DNA of 47,056 nt. Origin: an uncultured Rhodospirillales bacterium (GTDB taxonomy: Bacteria > Pseudomonadota > Alphaproteobacteria > Acetobacterales > Acetobacteraceae). Made by a program: the position numbers and the translations under genes. Below the pieces are notes generated by a model. It saw only the letters and a list, made by a program, of their open reading frames with translations. It did not search any database and had not been told where the DNA came from. The stretch covers positions 1 to 47,056 of the forward strand of contig CAIMOR010000014.1 of the NCBI GenBank assembly GCA_903843125.1, in the 5' to 3' direction. Of the stretch, positions 1-47,056 are shown piece by piece. Position 1 is the first letter of the stretch. Every line of letters starts with the position of its first letter.

Positions 1-1
1 C

Positions 2-991
2 ACCACGGACCTGGCGGTCAACGGCACCTTCTGGGGCGGCGCGGCATTGGGCAGCATTGCCGCCCTGGTGGTGCTGGACCCCGCCATCGTGCCGCCGGAG
101 ATCGGCTGGCGGGCCGCCTTCATCCTGGGCGGCGTGCTGGCCGGCGCAGTGCTGCTGATGCGCCGCCACGTGCCGGAAAGCCCGCGCTGGCTGATGCTGC
201 ACGGCCGCCCTGGCGAGGCCGAGCGCGTGGTGGGGCAGATCGAGACCGAGGTGCGCCAGACCAACGGCCCGCTGCCGCGGCTGGAATATGGCCCGGTGAA
301 ACTGCGCAAGCGCGGCCATACCGAGATGGCCGAGGTGTTCGATGCCATGCTGCATGGCCAGCGCGAGCGCACCGTGCTCGGCATGGTGCTGATGGCGTGC
401 CAGGCGTTCTGCTACAATGCGGTGTTCTTCACCTACGCGCTGGTGCTGGGCAAGTTCTACGGCGTGCCGTCGAACCAGGTGGGCTGGTACATCCTGCCCT
501 TCGCGCTGGGCAACCTGGCCGGGCCGTTGGTGCTGGGCCACCTGTTCGACAGCATCGGCCGGCGGCCGATGATTACCGGCACCTATGCCGCGGCCGGCCT
601 GCTGATGGCGCTGACCGGCTTCGGCTTCCAGCAGGAATGGCTGAACGCCTGGCAGCAGACCGCGGCCTGGACGCTGATCTCCTTCTTCGCCTCGGCCGCC
701 GCCTCCGCCGCCTATCTGACGGTGGGCGAGAGCTTTCCGCTGGAGATGCGGGCGCTGGCGATCGCGATCTTCTATGCCTTCGGCACCGGCATTGGTGGCG
801 TGGTCGGGCCGGCGCTGTTTGGCTGGCTGATCGAGGGCGGCCAGCGCATCGATATCATGTGGGGCTACCTGCTGGGCGCCGCGCTGATGCTGCTGGCGGC
901 CTTCACCGAATGGCGCATCGGCTTCGCCGCCGAGGGGCGTTCCCTGGAAGACCTGGCCACCCCGCTTTCCGCCGCGCGCAAGGCGTCGTAG
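2..991 (+). CDS. MFS transporter, sugar/metabolite porter type (5' truncated)
   Basis: Integral inner-membrane secondary transporter of the major facilitator superfamily. The reading frame is open from base 2 with no start visible, so the gene begins outside the window and about the first third is missing. The visible part has alternating hydrophobic segments. The cytoplasmic loop signature PESPRWLM follows the sixth-helix region, as in the sugar porter (SP) and aromatic-acid subfamilies, and a GRRPM loop follows a later helix. The stop is at 989-991, and the flavin reductase starts 23 bases later, so the two are probably co-transcribed. A flavin reductase partner suggests the substrate is oxidised by a two-component monooxygenase, possibly encoded upstream of the window. 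That last point is inference; the substrate cannot be read from the sequence. Confidence 0.9.
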   Translation, partial: TTDLAVNGTFWGGAALGSIAALVVLDPAIVPPEIGWRAAFILGGVLAGAVLLMRRHVPESPRWLMLHGRPGEAERVVGQIETEVRQTNGPLPRLEYGPVKLRKRGHTEMAEVFDAMLHGQRERTVLGMVLMACQAFCYNAVFFTYALVLGKFYGVPSNQVGWYILPFALGNLAGPLVLGHLFDSIGRRPMITGTYAAAGLLMALTGFGFQQEWLNAWQQTAAWTLISFFASAAASAAYLTVGESFPLEMRALAIAIFYAFGTGIGGVVGPALFGWLIEGGQRIDIMWGYLLGAALMLLAAFTEWRIGFAAEGRSLEDLATPLSAARKAS

Positions 992-1014
992 CCTCATCGC
1001 ACGAGGAGACGCCG

Positions 1015-1524
1015 ATGACCGTGACCAGGCAGGAATTCCGTGACGCGATGGCCCGGTTGGGCGCGGCGGTGAACATCATCACCACGGCGGGGCCGGAGGG
1101 TAAAGGCGGCTTCACCGCTTCCGCCGTGTGCAGCGTGACGGATGACCCGGCGATGCTGCTGGTCTGCATCAACCGCACCAGCAACTCGGGCGGGGTGGCC
1201 AAGGCCAATGGCATCATCTGCGTCAACACGCTGGCGGCCGGGCAGGAGGAGTTGGCCGGCGTCTTCGCCGGCGCCACCAAGTGCAGCATGGAAGACCGCT
1301 TCCTGGTGGGCGACTGGGGCGAATTGGTCACCGGGGCGCCGGTGCTGCAGGACGCGGTGGTCAGCTTCGACTGCCGCATCACCGACATGGTGGACAAGGG
1401 CACCCATACGGTGCTGTTCGCCGAGATCCAGGCGATCCGCCAGGGCAACACGGATGGCCAGGCGCTGATCTACTTCGGCCGCGGTTACCATGGTGTGGGG
1501 CAGATGGTGGGCGAGGGGGCGTAG
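1015..1524 (+). CDS. Flavin reductase, RutF/HpaC type (NAD(P)H:FMN oxidoreductase)
   Basis: A 169-residue protein of the flavin reductase-like domain family. These enzymes reduce free FMN or FAD with NAD(P)H and pass it to a partner monooxygenase. The N-terminal segment RLGAAVNIITT, the FTASAVCSVTDDP stretch, the INTL-like strand (CVNTLAAGQEELA) and the C-terminal GRGYHG match the layout of E. coli RutF and HpaC. ATG 1015 is chosen because GAGGAG lies at 1003-1008 and the length then equals the family norm; the open frame extends upstream without a ribosome site. No monooxygenase is in the window, so the partner is unknown. The gene follows the MFS transporter by 23 bases and is followed by a pair of palindromic repeats. 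Confidence 0.9.
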   Translation: MTVTRQEFRDAMARLGAAVNIITTAGPEGKGGFTASAVCSVTDDPAMLLVCINRTSNSGGVAKANGIICVNTLAAGQEELAGVFAGATKCSMEDRFLVGDWGELVTGAPVLQDAVVSFDCRITDMVDKGTHTVLFAEIQAIRQGNTDGQALIYFGRGYHGVGQMVGEGA

Positions 1525-1532
1525 CGCCGCCG

Positions 1533-1623
1533 TCCGATGACCGCAGGGCGAAGGCCCGGAGGTCTGAATCGGACGGCCGACCATCCGATGACCGCAGGGC
1601 GAAGGCCCGAAGGTCTGAATCGG
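1533..1623. repeat. Two direct copies of a 40-base REP-like imperfect palindrome
   Basis: Copies lie at 1533-1572 and 1584-1623, 51 bases apart, with one mismatch (CGGAGG versus CGAAGG). Each copy is itself a dyad: outer arms CCGAT/ATCGG, middle arms GACC/GGTC, inner arms GGGC/GCCC closing on GAAG, separated by 3-base internal loops. They fill the gap between two convergent stop codons, the usual site of repetitive extragenic palindromes. Function is not shown; in other bacteria such elements act in mRNA 3'-end protection, in termination, or as gyrase/IHF sites. Confidence 0.75.
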
Positions 1624-1636
1624 CTGACCAGACAAG

Positions 1637-3199
1637 CTACCACTCGCCGAGGAAGACCCCGGCTTTCTTGTAGCTGTCGGTCCGCAATTCGATCTCCTGC
1701 CATTCCACCGTGGTGCGGCGCTTCAGCCCGGTGAACCACAGCAGCAGCCGCTCGCGCAGCTGGTCGCGGACGCCGGCGTGGGCGGGGTCGGCGCCGAGGT
1801 CGTGGAACTCCTGCGGGTCGGCGGCGAGATCGAACAGCTGTGGCCGGAAGCCGCTGCTCCAATGGACGTATTTCCACCTGTCGGTGCGCACCATCCAGGC
1901 GTGGTGATGCCCGGTGGGCTGGCCCAGGCGGCGGCGTGCGCCCTTGAAGGTCCAGTCCAGCTCGCTGAAGGCGGCGTCGCGCCATTCGGTCGCCGCACTG
2001 CGAGTCAGCGGCAGCAGCGAACGGCCCTCCACCACATGCCGCGCCGGATCCTGCTGGAGCGCGTCGAGAATGGTCGGGACCACGTCGATGGCTTCCACCA
2101 GCCGCGCATCGGTGCTGCCGCGCGTGGCGTCGGCGGCGGCATCGGGGTCGTACAGGATGAAGGGCACGCGCTGGATGCAGTCGTGGAACAGCTCCTTCTC
2201 GCCCAGCCAATGGTCGCCCAGGTAGTCGCCATGGTCGGCGGTGAACACCACCAGCGTGTCCTGCCAGCGGCCCAGCGCCTCCATCTCGGCGAAGACGCGG
2301 CCGAGATGCGTGTCCAGCTGGGTGATCAGGCCCTGGTAGACGGGCTTGACCGTGTCCTGGCACTCCCGCGTGCGGAAGCTCTCGGCCACTTCCTCATCCT
2401 GGAAGGCGCGCATCACGGGGTGCGCGGCCTCGCTGCGCTCCTCCTCGGCGCGGGCCAGCGGCAGGCATTGCTCGGGCGTGTACATGGCGTGATACGGCGC
2501 CGGCGCCACGTAGGGCCAGTGCGGCTTGACGTAGCTGAGATGCATCACCCAGGGCTGCTCGCCCTTCTGCCGCATGAAGTCGATGGCGAGGTCTGTGGTG
2601 TACGCTGTCTCGCTGTGTTCCTCCGCGACGCGCGCCGGCCACTTGACGTTGCGCATCTTCCAGCCGGAATGCACGCCGCCCTGCGGGTCCACCGTGCTGA
2701 TGACGTAGTCGCTCCAGGGGTCGCGGCTGTCGTAGCCCTTGCTGCGCAGCCACTGGGCATAGGCGCCATTGGGTTCGGCATGGTGGCCATCGTAGCGGTC
2801 GATCGGGCGGAACCAGCCTTCCTCCACCAGCACCTTCAGCTCATCGGCGCCGTCCAATTGCAGGCGGTTGATGCCGTGGCGGTCAGGCAGCACGTGGGTC
2901 TTGCCGCACAGTGTCAGGTCGCGGCCGCTGTTCCGCAGGTGCCACCCCAACGTCACCTCACCGACCGAAAGCGGCACGCGGTTATGCGTGGCGCCGTGCG
3001 AGGATACGTAGCGGCCGGTGTAGTAGCTCATGCGCGAGGGCCCGCAGATGCCGGACTGCACGAAGCTGTTGGCGAAGCGCACGCCGCGCTTGGCCAGCGC
3101 GTCGATATTCGGCGTGCGGATGTGCGGATGTCCGGCGCAGGCCAGGTGGTCCCAGCGCAGTTGGTCCGACATGATGAACAGCACGTTTTTCACGGCCAT
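1637..3199 (-). CDS. Sulfatase-family hydrolase (arylsulfatase / phosphonate monoester hydrolase-like)
   Basis: A 520-residue member of the alkaline phosphatase/sulfatase superfamily, hydrolysing sulfate or phosphonate/phosphate esters. Residues 51-56 (ICGPSR) hold the C-x-P-S-R site whose Cys52 is converted to formylglycine in the family. The N-terminal NVLFIMSDQLRWD supplies the first metal-site Asp, and TADHGDYLGDHW supplies the later Asp-His pair. No signal peptide is visible, so it is probably cytoplasmic, as for choline-sulfatases and phosphonate monoester hydrolases. The stretch after the active site (GATHNRVPL) resembles the latter group. ATG 3199 has GAGGG just upstream. The gene follows the terminator of the Liv operon, so it likely has its own promoter, and it converges on the flavin reductase. 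Substrate is unknown. Confidence 0.88.
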   Translation of the reverse strand: MAVKNVLFIMSDQLRWDHLACAGHPHIRTPNIDALAKRGVRFANSFVQSGICGPSRMSYYTGRYVSSHGATHNRVPLSVGEVTLGWHLRNSGRDLTLCGKTHVLPDRHGINRLQLDGADELKVLVEEGWFRPIDRYDGHHAEPNGAYAQWLRSKGYDSRDPWSDYVISTVDPQGGVHSGWKMRNVKWPARVAEEHSETAYTTDLAIDFMRQKGEQPWVMHLSYVKPHWPYVAPAPYHAMYTPEQCLPLARAEEERSEAAHPVMRAFQDEEVAESFRTRECQDTVKPVYQGLITQLDTHLGRVFAEMEALGRWQDTLVVFTADHGDYLGDHWLGEKELFHDCIQRVPFILYDPDAAADATRGSTDARLVEAIDVVPTILDALQQDPARHVVEGRSLLPLTRSAATEWRDAAFSELDWTFKGARRRLGQPTGHHHAWMVRTDRWKYVHWSSGFRPQLFDLAADPQEFHDLGADPAHAGVRDQLRERLLLWFTGLKRRTTVEWQEIELRTDSYKKAGVFLGEW

Positions 3200-3245
3200 G
3201 ATGCGCCCTCGTTTCCGCCAGGGTAACGCACCGCCCCAAAACGCA

Positions 3246-3278
3246 GAAGGCCCCGCCGGTTGTCCCGGCGAGGCCTTC
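3246..3278 (-). terminator. Rho-independent terminator of the Liv operon / small-ORF transcript
   Basis: A 13-bp stem (3247-3259 with 3265-3277, one G-U pair in the minus-strand RNA, extended by 3246/3278) closes a 5-base loop. On the minus strand it is followed by CTGCGTTTT. It lies 33 bases after the 25-codon ORF stop and 46 bases before the sulfatase start, so it separates these transcripts. Confidence 0.8.
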
Positions 3279-3311
3279 CCATTGCGTCTGCCGTTGCCGG
3301 CCGGCGCTGGC

Positions 3312-3389
3312 TCAGGAAGCCGTCACCACAGTGGTGGCAATGGAGATCCAGGCCGCGGGCAAGCAATGCGGCGAAGGGCAATGAGACAC
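3312..3389 (-). CDS. 25-residue peptide of unknown function with a maximal Shine-Dalgarno
   Basis: A short ORF with a GTG start. Its product begins MSHCPSPHCLPAAW and ends TTVVTAS: two His-Cys pairs separated by PSP, then a Ser/Thr-rich tail. It lies in the 3' part of the Liv transcript, 91 bases after the binding-protein stop, and ends 33 bases before a strong terminator. Upstream on the minus strand, 3389-3405 reads as the full complement of CTGGATCACCTCCTTTC, the conserved 3' tail of 16S rRNA. The GGAGG core ends 7 bases before the GTG. This is among the strongest ribosome sites possible, so translation is very likely. Function is unknown; it could be a RiPP-type precursor, a metal-binding peptide or a translated regulatory leader. 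I see no modification enzyme beside it. Confidence 0.6.
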   Translation of the reverse strand: MSHCPSPHCLPAAWISIATTVVTAS

Positions 3390-3480
3390 TGGATCACCTC
3401 CTTTCAGTTGGTTTCGGATGACCCAAGCCTGCCCAAACGCCGCCGTGTCGCGCAAGCGAATTGTCGCCTGACTCAAAGTT

Positions 3481-4587
3481 TCACATCTCGGCGTAGGTGC
3501 CGTTGCGCCAGACATAGAAAACGTAATCCGGCACGGTCACATCGCCCTTGGGCGTGAAGCTGGTCTGGCCAAGCACGCTGGCCCACGGACCCTGGCGCTT
3601 CAGCGCGTCCGCCACCTTGCGGGCGTCCGCGGTCTTGGCCTTCTCGGCCGCCGCCGCCCAGATCTGCATCGCGCCGTAGGTGTACAGCACATAGCCTTCC
3701 GGATCGACATTGCGGGCGCGGAAGCGCTGCACCACCGCGGCCGCCGTCGGCCGCTTGCGCGGGTCGCTGCTGAAGGTCATCAGGCTGCCCTCGCCGGCGG
3801 CACCGGTAATGGACCAGAACTCGTTCGTCACCAGCGCATCGCCGCCGATCAGCGTGGCGTTCAGCCCCTGCTCCTTGGCCTGGCGGATGATCAGCCCGGC
3901 CTCGGTGTAGTAGCCGCCGATGTAGATGACCTCGATGCGTTCCTGCTTCATCCGGCTGACGATGGCGCTGTAGTCGCGCTCGCCAGGCGTATAGGCGCTG
4001 TACAGCGTTTCCTGCTTGCCGGCCGCGTTCATCGCCTTCTTGGTCTCATCCGCCAGACCCTTGCCGTAGGCGGAGTTGTCGTGCAGCACCGCAACGCGCT
4101 TGTCCTTCATGTTGCGCGCGATGTAGCCGCCGGCCACCTGGCCTTGCTGGTCGTCGCGGCCGCAGACGCGGAAGGTGTTCCAGCCGCCCTTGTCGGTGTA
4201 GTCCGGGTTGGTGCTGGCCGGGCTGATCTGCAACACCCCTTCCTCGCCGTAGACCTTGCTGGCCGGGATGGAACTGCCCGAGCAATAATGCCCGACCACG
4301 ACCGCCACGCGCTGCCCGGCCAGCTTGTTGGCCACGCTGACCGCCTGGCGCGGGTCGCAGGCATCATCCTCGACGCTCAGCGCCAACTGCCGGCCCAGCA
4401 CGCCGCCACGGCCGTTGAGGTCGGCCACCGCCTGGGTGGCACCGATCTTCATCTGGTCGCCGGCAGCGGCGTTGCTCCCGGTCATCGGCCCGGCGCAGGC
4501 CACCTTGATGGGGCCGCGGTTCTGCGCGTAGGCCGGCAGCGCCAGGCCGGAAGCGGCAGCGCCCAGCAGCAAACGACGATTCAGCAT
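3481..4587 (-). CDS. Branched-chain amino acid/amide ABC transporter, substrate-binding protein (LivK/UrtA-like)
   Basis: A 368-residue periplasmic binding protein of Peripla_BP_6 type. Residues 1-21 form a signal peptide with an RRLLLG start, a hydrophobic core and a PAYA-Q cleavage site. The mature N-terminus IKVACAGPMTGSNAAAGDQM is typical of Leu/Ile/Val-, amide- and urea-binding proteins. The later segments VGHYCSGSSIPASKVYGEEG and the GGDALVTNEFWSITG hinge strand fit the family. ATG 4587 follows GAGGAG at the right distance. It is the last large gene of the livHMGF operon, 23 bases after livF, and supplies the ligand specificity of that importer. The ligand itself cannot be told from the sequence. 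Confidence 0.92.
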   Translation of the reverse strand: MLNRRLLLGAAASGLALPAYAQNRGPIKVACAGPMTGSNAAAGDQMKIGATQAVADLNGRGGVLGRQLALSVEDDACDPRQAVSVANKLAGQRVAVVVGHYCSGSSIPASKVYGEEGVLQISPASTNPDYTDKGGWNTFRVCGRDDQQGQVAGGYIARNMKDKRVAVLHDNSAYGKGLADETKKAMNAAGKQETLYSAYTPGERDYSAIVSRMKQERIEVIYIGGYYTEAGLIIRQAKEQGLNATLIGGDALVTNEFWSITGAAGEGSLMTFSSDPRKRPTAAAVVQRFRARNVDPEGYVLYTYGAMQIWAAAAEKAKTADARKVADALKRQGPWASVLGQTSFTPKGDVTVPDYVFYVWRNGTYAEM

Positions 4588-4610
4588 CTCGGTTCTCCTC
4601 GGATGGTTGC

Positions 4611-5327
4611 TCAGTGTGCCCCGCCGCCCAGATAGGCGTCACGGATTTCCTCTCGCGCCAGCAATTCGGCCCCGGTCCCGGCCATGGTGATGCGGCCGTT
4701 GACCAGCACATAGCCCCGATGCGCCAGCCGCAGCGCCAGGTTGGCGTTCTGCTCCACCAGCAGCACCGTCACCCCGGCCTCGGCGTTCAGGCGGCGAATG
4801 GCGCCGAAGATCTGCTTCACCACCAGCGGCGCCAGGCCAAGGCTGGGTTCGTCCAGCAGCAGCAGCCGCGGTTTGCTCATCAACGCGCGGCCGATCGCCA
4901 GCATCTGCTGTTCGCCGCCGGAAAGCGTGCCGGCGCGCTGGGCGATGCGCTCCTCCAGCCGCGGAAACAGCGCCAGCACACGCGGCAACTCGTCGCCAGG
5001 TTGGCCGAGCGCCTCGGCGCCCATCATCAGGTTCTCCCGCACCGTCATGCGCGCGAAGACGCGGCGGCCCTCCGGCGCCTGGGCAATGCCGCGGCGCATG
5101 ATGGCGTGCGTCGGCAGCGCGGTGATGTCGGCGCCGTCGAAGCTGATGCGGCCGGCGCGCGCGCGCGGGTCGCCGCACAGCGTCATCAGCAGCGTGGACT
5201 TGCCCGCCCCATTGGCGCCGATCAGCGTGACGATCTCGCCCTCGGCCACCTCCAGCGAGACGTCGGTCAGCGCCTGCACCGCGCCATAGGCAGTGGAGAC
5301 GCCCTGCATGCTCAGCAGCGCGCTCAT
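4611..5327 (-). CDS. livF: Branched-chain amino acid ABC transporter, ATP-binding protein LivF
   Basis: A 238-residue cytoplasmic ATPase subunit. It has Walker A GANGAGKSTL, signature LSGGEQQ and Walker B LLLLDEPSLGLAP, and the short C-terminus typical of LivF. It powers import together with LivG through the LivH-LivM channel. Its ATG overlaps the livG stop by four bases (5324-5327), which indicates translational coupling. The family also includes amide and urea transporters, so the symbol marks the position in the complex rather than the substrate. Confidence 0.93.
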   Translation of the reverse strand: MSALLSMQGVSTAYGAVQALTDVSLEVAEGEIVTLIGANGAGKSTLLMTLCGDPRARAGRISFDGADITALPTHAIMRRGIAQAPEGRRVFARMTVRENLMMGAEALGQPGDELPRVLALFPRLEERIAQRAGTLSGGEQQMLAIGRALMSKPRLLLLDEPSLGLAPLVVKQIFGAIRRLNAEAGVTVLLVEQNANLALRLAHRGYVLVNGRITMAGTGAELLAREEIRDAYLGGGAH

Positions 5328-6117
5328 GCCGCCTCGTCCTCGTCGCCCTCGCCGAGATAGGCGCTGATCACCTTCGGGTCGGCGCGCACTTCCGCCGGTG
5401 TGCCATCGGCGATCTTGCGGCCGTGGTCCAGCACCACGACGTGGTCGCTGATCTTCATCACCACGCCCATGTCATGCTCGATGAGCAGGATGCTGGTGCC
5501 CTCGCCGCGAATCTGCAGCAGCAGGGCGGAGAGTTCGTCGCTCTCGCGCGGGTTCAGCCCGGCGGCGGGTTCGTCCAGGCACAGCAGCGCGGGTTCGGTG
5601 CACATGGCGCGCGCTATCTCCAGCCGCCGCTGCGCGCCATAGGGCAGCGCGCCGGCGGGGTCGTCGGCGCGGTCCAGCAGGCGTGTGGCGTTCAGCCAGT
5701 GCTTGGCGCGTTCCAGCGCCTCGGCCTCGGCCGCCGGATAGCGCGAAAGCCCCAGCACCGCCCCGATGCCCCAGCCGGTGGCGGCCATCAGCCGGTTGTG
5801 CTGCGCCACCAGCAGGTTCTCCAGCACCGTCATGCCCGGGAACAGCCGGATGTTCTGGAAGGTGCGGGCCACGCCGGCGCGGGCGATGCGATGCCCCGGC
5901 AGCTTCTGCAGCGCGACTTCGCCACGGCCGCCGAACAGCGTCAGCTTGCCCGCACTGGGCCGATAGAAGCCGGTGATGCAGTTGAACACCGTGGTCTTGC
6001 CGGCGCCGTTGGGGCCGATCAGCGCGGTGATCTCGCCGCGCCAGGCCTGGAAGGACACCGCATGCACCGCGGTCAGCCCGCCGAAGCGCATGGTCAGCTC
6101 CTCGACATTGAGGATCA

Positions 6118-6118
<1 letters not shown>
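5324..6118 (-). CDS. livG: Branched-chain amino acid ABC transporter, ATP-binding protein LivG
   Basis: A 264-residue ATPase subunit. It has Walker A GPNGAGKTTVF, the signature region LPYGAQRRLEIARAM and Walker B LLCLDEPAAGLNPRE, where PxxGLNP is the LivG hallmark. The start is ATG at 6118-6116, sharing one base with the livM stop (TGATG), although the frame stays open much further upstream. That extension runs antisense-style through livM and is not coding. It sits third in the livHMGF-SBP operon and pairs with LivF. Confidence 0.93.
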
Positions 6119-8309
<2,191 letters not shown>

Positions 8310-8444
8310 GCAGTATCCCCCGTTGATTGAAGCCTCGCCGGCAAGGCTAGACCATTGGCAGGGGCGTGCAAACGCCATGCCGACCAGGTTGCCGCCCGGC
8401 CCCCGCCGGCGCATCCTGGCGCAACGACACCCGGAGGAACCATC

Positions 8445-9005
8445 ATGCGCCTGCCACCCATAGCCGAGGCCGACCGCACACCCGAGCAGCAGAAGGTCGC
8501 CACGGCCATTGCCGCAGGACCGCGCGGCGATCTGCGCGGCCCGTTCAACGCGCTGCTGCGCAGCCCGGTGGTGGCGGAACGCGTCGCCGTGCTGGGAGAA
8601 TACCTGCGCTTCAACACCTCCATCCCGTTCGAGCTGAACGAGTTGGCCATCCTCGTCACCGGCCGCGCCTGGGACGCGCAGTTCGAGTTCTATGCGCATC
8701 GGCTGCTGGCGCTTAAGGCGGGGCTGCCCGACAGCGTCATCCAGGCCATCGCCGAGGGCCGCAAGCCCGAGCCGATGACCGCGGACCAGGCCATGGTTTG
8801 GCAATTCGCCACCGAGCTGCACCGCGATCGCAACGTCTCCGATGCCAGCTATGCGCAGGTGAAGGCGCGCTTCGGTGAGCAGGGCGTCATCGATCTGGTG
8901 GCGGTGATGGGCTATTATTCGCTGGTCGGCATGGTGCTGAACGTGGCCGGCGTGCCGGTGCCGCCGGGCGAGCCCCTGCCGTTGAAGCCGCTTACCAAGG
9001 CGTAA
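8445..9005 (+). CDS. Carboxymuconolactone decarboxylase family protein
   Basis: A 186-residue member of the CMD/AhpD-like fold. The family includes gamma-carboxymuconolactone decarboxylases and thiol peroxidase-like proteins. The sequence has the family's ELNELAILVTGRAWDAQFEFYAH helix pair, with Glu and His in the expected positions. The CxxC of AhpD is absent, so peroxidase activity is unlikely. ATG 8445 is chosen because GGAGGAA lies at 8433-8439. It diverges from the Liv operon. The exact reaction is unknown; proteins of this subgroup often accompany degradation pathways. Confidence 0.85.
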   Translation: MRLPPIAEADRTPEQQKVATAIAAGPRGDLRGPFNALLRSPVVAERVAVLGEYLRFNTSIPFELNELAILVTGRAWDAQFEFYAHRLLALKAGLPDSVIQAIAEGRKPEPMTADQAMVWQFATELHRDRNVSDASYAQVKARFGEQGVIDLVAVMGYYSLVGMVLNVAGVPVPPGEPLPLKPLTKA

Positions 9006-9094
9006 CGCTTCGCAACGACGCGCGGGCTGGGGTTGCCGGCCGGCCGAGGGTATATCCGGGGCGTAGACCCGCGCCATGGAGGGCGACCGGCCGC

Positions 9095-10075
9095 GTGAAC
9101 GCCCAACCACCGCGTATACCCCGCTTCGCCGCCCGGGCGCAGGCGAGCCAGCAACTCCGGCTGCGGCTGCGGGTCTGGGCGCGCCGGCCTGCGTTGCGCC
9201 GGGCCGCGGTTGCCTCGGTCGTCGTCCACCTGGTCTTCGTGGCGCTGCTGATCGTCGCCAACCTGCAGTGGCGGGAGCGCCTGCAGCAGAACGCGCCTTC
9301 CCCGGCGGAAGTGGAGATGGTCTGGCGTGGCGGCGCGCCGGAAGCGCCGGGCCAGGAAGTACCGGACCGGCCAGCGGACGCGTTTTCGCCGGCGGGTGAC
9401 GAGGCGCTGCCGGTGCCGCCCCCGGCCAGTGCACCGCCGCCGCCCGCCCCCACACCCGCGCCGCCAGCACCCGAGGCCGCGCCACCACCCCAGCCGCCAC
9501 CGCCACCGGCAGCCCCCACGGCCGAGTTGCCGCCGCCCCCTCCGCCGGCGCCACCGCCACCGCGCCCGCAACAGCAAGCCGCGCCGACCCCTCCACGCCA
9601 GGTCCAGCCGCCCCGGCCGCAGAGCTTCCCGCAACTGGACTACATCCCCGGCCCCTTCACCGCCGGCCCGCCGGCGCCGCCGTTGCCCAGCGGCCGCCCG
9701 GGCGACCGCAGCGAGCGTGACCAGGCCGGCATGCCCGGCCGCGGCCGGCTGGATGCCAACCCGTCATCCGACCTGCAGGCCAGCCGCAACCTGGGGCCGG
9801 ACTGGCGCAACCTGTTCCGGCGCTGGGTCGACGACCACAAGCGCTACCCGACCAATGCCGTCGCCATGGGGCACCAGGGCCCGGTGACGGTGCGGATCGA
9901 CATCGGCACCGATGGCCGGGTGCGCACCGTGACCATGGTGGGGCCGAACAGCTCGCCCTTCCTGAACTCCAACCTGATGAACATGTTCCGCAACGCGCAG
10001 CTGCCGCCATTGCCGCCGGGCGCCGACCCGGCCGGGGAGACCATCGTCTTCACCATGCGCTACGTCCTCTACTGA
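9095..10075 (+). CDS. TonB-family energy-transducer-like protein
   Basis: A 326-residue protein with one N-terminal membrane helix (about residues 37-57) carrying the S-x3-H motif (Ser41, His45) that TonB uses to engage ExbB/ExbD. A long Pro/Ala-rich periplasmic spacer (about 95-195) follows. A C-terminal TonB-like domain (about 235-326) contains GPVTVRIDIGTDGRV and ends in FTMRYVLY. The start is GTG 9095; a GGAGGG lies a little far upstream, so the start is not certain. No exbB, exbD or receptor gene lies nearby, so it must work with subunits encoded elsewhere. Its 3' end overlaps the convergent methyltransferase by seven bases. A second TonB-family gene begins at 46661. Confidence 0.85.
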   Translation: MNAQPPRIPRFAARAQASQQLRLRLRVWARRPALRRAAVASVVVHLVFVALLIVANLQWRERLQQNAPSPAEVEMVWRGGAPEAPGQEVPDRPADAFSPAGDEALPVPPPASAPPPPAPTPAPPAPEAAPPPQPPPPPAAPTAELPPPPPPAPPPPRPQQQAAPTPPRQVQPPRPQSFPQLDYIPGPFTAGPPAPPLPSGRPGDRSERDQAGMPGRGRLDANPSSDLQASRNLGPDWRNLFRRWVDDHKRYPTNAVAMGHQGPVTVRIDIGTDGRVRTVTMVGPNSSPFLNSNLMNMFRNAQLPPLPPGADPAGETIVFTMRYVLY

Positions 10076-10818
10076 GGGGCGAGGCGCAGGTCGCGCGTGC
10101 GGTACCTGGCCACGCTGCCGCCGGCCGGGACCTTCTGCAGCACCAGGAAGTAGCTGTGGTTCTTGCGGGCGTGGACCTGCTTGAGCAGCCGTGCCACGCC
10201 GGCCTTGTTGGCGCGCACCAGAACAAACAGGTCCCGGGCGTAGAACCCCAGCTCGGCGAAGCCGCAGAGCAGCTGCACATGGGTCAGTTCCTGCCGATTG
10301 GCGGAGACCTCGTCCTGGCACTTGACGATGAAGATGCCATGGTCGCGCAGCACCCGCCGGGCCTCGGCCGCCGCGGCCAGGTACAGCTCCAGCACCGCCT
10401 GGTGCCAGCGCGCCGTGGGCGGCGCCTCGTCGCCATTGCTGTAGTAGCTGCGGAACTGGGCATGGCTGCCCTGGCCGCCGCGGGTGGCGGCCTTGCCGCG
10501 CAGCAGGCCTTCCAGGTAGGGCGGGTCCAGCACGAGCGCGTCCAGGCTGGCGTCGGCATAGGGCAGCGCGCGGCAGTCCACGCCATCGGCCAGGTCGGTG
10601 GCCAGCAGCCGGTAGCGGCCGGGCCGCACCTGCTTCCAGAACACGCCGCTGCCGTAGGTCACGTCCGCAACGGTGGCGCCATCCGGCACATGCAGCGCCA
10701 GCACCTGCGGGAACAGCTCCGCATTGCCGCCGATATGCGCCGACTGCACCACATCGGCGGTGGCGACGCCGGATTGCCGGCGGCGCGGCGGTACGGCCGG
10801 CAGTTCGGCCTCGCTCAC
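10069..10818 (-). CDS. Orphan DNA (adenine-N6/cytosine-N4) methyltransferase-like protein
   Basis: A 249-residue Rossmann-fold methyltransferase. Motif I is [10 protein letters not shown], which binds AdoMet. Motif IV is LDPPYL, the catalytic motif of amino-methylating DNA methyltransferases. Motif I precedes motif IV, and only a short segment follows for target recognition. No restriction endonuclease gene adjoins it, so it is an orphan. It starts with a four-base overlap of the aat stop, so it is translated as the last gene of the aroQ-accBC-aat operon. Its 3' end overlaps the TonB-family gene by seven bases. An RNA or protein substrate is possible; the DPPY motif favours DNA. Confidence 0.75.
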
Positions 10819-11471
10819 CCGCGCAGTGCCCGGATCGCCGTCTCCAGCACCGCCGGGTCAGGCGCCGCCAGCCAGTGCGCGGGCGTCTCGATGGCGCGGG
10901 CCAGGCGGCGCTTGTAGTCGGCGCGGGCGAGTTCCTCGGTGCCGAATTGCGCCAGGTGCTCGGTCTGGAACTGGGCGTCGAGCAGCCGGTAGCCGCCCAG
11001 GTTCAACCGCGCCACCAGGTGCACCAAGGCCACCTTGGAGGCATCGCGGGCGCGGGAGAACATGCTCTCGCCGAAGAAGGCAGCCCCGACCGAGACGCCG
11101 TAGAGGCCACCAACCAGGTCCTCGCCGGCCCAGCATTCCACGGAATGGGCATGCCCCTGCTGGTGCAGCGCGGTGAACAGTGCCTCGATCTCGGCATTGA
11201 TCCAGGTGTCCCGCCGCCCCGGCGCCGGCGCGGCGCAGGCCTGGATGACGCGGGCGAAGCAGGCATCGGCGGTCACCGTGTAGAGGCCGGACAGCACGGT
11301 GCGCCGCAGCCGCCGGGACAGGTGGAACCCGTCCAGCGGGATCACGCCGCGGCGTTCCGGGTCCAGCCAATAGAGCCGTGCGGTGTCGCGTCCCTCCGCC
11401 ATGGGGAAGAGACCGGCGCGATAGGCGCGCAGCATCAGCTCGGGGGTGATGTCGATCTGGCGGCGGCTCAC
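10815..11471 (-). CDS. aat: Leucyl/phenylalanyl-tRNA-protein transferase
   Basis: A 218-residue cytoplasmic enzyme that adds Leu or Phe from aminoacyl-tRNA to proteins with N-terminal Arg or Lys, marking them for ClpS/ClpAP. Family segments are clear: [12 protein letters not shown] near the N-terminus, [59 protein letters not shown] and [15 protein letters not shown]. It starts at ATG 11471, 34 bases after accC, and overlaps the methyltransferase start by four bases. The aroQ-accB-accC-aat order is common in alphaproteobacteria. Confidence 0.95.
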
Positions 11472-11504
11472 CCTGCCAGTATGCGCCCGTGGCCCGGCAG
11501 GGCG

Positions 11505-12851
11505 CTAGTGTTGCCGCCCGGCGACGAACTTCTCCAGCCAATGGATGGTGTAGTCGCCGGACTGGAACTGCGGGTCTTCCAGGATGGCGCGGTGCAGCGG
11601 CAGCGTGGTCTTGATGCCGTCCACCACCATCTCGTTCAGGCTGCGATGCATCCGGGCGATGGCTTCCGGACGCGTCGCCGCATGCACCACCAGCTTGGCC
11701 ACCAGGCTGTCATAGTGCGGCGGTACTGCGTAGCCGCTGTACAGCGCGCTATCCACCCGCACGCCCAGCCCGCCCGGCGCATGGTACATGGTCACCCGGC
11801 CGGGCGACGGCGCGAAGCTGTCGGGATCCTCGGCGGTGATGCGGCATTCGATGGCGTGGCCATAGAAGCGCACGTCCTCCTGGGTGTAGCCCAGCGGTTC
11901 GCCGGCGGCGACGCGCAGCTGCTCCTTCACCAGGTCCACGCCGCAGACCATTTCGGTGACCGGGTGCTCAACCTGCAGGCGGGTGTTCATCTCGATGAAG
12001 CAGAACTGGCCGTCCTGCCACAGGAACTCCAGCGTGCCGGCGTTGCGGTAGCCCAGCTCCTTCAACGCCCGTGTCACCTGGGCACCCAGCGCATCGCGGT
12101 CCGCCGCCGTCAGCACCGGGCTGCCGGCCTCCTCCACCAGCTTCTGGTGCCGGCGCTGCAGGGAACAGTCGCGCTCGCCGAAATGGACCACATTGCCGTA
12201 GCTGTCGGCCATCACCTGCAATTCGATATGGCGCGGCCGGTCCAGATATTTTTCCAGGTAGACCGCGTCGTTGCCGAAGGCGGCCTTGGCCTCGGTGCGG
12301 GCGACGCGCCAGGCTTCCTCGATCTCGGAGGCGTCGTGCGCCACCTTCATGCCGCGCCCGCCACCGCCGGCGGCGGCCTTGATCAGCACCGGGTACATCA
12401 CCTCCTCGGCAACGGCCCGGGCCTCGTCCAGCGTCGCCAGTTCCCCGAGCGAGCCCGGCACCAGCGGCACGCCCAGCCGGCGCATGGCGTCCTTGGCGGC
12501 GATCTTGTCGCCCATCATGCGGATATGCGCGGCCGTCGGCCCGATGAAGGCCAAGCCATGCGCCTCTACCATCTCGGCGAAGTTGGCGTTTTCGGACAGG
12601 AAGCCGTAGCCGGGGTGCACCGCCTCGGCCCCAGTGATGGCGGCGGCCGAGAGGATGGCCGGGATGTTCAGGTAGCTGTCGCGCGCCGCGGGCGGGCCGA
12701 TGCAGACGCTCTCATCCGCCAGCCGCACATGCATGGCGGCGGTATCGGCGGTGGAGTGCACCGCGACCGTGCGGATGCCCATCTCCTGGCAGGCGCGATG
12801 GATACGGAGCGCGATCTCGCCGCGATTGGCAATCAGCACCTTCTTGAACAT
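11505..12851 (-). CDS. accC: Acetyl-CoA carboxylase, biotin carboxylase subunit
   Basis: A 448-residue ATP-grasp enzyme that carboxylates biotin on AccB, the first half-reaction of malonyl-CoA synthesis. It begins [20 protein letters not shown], the family signature. The glycine-rich ATP loop [12 protein letters not shown] and the [16 protein letters not shown] catalytic region are present, and the length is standard. The frame stays open 16 codons upstream, but ATG 12851 matches the family start. It lies 19 bases after accB. Carboxyltransferase genes accA and accD are not in the window. Confidence 0.96.
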
Positions 12852-12870
12852 CGGAATCGGCCGGGCCCGC

Positions 12871-13374
12871 CTATTCGATGACCAGCAGCGGCTCGCCATA
12901 TTCGACGGGCGTGCCGGTCTCGATCAATATCCGCGTGACGGTGCCGGCCCGGGGTGCCTTGATCTGGTTGAAGGTCTTCATCGCCTCGATCAGCAGCACG
13001 GTCTGGCCCTGCGCCACCTTGCCGCCCAGCGTGATGAAGGGTGCCGCGCCCGGCTCCGGCGCCAGGTAGGCAACGCCCACCATCGGGCTGGTCACCATGC
13101 CCGGGTGCTTCGGGTCAAGCGTATCCACCGCCGGGGCCGGCGGTGCCGCGGCGGCAGTTGGCGCAGGCGCGGCCGCGGCGGCCGGCTGCATCATCATGCC
13201 GGCGGGCCACGCCATCTGCGGTGCCGTCCCGGCCAGCGCCGCCGGCGGATGGCTGCGCGCCACGCGGATGCGGCTGTCCTTCTCGACCAGCTCGATCTCC
13301 GTCAGGTCGGTGTCCTTGAGGATCTGCGCCAATGCGCGGATCGCCTCGGGGTCGAAGGTGATGCCGTTGCTCAT
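12871..13374 (-). CDS. accB: Acetyl-CoA carboxylase, biotin carboxyl carrier protein
   Basis: A 167-residue carrier. The N-terminal helical part is followed by an Ala/Pro-rich linker (about 60-85) and a C-terminal biotinyl domain. Lys133 in [14 protein letters not shown] is the biotin site; Thr-Phe after the Lys is the usual alphaproteobacterial variant of EAMK. ATG 13374 overlaps the aroQ stop by four bases, so translation is coupled. Confidence 0.95.
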
Positions 13375-13826
13375 GCGTCCTGCTCCGCGTCCACCAGCCC
13401 GGCCATGGCGCGCAGCGCCAGCACGTAGCCCTGTACCCCCAGGCCGGCGATGACGCCCGTTGCAGCTTTGGAGATGAAGCTGTGGTGGCGGAATTCCTCC
13501 CGCCGGTGGATGTTGGTGATGTGTACCTCGATCGTCGGCAGGTCCACCGCCAGCAGCGCGTCCATCGTGGCGATGGAGTTCGTCGTGTAGCCGGCCGGGT
13601 TCATGATGATGCCGGCGCATCGCCCGCGGCATTCCTGCACCCAGGTCACCAGCTCGCCCTCGCTGTTGGTCTGGCGGAAGTCGACCGCCAGGCCCAGCTC
13701 CTCGGCGGCATCGGCGCAGAGCCGCTCCAGCTCCTCGATGGTGGTGGAACCGTACTTCTCCGGCTCTCGCATGCCGAGCATGTTGATGTTGGGGCCGTTG
13801 AGCACGGCGATGAGCGGCGGGGGCAA
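13371..13826 (-). CDS. aroQ: 3-dehydroquinate dehydratase, type II
   Basis: A 151-residue shikimate-pathway enzyme converting 3-dehydroquinate to 3-dehydroshikimate. The [18 protein letters not shown] start contains the catalytic Tyr. The [14 protein letters not shown] lid, [14 protein letters not shown] and [17 protein letters not shown] (catalytic His) segments all match the type II family. No ATG suits the family start; TTG 13826 gives [13 protein letters not shown] and the expected length, though the ribosome site is weak. First gene of the accBC-aat operon. Confidence 0.93.
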
Positions 13827-13970
13827 GGTCGAAGGTTCCGTGAGATCGGGCGTCGCGCCGGGCCTAGCACGGGCGGTTTCGGCGGGGCAAGCGGCCATGC
13901 CCGCCGGGCGGGGCTGCCCCCGGCTGCGGACCGCCTTGCCCTTCGCCGGTTGGGCCGCCATGTTCGCGCC

Positions 13971-14189
13971 ATGGGGGCGACGATCTCGATCTCGATCACG
14001 GTGAATGGCGCGGCGCGGCAGGTGGCCGCCGGCGTCAGCCTGGCCGAATTGCTGGCGCAGATCGGCCTCGATACCCGCAAGGTGGCGGTCGAGCGCAACC
14101 TCGAGATCGTGCCTCGTTCCCGCTACGCCGCCACGGCCTTGGCCGAGGGCGACGAGCTGGAGATCGTTCACTTCATAGGTGGAGGCTGA
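13971..14189 (+). CDS. thiS: Sulfur carrier protein ThiS
   Basis: A 72-residue ubiquitin-fold carrier that brings sulfur, as a C-terminal thiocarboxylate, to thiazole synthase. It ends in FIGGG, giving the Gly-Gly tail needed for adenylation. The SITVNG strand and the [13 protein letters not shown] segment are family features. ATG 13971 is chosen by family length, although the frame is open further upstream. It is 3 bases before thiG. thiO, thiE and thiF are not here. I looked for a TPP riboswitch in the 140-base gap upstream and saw none. Confidence 0.93.
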
Positions 14190-14192
14190 GCC

Positions 14193-14999
14193 ATGGACGG
14201 AACCGCGATGCATCCCGGCGACGACAGCTGGAGCGTGGCCGGCCTGACCTTCCGCTCCCGCCTCATCGTCGGCACCGGTCGGTACAAGGACCTTGAGGAG
14301 ACCGGCGCGGCCATCGCCGCCTCGGGCGCCGAGATCGTGACCGTGGCGGTGCGGCGGGTGAACCTGGGCGACCCGGGCGCGCCGATGCTGCAGGATTATG
14401 TGGACCCCAAGCGCTACACCTACCTGCCCAATACCGCCGGCTGCTTTACCGCGAACGATGCCGTCCGCACGCTGCGCCTGGCGCGCGAGGCCGGCGGCTG
14501 GAACCTGGTGAAGCTGGAAGTGCTGGGGCCGCCGCCCTTCCTGTACCCGGACATGCGCGAGACCTTCGTGGCGCTGGAAGCCCTGCTGAAGGACGGCTTC
14601 CAGGTGATGGTCTATTCCTCGGACGACCCCATCGCCTGCAAGCGGCTGGAGGAGATGGGCGCGGTCGCGGTCATGCCGCTCGGCGCGCCGATCGGCTCGG
14701 GCTTGGGCATCCAGAACCCGGTGATGCTCCGCGCCATCATCGAACAGGCCAAGGTGCCGGTGCTGGTGGATGCCGGCGTCGGCACCGCCAGCGACGCGGC
14801 GCTGGCGATGGAACTGGGCTGCGACGCGGTGCTGATGAACAGCGCCATCGCCCATGCCCGGCGCCCGGTGCTGATGGCGCAGGCGATGAAGGCGGCGGTG
14901 ACGGCCGGACGCCTGGCCTTCCTGGCCGGGCGGATGCCGCGGCAATACGCGGCCGATCCGTCGAGCCCGCTGAACCAGGGCGTCCTCGGGCGCAACTGA
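14193..14999 (+). CDS. thiG: Thiazole synthase ThiG
   Basis: A 268-residue TIM-barrel enzyme forming the thiamine thiazole phosphate from deoxyxylulose phosphate, dehydroglycine and ThiS thiocarboxylate. The [14 protein letters not shown] start, [26 protein letters not shown], the Schiff-base Lys in NLVKLEVLG, the [13 protein letters not shown] phosphate loop and [18 protein letters not shown] are all present. It is co-transcribed with thiS, 3 bases apart. Confidence 0.96.
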
Positions 15000-15016
15000 G
15001 CGTCAATGCTGATTTC

Positions 15017-15034
15017 GCGGCGCCAGTGCGCCGC
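15017..15034 (+). terminator. Possible terminator after thiG
   Basis: A perfect 7-bp stem GCGGCGC/GCGCCGC with a CAGT loop lies 17 bases after the thiG stop. There is no T-run after it, so it may be a weak or factor-dependent terminator. Confidence 0.4.
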
Positions 15035-15360
15035 ACGGTTCCGGCCTGGCGGCAACAAGCATCGCCCGGGCGGCGGCGGCCGCCATCCGTGCGGCCTTTG
15101 TCCCATCCTCGGCACGCGGGTCTTTACCGTTACTGGGTAGCGGGCGGAATGCCATTCGCGTGTCTGTCGTCCAGGCGGCGCGGTTCGGGCTTGGCCGCAC
15201 GCAGTTGTGCCGCCGGGCGGCGGAACCGAACCGGGCATTTCCCTGCCGTCTTTGCTTCCGGCCGGTATTTCCCCCCGCTACCCCCGGGGGCCCTAGGGGG
15301 GAGTTTCCGGCGCCCTTGCGGGGCGGCCGAAAAAAAATCCGCCACTGGGGTATTTTCCGC
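15035..15360. other. Non-coding stretch, upstream half of the thiG-decarboxylase gap
   Basis: About 325 bases without a credible gene. It holds a C/G-homopolymer patch near 15277-15303 and, on the plus strand, a GC-rich stem (about 15309-15329) directly before a run of eight A at 15330-15337. The A-run follows the stem on the plus strand, so this is not a terminator. I see no ORF with a ribosome site. Confidence 0.5.
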
Positions 15361-15389
15361 TTTGCATGCGCGATGCCCGGCCCTATATC
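15361..15389 (+). promoter_or_regulatory. Candidate sigma-70 promoter for the decarboxylase leader
   Basis: TTTGCA at 15361-15366 and TATATC at 15384-15389 are separated by 17 bases, each 4 of 6 to consensus. A start near 15396 would give a 5' leader of about 250 bases, consistent with the structured leader described next. Confidence 0.4.
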
Positions 15390-15395
15390 CCGCCG

Positions 15396-15643
15396 CAGAC
15401 GCAGTACGCACGTGCCTCTGGCCCCAGGCCCACGGAACCCCGGCGCACCTCCACAGCGCGCCACTTAAAGGTCACCGCGGCGCAAGGTTTACGCAACGAC
15501 GTCAAGCGTTCTGGCAACCCCGTCCTGTCGCCCCGCAAGCGGAGGCAGCACGGCCCTCTTGGTCGCTGGTTCGTTCGACCGTTTCGTCAACTTGGGGCCA
15601 CCGCCCATTGGGGTGGTCCTGTCATGTTCAGGAGGGTGGTGCG
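15396..15643 (+). promoter_or_regulatory. Long structured 5' leader, candidate speF RNA motif
   Basis: In alphaproteobacteria a conserved speF RNA precedes ornithine decarboxylase genes of this type (established from comparative RNA searches). Here a long ORF-free leader sits in that position. It contains several possible stems, for example GGTCG/CGACC around 15561-15580 and GGGCCACC/GGTGGTCC at 15595-15619. The last stem stands 10 bases before the AGGAGG ribosome site at 15630-15635. I did not align it to the covariance model, so assignment rests on gene context and foldability. Confidence 0.5.
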
Positions 15644-16774
15644 ATGACCCCGAAGGTCTCCGCCTATCTGCGCGACGTTGCTCCGGCGACGCCCTGCCTC
15701 GTGGTCGACGTGGACCGCATCGAGCAGAATTACCGTCGGCTGAAGGCGGCGCTGCCGCTGGCGCGCGTCTATTACGCCGTCAAGGCCAACCCGGCGAACC
15801 CGATCCTGGAACGCCTGGCCGGTCTCGGCTCCTCCTTCGACGCCGCCTCGTTCGAGGAAGTGCAGGCTTGCCTGGACAATGGCGCCACCGCGGATGCCAT
15901 CAGCTACGGCAACACCGTGAAGAAGGAGAGCGCGATCCGCGCGGCCTACGCCGCCGGCGTGCGCATGTTTGCCTTCGACAGCGAGGCCGAGTTGCGCAAG
16001 TTGGCGCGCTCCGCCCCGGGCAGCCGCGTCTACTGCCGCATCCTGGTCGGCAATGACGGTGCCGAGTGGCCGCTCAGCCGCAAGTTCGGCTGCGAGGTCG
16101 AGATGGCGCACGAGCTGATGGTGCTGGCCGGCGAACTCGGCCTGGACCCCTTCGGCCTCAGCTTTCATGTCGGCAGCCAGCAAACCCGCACCGAGGCCTA
16201 CAAGGCGGCCATCGGCAAGGTCGCCATGCTGTTCACCGACCTGAAGAACGCCGGCGTGAATGTCCGCATGGTCAACCTCGGCGGTGGCTACCCGGTGCGT
16301 TACCGCCAGGAAGTGCCCGAGATCGACGCCATCGGCGAGGCGATCATGGGCGCAATGACCGAGCACTTCGGCAATGCCCTGCCGGACCTGATCATCGAGC
16401 CCGGCCGCTTCATCGCCGCCGATGCCGGCGTGGTCTCGGCCGAGGTGGTGCTGGTGAGCCGCAAGTCCAAGGACGACCCGGTGCGCTGGGTCTACCTGGA
16501 CATCGGCCGCTTCGGCGGCCTGGCCGAGACCGAGGGCGAGTGCATCAAGTACGCCTTCCGCACGCCGCATGACGGCACCGTCGAAGGTCCCGTGACCATC
16601 GCCGGCCCGACCTGCGACAGCACGGACACGCTGTACGAGAAGTCCAACTACCGGCTGCCGCTGGCCCTGGACTGCGGCGACCGCGTGGAACTGATGGCCA
16701 CCGGCGCCTATGTGACCACCTATGCCAGCCAGGCCTTCAACGGCTTCAAGCCGCTGGCCGAACACTACATCTGA
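15644..16774 (+). CDS. Ornithine/lysine decarboxylase, type III (alanine racemase fold, PLP)
   Basis: A 376-residue PLP enzyme that decarboxylates ornithine to putrescine (some homologues prefer lysine or diaminopimelate). Lys47 in YYAVKANP forms the Schiff base. SFHVGSQQ, LGGGYPVRY and IEPGRFIAADA match the barrel active-site loops. Cys324 in GPTCDSTDTLY is the catalytic Cys from the neighbouring subunit, and the Asp after it is the ornithine-binding residue. ATG 15644 has AGGAGG eight bases upstream; the open frame upstream is the leader. It is followed by a clear terminator, so it is monocistronic. The leader probably provides polyamine-linked control. Confidence 0.93.
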   Translation: MTPKVSAYLRDVAPATPCLVVDVDRIEQNYRRLKAALPLARVYYAVKANPANPILERLAGLGSSFDAASFEEVQACLDNGATADAISYGNTVKKESAIRAAYAAGVRMFAFDSEAELRKLARSAPGSRVYCRILVGNDGAEWPLSRKFGCEVEMAHELMVLAGELGLDPFGLSFHVGSQQTRTEAYKAAIGKVAMLFTDLKNAGVNVRMVNLGGGYPVRYRQEVPEIDAIGEAIMGAMTEHFGNALPDLIIEPGRFIAADAGVVSAEVVLVSRKSKDDPVRWVYLDIGRFGGLAETEGECIKYAFRTPHDGTVEGPVTIAGPTCDSTDTLYEKSNYRLPLALDCGDRVELMATGAYVTTYASQAFNGFKPLAEHYI

Positions 16775-16797
16775 CGCCAGCTCAGGCGCTTGTGATC

Positions 16798-16827
16798 GGG
16801 GCGCGCGGCGTGGCTGCGCGCCCCTTT
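16798..16827 (+). terminator. Rho-independent terminator after the decarboxylase
   Basis: A perfect 9-bp stem GGGGCGCGC/GCGCGCCCC (16798-16806 and 16816-16824) with a 9-base loop is followed by TTT, 23 bases after the stop codon. Confidence 0.75.
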
Positions 16828-16884
16828 CGCTGTCTGGTTCTGCTGCCTGATTGCGCCCTCCGTTCGCGCCCTCTGGCGCGGCGC

Positions 16885-16951
16885 TCAGGTGTCGCCTATC
16901 GGCGCCATCGAAGCTTCGTATTGGCCGGCTCCGCCTGGGCGGCCCTAGCCT
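16885..16951 (+). promoter_or_regulatory. Promoter module A with OxyR-type tetrad (in front of receiver gene)
   Basis: This is one of two near-identical modules. Four tetranucleotides at exact 7-base spacing read TCAG, CTAT, ATCG, GTAT (16885-16888, 16896-16899, 16907-16910, 16918-16921). The OxyR tetrad is ATAG, CTAT, ATAG, CTAT, so 12 of 16 bases match. A TTGGCC -35 box starts at 16921 and CCTAGC follows after 17 bases. An activator site touching the -35 fits an OxyR-activated promoter. Binding is inferred. Confidence 0.5.
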
Positions 16952-16997
16952 TGCTGCATGGCGGAGTTCCCCGCCCTTCACGCAAGGCACCCTCCCG

Positions 16998-17465
16998 ATG
17001 CCGCCCATGCACCGCGCCCAGGCCGTCCCCGCGCCGCCTGGCCACCTGAACCCGGCAAACGATGACCTTGCCGTGCTGCTGGTCAACGAGAAGACCGATA
17101 TTCTGGACGAGGTCGCTGCCGTGCTGCGCCGCCGCGGACTGCCGGTTGTGGTCAGCACCTCGGTGGCGCAGGCGCGCTGGCAGCTGGCGCAGCAGCCGGG
17201 CATCGGCGTCGTGGTTGCCGATATCAGCCTGCTGCAGGGCGAAGGGTTGGAACTCGCGGCGCAGGTCTTGGCCGGCACACGCGCTGCCACCGCGGTCGAA
17301 CTGCTGTTGATCGCCGGCTACGAGGAGCCGGGGAGCGCCCCGGTGCTGGACCGGCTGGGCGTGCTGCGCGAGCCGCTGACGCTGCGCGGCATCGAACAGG
17401 CCATTCACCAGGCCATGGGCCGTACCGTGGTGCGGCGGAGCATGCTGCACCGGCTGGACGCCTAG
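16998..17465 (+). CDS. Stand-alone receiver-domain protein, atypical
   Basis: A 155-residue protein with an N-terminal Pro/Ala tail and one CheY-like receiver domain (about 22-142), with no output domain. The phospho-acceptor Asp75 is present in VVADISLL. The acidic pair at the end of strand 1 is weak (Asn30-Glu31), the Thr/Ser switch position is Ala (LLIAGYE), and the usual Lys before Pro is Glu125 (REPL). Phosphorylation chemistry may therefore be impaired. No kinase is adjacent. The start is ATG 16998; ATG 17007 is possible. It is preceded by promoter module A and its stop codon lies inside module B, so it may belong to the regulon of the oxyR-like gene. Confidence 0.75.
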   Translation: MPPMHRAQAVPAPPGHLNPANDDLAVLLVNEKTDILDEVAAVLRRRGLPVVVSTSVAQARWQLAQQPGIGVVVADISLLQGEGLELAAQVLAGTRAATAVELLLIAGYEEPGSAPVLDRLGVLREPLTLRGIEQAIHQAMGRTVVRRSMLHRLDA

Positions 17466-17528
17466 GTGTCGCCTATCGCTGCCATCGGAAGCCTGTATTG
17501 GGCGGCCCCGCTACCGCTGGCCTAACCT
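17462..17528 (+). promoter_or_regulatory. Promoter module B with OxyR-type tetrad (in front of oxyR-like gene)
   Basis: Second copy of the module. Tetranucleotides CTAG, CTAT, ATCG, GTAT stand at 17462, 17473, 17484 and 17495 with 7-base gaps, 13 of 16 matches to the OxyR tetrad. TTGGGC starts at 17498 and CCTAAC follows after 17 bases at 17521. Identity with module A is strong over about 40 bases, then persists mainly in the promoter boxes. Position upstream of an oxyR homologue suggests autoregulation. Confidence 0.55.
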
Positions 17529-17533
17529 TTCCC

Positions 17534-17659
17534 GGCCGGTCACCCCCCATGACCGGCCCGGCGCCCACGGCACTTGCCGCGCGATCCCGAGCACCTCCCT
17601 CCGAGGGCGGCCCCGTGGGCGCTGGCCCGGCCCCTGCGGCATGCCCCGCCGCAGGGGCC
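17534..17659 (+). promoter_or_regulatory. Three consecutive strong hairpins in the oxyR-like leader
   Basis: Hairpin 1 pairs 17534-17542 with 17550-17558 (9 bp, C-rich 7-base loop). Hairpin 2 pairs 17561-17570 with 17613-17622 (10 bp, 42-base loop). Hairpin 3 pairs 17629-17640 with 17648-17659 (12 bp perfect, 7-base loop) and is followed by a T-poor tract GGGCATTTGCTTTG. The predicted transcript start of module B is near the first base. It could be a terminator for the receiver gene, an attenuator, or a stabilising leader. Confidence 0.55.
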
Positions 17660-17705
17660 GGGCATTTGCTTTGCCCCGCGGCCCGGCATGTGGTGCAAGG
17701 CTGCC

Positions 17706-18698
17706 ATGAACTTCGCCGGGCTTTCCTTCCGCGACCTGGAATACGTGGTCAACCTGGCCGAACTGCGCCATTTCGGCCGCGCGGCGCAGGCCTGCTCGGT
17801 CAGCCAGCCGACGCTGTCGGCCCAGGTCCGCAAGCTGGAGGAATTCCTCGGGCTGGAGATCTTCGAGCGTAATGCCAGGCAGGTATTGGTCACCCAGCGC
17901 GGTGCTGCCGTGGTGGAACAGGCGCGGCGCATCCTGGCCGAGGGCCGGCGGCTGGAGGAGGTGGTGCAGGCCGGCGGAGAGCCGCTGTCCGGCGCCTTCA
18001 GGCTGGGCGTGCTCGACACGCTGGGGCCTTACCTGGTGCCGCTGCTGCTGCACCCACTGCGGGCACGTGTCCCGCGGCTGCGGCTGCTGATCCAGGAGGG
18101 CAGGGGCGCCGCCCTGCTGGCCGCGCTGGAACGGGGAGACGCCGACGCCGTGCTGCTGGCCGCGCCGCCGCGCGACGGCGAGGTGACTGCCCTGCCGCTG
18201 TTCCGCGAGGAATTGGTGCTGGCCGTGCCGCGCGACCATGCACTGGCCACCGCGCAGGCGGTGGCGCTGGCCGACGTGCCGGTGGCCGAGCTGATCCTCT
18301 CGGCCGAGGGGCAATGCCTGCGCGACCAGGTGCTGGCGCTGCTGCCGGCCCGGGCGCGGCTGGTGCGGCCGGATGACGACCTGCAGGCCGCCAGCCTGGA
18401 GACGCTGCGGCAAATGGTTGCCGCCGGTATCGGCTGCGGCTTCCTGCCCCAGCTGGCGGTGCAGGTGGGCAGCCTGCTGGACGACATGGTGGCCTATCGC
18501 CGCGTCGTCTGCGCGGAGCAGCCCGCTCCGCCGGGGCTATCGCCCGCGGTGCCGCGGCAGCCGGCACCCTGGCGGGATGTTGCCGTGATCCATCGAGCCA
18601 GTTTCGGCCGCATCCGCGACATCCGGCTGCTGCGCGACGCCATGCGCGACCGGCTTGCCGAAGCCAGTGCGGTGCAGGTGGCCGGGCGCGCTGGCTGA
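17706..18698 (+). CDS. OxyR-like LysR-family transcriptional regulator lacking the resolving cysteine
   Basis: A 330-residue LTTR close to OxyR. The N-terminal helix-turn-helix has FRDLEYVVNLAELRHFGRAA and SQPTLSAQVRKLEE, as in OxyR. The effector domain contains DTLGPYLVP and EGQCLRDQ, and SLETLRQMVAAG matches the OxyR core. Cys204 corresponds to the peroxidatic Cys199 of E. coli OxyR. The residue nine positions on, Cys208 in E. coli, is Leu213 here, and the His before the peroxidatic Cys is Gln203. Other cysteines are Cys30, Cys244 and Cys269. The start at ATG 17706 fits the family, though its ribosome site (AAGG) is weak. It may sense oxidants by a one-cysteine route or a different signal. 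Its operator is probably in module B. Confidence 0.85.
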   Translation: MNFAGLSFRDLEYVVNLAELRHFGRAAQACSVSQPTLSAQVRKLEEFLGLEIFERNARQVLVTQRGAAVVEQARRILAEGRRLEEVVQAGGEPLSGAFRLGVLDTLGPYLVPLLLHPLRARVPRLRLLIQEGRGAALLAALERGDADAVLLAAPPRDGEVTALPLFREELVLAVPRDHALATAQAVALADVPVAELILSAEGQCLRDQVLALLPARARLVRPDDDLQAASLETLRQMVAAGIGCGFLPQLAVQVGSLLDDMVAYRRVVCAEQPAPPGLSPAVPRQPAPWRDVAVIHRASFGRIRDIRLLRDAMRDRLAEASAVQVAGRAG

Positions 18699-18821
18699 GG
18701 CGGTTGGCCACGGCAGCGGCGGGGAAGGCTGCGCCAGCGGGAACGCCCGAAATCGCAGGGTTTGCGGATTCGCCCCTGGCCCCGATATCCTGCCCCCTGA
18801 CGGGCGAGACGGAACGACGGC

Positions 18822-19808
18822 ATGGCGAGCAGCGACTGGGAAATTCCGCCGGAGCTTCAACCGGACCCAACCGACCACGCCTTCGACCTGGACCTGGCAC
18901 TGCGCTCGGTGGTCGGGGTCAAGGCGATGGTGCCGGGCGATGCCTTCAGCGCGAATACGCTGGGTACGGAACGCGCCGGCAGCGGCGTGGTGATCCGCCA
19001 GGACGGCCTGATCGCCACGATCGGCTACCTGGTGACGGAAGCCGAGACGATCTGGCTGACCACCGCCGACGGCAAGGTCATTCCCGGCCACGCCCTGGCC
19101 TTCGACTTCGAGTCCGGCTTCGGGCTGATCCAGGCATTGGGCAAGCTGGACCTGCCGGTGCTGCGGATGGAAACCGGCGAGGCGCCGCGCCCCGGCGATA
19201 CCACCGTGCTGGCCTCGGCCGGCGGGCGAAAGCATGCGCTGCGGGCCACCATCGCGGCGCGGCAGGAATTCGCCGGCTATTGGGAATACCTGCTGGACGA
19301 GGCGATCTTCACCGCCCCCGCGCACCCCAGCTGGGGCGGCGCCGGGCTGATCGGCGGCGGCCCGGGCGGCGAGGCTCGGCTGCTGGGCATCGGCAGCCTG
19401 GTCATGCAGCAGCAGGACGGCAAGGGCCGCCGGGTGGACCTGAACATGGCGGTGCCGGCCAGCCTGCTGCCGCCGATATTGGACGACCTGCTGGCCTACG
19501 GCCGGCTCAACCGCCCGGCGCGGCCCTGGCTCGGGCTCTACGCCACCGAGGATGACGACTGCGTCATGGTCTCCTCGCTGGCCACGCGCGGGCCGGCGAT
19601 GAAGGCCGGTGTGCAGGAGGGCGACAAGATCCTGTCGGTCGGCGGCACCCGGGTGACCGACCTGCCGAGCCTGTGGCGCGCGCTGTGGGCCTGCGGCAGC
19701 GCTGGTTGCCGGGTGCGGTTGCAGCTGACGCGGGAGGCCTCGCCGCGCGACCTGACGGTGGTTTCGGCCGACCGGCGCAGCTTCCTCAAGGCGCCGAAGC
19801 TGCACTGA
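18822..19808 (+). CDS. HtrA/DegP-like protein with PDZ domain, catalytic triad lost (pseudoprotease)
   Basis: A 328-residue protein with a trypsin-like (S1C) fold (about 28-222) and a C-terminal PDZ domain (about 230-315; PWLGLY, GPAMKAGVQEGDKILSVGG). All three catalytic positions look replaced. The His of the TNNHVV region is Tyr69 (ATIGYLV). The Asp of TDLAVLK aligns with Gly99. The Ser of GNSGGPL aligns with Gly172 (PSWGGAGL). There is no signal peptide, unlike periplasmic HtrA, so it is probably cytoplasmic. It follows the oxyR-like gene by 123 bases on the same strand. A chaperone, scaffold or peptide-binding role is inferred. Confidence 0.82.
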   Translation: MASSDWEIPPELQPDPTDHAFDLDLALRSVVGVKAMVPGDAFSANTLGTERAGSGVVIRQDGLIATIGYLVTEAETIWLTTADGKVIPGHALAFDFESGFGLIQALGKLDLPVLRMETGEAPRPGDTTVLASAGGRKHALRATIAARQEFAGYWEYLLDEAIFTAPAHPSWGGAGLIGGGPGGEARLLGIGSLVMQQQDGKGRRVDLNMAVPASLLPPILDDLLAYGRLNRPARPWLGLYATEDDDCVMVSSLATRGPAMKAGVQEGDKILSVGGTRVTDLPSLWRALWACGSAGCRVRLQLTREASPRDLTVVSADRRSFLKAPKLH

Positions 19809-19852
19809 GCCGGCCTTGCCGCTGCCGCTTCGGTACGGCAGGCTGGCGGCCC

Positions 19853-21436
19853 ATGACGACCTTGGACCTGCTGCGGCTGCGTCGCGGCCTGCGTGACCTG
19901 CTGGCGCCCTGCGACCGCCCTGGATCCCCCGGCGCCAGCATCGGCGTGCTGCGCGAAGACCAGCTGCTGGCGCATGAAAGCGCCGGCCTCGCCAGCCTGG
20001 AACTGGCGGTGCCGATCGGGCCAGAGACCTGTTTCCGCATCGCCTCGGTCAGCAAGCAGTTCACTTGTGCCGCCATTCTGCTGCTGGCGCGGGAAGGCAA
20101 GCTCAACGTCGCCGACGACATTCGCGCCCACTTGCCGGAACTGCCCGATTTCGGCGCCACGGTGACGCTGGCGCATTGCATGCGGAACAGCTCCGGCCTG
20201 CGGGACATGCTGGAGCTGATGCGCCTGGCCGGTGTTGGCCTGGCCGAGCCGACGACGGCGGCCGACCTGCTGGCCGCGGTGCGGCGCCAGGGCAGCCTGA
20301 ACTTCCCGCCCGGCAGTCGCTTCCTCTACAGCAACACCGGCTTCATGCTGCTCGGCCTGGTGGTGGAGCGGGCCAGCGGGCAGCCGTTGGCGGAATTCCT
20401 GCGGCAACACCTGTTCGCCCCCGCCGGCATGACCCGCACCCGCCACACCCCCAGCCTGGCCGAGCCGGTGCCTGGCTTGGCCGGCGCCTACCTGCCCGAT
20501 GCCGGTGGCGGCTTCCGCCGGGCGCAGCACGGCTTCGCCCTGGGCGGCGAAGGCGGCGTGGTCAGTGGCGTGGAGGACCTGGCGTTGTGGACCGCCTGGC
20601 TGTCGCGCCACCCCTGGCTGGACGCCGCCCTGCAGGCGCAGGCACCCTTCCCGGATGGCAGCCTGAACCCCTATGCCCATGGCGTGGAGGTGCGGCCCTG
20701 GCGCGGGCTGCGCACGGTCAGCCACGGCGGGCTGTGGCCGGGCTTCAAGACCTGCTTCCTTCGGGTGCCGGCACGGCAGCTGGCCGTGATGGTCATGGCC
20801 AACCACGCCGGCCTGGATGCGCATCACCTGGCGCATCAGGCCCTTGCGTTGGCGCTGGCCGGGGATGCCGGGCTGGCGCCGCCGCTGCCGGCCGGGCTGG
20901 AGCGACTGGCCGGCCGCTGGCTGGCGGAGGATGGCGCGGTGAACCTGGACCTTGCCGTGGCTGCGGATGGCACGCCGACGGTGACGCAGCACGGCGTACC
21001 CTTCGCGCTCGAAGCCGCACCGGACGGGCGGCTGGCGGCGCGGCGGGCGGCGCTGGCCTTTGCGCTGGAACCGCGCGGTGACGGCCTGGTGCTGCACGCC
21101 GATGCCGGGCACGCGCTGACGCTGCGCCGCGCCCCGGCCGAGGTGGCGCTGCCCGCCGGCCTGCGCGGGCACTTCCACTGCCAGGAACTGGACACCGACT
21201 GGACCGTGCTGGACCGCGGCGCGACCCTGCAGGTGCTGGTGCAGGGACCGATCAGGCATGCCGGGCCTTGGCTGCTGGAGCCCATTGCGCCCGACCTGCT
21301 GCGGCTGCACGTGCCCGGCGACGCGTGGCAAGGCTGGTTCGACGTGACCGTGCGGCGCAATGCCGAAGGCGCGGCGATGGCCCTGGTGGTGCATGGTGCC
21401 CGCGCGCGGGAGCAGGTGTTCAGCCGGCTGGGGTAG
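19853..21436 (+). CDS. Serine hydrolase, beta-lactamase class C / D-aminopeptidase family (S12)
   Basis: A 527-residue protein with a penicillin-binding-type catalytic domain. Ser65-x-x-Lys68 (SVSK), Tyr159-Ser160-Asn161 and His291-Gly292-Gly293 form the three active-site motifs. About 190 residues of beta-rich C-terminal domains follow, as in D-aminopeptidase DAP of about 520 residues. There is no evident signal peptide, consistent with a cytoplasmic D-amino acid peptidase or esterase rather than a beta-lactamase. ATG 19853 is chosen by the family N-terminus. It lies 44 bases after the HtrA-like gene. Its last 17 bases overlap the convergent DUF2256 gene. Confidence 0.85.
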
Positions 21437-21605
21437 GCCGTTTCGGCGATGCCTCGCCGGGCGCCGGCCCCGTGGCGCGGCAACGGTCGGAGCAATACTT
21501 CACCTGCGCCCAGTCGCGCGCCCATTTCCGCCGCCAGGCGAGGGGGCGGCCGCAGGCGGCGCAGGGCTTGGTCGGCAGCTCGGCCTTGCGGCGCATCGGG
21601 GGCAT
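21420..21605 (-). CDS. DUF2256 domain small zinc-finger-like protein
   Basis: A 61-residue basic protein with the DUF2256 pattern: [20 protein letters not shown], then VKYCSDRCR. Four cysteines arranged C-x2-C and C-x3-C probably bind zinc. The function is not known; homologues often lie near cryptochrome/photolyase or deoxyribodipyrimidine genes in other bacteria. ATG 21605 is used; ATG 21596 is equally possible, and neither has a strong ribosome site. It overlaps the end of the serine hydrolase gene by 17 bases. Confidence 0.8.
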
Positions 21606-21687
21606 GGCGGGAAGATGAGGCCGCGTGCGGCCTTCACAAGACTGCGCCCTGGCCGCAGGCTGGGTGGAAACGCAAGGGGAAACGCGC

Positions 21688-23367
21688 ATGACCGACAGCA
21701 CGTACAATGTGGGTGACCTGGTCGCCGAGTTCCTGGCGCGGATCGGCGTTACCACCTGCTTCGGCATCGTCTCGGTCCACAATATCCCGATGCTTGACGG
21801 CATCGGCCGGCGCAACGCCATCCGCTACGTCATGGCCCGGGGCGAGATGGGCGGCGCGCACATGGCGGACGCCTATGCCCGGGTCTCCGGCCATCTCGGC
21901 GTGATGTTCTCCTCTACCGGCCCGGGCGCCGCGAACACGGTCCCGGGGCTGGTGGAAGCGCAGTTCGCCGGCTCGCCAGTGCTGCACCTCACCGGCCAGA
22001 CACCCACGCGCTTCCTCGACCGCGACACCGGCAGCGTCCACGACGTACCCGGCCAGACCGCCATGCTGGCCGCGGTCAGCAAGTCCGCCTATCGCATCCG
22101 CAGCGCCGCTGAGGCGCTGGGCGTGCTGACCCGCGCCGCGACCGAGGCGCTGACCCCGCCACGCGGCCCGGTGAGCGTGGAAATCCCGATCGACATCCAG
22201 CGCACCGTCATCGCCCGCCCGGCGGCGCTGGACACGCTGGAACTGCCGATGCCACCCGCCCTGGTGCCAAGCGAGGCGGCACTGGACGAGGCCGCCGACA
22301 TCTTGCGGAAGGCCAGGCGGCCGATGCTGTGGTTGGGCAATGGCGCCAAGCAGGCCGGCGCGGAGGCGATGCAGCTGATGGCGCTCGGCTTCGGCGCCGT
22401 CTCCAGCTGGAACGGCCGCGGCATCGTGCCGGAGGATCACCCGATGACCCTGGGCGGCCTGCACGGCAATGGCAGCCCGCGCGTCGTCAAGTTCTACGAG
22501 ACGGTGGACGCCATGCTGGTGGTCGGCAGCCGGCTGCGCGCGCACGAGACGATGGAGCTGAGCCTCAAGCTGCCGAAGACGCTGATCCAGGCGGATGTGA
22601 ACCCGGCGGCGAATGGCCGCACCTATCCCAGCGCCTGCTTCATCAACGGCGATGCCGGCCTGGTGATGGCCGGCCTGGCCGCTCGCCTCAAGGACCGGAT
22701 GCAGCTGGACCAGGCCTTCGCCGCCGACTTCGCCGAGCTCAAGCGCCGCGCCACCGCCGAATATTGCGACACGCTCGGCCCCTACGCCGAATGGCCGAAG
22801 CTGGTGCGGGAAGCCCTGCCACGGGACGCGCTGTGGGTGCGCGACATCACCATCTCCAACTCCTCCTGGGGCAACCGCATCTTCCCGGTCTATGGCCCGC
22901 GCGACGCGGTGCATCCGGTGTCCGCCGCCATCGGGCCGGGGCTGCCCATGGGCATCGGCGCGGCCATGGCAGGGCTGGGGCGGAAGACCATCGCCATGGT
23001 CGGCGATGGCGGCTTCGCGCTGAACCAGACGGAGCTGTGGACCGCGGTGCAGGAAGGCGCCGAGCTGGTGGTGATGGTGATGAACGACCGCGGCTATGGC
23101 GTCATCAAGCACATCCAGGGCGCCTTGCAGGATGGCCGGATGTTCTTCGGCGACCTGCAGTCCAGCGATTTCAGGAAGCTCGCCGCCGTGGCCGGCTGCC
23201 CCAGCTTCCTCGTCTCCCGTACCGAGGACCTGGTCGGCGTGCTGCGCCAGGCCTGCGCCATGGCCGGCCCGGTGCTGGTGGAGGTCGACATGACCGCGAT
23301 CGGGGCCTTCCCGCCGTATGCGCCGTATAGCGGCCTGGGCATCTACGCCCGGAAGGCGGCGGAATAG
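21688..23367 (+). CDS. Thiamine diphosphate-dependent enzyme, acetolactate synthase-like
   Basis: A 559-residue enzyme with the three-domain fold of the pyruvate oxidase/acetolactate synthase family. The N-terminal PYR domain has the catalytic Glu in [17 protein letters not shown] central TH3 domain follows (about 195-330). The C-terminal PP domain has the ThDP/Mg motif [15 protein letters not shown] with a downstream MNDRGYG. It is unlikely to be the biosynthetic acetolactate synthase, because no small subunit follows. A decarboxylase or lyase for a 2-oxo acid is more likely (inference). ATG 21688 has AAGGGG upstream. It is flanked by unrelated genes. Confidence 0.88.
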
Positions 23368-23556
23368 CTGGTCTCGCCCGCCCGCTGGGCACCTGCCAGG
23401 GGCGGCGGCTGGCCTGCCCTGGCGGTGCCAGCGGCGGCGGCCAGCGTCCGGCGCAGGCGACGCGGCCGAGCCGGGCCGCAAGGCGCTGCGGGCGCCGCCA
23501 TCGGCCGGAACCTTAACCCCGACGCAAGGTCGCCGGGCGCAGATTTCCCCCGCAGG

Positions 23557-25815
23557 ATGCAATGGGGCGGGTGGTTGCTCTCGGTCTCTCAATCAAGTGT
23601 CATCGGGCCGCAGGGCAAGGCGCGCAGCTGGCGGCGCGACCCTTGGCTTTTCGGCCTGGCTCAGTTCGCCATCGCCCTCGTGGTGGTGGCGCATACCCGG
23701 CAGGGCAGCGCATTTGCGTTGCTCTGGCCGGCCTGCGCCGTGTCGCTGGTGATGCTGCTGCGTCGCCCCAGGCCGGTGTGGCCCGGTCTGGTAGCGGCAG
23801 GGTACGCCGCCATCGTGCTGGGCTGCATCGCCGCCGGCGCCACGCCGTTGAACGCCGTGGTCCTGACCGCGCTCGGCCAGGGCGAGGCCGTACTGGCGGC
23901 GTTGGCGATGCGCCATGGCCGCGGCCGGCACGTCGATCTCGCCCGCCTGCGCGACCTGGGTCGCTTCGCCACGCTGGTGTTGCTGGCGCCGCTGGCCAGC
24001 GCGCTGCCGGCCGCGCTGTTCCTGTACCTGGTCCGATCGGCGCCGTTCCAGGCCTGCCTGCGGGATTGGTGGCTGGCGCATGCCTTGGGCCTGGCGCTGG
24101 TGGCGCCGCTGCTGATGACGGTGGCGACGCTGGCCGGCCGTGCCCGGTACCGGCAGCAACCCTGGACCGACGCCGCCTCGCTCGCCGCCTACGGGCTGCT
24201 GGCCGCGGTCTGCCTCGGCATCGACCTGTCGCCGTCTGGGCCGGCGCTGTACCTGCTGTTCCCGCCCATGCTGCTGTTGACCTGGCGGCGCGGCGCGGCG
24301 GGGGCGGCTACCGGCGTGGCGCTGGTGGCCGTGCTGCTGCTGCCGCTCTACCTGGGCGGCGCGGCGGCACTGCCAAGCCAGCTGCGCCGCCTGCAGCTGT
24401 TCCTGCTGGTGCTGTCCGCCACCATGCTGCCGGTGGCGGCGCTGCTGGCGGCGCATGGCCGGCTGCGCCGGGCGCAGCGCCACGGCGCCGAGGAGCATCG
24501 CCGCCAAGCGCTGCTGCTGGACAGCCTGTTGGGGGCCATGGAACAGGGGCTGGCGGCCTTCGATGCCCGCGGCCGGCTGCTGGCCGCCAATGGCCGCTAC
24601 GCCGAGCTGCTGGACCTGCCGCCGGCCCTGCTGGAGCGCGGCCGGCCCTACCTCGACATCGCGCGCCATCTGGCCGAGCGCGGCGAGTTCGGCGCCGGCG
24701 ACCCGGAGGCGCTGGCGCGCGAGCGGCTGGCGCTCAGCAATGCCGGGCGACACCGCCGCGCCAGCCGGGTTCGCCCGGACGGGCGCGGCCTGGAGATCAC
24801 CGGCCGGCCGTTGCCCGGCGGCGGCTGGGTGAACACGGTCTCCGACATGACCGACCGGCTGCAGCGCGAGCGACAGCTGGCCGAGAGCGAGGCCAGCTTC
24901 CGCCTGCTGACCGAGAACTCCGGCGATGTGGTTGCCCGCCTGGGGCTGGACGGCCGGTTCCGCTACGTCTCGCCGGCCGCGCTGCGGGTGCTGGGCTGGC
25001 TGCCGGATGCGCTGGTCTACCGCGTGATGATGGACTTCGTCTGCGCCGAGGACCGCGCCTGGGTGGCTTCCTCGCTGGCGGCCCTGACCGGCGGCGAGGT
25101 GGAGGAAGCCACGGTGACCTTCCGCTTCCAGCGTTCGGACGAAAGCGAAGCCTGGATCGAGGCCCATGCCCGGTTGGGCCGCAACCCGGAAGGCGCGCCG
25201 CTGGAGCTGGTGCTGGCCCTGCGCGACGCCACCGACCGCAAGGCGGCCGAGGCCGAACTGCTGGCCGCCTTCGAGCAGATGGAGGCGATGGCGCAGACCG
25301 ACGGCCTCACCGGCCTGGCCAATCGGCGCCGCTTCGACGAGATGCTGAACCGGGAGTTCCGGCGCGCCATGCGCGAGGGCACCTCGCTCGGCCTGGTGCT
25401 GGTGGATGCCGACCGGTTCAAGCGGTTCAACGACCGCTACGGCCATGCGGCGGGTGACGACTGCCTGCGGCACATCGCCGTGGCGGTGGCCAACGCCGCA
25501 CGGCGCCCGGGCGACCTGGCGGCGCGCTACGGAGGTGAGGAGTTCGTGCTGCTGCTGCCGAATACCGACCTGGGCGGCGCGACGGAGGTGGCCGAGCGGC
25601 TGCGGCAGGAGGTGCTGTCGGCCGGCCTGGCGCATGCCGGCAACCCGCCACTGGGGCTGATCAGCGTCAGCCTGGGCGTCGCCAGCGTGGCGCCGACGCC
25701 GGACGGCCCGGTCGATACCGATGCGTTGCTGCGCAGCGCCGATGCGGCGCTCTATGCGGCCAAGGCCGGCGGTCGGAACCGGGTTGCCGCCAGCCCATTG
25801 CCGGTGGCGGCCTGA
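23557..25815 (+). CDS. Membrane diguanylate cyclase: MASE1-like, two PAS domains, GGDEF
   Basis: A 752-residue membrane protein making cyclic di-GMP. The N-terminal part (about 25-300) has about eight hydrophobic helices of MASE1 type. Two PAS domains follow, starting near LLDSLLGAMEQGLAAFD and SEASFRLLTENSGDVVARL. The GGDEF domain has the active-site loop GGEEF (659-663). An inhibitory I-site RPGD (650-653) lies five residues before it, so product inhibition is expected. No EAL domain is present. The start at ATG 23557 is the first in-frame ATG giving a sensible N-terminus; the ribosome site is poor (CAGGATGC). A perfect hairpin follows the stop. Confidence 0.9.
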   Translation: MQWGGWLLSVSQSSVIGPQGKARSWRRDPWLFGLAQFAIALVVVAHTRQGSAFALLWPACAVSLVMLLRRPRPVWPGLVAAGYAAIVLGCIAAGATPLNAVVLTALGQGEAVLAALAMRHGRGRHVDLARLRDLGRFATLVLLAPLASALPAALFLYLVRSAPFQACLRDWWLAHALGLALVAPLLMTVATLAGRARYRQQPWTDAASLAAYGLLAAVCLGIDLSPSGPALYLLFPPMLLLTWRRGAAGAATGVALVAVLLLPLYLGGAAALPSQLRRLQLFLLVLSATMLPVAALLAAHGRLRRAQRHGAEEHRRQALLLDSLLGAMEQGLAAFDARGRLLAANGRYAELLDLPPALLERGRPYLDIARHLAERGEFGAGDPEALARERLALSNAGRHRRASRVRPDGRGLEITGRPLPGGGWVNTVSDMTDRLQRERQLAESEASFRLLTENSGDVVARLGLDGRFRYVSPAALRVLGWLPDALVYRVMMDFVCAEDRAWVASSLAALTGGEVEEATVTFRFQRSDESEAWIEAHARLGRNPEGAPLELVLALRDATDRKAAEAELLAAFEQMEAMAQTDGLTGLANRRRFDEMLNREFRRAMREGTSLGLVLVDADRFKRFNDRYGHAAGDDCLRHIAVAVANAARRPGDLAARYGGEEFVLLLPNTDLGGATEVAERLRQEVLSAGLAHAGNPPLGLISVSLGVASVAPTPDGPVDTDALLRSADAALYAAKAGGRNRVAASPLPVAA

Positions 25816-25821
25816 CTGACC

Positions 25822-25855
25822 CCGCGCGGCGGAAGTCCGCACTTCCGCCGCGCGG
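25822..25855. terminator. Perfect 15-bp palindromic hairpin between convergent genes
   Basis: CCGCGCGGCGGAAGT at 25822-25836 pairs fully with 25841-25855 across a CCGC loop. It starts seven bases after the diguanylate cyclase stop and precedes the convergent Bug gene. There is no T-run on either side, but the stem could end transcription from both directions. Confidence 0.6.
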
Positions 25856-25958
25856 CATCAGGCACGGATGGCTGGCGTGGTGGCTGCGCGCGGCGATCGG
25901 CTCACGCTGCCGGCAGCTGAGCCGGTCCGTATGACATCAGCCCGCGGCGCTACTGCGC

Positions 25959-26918
25959 TCAGCCTTCGGCGGTCAGGCCCATGCGCTCCACCAGGCCGGA
26001 CCAGAAGCGCAGGTACTGGGCGATATCGGCCCGGAACGCGTCCGGCGCCAGGTATTGCGCGATGGTATCCATCTCGGCCAGGCGCCGCAGCACGTCCGGC
26101 TGGTGCATGGCGATGCGCATCGCCTCCACCAGCCGCGCCCGCACCGGCTCGGGCGTGCGTACGGGCGCCCAGACGCCGACGAAGCCCGACTGGCCGAAAT
26201 CGTCCGGCGAATAGCCCAGCGAGACGAAGGTCGGCACGCTCGGCAGCGTCGGGATGCCGCTGGTGCCCAGCGTGGCGAGCGGACGGATGCGCCCGCTGCG
26301 GATGTGCTCGCCGGAGCCGGTCATGGAATGGAAGGCGCAGGGAATCTGGCCGGCCAGCACGTCCTGCAGCATCGGCGCCTCGCCACGGTAGTGCACCGCG
26401 ACCATGTCGAGCCCCTCGCGGTCACTCAGCAGTTGGGCGAAGGCGTGGCCGGAGGAACCGGGCGAATAGGTCCCGAAGGACAGCCGCTTGCCTTTCGCAT
26501 AGGCGATGAACTCGGCCAGCGTCCGCACCGGCAGGTCGGCCCGCACGCAGAACGGCAGCGGCGTGGTGCCCATCTTGCCCACCGGGAAGAAGTCCTCCAG
26601 CGGCTGGTAGGGCCAGCGGCGGAACACCACGGGCGCCTGCACGAAGCTGGCGATGTGGAACAGGATGGTATGGCCGTCCGGCACCGCGTTCTTCACCGCC
26701 TCGGTACCGATCATGCCGCCGGCGCCGCCACGGTTCTCGATGACCACCGGCTGGCCGAGGAAGGCTGCCATCGGCTCCGCGAGCAGGCGCGCCCATATAT
26801 CGGTGGCGCCGCCGGCCGGCTGGGGCACCACCATGCGGATGGGGCGGTCCGGGAACCCGGCCTGCGCCCGCGCCACGGCGGGTGCGGCAAGGGCGACGAT
26901 GAGGGCGCGACGGCGCAT
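25959..26918 (-). CDS. Bug-family (TctC-like) periplasmic substrate-binding protein
   Basis: A 319-residue binding protein of the tripartite tricarboxylate receptor family. There is a signal peptide (MRRRALIV..., cleavage after ARA). The mature start PDRPIRMVVPQPAGGATDIWAR and the VIENRGGAGGMIGTEAV stretch are the family hallmarks for binding carboxylates. No TctA or TctB membrane genes adjoin it, which is usual for the expanded orphan Bug family. It lies 42 bases after the TRIC/YicG-like gene on the same strand. The ligand is unknown. Confidence 0.9.
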   Translation of the reverse strand: MRRRALIVALAAPAVARAQAGFPDRPIRMVVPQPAGGATDIWARLLAEPMAAFLGQPVVIENRGGAGGMIGTEAVKNAVPDGHTILFHIASFVQAPVVFRRWPYQPLEDFFPVGKMGTTPLPFCVRADLPVRTLAEFIAYAKGKRLSFGTYSPGSSGHAFAQLLSDREGLDMVAVHYRGEAPMLQDVLAGQIPCAFHSMTGSGEHIRSGRIRPLATLGTSGIPTLPSVPTFVSLGYSPDDFGQSGFVGVWAPVRTPEPVRARLVEAMRIAMHQPDVLRRLAEMDTIAQYLAPDAFRADIAQYLRFWSGLVERMGLTAEG

Positions 26919-26960
26919 GCGTTTCTCCCGGGGCGTCTTGTTGGCGCCAGCCTACACGGC

Positions 26961-27611
26961 TCAGCGCCCGTCCGGGTAGTCCCGCGCCGGGCGTGGGCGG
27001 TAGGCCGGCAGCGACCAGCCGCGCAGCAGCGCGGCGGCGCGAATGGCCAGGCAGAGCGCCGCGCCTGCCACCACCGCCGCGTCGCGTTCCAGGCCATTCA
27101 CCCGCAGCACCACGAACAGCGCCGCGCCAGCCGCGGCGGCGGTGGCGTAGATTTCGCGGCGCAGGATCAGCGGCAGCTCGTTGCAGAGGATATCCCGCAG
27201 CATTCCGCCGAAGGTGGCGGTAACCGTGCCCAGCAGCACCGCCGCCCAGGGGTCCGCGCCGGCGATCAGCGCGGTTTCGGCACCGACCACGGAATAGATC
27301 GCCAAGCCCACGGCATCCGCCCAGACCAGCGCGCGGAAGCGGCTCTCAACCCTATGGGCGAAGAAGAATACCGCCACGCCAACCACGGCGCAGATGCCCA
27401 GCAGCAGCGGCGCCCGCAGCCAGAACACCGGCGTGCGACCCAGCAGCAGGTCCCGCACCGTGCCGCCACCAAAGCCGGTGACGGCGCCGATGAGGATGAA
27501 GCCGACCACGTCCAGCCCCTTGCGGGAGGCAACCAGCGCCCCGGATGCCGCGAACACCGCGATGGCCACCGGGTCCGCCCAGCGGAGTAAGTCCTGCAGC
27601 AACGATTCCAT
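26961..27611 (-). CDS. TRIC-type channel / YicG-like membrane protein (UPF0126)
   Basis: A 216-residue inner-membrane protein with seven hydrophobic segments arranged as two similar halves. Each half carries the family glycine-rich motif: GAVTGFGGGTVRDLLLGR and GTVTATFGGMLRDILCNE. Prokaryotic TRIC proteins are monovalent-cation channels; the YicG group is implicated in glycine uptake. ATG 27611 diverges from the SDR gene with a 76-base gap. It may be co-transcribed with the downstream Bug gene. Confidence 0.9.
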   Translation of the reverse strand: MESLLQDLLRWADPVAIAVFAASGALVASRKGLDVVGFILIGAVTGFGGGTVRDLLLGRTPVFWLRAPLLLGICAVVGVAVFFFAHRVESRFRALVWADAVGLAIYSVVGAETALIAGADPWAAVLLGTVTATFGGMLRDILCNELPLILRREIYATAAAAGAALFVVLRVNGLERDAAVVAGAALCLAIRAAALLRGWSLPAYRPRPARDYPDGR

Positions 27612-27687
27612 GCCCGCCCTTGTGCCCGGCTTGCCGGTGCCGGCGCAACGCGCGACAGTTTCGTCAATGAGAACGGGAGGAACGACG

Positions 27688-28443
27688 ATGCGGCTGGCGG
27701 GCAAGGTGGCGCTGATAACCGGCGCGGCATCCGGCATGGGGCGCGCCACAGCCGGACTTTTTGCCGAACACGGCGCCCGTGTGATGGTGGCCGACATGCT
27801 GGAGCCCGAGGGCGCGCTGGTTGTCGCCGAGATTGCCGCCGCTGGCGGCGAGGCCATCTTCCAACCGCTGGACGTGGCCGAGGAACCACAGTGGGAGGCC
27901 GCACTTGCCGCGGTGCTGGCGCGCTGGGGCCGGCTGGACGTGCTGGTGCAATACGCCGGCATCAGCGGCAGCAACACCAACAACCTGTTCGACACCGCGC
28001 TGTGGGACCGGATCATGGCGGTCAACGCCCGCGGCAGCTTCCTCGGCGTGAAATACGCGGTGCAGCAGATGCGCGCCCAAGGCGGCGGCGGCAGCATCGT
28101 CAACATCAGCAGCATTTCCGGCAATGTCGGCCAGAAGGGCATCCACTGCGCCTACAACGCCTCCAAGGCCGCGGTGCGGCTCATCACCAAGTCGGTGGCG
28201 ACGCAGGAAGGCGCGGCGGGCATCCGGCTCAACACCGTTCACCCCGGCCTGCTGCCGCCGATGCGCACCAGCGGAATTACGGCAGACCCGGTGACGCGGG
28301 CGAAGATGATGCAGCACGTGCCGCTCGGCCGTGACGGCCGGGTGGAGGAAGTGGCCAACGCCGTGCTGTTCCTCGCCAGCGACGAGGCCAGCTACATCAC
28401 GGGCTCAGAAGTGCATGTCGATGGCGGCTACCTGGCGAACTGA
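27688..28443 (+). CDS. Short-chain dehydrogenase/reductase (SDR)
   Basis: A 251-residue classical SDR. The nucleotide motif TGAASGMG is near the N-terminus and VADM suggests NAD preference. The NAG position is altered to QYAG. Catalytic Ser (NISSIS), Tyr and Lys (YNASK) are present, and the C-terminus is VDGGYLAN. GGGAGG precedes ATG 27688. It ends three bases from the stop of the convergent MFS gene. The substrate, some alcohol or ketone, is unknown. Confidence 0.9.
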   Translation: MRLAGKVALITGAASGMGRATAGLFAEHGARVMVADMLEPEGALVVAEIAAAGGEAIFQPLDVAEEPQWEAALAAVLARWGRLDVLVQYAGISGSNTNNLFDTALWDRIMAVNARGSFLGVKYAVQQMRAQGGGGSIVNISSISGNVGQKGIHCAYNASKAAVRLITKSVATQEGAAGIRLNTVHPGLLPPMRTSGITADPVTRAKMMQHVPLGRDGRVEEVANAVLFLASDEASYITGSEVHVDGGYLAN

Positions 28444-28446
28444 CCG

Positions 28447-29673
28447 TCACTCCGCCGCCACCGCGCCGGCCGGCGCCAGCTTCACCCTGCCGGTGACCCC
28501 GGCGCAGAGCAGGCTCAGCACCAGCAGCCCCGCCACCAGCGGCAGCACCAGGCCGGGGTAGCCCAGGTCGATCACGAAGCCCAGCGGCACCGGCATGATC
28601 GCCTGGCCCAGCGGCAGGCTGGAGCTGACGAAGCCGAACACCTTGCCGATCTCGCCGGGCGGGCAGGCGTCCTTCAGCATCACGTCGCGCGGCGTGCGGC
28701 TGGTGCCCATGGCCAGGCCACCGAGGAAGCTGACCGCCGGCAGCAGCCATTCCGGCAGCCGCACCAGCCCCAGCACCAGGTACAGCGTGGCGGAAACCAG
28801 TGTCAGCCCGACGACGAAGCCGAACAGGTTGCGCTTGGACTTGTCCGCGACCCAGCCGCCGACCAGCGTGCCGCTGGTGGTGCCGATGGTGTAGCCGGTC
28901 AGCACGAAGCTGGCGACCGCGACCGGCGTGCCCCACAGCTGGCCGAGGACCGTGATCAGGAAGCTCTGCATCCCCGACCCGGCCATGGAGGAGAGCAGGA
29001 AGAAGGCGAAGAACAGCAGGATCGGCTTGCTCAGCAGCAGGTCGCGCCCGCTCGGCGCATCGGCGCGCTTCGGCGTCCGCACCTGGTCCTGCAGCACGCT
29101 GCTCTGCGCCAGTATCGCCAGCACCACGGGAATGCCGAGCAGCCCCACCGTCAGCAGCGTGCCCCGCCAGCCCAGCCCCGGCAGCAACAGCGCCACCACC
29201 AGCGGCGCCATGGCGAAGCCGAGATGGCCGGTGAAGGTATGCAGCGCGAAGGCGCGCCCCATGAAGCTCTTCTGCACGCTGCCGGCCAATATCGCGTAGT
29301 CGGCCGGGTGGATCACGCTGTTGCCCACACCCGAAAGCATGGCCAGCGGCAGGATCAGCCAAAAGCTGGGCACCACCGCCATCAGGCTGACCGAGAGCGC
29401 CATCAGCAGCGTGCCGCCCACCAGGAAGGGCCGGGCGCCGAAGCGGTCCACCCAGAAGCCCACCGGCGTCTGCAGCGCCGCGGTGGTCGCGCTCATCAGC
29501 GCCACGGCCAGGCCAAGCGCGGCGTAGGAAACCCCGAACTCCTCCCGCCACACCAGGAACAGCGGCGGCAGCACCAGCATGTAGAAGTGGCTGAGGAAGT
29601 GACCGGTGCCGATCAGCGCGATGATCCGGAGGTCGTGGCGCGAATGGGCCGGGGCTGCGGCGTCGGCGGTCAT
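28447..29673 (-). CDS. MFS transporter
   Basis: A 408-residue permease with twelve predicted helices. The N-terminal HFLSHFYMLVLPPLF and the loop DRFGARPFLVGG (MFS motif A) are visible, as is a central loop rich in charged residues. The N-terminal His-Phe motif is seen in fosmidomycin-resistance-type and organic-acid MFS carriers; the substrate is not certain. The start at ATG 29673 gives MTADAAAP. The 141-base gap to the divergent TRAP gene should hold both promoters. Confidence 0.88.
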   Translation of the reverse strand: MTADAAAPAHSRHDLRIIALIGTGHFLSHFYMLVLPPLFLVWREEFGVSYAALGLAVALMSATTAALQTPVGFWVDRFGARPFLVGGTLLMALSVSLMAVVPSFWLILPLAMLSGVGNSVIHPADYAILAGSVQKSFMGRAFALHTFTGHLGFAMAPLVVALLLPGLGWRGTLLTVGLLGIPVVLAILAQSSVLQDQVRTPKRADAPSGRDLLLSKPILLFFAFFLLSSMAGSGMQSFLITVLGQLWGTPVAVASFVLTGYTIGTTSGTLVGGWVADKSKRNLFGFVVGLTLVSATLYLVLGLVRLPEWLLPAVSFLGGLAMGTSRTPRDVMLKDACPPGEIGKVFGFVSSSLPLGQAIMPVPLGFVIDLGYPGLVLPLVAGLLVLSLLCAGVTGRVKLAPAGAVAAE

Positions 29674-29814
29674 GCGGGCGGTCCTGTCATGATGGGGCAA
29701 CCTGCGGTCGCCGTCCCGTCCGGTCAAGTTGCCCCGCCCCGAGAAATTCCTACCGTTCTGCCAGCGGCATTGAGTAGGTTGCTGCCAAGCCATAAAAGCA
29801 AGGGAGGCTTCATC

Positions 29815-30900
29815 TTGGATCGCCGTGCTCTAATCGGGGCGGCCGCCGCCGCGCCCGTCGCGTTCGCCGCGCCCGCCATTGCCCAGACCCAATCGCCGGA
29901 AGTGCGCTGGCGCCTGGCCAGCAGCTTCCCGCGTACGCTGGATATCCTGTACGGCGGCTGCGAGAACATCGCCCGCCGCGTGGCCGAGCTGAGCCACAAT
30001 CGCTTCCAGATCCATTGCTTCCCGGCCGGCGAGATCGTCCCCGCGCTGCAGGTGCTGGACGCCGTCCAGGGCAATACCATCGAATGCGCGCAGACCGCGC
30101 CCTACTACTTCATCGGCAAGGAACCCAGCTTCGCCTTCTACACCGCCATTCCCTGGGGGCTGAACCAGCGCCAGATGACCGCCTGGCTGCACCACGGCGG
30201 CGGCAATGCGCTGGCGGACGAGTTGTTCAGCGAATACAACGCGGTCGGCATCGCCGGCGGCGATACCGGCGCGCAGATGGGCGGCTGGTGGCGCAAGGAG
30301 ATCAAGTCCGTCGCCGACCTGCAGGGCGTGAAGTTCCGCATCGGCGGGCTGGGCGGCCAGGTCTTTGCCAAGGTCGGCGTCTCGCCGACGCAGATCGCCG
30401 GCGGCGACATCTACCCCAGCCTGGAGCGTGGCGTGATCGACGCCGCCGAATGGGTCGGCCCGTACGATGACGAGAAGCTCGGCTTCGCCCGGGTGGCGCC
30501 GTACTACTACACCCCCGGCTTCTGGGAAGGCAGTTCGCGCAACTACTTCCTGATCAGCAAGCAGGCCTGGGCGGCGCTGCCGGACGACTACAAGGCCATT
30601 CTGAAGGTCGCCTGCGCCGAGCAGGTGGCGGCGATGACGGCGCATTTCGACTACGCCAACCCCGCCGCGCTGCGCCGCCTGGTGGCCGCCGGCACCCAAC
30701 TGCGCGCCTTCCCGCGCGAGGTGCTGCAGGCGCTGTGGACCGCGGCGCACGAGGTCTACGACGAAATCAGCGCCCGCGACCCGCGCTTCAAGAAGACGTG
30801 GGAGAACTACCGCGCCTTCCGCGACGAGCAGTTCAGCTGGTTCCGCGTGCTGGAGACGCCGTACGACAGCTTCGTGCAGCAGGCCTCGGCCCGGCGCTGA
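29815..30900 (+). CDS. TRAP transporter substrate-binding protein (DctP/TakP-like), orphan
   Basis: A 361-residue periplasmic protein. The start is TTG 29815, giving LDRRALIG with a Tat-like signal, and AGGGAGG is seven bases upstream. The mature part has WRLASSFPRTLDILYGG. It also has WGLNQRQMTAWLHHGGG, KSVADLQGVKFRIGGLGG and DAAEWVGPYDDEKLGF, matching the keto-acid-binding TakP subgroup. No DctQ or DctM genes lie near, so the membrane partner must be elsewhere. A perfect hairpin terminator follows. Confidence 0.9.
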   Translation: MDRRALIGAAAAAPVAFAAPAIAQTQSPEVRWRLASSFPRTLDILYGGCENIARRVAELSHNRFQIHCFPAGEIVPALQVLDAVQGNTIECAQTAPYYFIGKEPSFAFYTAIPWGLNQRQMTAWLHHGGGNALADELFSEYNAVGIAGGDTGAQMGGWWRKEIKSVADLQGVKFRIGGLGGQVFAKVGVSPTQIAGGDIYPSLERGVIDAAEWVGPYDDEKLGFARVAPYYYTPGFWEGSSRNYFLISKQAWAALPDDYKAILKVACAEQVAAMTAHFDYANPAALRRLVAAGTQLRAFPREVLQALWTAAHEVYDEISARDPRFKKTWENYRAFRDEQFSWFRVLETPYDSFVQQASARR

Positions 30901-30924
30901 GCCAAGCGGTCCCGCTGCCTGCTT

Positions 30925-30954
30925 GAACGGGCCGGCTCACGTGCCGGCCCGTTC
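30925..30954 (+). terminator. Hairpin terminator after the TRAP gene
   Basis: GAACGGGCCGGC (30925-30936) pairs fully with 30943-30954 across TCACGT. It begins 25 bases after the stop. The following bases are GGGTCTCGTTCC, so the T-run is weak. Confidence 0.65.
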
Positions 30955-31010
30955 GGGTCTCGTTCCGGCGCAGCCGCCGAGCCAAGCTGCGCGCCCGATA
31001 CCGCGTGGCA

Positions 31011-31892
31011 TCAGGCTGCGAGCGGGGCCTCACCCACGCCTTCCCGCAGCATTTCGATAAGGGGCGCCACCAACGCGCCCTGGCCGCCGGCATCGCCGAA
31101 GACGCACATCTCCGCCGTCCCCAGCGTCGGCAAGCCGTGCACCTCCACCAGCCCCGGCAGGAAGCCGCCGCGGCCCAGCACGGTCATGCCCAGGCCGGCC
31201 TGCGCCGCCGCCGCCACGCCCAGCAGGCTGGCGCTGACGAACACCACCTCATGCGCCAGGTTGGCCCGGGCCAGGGCGGCCAGGGCGCGGTCGCGGAACA
31301 TGCAGCCGGGCGGCAGCAGCGCCAACGGCAGCGGTCGGCCATCGGGCGCGCGCCAGTCGGGTGCGGCAGCCCAGACCACGGCCTCGGTGAAGATCGGCCG
31401 ACCGGCGGTCTCGCCGTCCCGCCGCTTGCCCAGGACCAGGTCCAGCCGGCCGGCTTCCTGCTCGGCGCGAAGCTCGTGGCTGCGGCCGACCTCCACTTCC
31501 AGCCGTACCTCGGGATAGACGCGGGAGAACCGCGCCAGCAGGGGCGTCAGCGTCCGCGGCACGAAGTGATCCGCCACGCCCAGCCGCAGCCGCCCCGCCA
31601 CCGCGGGCGCTACCATGCGGCGCACCGCCTCGTCGTTCAGGGCCAATATGCGCCGGGCGTAACCCAGCAGCGCCTCGCCGTCCCGCGTCAGTGCCACGCT
31701 GCGGCTGGTGCGCTCGAAGACGCGCCGGCCGATCAGGTCTTCCAGCCGCTTCACCTTCAGCGAGACGGCCGATTGCGTCAGGCCCAGCGCCGCGCCGCTG
31801 CTGGTGAAACCGCCCCGCTCCGCCACCGTGACGAAGCAACGCAGCAGGTCAAGATCGAGGTCGGGTATCCGCATGGCAGGAGTAGAACTCAT
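31011..31892 (-). CDS. LysR-family transcriptional regulator
   Basis: A 293-residue LTTR. The N-terminal winged helix has LLRCFVTVAERGGFTSSGAALGLTQSAVSLKVKRLED, shown here only as the family pattern. The effector domain follows from about residue 95. ATG 31892 is used, and ATG 31874 (MRIPDL) is an alternative. It follows the DUF2076 gene by 33 bases on the same strand and converges on the TRAP binding-protein gene across the terminator. Its target may be the upstream run of minus-strand genes or the TRAP gene; neither is shown. Confidence 0.9.
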   Translation of the reverse strand: MSSTPAMRIPDLDLDLLRCFVTVAERGGFTSSGAALGLTQSAVSLKVKRLEDLIGRRVFERTSRSVALTRDGEALLGYARRILALNDEAVRRMVAPAVAGRLRLGVADHFVPRTLTPLLARFSRVYPEVRLEVEVGRSHELRAEQEAGRLDLVLGKRRDGETAGRPIFTEAVVWAAAPDWRAPDGRPLPLALLPPGCMFRDRALAALARANLAHEVVFVSASLLGVAAAAQAGLGMTVLGRGGFLPGLVEVHGLPTLGTAEMCVFGDAGGQGALVAPLIEMLREGVGEAPLAA

Positions 31893-31925
31893 GCCATGCG
31901 GGCTATCAATGATGCTGGCTCATGC

Positions 31926-32858
31926 TCAGCAGTCGTTGCCGCTGCCGTAGTCACCGCCACCGCTGTCGCCGGGGTCGAAGCCGCCGCCACTGCCGCCGCT
32001 GCCGTCATCCGGCGCGTAGCTGCCGCCGCCGCCATCCCAGCTGGTCGGAGTCGCATCCGGCTGGTAGGCCGGCGGCGCGGCGAACTTGTCCGGCTCGTCG
32101 AAATCCTTCGGCGGCCCCGCCCAGGGCTGGTCCGCGGCCACCTGGCCCGGGTCCTGCCACGGGGAGCCACCGGCGCCGCCAAAGCCACCGCCGCCAAAAC
32201 CGCCGCCGAACCCACCTGCGGCCGCGGCCGCGGAGGCGTCCTGGCCATGGTGGCTGAAGGCGTTCATGAGCATGTTGCCGACCACCACGCCGCCGGCCAC
32301 GCCGGCCGCCGTGCGCAATGCGCCGCCGAGAAAGCTCGGCCCCTGCTGCGGCGCCGGCTGGAAGGCCTGGGGGTTGTAGCCCGGCGGATATTGCGGCTGC
32401 GGCGGCGGTGCATAGCCCTGCTGCGGATAGCCCTGCGGGGGCGGCGCATAGCCCGGCGGAATGTTGCCCTGGGCCGGACGCTGCTGGCCGCCGCCGAACA
32501 ATCCGCCGAGGAAGCCACCACCCTGGCGCGGGGCCGGCGCGGCCTGCGCCGCCTGGGCCTGGCTGCGCGCCTGGTCGCGTTCCCATTCCAGCTGGCGAAT
32601 GCGGTTCTGCGCCTCCACCAGTGCGGCTTCCTGCACGAAGGCCGTCTGGGTCAGGCGGTAGCGGGCTTCCGGATACTGCTGGAACAGCTGGCCGATGAAG
32701 GCATCGGCCTCGGGGTCCACCGGTGGCAGCGCCGGCCGCGGCTGGGTCTGGGGAACGCTGCCGCCCCAGGGGTTGCCGGCGGCCGGGGCACCGGCCGTGG
32801 CGGCACCGGACACCCGGGCCACGTAGTCACTGATGATCCGGCGTTCTTCGTCGGTCAT
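31926..32858 (-). CDS. DUF2076 domain protein, Gly/Pro-rich
   Basis: A 310-residue protein. The N-terminal domain (about 1-105) begins MTDEERRIISDYVARV and has the DAFIGQLFQQYPEARYRLTQTAF segment of DUF2076. Proline/glutamine repeats follow (about 110-175). Next comes a hydrophobic glycine-rich segment (FLGGALRTAAGVAGGVVVGNML), then a Gly/Asp-rich tail ending in Cys. The function is unknown. ATG 32858 is preceded by GGAGATG-like sequence. Confidence 0.85.
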   Translation of the reverse strand: MTDEERRIISDYVARVSGAATAGAPAAGNPWGGSVPQTQPRPALPPVDPEADAFIGQLFQQYPEARYRLTQTAFVQEAALVEAQNRIRQLEWERDQARSQAQAAQAAPAPRQGGGFLGGLFGGGQQRPAQGNIPPGYAPPPQGYPQQGYAPPPQPQYPPGYNPQAFQPAPQQGPSFLGGALRTAAGVAGGVVVGNMLMNAFSHHGQDASAAAAAGGFGGGFGGGGFGGAGGSPWQDPGQVAADQPWAGPPKDFDEPDKFAAPPAYQPDATPTSWDGGGGSYAPDDGSGGSGGGFDPGDSGGGDYGSGNDC

Positions 32859-32963
32859 GGTCGCATCTCCTGGGCCCGCGGGTCCCGGCAGCGGCCGCCC
32901 GCGATGCGGGCGTTCCGGCCTGGATGGGGCCGCTCCGCGAAGTGGCCCGCCGCCGGCGGCGTT

Positions 32964-33395
32964 TCAAGTGAAGCCTTGCCCGATGCGGGGCGGCAGCCCC
33001 AGCCGCGGCCATTCGATGGCCGGGCAGCGGTCCTGCACGAAGGCCAGCCCGGCAGCGCGGGCGCGCCCCGCGGCCGCATCGTCCGCCACCCCCAGCTGCA
33101 GCCAGACCGCCTTCGCTCCAAGGCGGATCGCCTCGTCCACGGTCTGGCCGGCCTGGTCGCTGCGACGAAACACGTCCACCAGGTCCAGCGGCCCGGCCTC
33201 CGCCAGGCTGCCCAGCACGGTCCGGCCATGCACCTGCCGGCCCGCCAGCATCGGGTTCACCAGCGCCACGTCGTAGCCATGCTCGATCAGGAAGGCGGGA
33301 ATGTAGTGGCCGGCGCGCTCCGGCTTGTCCGAAGCGCCGACCACGGCGATGCGACGCGTGTTCAGCAACAGCGTGCGGATGTCGGCATCGGTCAT
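32964..33395 (-). CDS. CoA-binding domain protein (YccU-like)
   Basis: A 143-residue Rossmann-fold protein of the CoA_binding_2 family. The RRIAVVGASDKPERAGHYIPAFL nucleotide loop and the YDVALVNPMLAG stretch are typical. The role is unknown; homologues bind CoA in vitro. ATG 33395 shares one base with the stop of the racemase-fold gene (TGATG), so the two are translationally coupled. Confidence 0.88.
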   Translation of the reverse strand: MTDADIRTLLLNTRRIAVVGASDKPERAGHYIPAFLIEHGYDVALVNPMLAGRQVHGRTVLGSLAEAGPLDLVDVFRRSDQAGQTVDEAIRLGAKAVWLQLGVADDAAAGRARAAGLAFVQDRCPAIEWPRLGLPPRIGQGFT

Positions 33396-34144
33396 CAGAA
33401 CGCCTCCAGCAGCCGGCCGAAGCCGAAGACCTTGTCCTCGATGCCGTGGCTGCGCAGCACATGCCACCAGGTGGCGGTGTTGATGGCGATGACGGGCTTG
33501 CCCAACCAGAGTTCCGCCGCCGCCGCCAGCCGGACCATGGAAAGGTTGGTGCCCACCTGAACCAGCGCGTCCACGTCGTCGCCATCCAGCCGGCGCAGCG
33601 CGTCGCGGCACTCGGCGGTGGTGATGGCGGCGATGCCGGTCCAGCTGGTGGCGTGCAGCGCCACGTCGCGCTTCACCTCGAACCCGGCTTCCTCGAAGTA
33701 GGTGCGAACGATGTCGTTCATCACCGGCCAGTAGGGCGAGAGGAAGGCGATGCGCTTCACCCCAAGCCGCCGCAGTGCCTCCGCCGTGGCGATGCTGCCG
33801 CAGCTGACCTGCAGGCCGGTCTCCTCTCGGACCTGCTGCACGAAGCGTTCCGCGCCCTCGACGCCGCCGTAGAAGGTGACGGAGGACATGCCCATGACGA
33901 AGCCGTCCGGCTCCATCGTCATGCCCACCCGCACCGCATCCATCACGTTGCCGGCGATGACGTCGATGCCGGCCTTGAAGCTCTCGTTGGAGATGGCCTT
34001 GGCGTTGGGGGTGATGATCGGCCGGTAGTGGCAGGTGACGCCGGGCGGGCGCATTGCCTCGAAATCCGGTTGCACCACGGTGTTGGTGGAAGGGCCGATG
34101 GCGGCGAACTTGGCGCGCCAACCGAGGGCATCACGCCTGGGCAT
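33395..34144 (-). CDS. Asp/Glu racemase-fold protein (maleate isomerase / arylmalonate decarboxylase-like)
   Basis: A 249-residue protein of the maleate isomerase/arylmalonate decarboxylase family, recognised by AAIGPSTNTVVQPDFEAMRP at the start, the LSPYWPVMNDIVRTYFEEAGFEV strand-helix and KPVIAINTATWWH near the end. Maleate isomerases use two cysteines; by eye these align with Met86 (next to Ser87-Ser88) and Thr199 here, so the usual pair seems absent. It overlaps the isochorismatase-fold gene by 14 bases. That pairing resembles the maleamate amidase and maleate isomerase steps of nicotinate breakdown, but the missing cysteines argue for a different substrate or reaction. Confidence 0.75.
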   Translation of the reverse strand: MPRRDALGWRAKFAAIGPSTNTVVQPDFEAMRPPGVTCHYRPIITPNAKAISNESFKAGIDVIAGNVMDAVRVGMTMEPDGFVMGMSSVTFYGGVEGAERFVQQVREETGLQVSCGSIATAEALRRLGVKRIAFLSPYWPVMNDIVRTYFEEAGFEVKRDVALHATSWTGIAAITTAECRDALRRLDGDDVDALVQVGTNLSMVRLAAAAELWLGKPVIAINTATWWHVLRSHGIEDKVFGFGRLLEAF

Positions 34145-34745
34145 GCATCACCTCCGCCGACGTCATCAGGTCGGCATATTTCTGGCCCATGTCGAACAGG
34201 TTGGCCGCGTGCGGGCCAATGGCGCGGTCGCCGACGCAGTCGGTGGCGACGATGCAGCGGAGGTTGTGCTGCATGGCATCCACCACGCTGGCCCGCACGC
34301 AGCCGCTGGTGGTGCAGCCGGCCACCACCACCGTGTCGACCCGCCGGAACGCCAGCCAGGCCGCCAGGCCGGTCGCGAAGAAGGCGCTGGCCCCCTGCTT
34401 GCGCACCACCAACTCCCCCGCCGCCGGCGCCAGCGCGGGCACGATCTGCGACAAGGGGCTGGCCTCGGTCAGCTTGAGCAGCGAAGGCGCCTTCAGCGTG
34501 AACACGCCGGCATCGCTGCCATCATCGGCGTAGACCACGCGGGTATGCGCCACCGGCCAGCCGCGCGCCCGGGCATGCGCCAGCAGCGGCACCGTGGCGT
34601 CGATGGCGGCCAGGATGTTGCCGCCGCCGAAATGCGCCGGGTCGGCAAACCCCTCGACGAAGTCCACCACCAGCAGCGCCGGTGCCTGGCCCATGCCGGC
34701 GCGCCCGGCGAAGCCCTGCTGGGCATAGATGTCCAACTCGCTCAT
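34131..34745 (-). CDS. Isochorismatase-family amidohydrolase (N-carbamoylsarcosine amidase / maleamate amidase-like)
   Basis: A 204-residue cysteine hydrolase. Asp28 (LLVVDFVEGF), Lys116 (VVRKQGASAF) and Cys149 (AGCTTSGCVRAS) form the catalytic triad. The TTSGCVRASVVDAMQ motif is shared by N-carbamoylsarcosine amidases and the maleamate amidase NicF. It is the first gene of a minus-strand run with the racemase-fold and CoA-binding genes. A Bug-type binding protein gene diverges from it, perhaps importing the carboxylate substrate (inference). The start is ATG 34745. Confidence 0.85.
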   Translation of the reverse strand: MSELDIYAQQGFAGRAGMGQAPALLVVDFVEGFADPAHFGGGNILAAIDATVPLLAHARARGWPVAHTRVVYADDGSDAGVFTLKAPSLLKLTEASPLSQIVPALAPAAGELVVRKQGASAFFATGLAAWLAFRRVDTVVVAGCTTSGCVRASVVDAMQHNLRCIVATDCVGDRAIGPHAANLFDMGQKYADLMTSAEVMHAQA

Positions 34746-34827
34746 GCCGGCATCAGAGAACCAGCGCGAGGGGCTGGCAAGCCCTGCGCCCCTGCGGCAG
34801 GCTGTCGGCAAAAGCCGGAGGAAACCC

Positions 34828-35814
34828 ATGCATCGCCGCAGCCCTTGGTCGACCCGCCGCCGCGCCCTGTTGGCCGCTGCCCTGGCCGCGCCGGCGAGCG
34901 CCCTTGCCCAGCCGCGCTGGCCGGACCACCCGATTCGCCTGATTGTCGCCTGGCCGCCCGGCGGCGGGGCCGACACACCGGCCCGCCTGGCCGCGCCGAC
35001 CATGCAGCGCGTGCTGGGCCAGCCGCTGGTCATCGAGAATCGTGGCGGCGCCAGCGGCGCGATCGGGCAGGGCGTCGCCGCCCAGGCACCGGCCGATGGC
35101 TATACCGTGCTGGCCGATACCTCGGGGATCGTGACCAACAGCCTGCTGGTGCCGAACCTGGGCTTCGACAGCGAAAAGGCATTCACCCCCGTCTGCAAGC
35201 TGGTCGACAGCCCGTTGATCCTGGTGGTGCGCGCCGACAGCCCGCTGCGCAGCCTGGCCGACCTCATCGAGCAGATGCGGCGCGAGGAGGGCCGGCTGGC
35301 CTTCGCCTCCTCCGGGGCCGGCGGCGGCACCTACATCAGCGTCATCACCCTGATGCAGCGCGCCGGCGTCAGGGCGACGCATGTCGGCTATCGCGGTGGC
35401 GCGCAGTCCATCCTCGGCCTGGTCGGCGGCGATGCGGTGTTCACCTTCTCCACCCTGCCGCAGGCGGTGCCGCTGGTGCAGGAAGGCCGGCTCAGGGCGC
35501 TGGCCGTCTCCACCGCGCAGCGCCTGGCCAACCTGCCGGACGTCCCGACCGTCGCCGAGCAGGGCTTCCCCGGTTACGCCTATGCCGAGTTCCTCGGGCT
35601 GCATGTGCCCGCCGGCACCCCGGCCGAGCCGATCAACCGGCTCTGGGCAGCCGCCGCCGAGGCGATGCGGCAGCCCGAGGTGCTGGCCCGCCTGGCGCAG
35701 ATCGGCATGCTGCCGGCACCGCTCGGCCCGCAGGCGTTCCAGCACTTCATCGCCGAGCATCGGGCTTTCCTGCGCGCCCGCATCGCCGATGGCAGCCTGA
35801 AGCGGGAAGACTGA
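34828..35814 (+). CDS. Bug-family (TctC-like) periplasmic substrate-binding protein
   Basis: A 328-residue binding protein. The signal peptide carries a twin-Arg stretch (STRRRALLAAALAAPASALA). The mature start WPDHPIRLIVAWPPGGGADTPAR and VIENRGGASGAIGQ are family hallmarks. GGAGGAAA precedes ATG 34828. It diverges from the isochorismatase-fold gene with an 82-base gap, so shared control with that catabolic-looking run is plausible. No TctAB genes adjoin it. Confidence 0.9.
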   Translation: MHRRSPWSTRRRALLAAALAAPASALAQPRWPDHPIRLIVAWPPGGGADTPARLAAPTMQRVLGQPLVIENRGGASGAIGQGVAAQAPADGYTVLADTSGIVTNSLLVPNLGFDSEKAFTPVCKLVDSPLILVVRADSPLRSLADLIEQMRREEGRLAFASSGAGGGTYISVITLMQRAGVRATHVGYRGGAQSILGLVGGDAVFTFSTLPQAVPLVQEGRLRALAVSTAQRLANLPDVPTVAEQGFPGYAYAEFLGLHVPAGTPAEPINRLWAAAAEAMRQPEVLARLAQIGMLPAPLGPQAFQHFIAEHRAFLRARIADGSLKRED

Positions 35815-35898
35815 CGTTGCCGAAAGCGTGCAGTATACAAACCCGACGTTTACATCCTCTCGCTAGAAGCCCGGTGAAGCACATCACCGGACGATGCC

Positions 35899-37593
35899 AT
35901 GCGCCTGAAGCTGCCCCGACTGACCCTTTCGATGCGTGTACAGGGGCTTACCGTCCTGTTTACCGTCGCCCTGGTGGCGCTGGTCGGCGTCGCGCTGCGC
36001 CAGCAGGGCCAGGCGATGCTGGCGGACCGCCGCGCTCAGCTGACCGGCATCGTCCAGTTCGCCCGCAGCCTTGCCACCACGCTCCACGCGCAGGAAACCG
36101 CGGGGCTGATGACGCGCGACCAGGCAATGGCCCAGTGGCGCACCCAGTTGCGGGCCATGCGCTACAATGCCAATGACTACATCTTCGTCTATCGCAACGA
36201 CGGCGTGCTGCTGGTCAACGGCGTCGCGCCGGAGACCGAGGGTTCCAACCGGCTGGCGCTGCGCGACCCCACCGGCCGCGACTTCGTGCGCGAAATGCGC
36301 GACCTGGCGCTGCACGGCGGCGGTCATGTCGCCATCCTGTATCAGCGGGACGCGCAGAGCCCGGTGCGGCACAAGCTGAACTACGTCGAAGGCTTCGCGC
36401 CCTGGGGGCTGTTCATCGGCACCGGCGTGTTCATGGACGACCTGGACGCCGCCTACCGTGAAAGCGCGCTGCACCTGGCGCTGCCCGCTGCCGGCGTCGT
36501 GCTGCTCGGCATCCTGGCCGCCCTGCTGGTCGCCCGGTCCATAGCCCGCCCGCTGCGCCGGCTGCAGGCCAGCATGCAGGACATCGCCGCCGGCCGGCTG
36601 GATGACGCGGTGACGGACACCCAACGTGGCGACGAGGTCGGCGCCATGGCCCGCGCCACCGCCGTGTTCCGCGACCAGGCCATCCACGTGCGGGAGATCG
36701 AGGCCCAGTCCGCGGCCGAGCGCCTCCAGGCCGCGGAGCACCAGCGGGCCGCGACGCTGACGCTGGCCGATGACGTGGAACGGACGGTGGGCGCCATTGC
36801 CGGCACCCTGGGCGAAGCTTCCCGTCGCATGGCCGACGCGGCCGAGGCCGCCGCCGGCGCCGCTGCCGAGACCACCAGTCAGGCCAGTGGCGCCACCGAA
36901 GGCGCCGGCCGGGCCAGCCGCAGTGCGCAGACCGTGGCCGCCGCCGCCGAGGAAATGACCGCGACGGTCAACGAGATCTCCCGCCGGGTCGGCGAGAGCG
37001 CGGCGATGTCGGCCGAGGCGTTGGTCAAGGTGCAGGCCACCGACGACACCATCCGCGCCCTGACCGATGGCGCCCGGCGCATCGGCGAGGTGTTGGGGCT
37101 GATCGCCGATATCGCCAGCAAGACGAACCTGCTGGCGCTGAACGCGACGATCGAGGCGGCGCGGGCCGGCGAGCACGGCAAGGGCTTCGCCGTCGTCGCC
37201 AGCGAAGTCAAGGCGCTCGCCGCCCAGACCGCCCGTGCCACCGAGGAGATCGGCGGCCAGATCGACCAGATGCGTGCCGCCACCTCGCGTACCGTCGCGG
37301 CCATCGACGACATCGGCAGCACCACCGCGCGCAGCAGCGAGATCGCCACCGCCATCGCCGCTGCCGTTGAGCAGCAGGCCGCGGCGACGCGCGAGATCGC
37401 CTCGGCCGCGCTGGATGGCGCCCGGGGCACCGACGCCGTGTCCGGCACCATCGGCGCGGTGGATGCCGCCGCCGGTCGCGCCGGCGACGCGGCCCAGGGC
37501 ATGCGGGGCGCGGCAGCCGAGGTGGCGCGGCAAGGCCAGGCGCTGCGCCAGGCGATCGGCACGCTGACCCAGCAACTGCGCGCCGCTGCCTGA
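35899..37593 (+). CDS. Methyl-accepting chemotaxis protein with single Cache sensor
   Basis: A 564-residue transmembrane receptor. TM1 is about residues 13-35. The periplasmic sCache domain (about 40-185) has [21 protein letters not shown]2 is near 195-215 and a HAMP domain begins [23 protein letters not shown]. The signalling region has the hairpin tip [26 protein letters not shown], shown in part, with [14 protein letters not shown] after it. It ends RAAA, so there is no CheR-tethering pentapeptide. The start codon has no clear Shine-Dalgarno, and a small hairpin (35871-35890) ends eight bases before it. No che genes lie nearby. Confidence 0.92.
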
Positions 37594-37648
37594 CCGCGGA
37601 ACCGCCCGCTGCCCCGGCCGTTCGCGACCGCGGCAGCGGAGGTTCGGC

Positions 37649-38692
37649 ATGACCGGTTTCGACATTACCGCCGAGGCACGGCGGCGCCTCGTTCTCGGTG
37701 GCGCGCTGATCGCCTCGGCCGCCATCGCCGGCGCCGCCAGGGCGCATGACCGCACCGACACCGACCCACGGGTGCTCGACGGCAACCCGATGCCGGAGCC
37801 GCCGGCGGATAAGTCCGCCGGTCCTGTCCGCCCTGGCCGCGGCAGCGCCCTGGCCGGCAAGCTGGCGCTGGTCACCGGCGCCGCGCGCGGCATCGGTCGG
37901 GCCATTGCGGTGGAATTCGCCGCCAACGGCGCGGACGTGGTCTGCCTCGATATCTGCGGCCCGGTCAGCCCCGCGAGCAATGCCCGCCCCGCGACGCCGG
38001 CGGAGCTGGACGAAACCGTCAGCCAGGTCCGCGGCTACGGCCGCCGGGCCGAAGGTGTCCATGCCGACATCCGCGACATCACCCAGCTTCGTTCCACCGC
38101 CGGCATCATCGAGCGCGATGTCGGTCCGCTCGACATCGTCGTCGCCAATGCCGCGATCCAGCGCTGGAAGCCACTGTTGGAAATGGAGGACAGCGACTGG
38201 CGCGACGTGATCGACAACAACCTGAACGGCACCGCCAATACGGTGCGCGTCTTCGCGCCGGGCATGGTGGCACGCAAGCGTGGTCGCTTCATCCTGCTGT
38301 CCTCGATGCAGGGCAAGCACGGCACGAGGAACGCCGCCAGCTACAGCGCCAGCAAATGGGGCATCCTCGGGCTGATGAAATCCGCAGCGATGGAACTCGG
38401 CGAGCACAACATCACCGTCAATGCCCTGATCCCCGGTCTGGTGGACACGCCGCTGACCCGCTACGAGACGCGCCTGCGCAACAGCATGGCGGAGCAGGGC
38501 GTCACGCCGCCCGCCCACCCGACCCCGCAGGAGGCCTGGGACAACCGGGCGCCAACCGTCCCGCTGAAGGTCGGCTGGTTGCAGCCGGACGACGTCTCGC
38601 CGGCCGCCGTTTTCCTGGCCAGCGACGCCGCCGCCATGGTCACCGGCGCGGAATACGAGGTGACCGGCGGCGACAGCGCCAAGGATATCTGA
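37649..38692 (+). CDS. Short-chain dehydrogenase with a Tat-like signal peptide
   Basis: A 347-residue SDR. The first 32 residues look like a Tat signal: ARRRLVLGG, a hydrophobic stretch, then ARA before HDRTD. A Pro-rich linker leads to the SDR domain (about 68-347), with TGAARGIG, ANAAIQRW, catalytic Ser in LLSSMQGKHG and YSASK. The fold resembles carveol/mycofactocin-type dehydrogenases. Export of an NAD-dependent enzyme would require folding with its cofactor first, which Tat allows; whether it is exported is inference. GGAGG lies seven bases before ATG 37649. Confidence 0.87.
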   Translation: MTGFDITAEARRRLVLGGALIASAAIAGAARAHDRTDTDPRVLDGNPMPEPPADKSAGPVRPGRGSALAGKLALVTGAARGIGRAIAVEFAANGADVVCLDICGPVSPASNARPATPAELDETVSQVRGYGRRAEGVHADIRDITQLRSTAGIIERDVGPLDIVVANAAIQRWKPLLEMEDSDWRDVIDNNLNGTANTVRVFAPGMVARKRGRFILLSSMQGKHGTRNAASYSASKWGILGLMKSAAMELGEHNITVNALIPGLVDTPLTRYETRLRNSMAEQGVTPPAHPTPQEAWDNRAPTVPLKVGWLQPDDVSPAAVFLASDAAAMVTGAEYEVTGGDSAKDI

Positions 38693-38709
38693 GGCAGCCG
38701 GCGCTGCCG

Positions 38710-39855
38710 CTAACGCCCCGCCACAGGGACCCGGCCCTGGCTGAAGGCATCCCGCAGCCGCTGCGCGGCGATCCGCTGGGCCTCGGCCGCCTCCGGCACC
38801 ACCGCCGCGGTGCCGAAGAACTCATGCACCATCCCCGGCCAGGTCCGCTGCATCGCCGGCACCCCGGCCGCCTGCAGCTTGCGCGAGAGCAACTCGCCAT
38901 CTGAGCGCAGCGGGTCGATGCCGGCATTGATGATGGTGGCCGGCGGCAGGCCGCGCAGGTTGGCCTTCTCCACCACGTTCAGCCGTGGGTCTTCCAGGTC
39001 GAGCGGCGAGTTGGTCAACTTGTCGACGAACCACAGCACGTCGTCGCGCCCCAGCGGCACGGCGGCGGTGTTTTCCAAATAGGACGCGGTGCGCGTATCG
39101 GTGCCCGCGACCGGATAGACCAGCAGCATGTGCACCGGCCGGGGCAGCCGCTGGTCGCGCGCGCCCATCGCCACCGATATTGCCAGGTTGCCGCCGGCGC
39201 TCTCGCCGGCAACGGCCACGCGATTGCGGTCGGCACCCATCTGCTCGGCATGGCCGATGGCCCAGGACCAGGCGAACAGCGCGTCGTCGTGCGCCGCCGG
39301 GAACTTATGCTCCGGTGCCTGCCGATAATGTGCCGAGAGCACCACCGCGCCGGTCTGCGCCGCCAGCGCCCGCGCCGAGGCGTCGTAGGTATCCAGGTCC
39401 GCGATGACCCAACCGCCGCCATGGAAATAGACGATCAGCGGCGCCCGCCCGCCGCTGCCGTCCGGCGCCGGCGCATAGATGCGCGCGGCAATGGCACCGG
39501 CGGGGCCGGGGATGCTGATATCCCGCACCGAGGCGAGCGGCTGCGGCGTTTGGTCCATGCCGCGCTGCTGCTGCACCCGGCGCACCGCATCGGCCATGCT
39601 GGGCTGGCGGCGCGCCTGCTCCACGGTCAGCGTGGCGACCGGTTTGGCGCCAAGGTCGATATAGGCCTGCACCACCTGGCCCATGGGGTGCGCCGCCGAC
39701 TGCGCCGTCTGCCGCGCCGCGCCGGACCCGCCCAGGGCCTGCTGGCCGGCCACCGTGCCGGTGCCGGACAGGTCCATGGTGGTGGTGGAGCAACCGCCGA
39801 GGGCCAGCGCCCCCAGCACCGTGGCGCGACGCGAGAGAAGCGGGCGTGCAATCAT
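38710..39855 (-). CDS. Lipoprotein alpha/beta hydrolase, hormone-sensitive-lipase family esterase
   Basis: A 381-residue esterase. Its N-terminus has a lipobox (ALALGGCS), so it is probably anchored to a membrane in the periplasm. The HSL hallmarks are HGGGW (oxyanion hole) and GESAGGN (nucleophile Ser), with the Asp in AGIDPLRSDGELL and the His in GMVHEFFG. A low-complexity region (about 25-70) links lipid anchor and domain. ATG 39855 has GGAAGG upstream. It ends 17 bases from the convergent SDR stop. Confidence 0.9.
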   Translation of the reverse strand: MIARPLLSRRATVLGALALGGCSTTTMDLSGTGTVAGQQALGGSGAARQTAQSAAHPMGQVVQAYIDLGAKPVATLTVEQARRQPSMADAVRRVQQQRGMDQTPQPLASVRDISIPGPAGAIAARIYAPAPDGSGGRAPLIVYFHGGGWVIADLDTYDASARALAAQTGAVVLSAHYRQAPEHKFPAAHDDALFAWSWAIGHAEQMGADRNRVAVAGESAGGNLAISVAMGARDQRLPRPVHMLLVYPVAGTDTRTASYLENTAAVPLGRDDVLWFVDKLTNSPLDLEDPRLNVVEKANLRGLPPATIINAGIDPLRSDGELLSRKLQAAGVPAMQRTWPGMVHEFFGTAAVVPEAAEAQRIAAQRLRDAFSQGRVPVAGR

Positions 39856-39938
39856 TTTTCTGCCTTCCGTGACCTGCTGCGGCCGAACGCCGGCGGGCCG
39901 GGCTTGTTCCCAGCGCCAGCGGGCGCATCTTCCCCGGC

Positions 39939-40751
39939 ATGAACCTGCCCTTCCTGTCCCGCGCGCCACGCGTCGCCGTGGTGCGGCTGCACGGCGCCAT
40001 CATGGCCAGCGCCACCCCCGCTTCCGGCCAGGCGCTGAACCTGGTCAGCCTGGCGCCCGTGCTGGCCCGTGCCTTCAGCCTGCGTCGGGCGCGCGCCGTC
40101 TTCCTGGTCATCAACTCGCCCGGCGGGTCGCCGGTGCAGTCCAGCCTGATCGCGCAGCGCATCCGCGCCCTGGCCGAGGAAAAGAAGCTGCCGGTGACGG
40201 CCTTCGTCGAGGATGCGGCGGCCTCGGGCGGCTATTGGCTGGCCTGCGCGGCGGACGAGATCATTGCCGACCCCGGCAGCATCCTCGGCTCCATCGGTGT
40301 CATCGCCCAGGGCTTCGGGCTGGGCGGCGCCATGGCCAAGCTGGGGGTGGAGCGCCGGCTGCGAACCGCCGGCACCGAGAAGAGCTTCTGGGACCCCTTC
40401 GGCCCCGAACGCCCGGCCGACCTGGAGCGGCTGGACGCGCTGCTGGCCGAATTGCACGCCGAGTTTCGTGGCTGGGTGGCCGAGCGCCGCGGCGCCAGGC
40501 TGAAGGCGCCGGCCGAGGAACTGTTCAGCGGCCGCTTCTGGGCCGGTCGTCGCGCCGTGGAGTTGGGCCTGGCCGATGGCCTGGGCGAGGTCCGCAGCGA
40601 GGCGCGGCGCCGATTCGGCCCCAAGGTGCAGCTGGTGGCGTTCGGCGGTCGCCGCCGCGGGTTGCTCTCCCGCCTGCTGCCGGGATTCTCGGCGGAAGCC
40701 CTGCTGGCATTGGCGGAGGAACGTGCCCTGTGGGGCAGGCTTGGGCTTTGA
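39939..40751 (+). CDS. S49-family serine peptidase (SppA/SohB-like)
   Basis: A 270-residue ClpP-fold peptidase that in the family cleaves signal-peptide remnants or membrane proteins. Ser96 (AAASGGYWLA) and Lys148 (GTEKSFWDPF) give the Ser-Lys dyad. The INSPGGSP strand and LGSIGVIAQGFG are family features. The N-terminus has only a weak hydrophobic segment, so it is a single-domain, perhaps soluble, form. It diverges from the esterase gene with an 83-base gap. Confidence 0.9.
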   Translation: MNLPFLSRAPRVAVVRLHGAIMASATPASGQALNLVSLAPVLARAFSLRRARAVFLVINSPGGSPVQSSLIAQRIRALAEEKKLPVTAFVEDAAASGGYWLACAADEIIADPGSILGSIGVIAQGFGLGGAMAKLGVERRLRTAGTEKSFWDPFGPERPADLERLDALLAELHAEFRGWVAERRGARLKAPAEELFSGRFWAGRRAVELGLADGLGEVRSEARRRFGPKVQLVAFGGRRRGLLSRLLPGFSAEALLALAEERALWGRLGL

Positions 40752-40781
40752 TTTGATACCGCTGGCCTTGCGCGGCCGCGG

Positions 40782-41168
40782 CTACGCCGGCGTCGATCCG
40801 GTGTCGACCAGCCTGAACCTCGCCGCCGAGACCGCATCGTCGCGCAGCGTGGTGGCGATCAGGTCTGCCGCCGCGGGCGTTTCCGCCAGCGCCAGCACGC
40901 GTTCGAACCAGGGGCACTGGCCGCGGATCCGCGCCAGGAACAGCCGGTCCAGGGCCTCCGCCACCGGGCCGCGGCCCTGGCAACAGGCGCAGGCCACCGC
41001 ATGCGGCAGGCTTGCCACAAACCGGGCCGCCGCCGCCGCGCCCGCTGGGGCGGCCAACCCAGCCTCCACCAGCATTGCGGCCGCCGGCCCCTGCGCCAGC
41101 GCAGCCGCCAGCGCGGCAGGGTCTGCAAACAGCGTCAGCGGGGTGCGGGCGTCGAGGTTCCAAGCCAT
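40782..41168 (-). CDS. Hypothetical protein with CxC-x-C cluster, next to methionine regulator
   Basis: A 128-residue protein I cannot assign. It has an Ala-rich helical N-terminal half. A conserved-looking segment ACACCQGRGPVAEALDRLFL follows, with three cysteines in four residues region, then RGQCPWFERVLAL. Metal binding is plausible. It diverges from the ArsR-methyltransferase gene across a 42-base gap filled by the dyad operator, so it is probably under the same control. It converges with the S49 peptidase, 30 bases apart. Confidence 0.7.
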   Translation of the reverse strand: MAWNLDARTPLTLFADPAALAAALAQGPAAAMLVEAGLAAPAGAAAAARFVASLPHAVACACCQGRGPVAEALDRLFLARIRGQCPWFERVLALAETPAAADLIATTLRDDAVSAARFRLVDTGSTPA

Positions 41169-41176
41169 ACCAGCTA

Positions 41177-41198
41177 GACATAAGGATATATTTATGTC
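41177..41198. promoter_or_regulatory. Dyad operator of the ArsR-type methionine regulator
   Basis: GACATAA (41177-41183) and TTATGTC (41192-41198) form a perfect 7-bp inverted repeat around GGATATAT, whose central ATAT is itself symmetric. The 22-base site fills the gap between two divergent starts. ArsR proteins bind such AT-rich dyads, and proteobacterial SahR sites in front of methionine-cycle genes have this shape. AT-richness stands out against the surrounding sequence. Confidence 0.75.
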
Positions 41199-41210
41199 AC
41201 TTGCAAGGCC

Positions 41211-42164
41211 ATGGAACACCTGCTGGCCCAACTGCGCGCTGCTGCCGAGCCGACCCGGCTGCGGCTGCTTGCGCTGTGCGCCCGCGGCGCCTTCTGCGTC
41301 ACCGACCTCTGCGACGTGCTGGGCCAGAGCCAGCCGCGGCTGTCCCGCCACCTGAAGCTGCTGGTCGAGGCCGGCTTGCTCGCCCGACTGCCGGAGGGCG
41401 TCAACGTATTCTTCCAGGTGCCGGCCGGGGCCGACCTGGTCCACACCCTGCTGGCCCGCCTGCCGGAGGATGACCAGACCCTGGCCGCCGATCGCCGCCA
41501 AGCCGTACGCCTGGCGGCCGAGCGCGCCCGCGAGGCCAGCGCCGCCTTCCGCCGCGATGGCGCCGACTGGGACGAGCTGCGCGCCCTCGGCCTGCCCGCC
41601 GCCGAGATCGAGCAGGCGCTGGTGGCGCTGCTGCCGGCGCGCATTCCGGCGCTGCTGGATATCGGCACCGGCACCGGCCGCCTGCTGGAGTTGGTGGCGC
41701 CACGTACCGCACGCGCCCTGGGCGTGGATGCCAGCCGTGACATGCTGCACCTGGCCCGCGCCCGCCTGGCCGAACGCGGCCTGGCCGCCCGCTGCGCGGT
41801 GCGCCAGGCCGACATGTACCGCCTGCCGCTGCCGGATGCCGACTTCGACGTGGTCGCCATGCAGATGGTGCTGCACTACGCCGAGGACCCCGGTGCGGCG
41901 ATTGCGGAAGCCGCGCGCGTGCTGCGTCCCGATGGCCTGCTGCTGATCGCCGACCTCGGCCCGCACCAGCGCGCCGAGCTGCTGGCGAAGAACGCGCATC
42001 GCTGGCCCGGCTTCGACGATGCCGCCATCGCCGGCTGGCTCGGGGCCGCCGGCTGCGCCGCGCTGGCGCCGGTCTCGGTGGCCGGCCCTATCGAGGTGCG
42101 GCTGTGGCCGGCGCGCCGCATTCCCGGCATGGCGACCTCGGCCGTGCCAGCCCTGACCTTCTGA
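41211..42164 (+). CDS. ArsR-family HTH fused to SAM-dependent methyltransferase domain (SahR-like regulator)
   Basis: A 317-residue fusion. Residues about 1-75 form an ArsR winged helix (EPTRLRLLALCARGAFCVTDLC, SQPRLSRHLKLLVEAGLL). Residues about 145-260 are a class I methyltransferase with motif I LLDIGTGTGRLLEL (149-161). In this architecture the C-terminal domain is thought to sense AdoMet or S-adenosylhomocysteine. It lies 17 bases before metH on the same strand, so it controls its own operon through the dyad at 41177-41198. Whether it methylates anything is unknown. Confidence 0.88.
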   Translation: MEHLLAQLRAAAEPTRLRLLALCARGAFCVTDLCDVLGQSQPRLSRHLKLLVEAGLLARLPEGVNVFFQVPAGADLVHTLLARLPEDDQTLAADRRQAVRLAAERAREASAAFRRDGADWDELRALGLPAAEIEQALVALLPARIPALLDIGTGTGRLLELVAPRTARALGVDASRDMLHLARARLAERGLAARCAVRQADMYRLPLPDADFDVVAMQMVLHYAEDPGAAIAEAARVLRPDGLLLIADLGPHQRAELLAKNAHRWPGFDDAAIAGWLGAAGCAALAPVSVAGPIEVRLWPARRIPGMATSAVPALTF

Positions 42165-42181
42165 TCGAGACGGAATATCCC

Positions 42182-45100
42182 ATGTCCCGCCCCCATCTGC
42201 TCGACGCCCTGCGTGACCGCGTACTGCTGTGCGATGGCGGCATGGGCAGCCGCGTCCAGGCGCTGACGCTTGACATTGAGAAGGACTACTGGGGCCGCGA
42301 GAACTGCACCGACGTGCTGGTATTGTCCCGCCCCGACCTGGTGCGCGAAATTCACCGCGGCTACTACGAAGCCGGCAGCGACATGGTGCTGACCAACACG
42401 TTCGGCGGTTCGCCGGTGACGCTGGGCGAGTTCGAGCTCAGTGACCGCGCCTTCGAGATCAACAAGAACGCGGTCGAACTGGCACGCGAGGCGGCGGAGA
42501 GCTTCGCCGATGGCCGTGACCGCTGGGTAATCGGCGATATCGGCCCCGGCACAAAGCTGCCCAGCCTTGGCCACATCACTTACGACGCCTTGGAAGCGGC
42601 ACTCACGGAACAATGCCGCGGCCTGATCGCCGGTGGCGCCGACGCGCTGCTGACCGAGACCAACCAGGACACGCTGTTCATCAAGGCGGCGGTCAATGCC
42701 GCGAAGGCGGCGCGCAAGGCGGCCAACAGCGATATCCCGATCTTCGTGCAGGTGACCGTGGAGACGACCGGCACGCTGCTGGTCGGCCCCGACATTGCCG
42801 CCGCCGCCACGGTGGTGCAGGCGCTTGACGTGCCGCTGATCGGCCTGAACTGCGCCACCGGCCCGCAGGAAATGGCCGAGCACGTGAAGTGGCTTTCCCA
42901 GAACTGGCCCGGCCTGCTGAGCGTGCAGCCCAATGCCGGCCTGCCGGAGTTGGTGGACGGCCAGACGCACTATCCGCTGGGCGCGGCTGAGATGGCCAGC
43001 TGGATGGAACGCTTCGTGCTGGAGGACGGCTTCAACCTCATCGGCGGCTGCTGCGGCACTTCCATCCCGCATATCCAGGGGCTGGACGCCATGCTGCGCA
43101 AGGTAGGTGGCGGCTTCCGCCCCACGCCGGCGGCCCGCAAGCACTACTGGGTGCCGAGCGTCGCCAGCCTGTATGGCGCGGTCAGCCTGCGGCAGGAGAA
43201 CGCCTACTTCTCCATCGGCGAACGCTGCAACGCCAATGGCAGCAAGGCGTGGCGCGAACGCCAGGCGGCGCATGACTGGGATGGCTGCGTCGCCATCGGC
43301 CGCGAACAGGTGGCCGAGGCCAGCAACAGCCTGGACATCTGCACCGCCTTCGTCGGCCGCGACGAGATGGCGGAGATGAGCGAGGTGATCACCCGATTCA
43401 CCTCCAGCGTGAACGCGCCCTTGGTGATCGACTCTACGGAAACGCCGGTGATCGAGGCCGCGCTGAAGCTGCATGGCGGCAAGCCGATCATCAACAGCAT
43501 CAACTTCGAGGACGGCGAGCAGGCCGCGATCGACCGGCTGATCCTCGCCAAGAAGTTCGGCGCCTGCGTCATCGCGCTGACCATCGACGAGGTCGGCATG
43601 GCGAAGACCCCGGACGACAAGCTGCGCATTGCCCGTCGCCTGGTCGAGTTCGCCTGCACCAAATACGGGTTGCCGCAGAGCGACCTGATGATCGACCCGC
43701 TGACCTTCACCATTGCCACCGGCAACGAGGACGACCGCAAGCTGGGCCAGTGGACGCTGGAGGGCATCCGCATGATCCGGGAGGAGTTCCCGGATATCCA
43801 GATCATCCTCGGCCTGTCCAACATCAGCTTCGGCCTGAACCCTGCGGCGCGGCACGTGCTGAACAGCGTGTTCCTGGACCATGCGGTGAAGGCCGGCATG
43901 ACCGGCGCCATCGTGCACGTCTCCAAGATCAAGCCGCTGCACCTGATCCCGCCCGAGGAAGTGCAGGTGGCGGAGGACCTGATCTTCGACCGTCGCCGCG
44001 AGGGGTACGATCCGCTGCAGAAGGTGCTCGAGATTTTCTCGGGCCGGAAGGTGGCGGACAACGTCAAGAAGGTACGGGCCGAGACGGTCGAGGGCCGGCT
44101 GAAGGACCGCATCGTCGACGGTGACCGCAAGGGGCTGGGTGAGGAGCTGCAGGCCGCGCTGGACCAGGGCAATACGCCGCTCTCCATCATCAACGACGTG
44201 CTGCTGGACGGCATGAAGGTGGTGGGCGAGCTGTTCGGCGCCGGCAAGATGCAGCTGCCCTTCGTGCTGCAATCGGCGGAGACGATGAAGGCCGCCGTCG
44301 CCTACCTGGAACCCTTCATGGAGAAGATCGAGGGCCAGGAGAAGGGCACCATCGTGCTGGCCACGGTGAAGGGCGACGTGCACGACATCGGCAAGAACCT
44401 GGTCGACATCATCCTGACCAATAACGGCTATCGCGTCGTCAACCTGGGCATCAAGGTGCCGCTGGCCGACATGGTTGCGGCGGTGAAGACCCATAAGGCG
44501 CATGCCATCGGCATGTCCGGCCTGCTGGTGAAGTCCACCGTGGTGATGCGCGAGAACCTGGAGGAGATGCATCGCCAGGGGCTTGAGGTGCCGGTGCTGC
44601 TGGGCGGCGCCGCGCTGACCCGCAACTACGTCGAGGACGACTGCGTCCGCGCCTATGCCGGCGGCGAGACGCGCGGCCGCGTCGCCTATGCACGGGACGC
44701 CTTCGACGGCCTGCACCTGATGGACAAGGTCACCGGCAACGGCTTCGACGACTACCTGGCGGCCCTGCAAAAAAAGCGCGTCGGCAAGGCGCGGAACGAG
44801 AGCCGCACGCTCGGCCAGGCCGACCCTCGCGGTTTTGCGCCGGTCGATATCGGCTACGCCCAGTCCCGCCGCCGCAAGCTGAATGCGGGCACCGAGACGC
44901 CCACGCCACCGTTCTGGGGCGCCCGTGTGCTGGAGAGCGTGCCGAAGGCGATCATTCCCTTCATCAACGAACGCAGCCTGTACCAATTCCAATGGGGCTT
45001 CCGGAAGCAGGGCAAGTCGCTGGAGGATTTCCTCGGCTGGGCCAAGCAGGAGCTGCGCCCGGTGCTGAAGCGCATGCTGGCGCTGACCGATGAGCAGGAC

Positions 45101-45679
45101 ATCCTGAAGCCGCAGGCGATCTATGGCTATTGGAAGTGCGCGGGCCAGGGCAACGACCTGGTGCTGTTCCACGAGGACGGCGCCGAGGCGCTGCGCTTCA
45201 CCCTGCCGCGCCAGCCGAAGCAGGATGGCGAATGCATCGCCGACTTCGTGACCGATATCGAGGACGGCCGCGACGTCATCGGCCTGCAGGTCGTCACCGT
45301 CGGCCAGAAGGCCAGCGACATCGCCCGCACCTGGTTCGAGGATGACCGCTACCAGGACTACCTCTACCTGCACGGCCTCAGCGTGGAGATGGCCGAGGCG
45401 ATGGCGGAATACACCCACAAGCGCATCCGCGCCGAGCTCGGCTTCGCCGGCGAGGATGACCGCGACATGGACAAGATGCTGCAGCAGGGCTACCGCGGCG
45501 GACGCTACAGCTTCGGCTATCCCGCCTGCCCGCGGCTGGAGGACCAGGTGCCGCTGCTGCGTCTGCTCGGCGCGGACCGCATCGGCGTATCCATCTCGGA
45601 TGAGTGGCAGCTGCACCCGGAACAGTCGACCAGCGCCATCGTGCTGCACCATCCGAAGGCGAAGTATTTCAGCGTGTAA
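42182..45679 (+). CDS. metH: Cobalamin-dependent methionine synthase
   Basis: A 1165-residue modular enzyme that transfers methyl from methyltetrahydrofolate via cobalamin to homocysteine. The homocysteine domain has zinc ligands Cys224 (GLNCATGP) and Cys290-Cys291 (GGCCGTS). The folate domain (about 340-610) has NAYFSIGERCNANGSKAW-like start and IDSTE. The B12 domain has His734 (DVHDIGKN), the cobalt ligand. The C-terminal AdoMet reactivation domain contains RGGRYSFGYPACP. All four modules are intact in one chain. It follows the ArsR-methyltransferase gene by 17 bases and is probably induced through it. No cobalamin or SAM riboswitch was seen. Confidence 0.96.
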   Translation: MSRPHLLDALRDRVLLCDGGMGSRVQALTLDIEKDYWGRENCTDVLVLSRPDLVREIHRGYYEAGSDMVLTNTFGGSPVTLGEFELSDRAFEINKNAVELAREAAESFADGRDRWVIGDIGPGTKLPSLGHITYDALEAALTEQCRGLIAGGADALLTETNQDTLFIKAAVNAAKAARKAANSDIPIFVQVTVETTGTLLVGPDIAAAATVVQALDVPLIGLNCATGPQEMAEHVKWLSQNWPGLLSVQPNAGLPELVDGQTHYPLGAAEMASWMERFVLEDGFNLIGGCCGTSIPHIQGLDAMLRKVGGGFRPTPAARKHYWVPSVASLYGAVSLRQENAYFSIGERCNANGSKAWRERQAAHDWDGCVAIGREQVAEASNSLDICTAFVGRDEMAEMSEVITRFTSSVNAPLVIDSTETPVIEAALKLHGGKPIINSINFEDGEQAAIDRLILAKKFGACVIALTIDEVGMAKTPDDKLRIARRLVEFACTKYGLPQSDLMIDPLTFTIATGNEDDRKLGQWTLEGIRMIREEFPDIQIILGLSNISFGLNPAARHVLNSVFLDHAVKAGMTGAIVHVSKIKPLHLIPPEEVQVAEDLIFDRRREGYDPLQKVLEIFSGRKVADNVKKVRAETVEGRLKDRIVDGDRKGLGEELQAALDQGNTPLSIINDVLLDGMKVVGELFGAGKMQLPFVLQSAETMKAAVAYLEPFMEKIEGQEKGTIVLATVKGDVHDIGKNLVDIILTNNGYRVVNLGIKVPLADMVAAVKTHKAHAIGMSGLLVKSTVVMRENLEEMHRQGLEVPVLLGGAALTRNYVEDDCVRAYAGGETRGRVAYARDAFDGLHLMDKVTGNGFDDYLAALQKKRVGKARNESRTLGQADPRGFAPVDIGYAQSRRRKLNAGTETPTPPFWGARVLESVPKAIIPFINERSLYQFQWGFRKQGKSLEDFLGWAKQELRPVLKRMLALTDEQDILKPQAIYGYWKCAGQGNDLVLFHEDGAEALRFTLPRQPKQDGECIADFVTDIEDGRDVIGLQVVTVGQKASDIARTWFEDDRYQDYLYLHGLSVEMAEAMAEYTHKRIRAELGFAGEDDRDMDKMLQQGYRGGRYSFGYPACPRLEDQVPLLRLLGADRIGVSISDEWQLHPEQSTSAIVLHHPKAKYFSV

Positions 45680-45776
45680 GGGAAGGGGTTGCGGGGCCAC
45701 CCCGGATACGGGCATGAACCTGCCCCAACCGGAGCCCAGGCCACTCCATGGACCCCCTCGGCATGACCCCGCCGGC

Positions 45777-46664
45777 ATGACAAAGGTCATCCGCACCGCC
45801 ATCGGCAGCGTCGTCATCGCCGGCCTGGTGCTGGCGCTGAAGCTCGGCGCCTGGTGGCTGACCGGCAGCGTGGCGCTGCTGGCCGATGCGCTGGAATCGG
45901 TCGTCAACGTGGTGGCCGCCAGCGCCGCCCTGGCCGCGCTGCATTTCGCCGCCATGCCGCCGGACGCCAACCACCCCTATGGCCACACCAAGGCGGAATA
46001 CTTCTCGGCGGTGCTGGAAGGCGCGCTGATCATCGTCGCGGCGGTGTCGATCCTGCATGAGGCCTATGGCGCCTGGGTCACCCCGCGACTGATCGCCAGC
46101 CCGGATACCGGCCTGGCGATCTCGGCGGTGGCGACCGTGGTCAACCTGCTCTGGGCCATGCTGCTGTTCCGCCGTGGCACGGCGGCCCGCTCGCCAGCCC
46201 TGCTGGCGGATTCGCGGCACCTGATGGCCGATGTGGTCACCTCGGTCGGTGTGATCGCCGGGGTCGCCGCCGCGGCGCTGACCGGCAAGACCTGGTTCGA
46301 CCCGCTGCTGGCCGCCCTGACCGCCGTCAACATCCTGTTCAGCGGATGGGGGCTGATGAAGGCCAGCTTTTCCGGCCTGATGGACGAGGCGGTGCCCGAC
46401 GAGCTGCTCGGCCGCATCCGCCGCGTCGTCGGCGCCAATGCTGCCGGCGCGATCGAGGCGCATGACCTGCGCACCCGCCATGCCGGCCGCCTGGTCTTCA
46501 TCGACTTCCACCTGGTGGTGCCCGGCGGCATGACGGTGGACGACAGCCACGCCATCTGCGACCGGATCGAGACCGCGCTGAAGGTGGAGGTGGATGGCGC
46601 CGTGATCAGCATCCATGTCGAGCCCGAGGGCAAGGCCAAGCACCACGGGGTGCTGGTGCTGTGA
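45777..46664 (+). CDS. Cation diffusion facilitator (CDF) family metal transporter
   Basis: A 295-residue, six-helix metal/proton antiporter with a C-terminal cytoplasmic domain. TGSVALLADALES (TM2), HPYGHTKAEYF (loop) and DSRHLMADVV (TM5) are CDF signatures, as is EAHDLRTRHAG. The TM5 His and Asp of the metal site are present. In TM2 the two ligand positions read Glu and Asn instead of Asp-Asp or His-Asp. ATG 45777 is preferred by family N-terminus; the in-frame ATG 45714 would add 21 Pro-rich residues. The stop overlaps the next gene by four bases (GTGA). Confidence 0.9.
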   Translation: MTKVIRTAIGSVVIAGLVLALKLGAWWLTGSVALLADALESVVNVVAASAALAALHFAAMPPDANHPYGHTKAEYFSAVLEGALIIVAAVSILHEAYGAWVTPRLIASPDTGLAISAVATVVNLLWAMLLFRRGTAARSPALLADSRHLMADVVTSVGVIAGVAAAALTGKTWFDPLLAALTAVNILFSGWGLMKASFSGLMDEAVPDELLGRIRRVVGANAAGAIEAHDLRTRHAGRLVFIDFHLVVPGGMTVDDSHAICDRIETALKVEVDGAVISIHVEPEGKAKHHGVLVL

Positions 46665-47056
46665 GGCTGCCGGCGGGGCTGGACCTGCCGCCGCTCGGCT
46701 TCGCCGGCCCGGCGGCCGGCGACCGCCTGCTTGCCGCCCCGGCCACTCCGCCGCGCCGACCCTGGCCTTCCGCGGCTTCCCTGATACTGCACGCCCTGGC
46801 GCTGGCCTTCGCGCTCGGCCTGCTCGCCTTGCCACGGCTGACGCCGCCTGGCCCGGACCAGGCGGTGGAGATGCTGTGGGAACAGCCGCCGGCCGAGGAA
46901 TCCGCCAGCCTGCCCGAAGCCGAGCCACCTTCGCCGCCCGCCGTGCCGCCGCCGCCCGAGGCGATGCCGATGCCGCCGCCACCGCCGCGCGCCGCGCCGC
47001 CGCTGCTGATGGAGCCGCCCCCGCCGGCCCTGCCGGACAGCACCGCCCTGCTGCCG
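46661..47056 (+). CDS. TonB-family energy-transducer-like protein (3' truncated by window end)
   Basis: The first 132 codons of a second TonB-like gene. GTG 46661 overlaps the CDF stop by four bases. One membrane helix (about 35-57) carries the S-x3-H motif (Ser40, His44). A Pro/Glu-rich spacer follows, and the C-terminal domain lies outside the window. Coupling to the CDF gene suggests a link to metal handling, but this is only inferred from position. Confidence 0.75.
   Translation, partial: MRLPAGLDLPPLGFAGPAAGDRLLAAPATPPRRPWPSAASLILHALALAFALGLLALPRLTPPGPDQAVEMLWEQPPAEESASLPEAEPPSPPAVPPPPEAMPMPPPPPRAAPPLLMEPPPPALPDSTALLP

Follow-up and report, generated by a model that had tools for sequence, protein, structure and literature searches.

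What is made from a 25-codon open reading frame (ORF) whose ribosome-binding site pairs with the 16S rRNA over 17 bases? The question is raised by a locus in a window of 47,056 nucleotides (the whole stretch of DNA analysed) from an uncultured Rhodospirillales bacterium of the Acetobacteraceae. Comparison with relatives places the locus in an already described kind. It is probably, with a probability that we put at roughly 0.7, the Acetobacteraceae version of a single-copy alphaproteobacterial small transcript, which would act as a 30S-binding, weakly translated regulatory RNA. New here are the identification of the element, apparently also its linking of CC2171 with rreB-type genes, the strong covariation of one helix (P1), a second helix (P0), and the evidence against the peptide as the conserved product.

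The extended Shine-Dalgarno (SD) sequence is GAAAGGAGGTGATCCAG (3389..3405; all window coordinates given here are on the minus strand). A reading made earlier from the sequence only had claimed a 17-base match to the 16S tail, and this is confirmed: the bases at 3405-3389 are exactly complementary to the final 17 of 16S rRNA. The final G of the 17-mer is also the first base of the GTG start codon. The 7-base spacing from GGAGG to the start and the 25-codon GTG frame with its stop (3389-3312; MSHCPSPHCLPAAWISIATTVVTAS plus TGA, 3312..3389) were likewise as that reading had them. The 14-base core of the SD occurs a single time in the window, where 0.10 matches are expected with two mismatches allowed, and AAAGGAGGTGATCCA occurs a single time in the whole assembly. 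A search for the 16S 3' end in the same assembly did not find it. The 16S gene of one family member ends in CTGCGGCTGGATCACCTCCTTTC, so all 17 SD bases are truly complementary to the 16S tail in the family. The SD:16S duplex is predicted at -31.2 kcal/mol, where ordinary SD cores reach -7 to -12. Over dozens of genera the 17-nt SD is nearly invariant (90 distinct copies compared). In DNA searches of 100 related genomes, GAAAGGAGGTGATCCAGTGTCTCATTG proved nearly unchanged across many genera of the Acetobacteraceae and also outside them, with the remainder of the gene diverging.

From predicted promoter to terminator the element spans 3246..3455, and the positions of the -35 box and the terminator are kept in relatives. 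The -35 box is TTGCGC (3450..3455) with a CTTG core. When copies are aligned at the SD, CTTG is found 46-58 nt upstream of it in 67/91 copies, against 4.3 in shuffles. The -10-like CAGGCT (3426..3431), 18 nt after the -35 box, is assigned by position; Bradyrhizobium copies have TATATT in this place. A generic sigma-70 promoter scan did not flag CAGGCT, and the promoter is recognised solely through comparison of relatives. Transcription is expected to start near 3418, for a predicted RNA of roughly 170-180 nt (about 3418-3240). The leader AACCAACT (3406..3414) carries the CAACAAC motif of the family, part of an A/C-rich consensus that 90 copies show over positions -8 to -1 relative to the SD. 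An intrinsic terminator hairpin, GAAGGCCTCGCCGGGACAACCGGCGGGGCCTTC followed by TGCGTTTT (3246..3278), is kept in relatives and lies 3' of the ORF in nearly all copies. A strong terminator had been claimed here; a 14-bp stem is indeed present (3278-3246), but the T run after it is weak, which is why a generic terminator scan was blank at the hairpin. With its own -35 box, leader and terminator the element is thus a free-standing transcription unit. A sodF_sRNA match near the terminator (22.5 bits, E 0.19) was set aside as noise.

The sequence-only reading recognised no family for this locus, wrongly as it proves. Positions 3413-3248 align end to end with RF01867, the Caulobacter sRNA CC2171, at 66.8 bits (E 8e-14). 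This is short of the curated gathering cut-off of 75 bits, for which reason a default Rfam scan of the window at that threshold returned nothing (nor did a tRNA scan); the CC2171 match was obtained only by an E-value scan of a short stretch. A full-length alignment scoring under 75 marks the window copy as a homologue below the curated threshold. All Acetobacteraceae copies tested fall under the cut-off, and across 190 genomes of the class 39 match the model significantly and just 7 pass. Caulobacter vibrioides is the sole match among 14 named control genomes. The window copy shares with CC2171 the aligned positions 1-159, the leader, the SD, the GTGTCTCATTG segment, P1 as outer helix and the terminator; in the consensus structure the outer helix, CAUUGuC/GaCaAUG, is mostly formed, as is the terminator hairpin. 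It differs in that the central hairpins of the model fit it poorly and that the ORF and P0 are both missing from the model. In Rfam 15, RF01867 is among the covariation-improved families, with one additional covarying pair (PMC11701678). The element is overlooked by both the default Rfam scan and protein-gene annotation.

Helix P1 joins codons 2-4 (TCTCATTGC, 3378..3386) to GCAATGGGA (3277..3285), which lies directly before the terminator stem with a slight overlap. Codon 2 is TCT in 88/90 copies and codon 3 is CAT in 72/90. Serine has six codons and the genomes carrying copies are GC-rich, yet TCT is kept; the conservation of TCT and CAT follows from the pairing of this arm with the bases before the terminator. 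For example, the arms read CATTGC/GCAATG in the window and CATTGT/ACAATG, CATCGC/GCGATG and CATGG/CCATG in other copies. Other loci have CATAGT/ACTATG (L229), CACCAAA/TTTGGTG (L228) and ATGAGATT/AATCTCAT (L165), and further loci have CGAGATC/GATCTCG (L156) and GAGTTG/CAACTC (L184). Arms score 6.50 with their own partners, a level reached in 0/400 shuffles, and 5.08 (sd 0.10) with partners swapped; with one copy for each of 32 lineages the values are 5.96 and 4.30 (0/200 shuffles), and the shuffles used for P1 and P0 remove relatedness only partly. Control segments show little of this own-partner excess. P1 is formed in 95/104 copies by 54 distinct helix sequences. The covariation means that "MSHC" and "MSHR" in the translations are helix letters.

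Helix P0 involves the SD itself. Its 5' arm GATCCAG (3389..3395) combines the 3' half of the SD with the first base of the GTG codon. Its 3' arm CTGGATC (3345..3351), the Trp-Ile codons inside the ORF, repeats the sequence found at the 16S 3' end. The arms covary at the spacer base: a G in the spacer goes with C in the ORF in 19/19 copies, A with T in 43/60, and T with A in 2/6. Copies with spacer G have C before GGA or GGG in the ORF, CGGATC (Arg-Ile) in most of them, and L157 and L158 have T in the spacer and AGGATC in the ORF. Own pairing of P0 lies above all shuffles and does so after lineage collapse as well. GGATC is present within codons 5-20 in 14/34 lineages, where shuffles give 1.5. 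Copies of the MSHR clade have a longer match, CCGGATCACC, with ten bases of a 16S-like end; in some lineages P0 is weak or missing altogether. When single sequences are folded to minimum energy, P1 appears in 32/88 copies and P0 in 21/88. P0 and P1 cross, and would thus be either parts of one pseudoknot or states that alternate. Several MSHR-type copies (among them L020, L073 and L086) have a second 16S-like stretch after the stop codon, GGGTCACC, complementary to SD GGTGATCC. An extra insert of ~50 nt is found in some MSHR-type copies (L073, L076, L077, L124).

A small mRNA of similar design is rreB. It is reportedly a 165-nt mRNA with a 17-nt SD, a GTG start and a 14-aa product, said to be bound to the 30S subunit and weakly translated; its extended SD combined with GTG reportedly impedes translation. 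Bradyrhizobium copies of the present element have a 14-codon ORF (MSYxKRCHLAxVAR), and we take them to be the rreB of Hahn and colleagues. They match RF01867 at 41-44 bits (E 4e-6 to 4e-5), below the cut-off. Common ancestry with the window copy is indicated by the single covariance model that covers both and by the same order of promoter, SD, ORF and terminator. The window element resembles rreB/rreR in its 17-nt SD, GTG start, tiny ORF and terminator at similar distance. It is unlike rreB in having 25 rather than 14 codons, another peptide and other neighbours. The rreB/rreR type, as reportedly defined by Hahn et al. 2017, calls for a stretch of 16 nt or more complementary to the 16S 3' end directly ahead of a short ORF; in the window 17 nt precede 25 codons. 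The CC2171 sRNA and the rreB mRNA, described separately, are here joined as one alphaproteobacterial family. Hahn et al. 2017 (RNA Biol 14:1353, PMC5711450), on rreB/rreR, is cited in PMC7298713. Long SD pairing at initiation is also a feature of extended-SD mRNAs of Staphylococcus aureus, where, according to PMC13009471, the extended SD is general to mRNAs; here it belongs to one dedicated small RNA.

How such an RNA might work can be outlined from its parts. The short promoter would give a roughly 170-nt RNA starting just upstream of the SD. Since the SD can pair with the whole tail of the 16S rRNA, the RNA would load very stably on the 30S subunit, as has reportedly been shown for rreB. The deliberate ribosome tethering suggested earlier fits a near-invariant SD beside a variable peptide, although the 30S binding itself is something that we infer. 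The start region would be closed by P1 and P0. The 16S tail may first land on the 5' part of the SD that is left unpaired, GAAAGGAGG, and would then have to displace P0 to gain the start codon. The short ORF is probably weakly translated, so that the act or length of translation would be kept and not the peptide. A more specific version is tentative and on balance doubtful: a natural toehold-type switch read by the ribosome, in which the SD 5' half catches the 16S tail, P0 is displaced and P1 is opened. Were that so, the RNA would sense free 30S and answer by its own stability or by a trans-acting output, and the sequence of the peptide would be irrelevant. Such a regulator would respond to free 30S in a class in which an SD is missing from many genes; for example, 75.4% of genes in Caulobacter are without one (PMC4117421).

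The transcript could instead be a purely non-coding, trans-acting sRNA, with an incidental ORF and with SD-like bases that pair with other RNAs or with the 16S tail. Constraint at the RNA level dominates, Rfam types RF01867 as 'Gene; sRNA', and a CC2171 member is among the predicted sRNAs of Mesorhizobium huakuii (PMC5596092), all of which gives this account some weight. We nevertheless think it unlikely, given the constancy of the start codon, its spacing and the length of the ORF. No copy has an interrupted ORF, and in most of 34 lineages its length stays near 20-30 codons, with no such constancy in the other two frames. In Caulobacter, two earlier predicted ncRNAs proved to be translated; whether CC2171 is one of them is left unstated in that report (PMC4117421).

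A functional small peptide, whether secreted, modified or metal-binding, made at a high rate from the very strong SD, is a distinctly poorer prospect. The open frame and its steady length would suit it. So would L113 (position 4098, plus strand), where a one-base insertion separates SD and start, ATG replaces GTG and the MSHC frame is kept; L110, a close relative, has the usual SD-start form. Longer ORFs are also found in one distant lineage (L145, L148). They begin about position 1517 of each locus, run to 56-58 codons with a signal-peptide-like start (MSHGAKPVIAVLFGISALLTAGVASAC...), and possibly encode a secreted small protein derived from this small RNA. Against a conserved peptide, no purifying selection on amino acids was found outside the helix codons: pN/pS is 1.46 in the 25-codon set, 1.53 within the genus and 0.90 in the MSHR clade, rough values for an ORF so short and GC-biased. 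With pN/pS about 1.5, the claim of a highly translated peptide lacks support, and the reported effect of an extended SD with GTG at rreB runs counter to it. The conserved His-Cys residues are a product of RNA pairing, which Trp-Ile also follows, so pursuit of the peptide would mislead. Among relatives the first His-Cys becomes His-Arg, His-Gly and others, with compensating changes in the partner arm. The second is missing even from a copy in the same genus (L004, MSHCPSPLTL). A metal-binding peptide was considered and rejected, and the secreted and modified readings likewise lack support. A Pfam search gave no family for the peptide. Peptide searches of 100 relatives, a check proposed with the original claim, were convincing within the genus and in a few Liv-linked relatives and gave noise elsewhere. 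Setting the 17-mer against the ORF, as was also proposed, gave a divided answer: the residues of the peptide are not kept as the SD is, yet the length class of the ORF is held. Translation may matter; the peptide sequence appears not to.

The weakly translated regulatory RNA is also favoured by the genomic setting over a leader peptide or attenuator of the downstream sulfatase, or a regulatory 3' tail belonging to the Liv operon, both very improbable. Pfam identifies a Liv substrate-binding gene upstream, 75 nt before the element, and a sulfatase gene downstream (3199-1637) on the same strand, as these accounts would have it. The place at the end of a Liv operon, noted earlier, is real as regards the Liv gene, but it is a habit of the lineage and not a property of the element: in about half of Acetobacteraceae Liv loci the element directly follows the Liv substrate-binding gene, and nine related genomes without it there carry a copy elsewhere. 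Between genera the neighbouring genes vary, in both orientations, and the constant same-strand downstream gene of a leader-peptide attenuator is absent. The element also has its own promoter, and its terminator stands between it and the sulfatase. The regulatory-leader role was rejected for Liv and sulfatase alike, and read-through from the Liv operon into the element is possible.

A chance match or stray 16S gene fragment, suggested by identity with the reverse-complemented 16S 3' end, is refuted by conservation in over 90 distinct copies, by complementarity that stops exactly at the 16S tail and by the family-specific ORF, promoter and terminator beyond it, and has a negligible likelihood. 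The SD-start pattern is present in about 100/385 alphaproteobacterial genomes, nearly always as one copy, with zero hits for the reversed control, and a search with an exact pattern through roughly 210 genomes from the rest of the phylum gave a single hit. Two genomes (G071, G097) are exceptions to the single-copy rule, each with two RF01867 matches. Annotated plasmid records of Azospirillum, Methylobacterium and Skermanella list no gene under the match, in a gene table that is incomplete. In Bradyrhizobium, Rfam matches place the element beside a tRNA gene (L185, 1269-1339, minus strand; L188, 1630-1700, plus strand).
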